From positions 1-20,043 of IMG/VR virus record IMGVR_UViG_3300021378_001121: a stretch of DNA of 20,043 bases, one strand, 5' to 3'. Positions 1-20,043 of the stretch are shown here, in pieces (position 1 is the first letter of the stretch; every line of letters starts with the position of its first letter). The DNA comes from a virus. The notes beneath the pieces were generated by a model. That model made no database searches. It worked only from the letters and a program-made list of their open reading frames with translations, and was not told the DNA's origin. Both the position numbers and the translations under genes were made by a program.

Positions 1-114
1 GGTATGTACGTGTACCTTCCGAGAGGTACTCACCATCAGGTCATGCCCCGCGAATCTCGTGTTTCCTTTTCCTTTGGTGTAGAGGGAACTCCTGACCCAT
101 CAATGTATTACTGA
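1..114 (+). CDS. C-terminal end of a probable cupin/JmjC-like protein (5' partial)
   Basis: The frame is open from the first base to a TGA at 112-114, giving the last 37 residues of a protein that begins outside the window. The visible part contains Y-L-P-R-G-T-H-H followed by P-R-x-S-R-V-S-F-S-F-G. A 'Y-(I/L)-P-R-G-x-x-H' turn followed by a strand of alternating Ser and Phe is typical of the last beta strands of double-stranded beta-helix (cupin or JmjC) oxygenases, where the His is usually the distal metal ligand. Phages of this group often carry such hydroxylases, but the N-terminal metal ligands cannot be checked here. The next gene starts ten bases after the stop, which suggests one transcript. 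The family call is moderate and the substrate is unknown. Confidence 0.5.
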   Translation, partial: GMYVYLPRGTHHQVMPRESRVSFSFGVEGTPDPSMYY

Positions 115-123
115 GGATTGGTG

Positions 124-381
124 ATGGTTGGTAAGAAAAACAATGTAGTTTCTATCGCAGAGATTCATACCAAGAAACTAGTAAAAGAGAAAGAATTAGA
201 ATTTTATCGTGAACATCTATTAGATTGTGAGAGAAGAATGTCTTACGTTCAGATGGATATAAAGGTCACGTTAGAAATAATCGACATGTTAGAGAAAGAA
301 AAACTTGTGTTGGTTGATGCTTCAGTACCTATAATTAACATCGATGCTGAAGATACCCCCGAAGAAGGAAATGATTTTTAG
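124..381 (+). CDS. Small coiled-coil hypothetical protein
   Basis: An 85-residue protein. The start is placed at ATG 124 because GAGG at 113-116, overlapping the stop of the previous gene, lies 7 bases upstream. In-frame TTG (118) and GTG (121) are too close to that site. Residues roughly 10-65 are rich in Lys, Glu and Leu with heptad-like spacing and probably form one long helix or coiled coil. The last 20 residues are acidic and look unstructured. No catalytic motif, signal peptide or membrane segment is visible. I do not recognise the family; short charged helical proteins of this kind are common in T4-like phages. A weak hairpin follows the gene. Confidence 0.7.
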   Translation: MVGKKNNVVSIAEIHTKKLVKEKELEFYREHLLDCERRMSYVQMDIKVTLEIIDMLEKEKLVLVDASVPIINIDAEDTPEEGNDF

Positions 382-427
382 TTATTTTCTTTTTCAAAGA
401 TATAACTTGTATATATAGTACCGGATG

Positions 428-453
428 TGCCGAATTGGTCGGGCATCCATTTT
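428..453 (+). terminator. Possible weak terminator hairpin before hsp20
   Basis: TGCCGA (428-433) can pair with TCGG-G-CA (439-445), with one bulged G and a 5-base loop. It is followed by TCCATTTT. The stem is short and the T-run poor, so termination would be partial at best. The rest of this 102-base gap holds an AT-rich stretch with TATATATA at 410-417, one base from the late octamer TATAAATA, and the Hsp20 ribosome binding site at 471-475. Confidence 0.3.
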
Positions 454-483
454 AAACTTGCTAACTAATTAGGAGTTAACAGC

Positions 484-960
484 ATGACATTAACAGCAAA
501 AACAATATTCCCTCGTTCAGCATTCGTTGGTTTTGATACCATGATTGATGACTTGGATCGTATCTCGCGGCACTCGGGCGACACATTCCCTCCGCATAAT
601 ATTCTGAAGACGGGTGAGGATCAATACCTAATCGAACTTGCAGTAGCTGGTTTCAGCGAAGAAGAGCTCGACATTGAAGTAAAGAACCGAACACTGACCA
701 TCCGAGGGCGGCATAAAGATACGGGAAGAGAGTATATTCATAAAGGGATATCACAAAAACGATTCGAACGACAATTCCGGCTGTCGGAGTATGTTGAAGT
801 AATGGGAGCTGATTTCAGACAAGGACTACTAGCCATAAATTTGGAAGTCGTCATCCCTGAGAGTCAGAAGCCTCGTCAAATAACAATCAATGGGTCTAAT
901 CCTAGACCTCAACTGTTAAACGAGGAGAGAACAAATGAGACTGAAGGAAAGAGTGCGTAA
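484..960 (+). CDS. hsp20: Small heat-shock protein, Hsp20/alpha-crystallin, IbpA-like
   Basis: A 158-residue ATP-independent holdase chaperone that would bind unfolding proteins in the cytoplasm. The alpha-crystallin domain covers about residues 35-135. It has the IbpA-type signatures PP-x-N near residue 37, A-V-A-G-F near 57, the R-x-F-E-R-x-F-x-L segment near 100, G-L-L near 118, and V-I-P-E-S-x-K-P-R-x-I near 125. The last of these matches the V-I-P-E-A-x-K-P-R-x-I of enterobacterial IbpA. A proline- and asparagine-rich C-terminal tail follows. AGGAG at 471-475 sits 8 bases before the ATG. Its last 26 bases overlap a small membrane-peptide gene, and a strong terminator follows both. Hsp20 genes are common in T4-like marine phages, where they may assist capsid or tail folding, but the substrate here is unknown. 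Confidence 0.93.
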   Translation: MTLTAKTIFPRSAFVGFDTMIDDLDRISRHSGDTFPPHNILKTGEDQYLIELAVAGFSEEELDIEVKNRTLTIRGRHKDTGREYIHKGISQKRFERQFRLSEYVEVMGADFRQGLLAINLEVVIPESQKPRQITINGSNPRPQLLNEERTNETEGKSA

Positions 961-1063
961 ATCGAACAGGGCCAAACCTAGTTTCGATGACGTTTCCTTG
1001 ACTTTTGCGATAGTGACCGTGGCATATACCATGTTCATCTGTCTACAACCATTAGTCCAGTAA
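935..1063 (+). CDS. 42-residue single-pass membrane peptide overlapping the hsp20 3' end
   Basis: This small gene lies in a different frame from hsp20. ATG 935 is preceded by a strong ribosome binding site, GAGGAGA at 922-928, about 6 bases upstream inside hsp20, and the frame closes with TAA at 1061-1063. The first 17 residues are very basic (eight Arg/Lys). They are followed by a short acidic D-D and then a hydrophobic stretch of about 20 residues containing F-A-I-V-T-V-A-Y and M-F-I-C-L. The positive N-terminus followed by one membrane helix suggests a single-pass inner-membrane peptide with the N-terminus inside. The terminator at 1070-1093 starts seven bases after the stop, which supports a real last gene of this unit. 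The function is unknown; a host-envelope effector or a lysis-related role is possible. Confidence 0.7.
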   Translation: MRLKERVRKSNRAKPSFDDVSLTFAIVTVAYTMFICLQPLVQ

Positions 1064-1069
1064 TAAATG

Positions 1070-1093
1070 AGGGGGAGTCAAATCCCCCTTTTT
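1070..1093 (+). terminator. Rho-independent terminator after hsp20 and the small membrane gene
   Basis: A-GGGGGA (1070-1076) pairs perfectly with TCCCCC-T (1083-1089) around a 6-base GTCAAA loop, and the T-run occupies 1089-1093. This closes the first transcription unit. The next start codon is only about ten bases downstream. Confidence 0.9.
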
Positions 1094-1103
1094 CGTGGAT
1101 AAT

Positions 1104-1904
1104 ATGAAAGCACTACAAATTGTTATGAAAGGTGATGAACGGTCTGAGGAGTATGCCTATCTCTCTCGACGTTCTTTCCAACGAGCCATTGATGATGGCT
1201 ACATCGATTCCATCGAGACCTTCGATGCGATTACCCCAAACTCCGAAAACTTCCAAGAGCACGTAGACAAGTACGTTTGGTCAAAAAGTTTGATGACCCT
1301 AGACATACTTTCCGGTAACGGTAAGGACGACCACTCGCCTACAGAGAAGGCGGGGATGTGTTCTCACTGGGAACTAATGCGTCAACAAGGTGAGTCAGAC
1401 GAAAAATTCTGGATTATGGAACACGACACTTGGTTACTCGAAGAGAGATATGAAGCATTTAAAATGCTCTCTGAGTATGCAGAGACCACTCTCTACGCGA
1501 ACATCGGACTGTTTATGGGTATGTACTGCATGGATAAGTCGTTTGCCCACTGGGGACATTACATGATGACTCAGAAAAACTTTCCCATCAACTGCGGGCC
1601 CTACTGTGTCCTTCAACGTCTTTTCAGAACATTCACCACTCGGCACCTAGAACTCCCAGAAATAAATTATTACGAAATTCGTAATACTGCCTTGCATCCT
1701 TGGAGCGAATGTGATACAATAGGTGTTGGTCGCGACATTGGAGTTTACTTCAATCGAAAGGATGAACATAAAACGGGGATACCAAATCCAACTACCCAGT
1801 TGATTTCAAAACGTCTTTGTGTGACTCAAGACCACCATGGCTACACTGACAAGAAACGAGAACAACCTTGGACGCGTCATAAATTCTTTAAAATAATCGA
1901 TTAA
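1104..1904 (+). CDS. Putative GT25/GT-A-like glycosyltransferase
   Basis: A 266-residue protein starting at ATG 1104; GTG at 1095 is in frame but touches the preceding terminator. Neither start has a clear ribosome binding site. The plan resembles family 25 LPS-type glycosyltransferases. An N-terminal segment of type 'R-x-x-x-Y-x-x-x-S-R-R-S-F-Q-R-A' leads into 'F-D-A-I-T-P'. Then comes G-M-C-S-H-W near 84-89, where that family has G-C-x-x-S-H. A hydrophobic strand ends in E-H-D at 106-108, where the family has the metal- and sugar-nucleotide-binding E-D-D. Substituting His for the middle Asp is unusual. The protein would transfer a sugar from a nucleotide donor. It sits just before a DNA cytosine methyltransferase, so modified DNA is a possible acceptor, but a surface or protein glycan is equally possible. 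Family call moderate; acceptor unknown. Confidence 0.5.
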   Translation: MKALQIVMKGDERSEEYAYLSRRSFQRAIDDGYIDSIETFDAITPNSENFQEHVDKYVWSKSLMTLDILSGNGKDDHSPTEKAGMCSHWELMRQQGESDEKFWIMEHDTWLLEERYEAFKMLSEYAETTLYANIGLFMGMYCMDKSFAHWGHYMMTQKNFPINCGPYCVLQRLFRTFTTRHLELPEINYYEIRNTALHPWSECDTIGVGRDIGVYFNRKDEHKTGIPNPTTQLISKRLCVTQDHHGYTDKKREQPWTRHKFFKIID

Positions 1905-1909
1905 AGGGG

Positions 1910-1938
1910 TTGACACGCAGTGCTATATACTGTATAAT
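1910..1938 (+). promoter_or_regulatory. Consensus sigma70 promoter for the cytosine methyltransferase
   Basis: TTGACA at 1910-1915, a 17-base spacer and TATAAT at 1933-1938 form a perfect consensus. The predicted +1 is near 1945, giving a leader of about 19 bases with AAAGG at 1953-1957 before ATG 1964. Confidence 0.88.
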
Positions 1939-1963
1939 GTTTCACATACAGTAAAGGTATATT

Positions 1964-3112
1964 ATGAATTATCAACCATACAATCTGCAAGATGTTTACG
2001 ATTCGGCATCACAGAAGAAATTCCAAGTCATCAGCACGTTCGCTGGTGGTGGTGGTTCTTCCACAGGTTACCGTCTCGCAGGTGCTGATATCCTCGCGAT
2101 TAATGAGTTTGTCGAAGAGGCACGTGTAACTTACAAAGAAAACTACCCCGACACACCTATCCTACCCGACGACATCAAACAACTATCTGGTAAAGATTTC
2201 CTAGACCTCGTTGGTTTGGAGAAGGGTGAGTTGGATATTCTCGACGGGTCGCCTCCATGTTCCGCGTTCTCTGTCGCGGGTAAACTGTCTCATTCATCTG
2301 AAGGCAAACACTCTGACGGGTGGGGACAGACTAAGTCGTACAGTGACGGTAAAATTGTAGAGAATATTGAAGACCTGTTCTTTGAGTTCTTACGTGTCGC
2401 TAATGATATTCAACCCAAGGTCATCATTGCAGAGAATGTTAAGGGTCTGACCATCGGTGAGGCTAAAGAGTACTACAACCGTATACTTAATGAGTTCGAG
2501 AATATCGGGTATGAAGTCGTATCTGAAGTGCTGGATTCTCGATACTACGGTGTCTCCCAAACACGTTCTCGTGTTATCTTTATTGCGGTACGCCAAGACG
2601 TTGCGGATGAAGTGGGTCTGAACTTCTTGACTATGAACCACTTGTTCCCCACACCGTCCCGCACAGCAATCCCTCTCAAGGATGCTCTGATTGACCTAGA
2701 GTATGATGATGAAGAAGTTAAGTATCTCACTGAGAAGTTTGAACGAACTGCATACTGGAAACAAACTGGTTCTAAGATGGAGACGTTCCCTAAGAAAGTG
2801 CTGTCTGGTATGGACTACCATCCCAAAGGCCACCACTTCAATCTCAAACGAGTTTCTCTTGAAGTCCCTGCACCGACATTGACCGCGATGGGTAACGGTG
2901 ACACAACTGCGGGTGCATTCCACTGGAGTGAACCAAGAAAGTTGACACTAGGCGAATTAAAGCGTATAATGTCACTTCCTGATGATTTTAAACTCACGGG
3001 TAAGTGGAACCAAAAGGCAGAACGTATTGGACGTATGGTACCACCATTAATGATGAAACAGATTGCTGAGTCAGTCTATGATAATGTATTGAAGGTATAT
3101 AATGAAAGATAG
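1964..3112 (+). CDS. DNA C5-cytosine methyltransferase-family enzyme with Arg in place of motif X Asn (possible carboxymethyltransferase)
   Basis: A 382-residue enzyme of the Dcm/M.HhaI family, which transfers a one-carbon group from SAM to C5 of cytosine in DNA. The motifs are in the usual order: motif I F-A-G-G-G-G-S-S-T-G-Y at 26-36; motif IV G-S-P-P-C with the nucleophile Cys99; motif VI E-N-V at 157-159; motif VIII Q-T-R-S-R at 199-203; a short target-recognition region; motif IX P-A-P-T-L-T near 302-307; and L-T-x-x-E-x-x-R-I-M-x-L-P-x-x-F near 328-342. Motif X reads I-G-R-M-V-P-P (355-361), where the family norm is G-N-(S/A)-V-P-P, so the conserved Asn is Arg357. In the engineered enzyme M.MpeI the equivalent Asn-to-Lys or -Arg change allows carboxy-SAM to be used. 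The CmoA-like gene downstream overlaps it by 11 bases. I infer that 5-carboxymethylcytosine is a possible product; plain 5-methylcytosine remains the alternative. No restriction partner is visible. Confidence 0.93.
   Translation: MNYQPYNLQDVYDSASQKKFQVISTFAGGGGSSTGYRLAGADILAINEFVEEARVTYKENYPDTPILPDDIKQLSGKDFLDLVGLEKGELDILDGSPPCSAFSVAGKLSHSSEGKHSDGWGQTKSYSDGKIVENIEDLFFEFLRVANDIQPKVIIAENVKGLTIGEAKEYYNRILNEFENIGYEVVSEVLDSRYYGVSQTRSRVIFIAVRQDVADEVGLNFLTMNHLFPTPSRTAIPLKDALIDLEYDDEEVKYLTEKFERTAYWKQTGSKMETFPKKVLSGMDYHPKGHHFNLKRVSLEVPAPTLTAMGNGDTTAGAFHWSEPRKLTLGELKRIMSLPDDFKLTGKWNQKAERIGRMVPPLMMKQIAESVYDNVLKVYNER
2942..2970 (+). promoter_or_regulatory. Consensus sigma70 promoter inside the methyltransferase gene, for the CmoA-like gene
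   Basis: TTGACA at 2942-2947, exactly 17 bases, then TATAAT at 2965-2970, all within coding sequence. Predicted +1 is near 2977, about 125 bases before the CmoA-like start. A perfect match in both boxes at ideal spacing is unlikely by chance and fits the repeated pattern in this window. Confidence 0.75.
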
Positions 3113-3821
3113 AGAAAGAACTACTCATAGAGATTTTACCTTCGGTCACCGTGAGGAAGGATTCGACAATCATATCGACGCCTCGATTCGTCACTACTCC
3201 ACACTACATGATGATGTAGTAAAACTATCTCATTACTTCGTAGAGAATGATACTAAGGTAGTTGATATCGGATGTAGCACAGGTAAGACCGTTCAAGCGA
3301 TGATTGAACAGAATCACTCTACTGCACCCAATGCACATTACTGTGGTGTTGAGTATGCTGAAGTGTTTCAGGAAGAAATGGCCTCCCGTCAAAAAACTCT
3401 TAATGAAAATGGACATCATGTCTGTTTTCAAAACAAAAACATAATCCATCATTCCTTCGAGAACTGTTCGTTAGTAACCTCTATCTTTACGTTGCAGTTC
3501 ATGCAGCCTTTATGGAGAAAGAAAGTGTTGCAGAATATCTATGACGGTCTCAATGAAGGTGGTGCGTTTATATTTGCGGAGAAGACTTACGCAGAAAATG
3601 CTCGTATACAGGATATGTTGACATCTACGTTCTATGAGTATAAAGCACAACACTTTACTTACGAAGATATTATGGAGAAAGAGAAGACTCTCCGAACTAT
3701 GTTGAAACCAATGACTTGGAATGACCTTATGGGTCTACTTTGCAGTGTTGGTTTTGATTCAACAAAGATTCAACCGTTCTGGCAAAATCATTTATTTGTT
3801 GGTGCGATTGCAATAAAGTAG
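3102..3821 (+). CDS. CmoA-like SAM-dependent enzyme (carboxy-SAM synthase homologue)
   Basis: A 239-residue class I SAM-binding protein. E. coli CmoA (about 247 residues) makes carboxy-S-adenosylmethionine from SAM and prephenate. Compared with CmoA from memory, the matches include Tyr32 (CmoA Tyr39), D-I-G-C-S-T-G at 55-61 (CmoA D-L-G-C-S-L-G), F-T-L-Q-F-x-x-P at 129-136 (identical pattern), Y-D-G-L-N-x-G-G near 147-154 and A-E-K near 159-161. Two ligand residues differ: CmoA Asn132 aligns with Ile128, and Arg199, which salt-bridges the carboxylate, aligns with Glu194. An Arg (198) lies one helical turn later. So the fold and lineage look like CmoA, but carboxy-SAM formation is not certain. 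ATG 3102 has AAGG at 3092-3095, and the gene overlaps the methyltransferase by 11 bases. No CmoB homologue is visible, which argues against a tRNA role. Confidence 0.82.
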   Translation: MKDRERTTHRDFTFGHREEGFDNHIDASIRHYSTLHDDVVKLSHYFVENDTKVVDIGCSTGKTVQAMIEQNHSTAPNAHYCGVEYAEVFQEEMASRQKTLNENGHHVCFQNKNIIHHSFENCSLVTSIFTLQFMQPLWRKKVLQNIYDGLNEGGAFIFAEKTYAENARIQDMLTSTFYEYKAQHFTYEDIMEKEKTLRTMLKPMTWNDLMGLLCSVGFDSTKIQPFWQNHLFVGAIAIK

Positions 3822-3850
3822 TTGACAGGTGCCTGATACTTTGATACTAT
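3822..3850 (+). promoter_or_regulatory. Sigma70-type promoter for the ParB-like gene
   Basis: TTGACA at 3822-3827, directly after the CmoA-like stop, with a 17-base spacer and TACTAT at 3845-3850 (4 of 6 consensus). Predicted +1 is near 3857, leaving a leader of about 78 bases. Confidence 0.65.
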
Positions 3851-3934
3851 ATACATGTGGTGACACAAAATGCGAGAGCAAACCGTGTACCAATTAAGAG
3901 GACAATTTTGTCTAAACAATTAAAGGAGACTATT

Positions 3935-4954
3935 ATGTCTAACAATGAATTTTATGAAAATGGCCCCAAATCAACACTGAAAGAACTAGAACGACTTTAC
4001 CCCAAATCTTACTGGGAAGAAAAATACCCACACCTAACATATGTTGGGATGACCATGCGTCCCGTACAAGACTTTTTTGATGATAACTTAGGTGTTCGTC
4101 ATCAAGGTACTCCAGACGCAGAGCCCCTCTCTGTTTCCCTTGACCGCCGCGGATGGGACGTTAACTACGCACCTCCGATGTATACCATTAATGGTAGGTC
4201 GCCATTAGATGGACGTACACGTGCGTCTGAATCTTCAAAACTTGGTATCAAAGAGATACCGTGCGCAGACTTCGTAGAAAACCCAACTGACACTCCATTA
4301 TCTGATAGGATTGGTGTTGGTATAATCTCTAACAATCATGACTATGCAGGAACTCTTGGTTGGAAAGACTTTGTTGCCGCGGGTGTTCATGTTGTATCTG
4401 CGGGTGAAGTTGACCTTTCCCGCGAAGATATTGAAGACTTCTTTGTGAGAAAATGTAACATGTACGGTTTCTACAAGGAAGGCGGCCACTGGATTACGCG
4501 TATCGTTGATGAGGTTATTGCGACCTGTTCAGAAGGGTCGGGTATCGTGCGCGTCAAGACTCGTGAAGGTTGGATAGAATGGTTAGAAAATAACGGCCAT
4601 GACCTTACGGGTGTTAAGGTTTTGACTGCGGGTGGTTCTAACTCGGCAGAACGTTTCTTTTCACGCGAAGTCCTATCCACAGTCAAAGGAGAACCCGTAA
4701 AGGTAATTCTTTTCTCTGGTAGCGGTCGTGAGTCTAAGGCAACTAAAGACATAAACGACTTTTGTTCTGATGTGAAAAAAAGTTGTCGTCTCATGGACAG
4801 AAATGTTCAGAGTTTCCTTGGAGGTTTCGTAGACCTAAAGGATAAGATTTCATACGATGAACGCTTCGTTGTTGTCGGTATAGTTCCACAGATAACATCT
4901 AGATATTCAGATGAGTATGACCTTGGTAAACTCATTAACATCTCTGAATTTTAA
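3935..4954 (+). CDS. ParB/sulfiredoxin-fold-like protein of unknown role
   Basis: A 339-residue protein. ATG 3935 is chosen because AAGGAG at 3923-3928 lies 6 bases upstream; the open frame extends upstream to GTG 3857, but that codon sits at the predicted transcription start. Residues 82-113 look like the core of the ParB/Srx fold: a strand leading to L-D-G-R-T-R at 91-96, a helix, then L-G-I-K-E-I-P-C at 103-110, matching the family's 'D-G-R-x-R...G-x-x-x-I-P-V'. The rest (about 120-339) has no motif I recognise; it includes a W-I-E-W segment near 215 and alternating hydrophobic strands. ParB-like domains bind nucleotides, and some belong to phage base-modification gene sets. It stands after a methyltransferase and a CmoA homologue and is sealed by its own terminator, so a role in modification is plausible but unproven. 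Confidence 0.6.
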
Positions 4955-4961
4955 CATTACG

Positions 4962-4987
4962 AAGGGGGTTGACAACAACCCCCTTTT
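4962..4987 (+). terminator. Strong rho-independent terminator overlapping the polymerase promoter
   Basis: AAGGGGGTTG (4962-4971) pairs perfectly over 10 bp with CAACCCCCTT (4976-4985) around an ACAA loop, followed by the rest of a T-run to 4987. It lies eight bases after the ParB-like stop. The TTGACA box of the next promoter (4969-4974) is inside the hairpin, so one sequence serves both functions. Confidence 0.9.
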
Positions 4988-4997
4988 CATATATAAT
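4969..4997 (+). promoter_or_regulatory. Consensus sigma70 promoter for DNA polymerase, giving an almost leaderless mRNA
   Basis: TTGACA at 4969-4974, 17-base spacer, TATAAT at 4992-4997. Predicted +1 is 5004, one base before the chosen ATG at 5005, and no ribosome binding site is present. Confidence 0.9.
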
Positions 4998-5004
4998 GGG
5001 TTCT

Positions 5005-7482
5005 ATGACAAAATTTTATTCCTCTGCTATCCGTATGGGTAAGCACATTCTATATCGCGGTTACGAGAACGGCCAGCAGGTCAAGAAACGTATTCCATTC
5101 CAACCTAAACTATATGTCACCAGTCAGAAAGAATCTGAGTGGAAGACTCTGGACGGTCTCCCCGTCACTGAGTGTGTCTTGGACTCTATGTCCGATGCGA
5201 CTGACTTTCTCAAGAAGTATGCTGATGTGCATAACTTTAAAGTATATGGCAACAACAATTACGTTGCTCAGTATATCGGCGAACAATTTCCGAATAAAAT
5301 AAACTTTGACCGTGACCTAATCCGGACTGCGAATATTGATATCGAGGTTTACAGTAAGGACGGTTTCCCTGAGCCGGGCAAGGCTGCATATCCAGTCACC
5401 TCTATTGCAATGCGCAAGAATGATGGTACCTACTGGGTGTGGGCATGTGGAGACTATGTCGCCACTCGTGAAGAAGTCCTCTATATCAAATGCGACCACG
5501 AGATGGATCTTCTCCGCAAGTTTATTGAGCACTGGTCTCACTATGCCCCTGACATTCTGACAGGTTGGAACAGTAGGTTCTTCGATATTCCATATATTGT
5601 TAACCGTTGTTTCAAACTCTTCGGGGATGACACGTTATTGAAACGGTTATCTCCTTGGGGTGCGGTGCGTGAACGTACTGTCACTATCCAAGGTCGTCCC
5701 AATCAAGAATACGTGATTGAGGGTGTAGAACATCTTGATTACATCGAAATCTTCAAAAAGTTTACTCTCAACACTCTGGGTCAACAAGAATCCTATCGTC
5801 TAGACCATATCGCCCACGTTGTCTTGGGTGAACGTAAGTTGTCCTATGAGGAGCACGGAAACCTCCACGCTCTTTATGAAAACGACTTCCAAAAGTTCAT
5901 CGACTATAACATCAAAGACGTGGAGTTGGTTCACAAGATCGATGAGAAGCTCGACTTGATTACTCTGGTACTCACCATGGCGTATCGTGGTGGTGTTAAC
6001 TATGGTGACACTCTTGGTACTACTAATATCTGGGACAGCATCATTTACCGTATGCTGAATAAGATGAAGGTCGTTGTCCCTTCCAAATCTGAGAAACCTA
6101 AGACCTCATATCCAGGCGGTTACGTTAAGGAACCTCAAGTTGGGTCACACGACTGGGTCACCTCTTTCGACTTGAACTCCCTGTATCCAAACATCATTGT
6201 GCAATACAATATGTCCCCTGAGACTGTGCGCGATGGGATTACTACTGGTGTTAGCGTCGATAAGTTTCTTGATGGAACGTACAAGGTCTCTGAGTCTAAC
6301 TTCTCTATAGCGCCAACTGGAGTCGCTTTCTCGCATGATAGAGAGGGTGTTATTCCTACGGTGATTAAACAGTACTACACGGAACGTCGTGTTATTAAGA
6401 TCGAGATGTTGAAACTCCAACAGGAATATCAGGAGAATCCGACTAATGCTTTGGCATATAGGATATCATCTCTTGACAACCAACAGATGGCCATTAAGAT
6501 TCTTATGAATTCACTTTATGGGGCCCTCGGGAATCGCTATTTCAGATATTTTGATCAGCGGGTTGCAGAGTCAATTACTCTTGCTGGTCAACTCGCAATC
6601 AAATGGGCAGAACGGGCTGTTAATAATGAAATGCAAAAACTACTTAAAACAGATGAAGACTACGTTGTGGCAATTGACACCGATTCTCTTTACATTCGTA
6701 TGTCTTCCCTTGTTGATAGGTTTGCTCCTAAAGACCCTGTTAAATTCTTAGACAAGATATGCTCCGAACACTTCGAGAAAGTTTTGGAAACATCTTACGC
6801 AGATATGGCAGTTGTCACTGGTGCGTATGAGAATCGCATGGAGATGGGTCGTGAGGTAATCGCAGACCGTGGTATCTGGATGGCGAAGAAACGATATATC
6901 CTGAACGTGCATAATAACGAGGGTGTCCAGTACGCAGAACCTAAACTCAAGATGATGGGTATCGAGGCAATCAAGTCATCGACTCCTTCGGTTGTTCGTG
7001 ACAAGATGAAAGAAATCTTCCGTGTTATCGTGGAAGGCACCGAGGAAACCACCCAGAGATTTATCCGTGAGTTCAAGACTCTGTTTAATACATTGCCTCC
7101 CGAAGATGTTTCGTGGCCCCGTGGTATCTCTAATCTAGATAAGTGGAAAGACCGAGAGACTGTATACAAGAAGGGTACTCCTATACACGTGCGTGGTGCG
7201 TTATGTTACAACAATCTTATCGCGGAGAATAATCTCGGCAATAGACATGAACTGGTTAAATCTGGTGAGAAGGTAAAGTTCGTCTATCTAAAAGTGCCGA
7301 ATCGTCTGGGTGAAAACGTTGTGGCATATCCCCAACATCTCCCCGAAGAACTGGGACTGGGTAAGTATATCGATTACGACTTAATGTTCAGTAAGACTTT
7401 CATTGACCCTCTCGAACCAATTCTTGATGCAGTCGGTTGGTCTTCTGAACCTCGTGCCACATTGGAAGACTTCTTCGGTTGA
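5005..7482 (+). CDS. 43: B-family DNA polymerase, T4 gp43-like
   Basis: An 825-residue replicative polymerase with 3'-5' exonuclease. The start is ATG 5005, because upstream in-frame codons lie within the promoter and the N-terminus K-F-Y-S resembles K-E-F-Y at the start of T4 gp43. Exo I D-I-E is at 112-114, followed by exo [12 protein letters not shown] and exo III Y-N-I-K-D. Polymerase motif A is D-L-N-S-L-Y-P-N-I starting at Asp389. Motif B is K498-x3-N-S-L-Y-G (502-506). Motif C is D558-T-D560. All expected catalytic acids are present. It is somewhat shorter than T4 gp43 (about 900 residues). The final residues L-E-D-F-F-G look like a sliding-clamp-binding tail and recur at the end of the next protein. 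The stop TGA lies inside the TTGACA box of the next promoter. Confidence 0.97.
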
Positions 7483-7507
7483 CACCATTCATCTACTGTG
7501 ATATAAT
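7479..7507 (+). promoter_or_regulatory. Consensus sigma70 promoter, leaderless, for the Mom-like gene
   Basis: TTGACA at 7479-7484 contains the polymerase stop codon (7480-7482). After 17 bases, TATAAT is at 7502-7507. The predicted +1 is 7514, exactly the A of the next ATG. Confidence 0.9.
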
Positions 7508-7513
7508 ATAATT

Positions 7514-8323
7514 ATGAAACTTGATTTGACATGCAAGGGTGTTAGGAAGGATATTGCAATTGACTTTATCCAGAGACATCACTATTCACCTGTTCTTCCT
7601 AGACTCACCAAACACTACTTGGGATTTTATCTTGAGGGAGAATTACGCGGGGTGTTGACTCTTGGTTGGGGCACTCAGCCTAAAGGTACTATCAATAAGA
7701 TGTTCGATGGACTAGAGTCTCAACACTATTTTGAGATTGGTAAGATGTGCATGGACGATGACATGCCCAAGAACTCAGAGTCTCAGATGATGTCCCTCAC
7801 CGTGAAATGGATGAAAGAGAACACTGACTGTCTGTTTCTGTATACTATGGCAGACGGTATCATGGGCAAGTGTGGATATGTTTATCAGGCCTCTAACTTC
7901 TACTTTGGTGAGAAGTATCTGACCGATGTCTACCTGATGGAGAACGGTGAGAAACTACATCCTAGGTCAACCAAAGAACTCTGCAAAGAAAATGCCAAGC
8001 AATTGGGTAAAGAGAAGGTGTTCTGGTTAACCTCTGACTTCATGGTGCAGAAAGGCATATCGAGAATCAAGGGATATATGTTTCGGTACATCTATCCTCT
8101 TAATAAGAAGGCAAAGAAACTCCTAAAGAAGTCCCCTATGGATTGGAGACAGAACGAGTATCCCAAGGACGATTCTCTAGAATGGTTTGATGCAACCGTA
8201 GCTCCTAAAAAGAAAATGACTGAACAACCTAAATTTGTGTTGGAGTTAGACAATATAAAATATAATAGCAAGAACGTTAACACCACAGCATCGAAGAATT
8301 CCCTAGAAGAGTTCTTCGGTTGA
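7514..8323 (+). CDS. Mom-like DNA adenine-modification protein (GNAT fold) with clamp-binding-like tail
   Basis: A 269-residue protein. The first 140 residues resemble phage Mu Mom and its relatives, GNAT-fold proteins that convert adenine in DNA to an N6-carbamoylmethyl-type base. Visible features are H-H-Y-S-P near 22-26, a strand with G-V-L-T-L-G at 46-51, E-I-G-K-M at 74-78 leading to M-P-K-N-S-E-S at 84-90, and A-D-G-x-x-G-x-x-G-Y-V-Y-Q-A-S-N-F-Y at 113-130. The last matches the 'D-x-x-x-G-x-x-Y-Q-A-x-N' segment of Mom. The C-terminal part after about 200 is Lys-rich and looks flexible, ending in S-L-E-E-F-F-G, nearly the same tail as the DNA polymerase just upstream. That suggests recruitment to the sliding clamp and modification at the replication fork. 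There is no ribosome binding site; the mRNA is predicted to be leaderless. The family call is good; the exact chemistry is inferred. Confidence 0.75.
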   Translation: MKLDLTCKGVRKDIAIDFIQRHHYSPVLPRLTKHYLGFYLEGELRGVLTLGWGTQPKGTINKMFDGLESQHYFEIGKMCMDDDMPKNSESQMMSLTVKWMKENTDCLFLYTMADGIMGKCGYVYQASNFYFGEKYLTDVYLMENGEKLHPRSTKELCKENAKQLGKEKVFWLTSDFMVQKGISRIKGYMFRYIYPLNKKAKKLLKKSPMDWRQNEYPKDDSLEWFDATVAPKKKMTEQPKFVLELDNIKYNSKNVNTTASKNSLEEFFG

Positions 8324-8348
8324 CAGGTACACTATATTATGGTATAAT
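8320..8348 (+). promoter_or_regulatory. Consensus sigma70 promoter, leaderless, for the primase-like gene
   Basis: TTGACA at 8320-8325 contains the stop codon of the Mom-like gene (8321-8323). After 17 bases, TATAAT is at 8343-8348. The predicted +1 is 8355, the A of the next ATG. Confidence 0.9.
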
Positions 8349-8354
8349 GCCTAC

Positions 8355-9296
8355 ATGAATTACGAATTAACTATATTTAAAAACCAGTTCGATAACAAGA
8401 CCCATCGTCATATGGTTCTTGATGATTGGGATAAGTTCGTAAATGTCCTGAAGAACATGTATAAAGAGAAAGGTGAGAAAGGTGGAAATAATTCTAGTCC
8501 TCTTGTTAGTCCTGCTGTTTTCGAAGTGGATACGACGCGCAGTAATAAATCTACTCGTTATTGGGGTGGGTGGTGTTGCGTTGACGTTGACGATCATGGT
8601 TTCTCTAGTGATGTACGAGTCCTTAACGAAGAGTTGCACAAACTCTTTGGGCAGTACGACTACGTTGTGTACAACACTGCATCAAGTAGAGACGACCATC
8701 TCAAGTTTAGAATCGTATTTCGACTAGACGAATATATCGATAACGAACGAATCAAAGCCTTCTGGTATGCACTCAACACCGAACTAGGGGAACTGGGTGA
8801 CCCCCAGACCAAAGACCTTGCACGAATGTATTACGTCCCTGCTCAGTATCCGGATGCGACATCCTTCTTCATTACTAATCAAGGCAACCCACTCAATACA
8901 TCTGAGTTGATTGCCAAACATCCATACCACGAGAAGACGGGCAATACCTTCCTAGACAGACTCCCTATCGAGATGCAGCAGGCTGTAATTCAACATCGTA
9001 AGGACGGTCTAAATAATACCGACTTCAGATGGTCGTCTTATCGTGACTGCCCATTCTGGCCGAAACGTCTTGCGGTTGAGTACCAAACCATCAGTGAAAC
9101 CGGTTGGTATTCTAAGATGTATAAGATAATGCTTGCGGTTGCAGGCAATGCTTACGCCAAAGGGTATCCTATAACTTCAACTCAGATTGCAGATCTGTGT
9201 CGTGAGTTTGATGGGGAAACTGGTAATTGGTATGAAAACAGACCCTTGACTGTAGAAGCAGACAGGGCATTGGAATATATTTACAGGAATAGTTAA
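8355..9296 (+). CDS. Archaeo-eukaryotic primase (AEP)-like protein
   Basis: A 313-residue protein. Residues 60-130 carry the AEP/prim-pol pattern: C-V-D-V-D-D at 75-80 as the metal-binding D-x-D, then Y-N-T-A-S-S at 106-111, then H-L-K-F-R-I-V-F-R-L at 115-124. These correspond to 'D-x-D ... (S/T)-x-(S/T) ... H-x-x-x-R-(V/I)' of this superfamily. The rest of the protein (about 190-313) is helical and Trp-rich, without a helicase domain. The enzyme would make primers for the nearby polymerase. T4 itself uses a TOPRIM primase (gp61), so an AEP here would be a replacement or an addition; no gp61 homologue is in this window. It has its own consensus promoter and no ribosome binding site. The sugar epimerase gene begins at the base after its stop. 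Confidence 0.6.
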   Translation: MNYELTIFKNQFDNKTHRHMVLDDWDKFVNVLKNMYKEKGEKGGNNSSPLVSPAVFEVDTTRSNKSTRYWGGWCCVDVDDHGFSSDVRVLNEELHKLFGQYDYVVYNTASSRDDHLKFRIVFRLDEYIDNERIKAFWYALNTELGELGDPQTKDLARMYYVPAQYPDATSFFITNQGNPLNTSELIAKHPYHEKTGNTFLDRLPIEMQQAVIQHRKDGLNNTDFRWSSYRDCPFWPKRLAVEYQTISETGWYSKMYKIMLAVAGNAYAKGYPITSTQIADLCREFDGETGNWYENRPLTVEADRALEYIYRNS

Positions 9297-10238
9297 ATGA
9301 ATAAAGTATTAGTAACAGGTGCCGCAGGGTTTATTGGGTCACAATTATCTCATCGTTTGATGGAACGTGGACTCACTGTAAAGGGTATCGATAATTTTAA
9401 TGACCATCTTTACAACCATAAGTTAAAAGCAGATCGTATGAACCACTTTGATATTGATATCTGGGGATGTGATTTGCGAGACGAAATAAAAACAGAAGCG
9501 TTATTGCGCGAATTTAAACCAGATACTATTGTTCACCTCGCTGCAATGGCGGGTGTGCGCGACTCTCTGGGTAAAGAAAAGAGTTACCACCAGAACAATA
9601 TCGACGCTACCCAGAACTTGATTGATATATGTAAGAAATACTTACCAGAGACTCGTATCGTTTATGCATCAACGTCTTGTGTTTATGCGGGGTCTACTGT
9701 TCCTTGGGTAGAAGGTAAGGAACATGGTAAACAGTTAAACGCTTACGGTTACACCAAGTGGGCAAACGAATGTCAGTTCCAATCTTCTGGTCTTGATACA
9801 GTAGGTCTTCGATTCTTCACAGTATATGGCCCTTGGGGTCGTCCGGATATGGCACTGTTCGATTTCACCAAAAACATCCTCGCGGGAGAAGAGATTACCG
9901 TATACAACTACGGTGATATGAAACGGGACTTCACTTATGTTGACGACATTCTAGATGGTGTTGAAGTGGTCTTAGATAACACCGATATTGAATCTGGTGA
10001 AATCTTTAACATTGGTCGTGGTGAACAGGTCGCATTGATGGACTTTATCTCAGAGATTGAGAAGAATACGGGTAAGGAGGCTATTAAAAACCTCGCACCT
10101 AAACATCCGGCAGATACTCTGGAGACTTGGTCTAATACTGACAAGTTACAAGCACTTGGTTATGTCCCAAAGGTAAGTATCGCTGAAGGTGTTGAACGTT
10201 TCTATAAATGGTATAAAACTTATAATGGGATTAAGTAA
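9297..10238 (+). CDS. NAD-dependent nucleotide-sugar epimerase, UDP-glucuronate 4-epimerase-like
   Basis: A 313-residue extended short-chain dehydrogenase. The Rossmann motif T-G-A-A-G-F-I-G is at 7-14. H-L-A-A near residue 81 is followed by an S-T-S-C-V-Y active-site strand, and the catalytic Y150-x3-K154 is present. R-D-F-T-Y-V-D-D near 215 and N-I-G-R-G near 238 bind the nucleotide sugar. The family includes UDP-glucuronate and UDP-galactose 4-epimerases. Pairing with a UDP-glucose-type dehydrogenase immediately downstream suggests the UDP-glucuronate to UDP-galacturonate step. The start codon directly follows the previous stop, and the last base overlaps the next ATG, so the two sugar genes are translated together. 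The product could feed phage or host surface glycans, or the glycosyltransferase upstream. Confidence 0.9.
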   Translation: MNKVLVTGAAGFIGSQLSHRLMERGLTVKGIDNFNDHLYNHKLKADRMNHFDIDIWGCDLRDEIKTEALLREFKPDTIVHLAAMAGVRDSLGKEKSYHQNNIDATQNLIDICKKYLPETRIVYASTSCVYAGSTVPWVEGKEHGKQLNAYGYTKWANECQFQSSGLDTVGLRFFTVYGPWGRPDMALFDFTKNILAGEEITVYNYGDMKRDFTYVDDILDGVEVVLDNTDIESGEIFNIGRGEQVALMDFISEIEKNTGKEAIKNLAPKHPADTLETWSNTDKLQALGYVPKVSIAEGVERFYKWYKTYNGIK

Positions 10239-11221
10239 TGTCTAGAATAATGCCAGAGGGCATCCTCTCTCGATTCCGTATTGGAATCGTTGGTCATGGA
10301 TTTGTTGGTCAGGCGGTGGAGTATGCTTTTGCTCATCCGTTGGTAGACTTTAATTTCTATGACCCAAAGTATGACACTGACCTTGAGAGTCTAACGGAGT
10401 TACCAGCAGACCTTCATCCCAAGTGTATCTTTATATGTGCGCCAACACCATCTAATGACGATGGTTCGGTAGACTCGACTATTGTAGAGTCCTCGGTTAT
10501 TAGGTGTTTACACTATACAGACGCGCTGGTAGTGGTTAAGTCAACAATCACACCAGAATCAATTGACCGACTCTATTCTTCGATGAGCAGGGAGCAAGTA
10601 GACCGTTTCGTTTACAACCCTGAGTTCTTGACGGAGAAGAATGCAAAGGCGGATTTCGTAAATGCTAAGTTTCATGTCATTGGCGGTATGCCAGTTGCAA
10701 CAAGAGAACTTATCGACGTATACGAAATCTTCGGTGGGTGTCAGTCAGATGACTATAGAATCATGACTGCATATGAGGCTTCGTTTGTAAAGTATTCGAT
10801 AAACTCTTTTCTGTCTACCAAGATTACATTCTTCAACCAGTTATATGATTTGGTCAACCTATATGGTTGCAACTTCAACACCATCGTCCGTGCAGTGGGT
10901 GCAGATGAGCGTGTTGGTATGGGGCATACCCGTGTGCCGGGCTTTGATGGCAAACGTGGATTCGGTGGAGCGTGTCTACCTAAAGACACAAGGGCATTTT
11001 TAGACTTTTCCACACATGAGTTTGCAGACGGGACTACAACTAGTTTCGATTTATTAGAGAAAGTACTTGACATCAACAGTGCTTTTCGTGTACAATATGA
11101 CCTTGATGAACGTGAAAAAGTTAATAACATTACATTTGTAAATTTTGGAGGCAAAAATGTCAATAATGAACAAACTGAAGAAAAACTCGAAGATAAAGGA
11201 GACAGCGATACTATCGACTAG
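10238..11221 (+). CDS. UDP-glucose/GDP-mannose-type 6-dehydrogenase
   Basis: A 327-residue enzyme that oxidises a nucleotide sugar twice with NAD to the uronic acid. The N-terminal Rossmann motif G-x-G-F-V-G is near 19-24, preceded by a short extension, so an alternative start is the ATG at 10250. Other family motifs are A-P-T-P near 69, K-S-T-I near 101, N-P-E-F-L near 127, the E-A-S-F-V-K-Y helix near 185, and G-F-G-G-A-C-L-P-K-D with catalytic Cys246. It lacks much of the C-terminal UDP-binding domain of full bacterial enzymes (about 390-450 residues), so the substrate is unsure. Its last 65 bases overlap the start of uvsX in another frame, and the uvsX promoter lies within it. It partners with the preceding epimerase. 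Confidence 0.88.
   Translation: MSRIMPEGILSRFRIGIVGHGFVGQAVEYAFAHPLVDFNFYDPKYDTDLESLTELPADLHPKCIFICAPTPSNDDGSVDSTIVESSVIRCLHYTDALVVVKSTITPESIDRLYSSMSREQVDRFVYNPEFLTEKNAKADFVNAKFHVIGGMPVATRELIDVYEIFGGCQSDDYRIMTAYEASFVKYSINSFLSTKITFFNQLYDLVNLYGCNFNTIVRAVGADERVGMGHTRVPGFDGKRGFGGACLPKDTRAFLDFSTHEFADGTTTSFDLLEKVLDINSAFRVQYDLDEREKVNNITFVNFGGKNVNNEQTEEKLEDKGDSDTID
11067..11096 (+). promoter_or_regulatory. Sigma70-type promoter inside the dehydrogenase gene, for uvsX
   Basis: TTGACA at 11067-11072, 18-base spacer, TACAAT at 11091-11096. Predicted +1 is near 11103, about 54 bases before the uvsX start. One box is perfect and the other 5 of 6. Confidence 0.65.
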
Positions 11222-12203
11222 TAAATTCTTTACTGAAAAAGACATGGTACCAACCGACGTTCCGATGGTGAACGTTGCGTTATCCGGTGCAACAGATGGT
11301 GGTATCGCGCCTGGACTTACTGTCCTCGCAGGGCCATCAAAACATTTTAAAACTTCCTTCGCATTATTGATGGCGGGTGCATACCTAAACGCAAAACCAG
11401 ATGCGGTCATGTTATTCTATGATTCCGAGTTTGGTTCTCCACAATCATATTTTGAACAGTTTGGTATTGACACGAGTCGGGTACTGCATACGCCTATCAA
11501 ACACGTGGAAGACCTGAAGTTTGATTTGATATCTCAACTAGAAGAGTTGGAACGTGATGATGACGTTATCGTTGTTATTGACTCAATCGGTAACCTTGCG
11601 TCTAAGAAAGAACTTGACGATGCATTGTCTGAAAAAGGTGTTGCGGATATGTCACGTGCGAAAGCACTGAAGGGTCTGTTCCGTATGGCGACTCCATATC
11701 TTGCAATGAAGAACATCCCGATGTTAGCAATCAATCACACTTATAAAGAGATTGGTCTGTTTCCAAAAGATGTTGTAAGTGGTGGTACTGGTATCTATTA
11801 CTCTGCCGACAATATCTGGATTATCGGTCGTCGACAGAACAAGACTGGTACAGAAGTTACTGGTTATGATTTTGTAATTAACATTGAGAAATCTCGTTAT
11901 GTGAAAGAGAAGTCCAAGATTCCAATCTCTGTATCTTGGGATGGTGGTGTTGAGAAGAACTCTGGTCTGCTCGAAGTCGCATTGGCGGGTGGATATGTTA
12001 TCAAACCAAGTAATGGTTGGTACTCTCGTTGTCATGGTACTGAAGCCGAGGACAAGAAGTTCCGTACCAAGGACACTTTGTCCAATGAGTTCTGGGCACC
12101 TATTTTTGAAACAAGTGACTTTGCTACATTCCTACAGAAGACTTATCAGATAGGATATCAAAGCGAAATTAATCCTGAAGCTATCCTTGAGGAAGTGGTA
12201 TAA
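11157..12203 (+). CDS. uvsX: RecA-like recombinase UvsX
   Basis: A 348-residue strand-exchange protein for recombination-dependent replication and repair. ATG 11157 is chosen because GGAGG at 11147-11151 is 5 bases upstream. The N-terminus has the marine T4-like pattern K-x-K-E-T-A-I-L-S-x-S-K-F-F. Walker A is G-P-S-K-H-F-K-T (59-66), close to G-P-S-K-S-F-K-S of T4 UvsX. Walker B is V-I-V-V-I-D-S-I with Asp142. The DNA-binding loop regions follow near 160-200, with V-S-G-G-T-G-I-Y near 206-213. The start overlaps the preceding dehydrogenase by 65 bases, an unusually long overlap. The next gene begins in a TAATG overlap. The order uvsX, small gene, gp41 mirrors uvsX-40-41 of T4. Confidence 0.96.
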   Translation: MSIMNKLKKNSKIKETAILSTSKFFTEKDMVPTDVPMVNVALSGATDGGIAPGLTVLAGPSKHFKTSFALLMAGAYLNAKPDAVMLFYDSEFGSPQSYFEQFGIDTSRVLHTPIKHVEDLKFDLISQLEELERDDDVIVVIDSIGNLASKKELDDALSEKGVADMSRAKALKGLFRMATPYLAMKNIPMLAINHTYKEIGLFPKDVVSGGTGIYYSADNIWIIGRRQNKTGTEVTGYDFVINIEKSRYVKEKSKIPISVSWDGGVEKNSGLLEVALAGGYVIKPSNGWYSRCHGTEAEDKKFRTKDTLSNEFWAPIFETSDFATFLQKTYQIGYQSEINPEAILEEVV

Positions 12204-12565
12204 TGAAAGAACTAGATTTAGATAAACCGTCAGAGAACTTAGACTATAAATTAGTTCCTGTTATTGTGGAAGGTGTTGACGGGTGGAACGTTGATTTGTT
12301 ACGTGCCCCTTACAATGATGTTACAATCCGTTATAACAATGTTCGAATCAACGGTGAAGAAAACAATATAAGTTTTTCCTTCGATGTGGTTGACACAGAC
12401 GAACCAAGTGTGTATAATATAGACAATGTTGACCTACAAGAGTTTGCCAGTGAAGTATTAGGGGATATCTTGGAAGCAGCAATAGAAACTGGTTCAATAC
12501 ATAAGAAGGATTCAAATGACGGACATCAATCTACAGCAGACGATTCTACGGAATCTACTGACTAA
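12203..12565 (+). CDS. Acidic hypothetical protein at the gp40 position
   Basis: A 120-residue protein starting in a TAATG overlap with uvsX, with GAGGAAG at 12189-12195 as ribosome binding site. The composition is strongly acidic, and the last 25 residues are a Ser/Thr/Asp-rich disordered tail. The middle (about 15-75) alternates hydrophobic and polar residues as in beta strands, followed by an amphipathic helix around 78-97. I see no catalytic motif. Position and size match gene 40 of T4 (between uvsX and 41), but I see no clear sequence similarity, so the equivalence is positional only. Its 3' end overlaps the helicase gene by 50 bases and carries the helicase promoter. Confidence 0.75.
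   Translation: MKELDLDKPSENLDYKLVPVIVEGVDGWNVDLLRAPYNDVTIRYNNVRINGEENNISFSFDVVDTDEPSVYNIDNVDLQEFASEVLGDILEAAIETGSIHKKDSNDGHQSTADDSTESTD
12389..12417 (+). promoter_or_regulatory. Consensus sigma70 promoter inside the gp40-position gene, for the helicase
   Basis: TTGACA at 12389-12394, 17-base spacer, TATAAT at 12412-12417. Predicted +1 is near 12424, about 90 bases before the helicase start. Confidence 0.75.
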
Positions 12566-13916
12566 CGATACCTATATGAGGAAGGTCGCCCCCTTCCTCT
12601 CTCCTGAATACTTTGAGGGTACGTACAAAAGTATCTTCGAAGAGTTCACTGCATATATCGCGAAGTATAATAATCTTCCTTCTAAAGAAGCTCTCAAGAT
12701 TGAGATAGATGCTGAAGACAGAATGTCCGACGAACACTATCGTCACACTATGGATATCCTCCCTGACATCTTCAACTATATCGAAGAAGATTTGACGTGG
12801 TTGGTAGAGCGCACTGAGAAGTGGTGTCAAGACCGGGCGGTATTCAACGCAGTGATGGAGTCTATCTCTATCATTGACGGTAAACATCAAGAGTTATCCA
12901 AGAACGCGATTCCCGACGTATTATCAAAAGCATTGTCCGTGACGTTCGATACAAATATTGGTCACGACTATTTGGAGAATGTAGATTCTCGTTGGGACTT
13001 CTACAACATGGATGAGGAGAGACTGCCATGGGACTTGGATTATTTCAACCGTATCACTAAAGGTGGATTACCCAACAAGACCCTGAACATAGCTCTTGCG
13101 GGAACTGGTGTTGGTAAATCATTGTTCATGTGTCACGCTGCCGCAGCTGCAATGAGTCAGAATAAGAATGTTCTGTATATTACTCTAGAGATGTCTGAAG
13201 AACGCATCGCAGAAAGAATCGATGCTAACTTACTGAACGTCCCCATCGACCAGTTAGAACATCTCAGTAAAGATATGTTTACAGATCGTGTTAAGAAGGT
13301 TGCTGATAAAACTACTGGTAAACTTATTATTAAGGAATACCCAACTGGTAGTGCGCACTCAAACCACTTCCGTGCCCTTCTAAACGAATTAAAGTTGAAG
13401 AAGAAGTTCATACCGGATATCATCTTTATCGATTACCTGAACATCTGTTCGTCTTCTAGAATGAAGTCTATGGGCGGTGCAATCAACTCATATACATATA
13501 TTAAGTCTATTGCAGAAGAACTGCGAGGTCTTGCTGTCGAGTTTGACGTTCCGGTGGTGTCCGCAACACAGACAACTCGCTCTGGTTATTCTAATGATGA
13601 TGTTGGACTGGAAGACACCTCTGAATCATTCGGTCTACCAGCGACTGCTGACTTGATGTTCGCCCTTATTAGTAATGATGAACTGAATGCGAATGGTCAG
13701 ATATTAGTGAAACAGTTGAAGAATCGATACAACGACCCCGGCATGAATCAAAGATTCGTCGTGGGTATCGACCGAAGCAAAATGCGTTTGTTTGATGTCG
13801 ACCAAAACAATTCACCACTAAATAAAGAAGTAGATGATGGCCCAGTATTTGATAAATCTAACTCCGGCCAACGAATGTCTTCTGAGAAGATGAACTTTGA
13901 CGGCTTCACTTTATAA
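12516..13916 (+). CDS. 41: Replicative DnaB-like helicase, T4 gp41-like
   Basis: A 466-residue hexameric 5'-3' helicase that would unwind DNA at the fork and work with the primase. ATG 12516 has AAGGA at 12506-12510. The N-terminal helical domain (about 1-145) is followed by a linker and the RecA-like motor. Walker A is A-G-T-G-V-G-K-S (195-202). Next comes L-E-M-S near 224-227, and Walker B is I-I-F-I-D-Y-L-N with Asp306. The Q-T-T-R-S-G-Y segment near 350-356 fits motif H3. The last third contains the E-D-T-S-E-S-F-G-L-P region with the A-D-L-M-F motif seen in gp41. The length agrees with T4 gp41 (475). It overlaps the previous gene by 50 bases and is followed directly by a small membrane protein whose ribosome binding site overlaps its stop. 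Confidence 0.96.
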   Translation: MTDINLQQTILRNLLTNDTYMRKVAPFLSPEYFEGTYKSIFEEFTAYIAKYNNLPSKEALKIEIDAEDRMSDEHYRHTMDILPDIFNYIEEDLTWLVERTEKWCQDRAVFNAVMESISIIDGKHQELSKNAIPDVLSKALSVTFDTNIGHDYLENVDSRWDFYNMDEERLPWDLDYFNRITKGGLPNKTLNIALAGTGVGKSLFMCHAAAAAMSQNKNVLYITLEMSEERIAERIDANLLNVPIDQLEHLSKDMFTDRVKKVADKTTGKLIIKEYPTGSAHSNHFRALLNELKLKKKFIPDIIFIDYLNICSSSRMKSMGGAINSYTYIKSIAEELRGLAVEFDVPVVSATQTTRSGYSNDDVGLEDTSESFGLPATADLMFALISNDELNANGQILVKQLKNRYNDPGMNQRFVVGIDRSKMRLFDVDQNNSPLNKEVDDGPVFDKSNSGQRMSSEKMNFDGFTL

Positions 13917-13926
13917 GGAGTCCATA

Positions 13927-14112
13927 ATGGATCCACTCGCACATACTGCATTTGTGTTAGTTGTAATGTTTATCGCTAATGTGATAGGCAAGAGAATGGG
14001 AAGGCAAGAAGGGATTAACGCAGCGGTCACTTACCTCTTGGATATGGGTGTTCTTACCGACGAAGATTTAAAGAAAGCAAACGAAAGATTTATGGATGGA
14101 GATGATATTTAA
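13927..14112 (+). CDS. Small membrane protein
   Basis: A 61-residue protein. ATG 13927 is chosen because AAGGAG at 13915-13920, overlapping the helicase stop, is 6 bases upstream; the frame extends further upstream but without a better signal. Residues 4-21 form a membrane helix (A-x-T-A-F-V-L-V-V-M-F-I-A-N-V-I), followed by a basic K-R-M-G-R, so the C-terminal part should be cytoplasmic. Residues 28-55 form an amphipathic helix pair ending in an acidic tail. I do not recognise the family. Its position after gp41 suggests co-expression with replication proteins. Confidence 0.7.
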   Translation: MDPLAHTAFVLVVMFIANVIGKRMGRQEGINAAVTYLLDMGVLTDEDLKKANERFMDGDDI

Positions 14113-14114
14113 GT

Positions 14115-14795
14115 ATGAGTGAGGTGACTATTCGAAATAAGGAACTGTTAAGTATTCTTAATAGCTTTTCTGATGAGATGCTCTCTAAACCCTCATATGA
14201 TGATGAGAAGTATTGGACGTATCACGAGTACGAAGATATTCATAAGGGGGAGTACTATACTTCCCGTGAGTACCTCGACGACTGTCTGTCCAGATACCCT
14301 GTGTTAGTGGGCCCACCAGATAGATACTTTGCACAACCCATATCCAAGATGGTACGAGAAGATAAGGAAATGTGGGGTGGATTTATGCAGAAGGTCAAGT
14401 ATGACTTTGCATCGGAACTTGGTGCTCATACTTCTGCATTGCTTTCTTATTACCCGCCCGGTGGGTTTGTTGGTTGGCACACTAATTATGATGCGAATGC
14501 GTACCAAGTCTTATTCACGTGGTCTGAGACCGGAGACGGATACTTCGAGTACTATAATAAGAAGACTGACAAAATAACCAAAATACAAGACGTGCCGGGC
14601 TGGCAATGTCGACACTATTATTTTGGTGCGGGACACGAAGAGGATTTACACTGTTGGCACGCCGCCTATGCGGGATGTCAACGCATTACACTAGCATACA
14701 AGTTTGTAAATAATGGTAGTATAGATAACCCCGAAGACGCGCAAGCGAGAGCAATGCGTGATATGTTAATTGATGAAATTGAGAGTGAAGAATGA
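14115..14795 (+). CDS. 2-oxoglutarate/Fe(II)-dependent oxygenase family protein
   Basis: A 226-residue double-stranded beta-helix protein. The core runs from about 100 to 200: Y-Y-P-P-G-G-F-V-G-W-H-T-N at 112-124, F-T-W-S-E-T-G-D-G-Y-F-E-Y-Y near 134-147, P-G-W-Q-C-R near 161-166, and C-W-H-A-A at 180-184 followed by C-Q-R-I-T-L-A-Y near 188-195. His122 and His182 are the likely iron ligands and Arg190 binds 2-oxoglutarate. The usual H-x-D is not present in that spacing; Asp126 is four residues after His122, so the third ligand is uncertain. Proteins with this P-G-G-F-x-G-W-H-T-N pattern are frequent in marine T4-like phages, and their substrate is generally unknown. It ends in an ATGA overlap with the next gene. 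Confidence 0.82.
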   Translation: MSEVTIRNKELLSILNSFSDEMLSKPSYDDEKYWTYHEYEDIHKGEYYTSREYLDDCLSRYPVLVGPPDRYFAQPISKMVREDKEMWGGFMQKVKYDFASELGAHTSALLSYYPPGGFVGWHTNYDANAYQVLFTWSETGDGYFEYYNKKTDKITKIQDVPGWQCRHYYFGAGHEEDLHCWHAAYAGCQRITLAYKFVNNGSIDNPEDAQARAMRDMLIDEIESEE

Positions 14796-15070
14796 AAAAT
14801 AATGATATCGTAACTGTAGTTACAGTAAGTGGTGAGTATGTCGGTCGTCTAGAAGGAATGAATAGTAATGGTACAGTTACTTTGAAAGACCCGCGCATGT
14901 TGATTCATGGTGAACAAGGTATTGGGTTTGCCCGTGGTGTCTGTATGACAAGTAAAGAGAATCCAGATAAGGTTTCTTTCCAACAGTACGTACTGTGCAC
15001 AGAAACAAGTAGTGACTTTGCAGACGCGTGGTCAGAAGCAACTAGTGGAATAAAGTTGGTAGGTGCATAA
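14792..15070 (+). CDS. Hypothetical protein with a possible Sm/Hfq-like barrel
   Basis: A 92-residue protein starting in an ATGA overlap. Residues 3-37 have the pattern 'D-I-V-T-V-V-T-V-S-G-E-Y-V-G-R-L ... G-T-V-T-L-K-D-P-R-M-L', i.e. two strands, a Gly and 'V-x-L-x-D-P-R', which resembles the first strands of an Sm/LSm-type barrel. The middle part has a small G-x-G-F-A-R loop, and the C-terminal 25 residues look helical. Related short proteins accompany DsbA in other T4-like marine phages as far as I recall, but no function is known to me. The barrel call rests on pattern only. Next gene starts in a TAATG overlap. Confidence 0.65.
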   Translation: MKNNDIVTVVTVSGEYVGRLEGMNSNGTVTLKDPRMLIHGEQGIGFARGVCMTSKENPDKVSFQQYVLCTETSSDFADAWSEATSGIKLVGA

Positions 15071-15309
15071 TGAGTCCGGAAGATAAAAAGAAAGTCGCAG
15101 ACGCGATTCGAGAAATGTCTGACAGTATGTTGCGTATCGATGCTGAGAAAGATTTGATGAAAGACATCGTGGATGTCACCAACGAGAAGTACGAAGTAGA
15201 TAAGAAACACTTCCGTAAACTCGCAACCATTTATCACAAACAAAATCTTGAAGAACAACGTACAGAATCTGGTGAAGTGTTTGAACTCTACGAGGAGCTC
15301 TTCAAGTAA
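15070..15309 (+). CDS. dsbA: dsDNA-binding protein DsbA-like, late transcription
   Basis: A 79-residue, highly charged helical protein similar to T4 DsbA (89 residues), which binds double-stranded DNA near late promoters and enhances late transcription. The matching pattern is D-A-I near the start, then M-K-D-I (residues 33-36), K-Y-E-V-D-K-K-H-F-R-K-L at 43-54, I-Y-H-K-x-N at 57-62, and a terminal E-x-x-E-V-x-E-L-Y-E-x-x-F-x. T4 DsbA has L-G-V-D-G-K-M-F-N-R-L, L-Y-H-K-D-N and V-V-E-L-Y-D-T-V-F at the same places. The start is in a TAATG overlap. Its presence agrees with the two TATAAATA late promoters found downstream. Confidence 0.85.
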   Translation: MSPEDKKKVADAIREMSDSMLRIDAEKDLMKDIVDVTNEKYEVDKKHFRKLATIYHKQNLEEQRTESGEVFELYEELFK

Positions 15310-16094
15310 TGTTGTTGACTGCGGGATGTAGTTTTGTCTGGGGTGACGAGTTAGAGGGGTTTGATCAAGACCCACCTACTCACTGGGAACTTACCTTCAC
15401 CTCAATACTCTCTAGGAAGATGGGTCTAGAATACGAGAACCGTGGTGTCTGTGGCGCATGTAACGAAAAGATATTTCGTGAGGTCACGGATTTTCTGCAT
15501 CAAAACCCTAACAAGATTACCCACATGGTTGTCGTGTGGTCTGCTTGGCAACGTTCAGAACTTGTTGAATATATGCCAACCGGCCGGGATGTCAAGATAG
15601 GTCGTCAAACTGACACTACACAATTCTCTCAGTTGCGCACCGAACTGATATACAGTCCAGAAAAAAGAGTCGCGATAAAGCATTGGTTTAATACTGCATA
15701 CGACTCGAAGACGGACATCATGCACACTATCAGTAAGATGAAAGCTTTAGAATTAATATGCGATGCCGCAGGGATACAATTAATTCAGGGAGTGTTCCAT
15801 AAAAGAAACTGGTCTAACGTTATGTCCATATTGACAGACCAACACCCAGACGATGCATCTAAAAAAATTCGCGAAACCGAACTTCGTATAGATTCTACGC
15901 CCGATTACAAAAAATGGTTGTTAGATTCTATAGGGTCTTTAAAAACAACTAGTCGTGTTGGTATGGGTAGAGGTAGAGATCTATACTCTATATGTAGAGA
16001 TATTGATGACATGAAAGAGTATGGTCATCCTGGCGAAAAGACTCAAGAAATATTCGCAGAGTTTTTGTACGAAACTTTTACAAAGTCAAGTTAA
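15309..16094 (+). CDS. SGNH/GDSL hydrolase-like protein
   Basis: A 261-residue protein starting in a TAATG overlap with dsbA, with GAGGAG near 15292 as ribosome binding site. The N-terminus T-A-G-C-S-F-V-W-G-D-E-L (4-15) resembles block I of SGNH hydrolases in phages, where G-C-S-F replaces G-D-S. N-R-G-V-C-G-A-C-N near 44-52 corresponds to block II/III, V-V-V-W-S-A-W near 73-79 is a central strand, and E-Y-G-H-P-G near the C-terminus (about residue 240) stands where the catalytic His lies. Such proteins are often found in marine T4-like phages and may deacylate a surface or tail glycan; the substrate is unknown. Active-site assignment is by pattern and position. The late promoter follows directly. 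Confidence 0.6.
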   Translation: MLLTAGCSFVWGDELEGFDQDPPTHWELTFTSILSRKMGLEYENRGVCGACNEKIFREVTDFLHQNPNKITHMVVVWSAWQRSELVEYMPTGRDVKIGRQTDTTQFSQLRTELIYSPEKRVAIKHWFNTAYDSKTDIMHTISKMKALELICDAAGIQLIQGVFHKRNWSNVMSILTDQHPDDASKKIRETELRIDSTPDYKKWLLDSIGSLKTTSRVGMGRGRDLYSICRDIDDMKEYGHPGEKTQEIFAEFLYETFTKSS

Positions 16095-16101
16095 TAATAC
16101 G

Positions 16102-16109
16102 TATAAATA
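16102..16109 (+). promoter_or_regulatory. T4-type late promoter TATAAATA
   Basis: An exact copy of the late octamer recognised by the T4 gp55-type sigma factor, just after the SGNH stop. Predicted +1 is about 16115, leaving a leader of about 27 bases before ATG 16143, which has GGAG at 16132-16135. No -35 box is needed for this class. Confidence 0.82.
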
Positions 16110-16142
16110 AATAAGTATTTACAATAACTGTGGAGAAATACT

Positions 16143-16412
16143 ATGAACGATACAACATTTGCCATTGGTCTTTTTGTGGTCATTGCAGTCTTAGTTAGCG
16201 TATGGTTAAGCAAAAGAGGGAGTAACACCCGAACTGTTATCACCGGCCCTGCGAAGATGGATGTCGACGAGCAACGAGAAAGATTCCTTGCTATGACCGT
16301 TGCGGAACTGAAAAAGTATATCGCATCCAAAGGTAGAACGGGTAAGCTCCCTTCTCGCAAAGCAGAACTTGCTGAAGTTGCCCTCCAACTTTGGAGAGCT
16401 CAACCGTGGTAA
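16143..16412 (+). CDS. Membrane-anchored SAP-like domain protein
   Basis: An 89-residue late protein. Residues 5-22 form one membrane helix (F-A-I-G-L-F-V-V-I-A-V-L-V-S-V-W-L), followed by basic K-R-G, so the C-terminus should be cytoplasmic. Residues 49-85 read like a SAP or HeH helix-extension-helix: M-T-V-A-E-L-K-K-Y-I-A-S-K-G ... L-P-S-R-K-A-E-L-A-E-V-A. SAP domains bind DNA or RNA. A membrane helix joined to such a domain could tether DNA to the membrane, but this is inference. The start has GGAG 7 bases upstream. It overlaps the next gene by 7 bases. Confidence 0.7.
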   Translation: MNDTTFAIGLFVVIAVLVSVWLSKRGSNTRTVITGPAKMDVDEQRERFLAMTVAELKKYIASKGRTGKLPSRKAELAEVALQLWRAQPW

Positions 16413-17080
16413 AAACGTTCAAGACATTTCTAAACGAAGGTGTTAACGACCCAGCAATCTTCAAGGCAATCTTCCTTGCAGGTGGGCCGGGTTCTGGTAA
16501 GTCATTTATCGTCGGTAAGACAGGTCTGACTTCTATGGGTTATAAGGTTGTTAACTCCGATGACGCCTTCGAGAATGCCATGAAGAAGGCAGGTATGGAG
16601 ATGTCTCCGGACAACATCTTCTCTGTGAAAGGTCAAGAACTCCGTGGTAAGGCAAAGAACCTAACCGGTGTTAAACAGACGATGTACATCAAAGGTCGTC
16701 TGGGTTTGGTTATCGATGGTACTGGTAAAGACCCAGAGAAGATTGCCCAACAAGCTCAAGAACTCAAGAAACTAGGTTACGATGTCGCAATGATTTTCGT
16801 AAACACCGATGTAGAAACTGCTGTCAAACGTGACGCGGCCCGCGAACGTACTATTGGCGAAAAAGAAGCGACCAAGTACTGGAAACTAGTACAACGCAAT
16901 ATCGGTAAGTTCCAAACGATGTTTGGTAAGAAGAACTTCCTAGTTGTGGATAACTCTGAAGGAAAGGATTACCAGAAAGAGACTCTCCGTGCTTATCGTG
17001 ACGCAACTAAATTCACTCAGGCACCAGTAGATAACTCTAAAGCCAAGAAGTGGATTGAGTCCGAGAAGTCCAAAAAGTAG
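16406..17080 (+). CDS. P-loop kinase, zeta-toxin/polynucleotide-kinase-like
   Basis: A 224-residue ATP-binding protein. The start is GTG 16406, with GGAGAG at 16393-16398 seven bases upstream; the frame reaches back to TTG 16391, which overlaps that site. The N-terminus K-T-F-K-x-F-L-N-E-G-V-N-D-P-x-I-F-K-A-I-F-L precedes Walker A G-G-P-G-S-G-K-S near 31-38. Further motifs are N-S-D-D-A-F near 54-59, V-I-D-G-T-G-K near 107-113 as a Walker-B-like strand, and a lid with R-D-A-A-R-E-R near 147-153. This is the layout of zeta-toxin-like and related small-molecule or nucleic-acid kinases. Such genes are frequent in marine T4-like phages with unknown substrate. Candidates are a sugar nucleotide, a tRNA, a nucleotide or a modified base. 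Confidence 0.75.
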   Translation: MVKTFKTFLNEGVNDPAIFKAIFLAGGPGSGKSFIVGKTGLTSMGYKVVNSDDAFENAMKKAGMEMSPDNIFSVKGQELRGKAKNLTGVKQTMYIKGRLGLVIDGTGKDPEKIAQQAQELKKLGYDVAMIFVNTDVETAVKRDAARERTIGEKEATKYWKLVQRNIGKFQTMFGKKNFLVVDNSEGKDYQKETLRAYRDATKFTQAPVDNSKAKKWIESEKSKK

Positions 17081-17109
17081 TTGACATAAGTAACTTATTA
17101 TAGTATAAT
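17081..17109 (+). promoter_or_regulatory. Consensus sigma70 promoter for the lysis-type unit
   Basis: TTGACA at 17081-17086 starts at the base after the kinase stop. A 17-base spacer leads to TATAAT at 17104-17109. Predicted +1 is near 17116, leaving a 19-base leader before ATG 17135. Confidence 0.9.
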
Positions 17110-17134
17110 GTTCCCATAAATTGAGGAATGTATA

Positions 17135-17260
17135 ATGAGTTACCAGTCAAATATTGCTAAAGAATATGCCATCCTTCTTTCGAAGGCTGGTTCTAATCCC
17201 AGTCCCAAACAACAAAAAGAGTTAGATAGACTTCTAAAACTGTTGCGGAAAACTGTATGA
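17135..17260 (+). CDS. 41-residue helical peptide upstream of the cell-wall hydrolase
   Basis: ATG 17135 has GAGGA at 17123-17127 seven bases upstream and follows a consensus promoter with a short leader. The frame ends with TGA at 17258-17260 in an ATGA overlap with the hydrolase start, so translation is coupled. The peptide is basic, with an N-terminal helix containing Y-A-I-L-L-S-K-A and a C-terminal helix K-E-L-D-R-L-L-K-L-L-R-K separated by a Pro/Ser/Asn turn. The second helix is strongly amphipathic. There is no membrane segment of full length. The function is unknown; regulator or membrane-active partner of the hydrolase are options. Confidence 0.75.
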   Translation: MSYQSNIAKEYAILLSKAGSNPSPKQQKELDRLLKLLRKTV

Positions 17261-17784
17261 TACGTTTATCAATAGCAGTTTCTATGCTTGGTTTCATAGG
17301 TTACATTACTCTCGCCCAGGCAGAAATCTCCCCTCCGGAAGTTCAAGATAAAGATCTTGAGTGTCTCGCATTGAATATATACCATGAAGCGAGAAGTGAA
17401 AGTCTAGCGGGTCAGTACGCAGTTGCTGACGTTACTATCAATCGTGTAAGAGATCGTAGGTACCCATCTACTATATGTGGAGTCGTCAAGCAGGCGGTAC
17501 TTAGTCAATGGGGACTGGACAGAGGTATGGAAATACCTAGAAAAAATATGTGTCAGTTCAGTTGGTATTGTGACGGTCTCTCTGACGAACCCGTCGAGAC
17601 ATACTCTTGGTTACGTGCAAAAGACATTGCATACGATATGATTTATCTTAGAAAGTATAGTGGGATTACCGAAGGGTCTACTCACTATCACGCAAACTAC
17701 GTCAATCCTAGTTGGAACTCTCACCCAAGTATGCGGTTGATAGGTAGGATTGGAGACCACATCTTTTATAAAGAAGAGTACTAA
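17257..17784 (+). CDS. Exported cell-wall hydrolase, SleB/Hydrolase_2 family
   Basis: A 175-residue murein hydrolase, likely a lytic enzyme acting on peptidoglycan. Residues 1-22 form a Sec-type signal peptide: basic start, a hydrophobic stretch through G-F-I-G-Y-I-T-L and A-Q-A as the probable cleavage site. Secretion therefore need not depend on a holin. The SleB domain follows: C-L-A-L-N-I-Y-H-E-A-R near 36-46 with Glu44 as likely catalytic residue, A-V-A-D-V-T-I-N-R-V near 55-64, P-x-T-I-C-G-V-V near 70-77, C-Q-F-S-W-Y-C-D-G near 99-107, then T-H-Y-H-A-N-Y-V-N-P-x-W near 141-152 and I-G-D-H-I-F-Y-K at the end. All expected blocks are present. It overlaps the preceding 41-residue gene by four bases and the next gene by one. 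Confidence 0.92.
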   Translation: MIRLSIAVSMLGFIGYITLAQAEISPPEVQDKDLECLALNIYHEARSESLAGQYAVADVTINRVRDRRYPSTICGVVKQAVLSQWGLDRGMEIPRKNMCQFSWYCDGLSDEPVETYSWLRAKDIAYDMIYLRKYSGITEGSTHYHANYVNPSWNSHPSMRLIGRIGDHIFYKEEY

Positions 17785-18041
17785 TGCCAATCGATTACGA
17801 GTCTATGCCAACAAATTTATTCCCCGAAGATTCGGAGGTAAATAATGCATATATACTGTACGACCACACAGGGGGTTTGATATGTGTACATGGTGACGCA
17901 GACGGTGCGATTGAACGAGCAGTTCAAGAGGTCACCAAAGATTATCAATACGACACTGTAGATGTTGATGTTTTTGATTGGGCAATCATGGTTTCTAGTG
18001 AAATCGGTGAGGTCACAATCTTGGTAGAAAAAATTTATTGA
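17784..18041 (+). CDS. Small acidic hypothetical protein
   Basis: An 85-residue protein starting in a TAATG overlap with the hydrolase; AAGAAG about ten bases upstream is a weak ribosome binding site. It is strongly acidic and built of short strands (A-Y-I-L-Y-D-H, G-L-I-C-V-H-G-D, V-T-I-L-V-E-K) around a helix containing G-A-I-E-R-A-V-Q-E-V. The D-A-D-G-A-I-E-R-A segment suggests a small alpha/beta fold. I do not recognise a family or catalytic site. The tRNA promoter begins a few bases after the stop. Confidence 0.65.
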   Translation: MPIDYESMPTNLFPEDSEVNNAYILYDHTGGLICVHGDADGAIERAVQEVTKDYQYDTVDVDVFDWAIMVSSEIGEVTILVEKIY

Positions 18042-18045
18042 GGTA

Positions 18046-18074
18046 TTGACAGAGTTGGTACCTTGTGTTATAAT
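18046..18074 (+). promoter_or_regulatory. Consensus sigma70 promoter for tRNA-Glu
   Basis: TTGACA at 18046-18051, 17-base spacer, TATAAT at 18069-18074. Predicted +1 is near 18081, seven bases before the mature 5' end of the tRNA. Confidence 0.9.
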
Positions 18075-18087
18075 AATCGACTTAAAT

Positions 18088-18163
18088 GTCCCGTTCGTCT
18101 AGAGGCCTAGGACACCGCCCTTTCACGGCGGTAACAGGGGTTCGACTCCCCTACGGGACGCCA
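18088..18163 (+). tRNA. tRNA-Glu(UUC)
   Basis: A complete 76-base cloverleaf with encoded CCA (18161-18163). The acceptor stem GTCCCGT (18088-18094) pairs with ACGGGAC (18153-18159). The anticodon stem CCGCC (18115-18119) pairs with GGCGG (18127-18131), with loop C-T-T-T-C-A-C and anticodon TTC at 18122-18124. The T-arm AGGGG-TTCGACT-CCCCT is regular. Compared with E. coli tRNA-Glu from memory there are four changes: the 6:67 pair of the acceptor stem is switched from C:G to G:C (both partners changed), one D-loop C is T, and one T-loop A is C. The near identity points to acquisition from a gammaproteobacterial host. It has its own promoter, and a TTTTT run follows CCA. Confidence 0.96.
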
Positions 18164-18188
18164 TTTTTATTGTTAAAGTAGTATTTTG

Positions 18189-18196
18189 TATAAATA
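18189..18196 (+). promoter_or_regulatory. T4-type late promoter TATAAATA for the tail-fibre gene
   Basis: Second exact late octamer. Predicted +1 is near 18202, leaving a leader of about 33 bases before ATG 18235. It lies between the tRNA and the structural gene, so the early and late units are cleanly separated. Confidence 0.85.
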
Positions 18197-18234
18197 AGAG
18201 TTTAACATTTACATTTTTAGAGTGAGTGCGCATT

Positions 18235-20043
18235 ATGTTTCCAGTAAACGATTTAGATGCTCCTAACGTTAATGACGATGGAGAACAAAACGTTCCTACA
18301 AATTTATCAGTACAAAGTGGATTGCCTAATATGTCAAGTACAAAAGTATTTACGGTGCAGACCGACACTGTCGTCCTAGGGGACGTATACGCAGAAAATT
18401 TTATTGGTAATGGTGCCGCCGGGGGAATATATGCTACGCAAGTAGGATTTAATCCTAATGATCCATTGGATGTTGCTTCTCTGGTAATGGATGCTGGTAC
18501 TGATGGTACTGACGGTTACCTAAACATCGCTAACATTACAGCAGACGGTACTGTAGACTTTACTGGTGCAACTTTAATTGGTATTCCTGACTTAGTAGGT
18601 ATATCGCTGACAGACCTTTCGGTATCGGTTAATGCGGTCGGTGTTGCAAATTTAGAATACGATAACACGACAGGTGTTTTCACATATACTCCACCCGATC
18701 TTTCAACCTTCCTGACCGCAAGCAGCACAGCCACGTTGACTAACAAGTCTGGTAGTAACTCTCAGTGGACTAATGACGAAAGTTACATAAACCTAACGGA
18801 TTTATCAGTAACTGTGGCCACCGAAGGTACGGCTAACCTTTCCTATGATAATACTAACGGAACATTAACATACACTCCACCTTCGTTTGCTGGATATTTA
18901 CCAGTATCGGGTGGTACGTTAACCGGCTCTTTGACTACCTCTGCTGACATTAACTTTGGCGACGGCGGTAAGGCTTTGTTTGGTGACGCGGGGGATTTAG
19001 AGATATTCCACAACGGTGCGCATAGCTACATTAGAGACACCGGCACTGGAAACCTTAGAGTAACAGCTCAAAACTTCAACATTAGAAATGCTGCTGACAA
19101 CGCGTCTATCTTCACTGGCGTTGACGGAGGGGCTGTTATTTCCTTTTACAATGGCGACCAGAAGCTATCCACCACAGACACAGGTATAGACGTCACTGGC
19201 ACAGCCACGATGGATGGTCTTACTGTTTCAGCAACAGCTCCTGTTTTAAAAATCACAAGCGCAGACGGAAATAACGCCATACTTGATTTAGGAAATGCTT
19301 CTGACCCAGACGGCGGAAGAATTGTTTATGGCGCGGCAGAGGCGTTGGCTTTTTACACAACCTCAGCAGAACGTATGCGTATAGACTCCAGCGGTAACGT
19401 GGGGATTGGTACTAGTTCGCCAACCTCTTATGCCAGTAATTGTCTGCATTTAAACGCAGCTTCAACTTCAATATCACTGCGCTTAACAAATTCAACAACT
19501 GGTTCAACTGTTTCTGATGGTAGTGATATTGAGGTTGATGGTTCTAATTTAAACATTGTCAACCGTGAAAGTGGGAATATTGCTTTATACACAAGCGCCA
19601 CAGAACGTATGCGAATAGACACCAGCGGCAACTTGCTTGTGGGTAAGACTGCTCCCGGCAATATAGCAACTGTACCGGGCTGTGAATTACTTCCTTCAGG
19701 CTTGGCGCGTATGTCAAGAAACAACGGCCCTGCTGGTCAGTTTAATCTAAATGGAGATGACGGTGACATTGTTACGATTAGCAAAGCAGGTGTATTTGTA
19801 GGTAGTATTGGTACTTTTGGTTCATTTTTAACAATGGGTAAAGGAGATACTGGTTTACTATTTAACGATTCAAGTAATGTAATTCAAGGGTGGAATCTAA
19901 CAACCAATAGCGAGGCTGATACTGACATTAGCTTAGGTGCGTCAGACAGACGCTTCAAAGACCTCTACCTATCAGGCGGTGCAGCTTCAGGAACAGCTAG
20001 TAATTTCTTGAGGTTTTTACACGATGGCAGTAATGGAATTATA
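18235..20043 (+). CDS. Tail-fibre or fibre-like structural protein (3' partial)
   Basis: An open frame of 603 codons that runs off the window. ATG 18235 follows a late promoter; the ribosome binding site is weak (GAGTGAG about ten bases upstream). The protein is rich in Gly, Thr, Ser, Asn and Asp with short strands, as in trimeric phage fibres. The N-terminal part has two 30-residue copies of an L-T-D-L-S-V ... Y-T-P-P module. From about residue 235 it changes to the marine-phage fibre style: F-G-D-G-G-K-A-L-F, then I-F-H-N-G-x-x-S-Y-I-R-D near 258-269, then two copies of E-R-M-R-I-D-x-S-G-N. Later it contains D-I-S-L-G-A-S-D-R-R-F-K-D-L-Y-L, a motif common in fibre ends. No chaperone domain is seen before the edge. 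It probably reads host receptors. Confidence 0.85.
   Translation, partial: MFPVNDLDAPNVNDDGEQNVPTNLSVQSGLPNMSSTKVFTVQTDTVVLGDVYAENFIGNGAAGGIYATQVGFNPNDPLDVASLVMDAGTDGTDGYLNIANITADGTVDFTGATLIGIPDLVGISLTDLSVSVNAVGVANLEYDNTTGVFTYTPPDLSTFLTASSTATLTNKSGSNSQWTNDESYINLTDLSVTVATEGTANLSYDNTNGTLTYTPPSFAGYLPVSGGTLTGSLTTSADINFGDGGKALFGDAGDLEIFHNGAHSYIRDTGTGNLRVTAQNFNIRNAADNASIFTGVDGGAVISFYNGDQKLSTTDTGIDVTGTATMDGLTVSATAPVLKITSADGNNAILDLGNASDPDGGRIVYGAAEALAFYTTSAERMRIDSSGNVGIGTSSPTSYASNCLHLNAASTSISLRLTNSTTGSTVSDGSDIEVDGSNLNIVNRESGNIALYTSATERMRIDTSGNLLVGKTAPGNIATVPGCELLPSGLARMSRNNGPAGQFNLNGDDGDIVTISKAGVFVGSIGTFGSFLTMGKGDTGLLFNDSSNVIQGWNLTTNSEADTDISLGASDRRFKDLYLSGGAASGTASNFLRFLHDGSNGII
18607..18696 (+). repeat. 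Fibre module repeat, copy 1 (30 codons)
   Basis: Codes for residues 125-154 of the fibre protein, starting L-T-D-L-S-V and ending Y-D-N-T-T-G-V-F-T-Y-T-P-P. It aligns without gaps to copy 2 at 18793-18882, with a period of 186 bases. Confidence 0.85.
18793..18882 (+). repeat. Fibre module repeat, copy 2 (30 codons)
   Basis: Codes for residues 187-216, starting L-T-D-L-S-V and ending Y-D-N-T-N-G-T-L-T-Y-T-P-P. Same length as copy 1, but DNA has diverged at many third positions, so the duplication is old. Confidence 0.85.
19369..19398 (+). repeat. Fibre E-R-M-R-I-D-x-S-G-N repeat, copy 1
   Basis: Ten codons that match 27 of 30 bases of copy 2 at 19603-19632. The surrounding codons (Y-T-T-S-A before, V-G-I-G-T after) are also similar in style to many marine phage fibres. 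Confidence 0.85.
19603..19632 (+). repeat. Fibre E-R-M-R-I-D-x-S-G-N repeat, copy 2
   Basis: Second copy, 234 bases after the first, with Y-T-S-A-T before and L-L-V-G-K after. The higher DNA identity than the upstream 30-codon repeats suggests a younger duplication or gene conversion. Confidence 0.85.

Follow-up and report, generated by a model that had tools for sequence, protein, structure and literature searches.

A probable 5-carboxymethylcytosine gene pair, CmoX–CmoA, in a variable slot of a marine T4-like phage

What would a phage do with a C5-cytosine methyltransferase in which an arginine stands in place of the conserved asparagine of motif X, encoded next to a homologue of CmoA? This question is raised by a 20,043-nucleotide stretch of viral DNA (IMG/VR record IMGVR_UViG_3300021378_001121; hereafter, the window). 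A sequence-only reading had described the methyltransferase with its substituted arginine and an 11-base overlap with the CmoA-like gene, and had proposed that the pair makes 5-carboxymethylcytosine (5cxmC) in phage DNA. Both descriptive points stood up to scrutiny: the methyltransferase gene is a complete open reading frame (1964–3112), in which PF00145 covers residues 20–371 (E = 1.7e-54, Pfam; a full-length C5-methyltransferase) and motif X reads R-I-G-R-M-V-P-P, with Arg357 (IGRMVPP) at the family Asn position, while positions 3102–3112 are common to both reading frames and the homology of the second product to CmoA is borne out by 4gek and phrog_4752.

Features of the window discussed in the text
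Feature	Position	Strand	Remarks
Putative sigma-70-like promoter, TTGACA-17-TATAAT	1910..1938	+	consensus match 12/12
CmoX, inferred DNA cytosine-C5 carboxymethyltransferase	1964..3112	+	PF00145; 382 aa
Intragenic promoter-like site within CmoX, TTGACA-17-TATAAT	2942..2970	+	consensus match 12/12
CmoA, inferred Cx-SAM synthase	3102..3821	+	239 aa; PDB 4gek, phrog_4752
Accessory slot gene, no recognised family	3857..4954	+	likely ATG start 3935
Mom-family DNA modification gene	7514–8323		PF25680, E = 1e-55 (Pfam)

Whether natural examples of such a system had been published was left open by the sequence-only reading, and the answer is yes. Our literature search on this system returned a sole matching paper, that of Yang et al. 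(Nat Commun, December 2025, PMC12783734), which describes the 5cxmC system of Synechococcus phage S-B43. There, CmoA converts SAM and prephenate into carboxy-SAM (Cx-SAM); the wild-type methyltransferase homologue, SpCmoX, accepts only Cx-SAM and yields 5-carboxymethylcytosine in a GC motif, a modification that blocks HhaI; and its Arg350 touches the Cx-SAM carboxylate, with the R350N mutant being inactive (PMC12783734). In addition, CmoY, an asparagine-synthetase-like ligase, adds glycine to 5cxmC, and the glycine amide is the sole form found in S-B43 DNA (PMC12783734). The kind of system is thus already published, and the pair in the window is a new member of it, not a new system. Because the 5,615 CmoX candidates listed in that paper were drawn in part from IMG/VR, the source of our record, the window sequence may already be in its network.

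The window CmoX aligns with the crystallised SpCmoX of S-B43 (PDB 8yf3) over 97% of the protein at 65% identity (E = 8e-154), with R350 of SpCmoX falling on Arg357. All six of the listed Cx-SAM-contact or catalytic residues are kept (F26, E48, F49, D70, C99 and R357), the first four corresponding to the SpCmoX contacts F25, E47, F48 and D69. Residues 95–99 read GSPPC, in which S96-P97-P98-C99 constitutes the SPPC motif and Cys99 the nucleophile, and the active-site Glu157 and Arg201/203 are retained as well. An NGDTT region near the target-recognition part is an extra stretch absent from SpCmoX, so the GC specificity of the window enzyme may differ. Judged by homology, the fold, the catalytic and cofactor residues and the gene pairing are those of a CmoX–CmoA system.

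The partner protein has E. coli CmoA as its best PDB match (4gek, E = 2e-18) and is 52–54% identical to the CmoA proteins of phages S-B43 (52%, assayed) and S-CRM01 (54%). Asn132 and Arg199, which we take to be ligand sites of E. coli CmoA, the latter binding the carboxylate, are not conserved in the window CmoA, and SpCmoA is equally changed. In E. coli numbering, the window protein has Glu at 199 and a conserved Arg at 203, one helix turn on, and the S-B43 CmoA, which is proven active, shows the same exchange. Arg at 203 also occurs in the CmoAs of Streptomyces, Staphylococcus and faecal phages, with other residues at 199, and those of Erwinia and Alcaligenes phages retain the E. coli arrangement. 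The most economical reading of these alignments is that the carboxylate-binding Arg of CmoA has probably shifted by one helix turn.

The reaction demonstrated for the S-B43 homologues (PMC12783734) lends support to the proposal that the window pair makes 5-carboxymethylcytosine in phage DNA, which we consider very probable on sequence grounds. CmoA would combine SAM and prephenate into carboxy-SAM; CmoX would flip the target cytosine out, Cys99 attacking C6, and Arg357 would bind the carboxylate of carboxy-SAM while the carboxymethyl group is moved to C5. The resulting 5cxmC would protect phage DNA against restriction and may serve as a handle for an amide ligase. Activity, GC target and final base are predictions for the window pair, as is its role against restriction. 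The two uses of the base suggested by the sequence-only reading have precedents in S-B43 (the HhaI block and the ligation of glycine by CmoY; PMC12783734), the second lacking its CmoY within the 20 kb of the window. It could also be argued that the enzyme is an ordinary 5mC methyltransferase that tolerates Arg in motif X, with CmoA serving a host-type tRNA modification (cmo5U): its fold is that of an ordinary C5-methyltransferase, and the PHROGs family that matches the window CmoA is named 'tRNA methyltransferase' (phrog_4752, E = 1e-59). We regard this as highly improbable, given that SpCmoX, 65% identical and with the same Arg, takes Cx-SAM only (PMC12783734), that no CmoB homologue is found among the annotated genes, and that CmoX and CmoA overlap and remain paired across related loci.

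This pairing, and with it the linkage of the Arg variant to CmoA-like genes that the sequence-only reading had anticipated across phages, was followed in 80 viral loci, which were retrieved via CmoX itself and are close relatives, not an independent sample. CmoA lies beside CmoX in 73 of them, a recurrence that speaks against coincidence, and motif X Arg is present in all complete CmoX copies; of the seven loci without CmoA, two are truncated and the other five are short contigs belonging to one group. In L066–L068, L070 and L071, all of them short contigs, CmoX has the Arg motif and CmoA is missing; the phages concerned may draw on carboxy-SAM of the host or have their CmoA gene in another part of the genome. 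Because the 80 loci are close relatives, distant methyltransferases were also checked. Streptomyces phage TurkishDelight and an Erwinia jumbo phage possess both motif X Arg and CmoA; Moraxella phage Mcat8 has motif X Arg and a weaker CmoA-like neighbour with neither candidate Arg; and the C5-methyltransferases of phages without a CmoA match carry Leu (Melnitz) or Met (a Flavobacterium phage) at the motif X position. The anticipated linkage holds in the 73 loci, in TurkishDelight and in the Erwinia phage; the simple rule is broken by Staphylococcus phages, where the only C5-methyltransferase adjoins CmoA yet has Gly-Gly in motif X. These Staphylococcus enzymes fall outside the published definition (SPPC + Arg) and are possibly a second, convergent class of carboxymethyltransferases.

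Several arrangements encountered among these phages merit a description of their own. In the Staphylococcus loci L228:5983–8501 (MW589261) and L226:5947–7646 (NC_029119), motif X reads VVGGVINQ and motif IV GSPCQS, and Staphylococcus phage vB-SscS-F1 encodes CmoY, too, beside the Gly-Gly methyltransferase and CmoA. A viral contig (L230:2608–6011) carries in a row CmoA, CmoY, an Arg-type methyltransferase (AGRTVFIP) and a Gly-Gly-type methyltransferase. The CmoX-like methyltransferase of the Erwinia jumbo phage (L224:17956–20085, MZ443786; motif X LGRICVP) carries an intein-like insert (~350 aa) located precisely at its catalytic Cys. In the Melnitz phages (L003:4010–6194, MZ577098), the Leu-motif C5-methyltransferase gene overlaps a TET/JBP dioxygenase gene (PF12851), and a RimK-like ATP-grasp gene lies upstream of the polymerase.

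The two genes of the window may also be served by separate promoters. The sigma-70-like sequence upstream of CmoX ends 25 bases ahead of its start, and similar putative promoters precede CmoX in several relatives. The second such sequence, inside CmoX, lies 131 bases upstream of the CmoA start. Among 17 distinct relatives with at least 85% amino acid identity, the codons of the intragenic site (AAG TTG ACA, then GAA TTA AAG CGT ATA) are invariant at silent positions, two spacer codons within it vary freely, and the site is the most silent-conserved segment of CmoX (mean 0.90 vs 0.66 gene-wide). The likeliest reason for this silent-site conservation is that the intragenic site acts as a putative separate promoter for CmoA and the downstream genes.

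The identity of the final base is a separate matter. CmoY (PF00733) is absent from the 20 kb window, although this absence counts for little, the record being a fragment. The 5cxmC may be made into an amide by a ligase encoded beyond the window, as it is by CmoY in S-B43; this explanation is compatible with the proposed action of CmoX and CmoA, concerns the final base only, and has in our estimation a little under an even chance. CmoY is within reach in 38 of the 80 related loci, close sister phages carry it in the same slot, and S-B43 DNA contains the glycine amide only (PMC12783734), all of which, along with the fragmentary record, speak for an outside ligase. However, in sister phages with CmoY this gene usually lies ~3 kb or less from CmoX, and that slot is fully read in the window and contains none. 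PF00733 is likewise absent from two contigs with CmoX–CmoA, L035 (70 kb) and L040 (51 kb; its slot holds nothing but the pair), and from the complete circular genome of the cultured phage S-CRM01, which makes the latter a firm ligase-free case within the sensitivity of this single family model.

The CmoX–CmoA core module can accordingly occur without an amide ligase, and unadorned 5cxmC may be the end product in some phages. We tentatively consider it possible, if rather doubtful, that in both the window lineage and S-CRM01 the free acid is itself the final base, no amide ligase being involved, and that in the window phage it occurs beside a Mom-type adenine modification. Because S-B43 shows the glycine-capped base only, the ligase-free phages, one of them cultured, are the place to ask about a bare, negatively charged final 5cxmC.

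The Mom-family gene itself occupies a second variable position, between the DNA polymerase and primase genes. It might take over the tailoring of 5cxmC from CmoY, since the window and L035/L038 have Mom without CmoY and the sister phages with CmoY lack a local Mom. Yet most Mom relatives reside in loci without CmoX or CmoA, L110 holds CmoY, CmoX, CmoA and Mom, and CmoY and Mom also co-occur in the contig behind L074 (204 kb). We rejected this substitution as very unlikely; as its relatives mostly occur without CmoX and it coexists with CmoY, Mom is a modification gene in its own right, more plausibly responsible for an adenine modification separate from 5cxmC.

The CmoX–CmoA pair lies in a variable slot between two constant neighbours, the gene at 1095–1904 and the DNA polymerase gene. 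When 71 places with this flanking gene were compared (three of them this phage or near-identical contigs), the slot was empty in 38, contained CmoX in 12 and a long gene with further genes in about 11, held a PF20691/phrog_842 gene in two and other genes in three, and ran into the contig edge in five. The long gene is DruA-like where tested (PF14236), and PF20691/phrog_842 is a TET-associated/HMC glucosyltransferase family. Given such varying contents, CmoX–CmoA is one exchangeable cassette among several for modification or defence, and its slot is a site where phages swap such genes. Individual slots (L158, L164, L168, L171, L195 and L200) contain either the HMC-glucosyltransferase-family gene or DruA-like genes accompanied by ParB-like or HNH genes. 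Among larger sister contigs whose slot is empty or holds DruA, several lack a C5-methyltransferase altogether, and one has such a gene elsewhere.

Three further genes attracted attention. The accessory gene that follows CmoA in the slot has no Pfam or PHROG match, and its close relatives are confined to near-identical contigs and L041. A ParBc neighbour has been reported for many CmoX loci, but a by-eye likeness of this product to the ParB fold found no support, with no profile match, an hhalign value of 0.2% to ParB-like slot proteins and an AlphaFold pLDDT of 33. The gene at 1095–1904, by eye a glycosyltransferase, was discarded as such (no family match; AlphaFold pLDDT 47) and, being a constant flanking gene, is not part of the CmoX system. 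The gene at 14115 is 2OG-oxygenase-like, with no family match in the window; in the corresponding UvsX-helicase region, S-CRM01 and Melnitz have a gene annotated as a 2OG-Fe(II) oxygenase.

The window would extend a modification reported as recently as December 2025 to a different T4-like backbone of a marine phage. With the 5cxmC/5-glycylcarboxymethylcytosine system of S-B43 it shares homologous CmoX (65%) and CmoA (52%), the same Arg, the same cofactor contacts and the adjacency of the genes. The gene order differs, being CmoA–CmoY–CmoX in S-B43 and CmoX–CmoA with the 11-base overlap here, and the window, without CmoY in its 20 kb, has one additional gene in the slot (3857–4954). S-CRM01 (NC_015569) resembles it in its CmoX (63%) and CmoA (54%), the overlap of the genes and the absence of PF00733 from the complete genome, but has CmoA upstream of CmoX and partly different neighbouring genes. 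In engineered M.MpeI N374K, according to its citation in PMC12783734, a basic residue that replaces the Asn of motif X permits the use of Cx-SAM; unlike the window CmoX, this is a laboratory mutant with Lys instead of Arg, a CG target and a SAM-using parent. Finally, the E. coli CmoA–CmoB pathway of tRNA cmo5U formation likewise employs a Cx-SAM synthase of the CmoA type, but its acceptor is tRNA hydroxyuridine, via CmoB, whereas that of the window system would be DNA cytosine.
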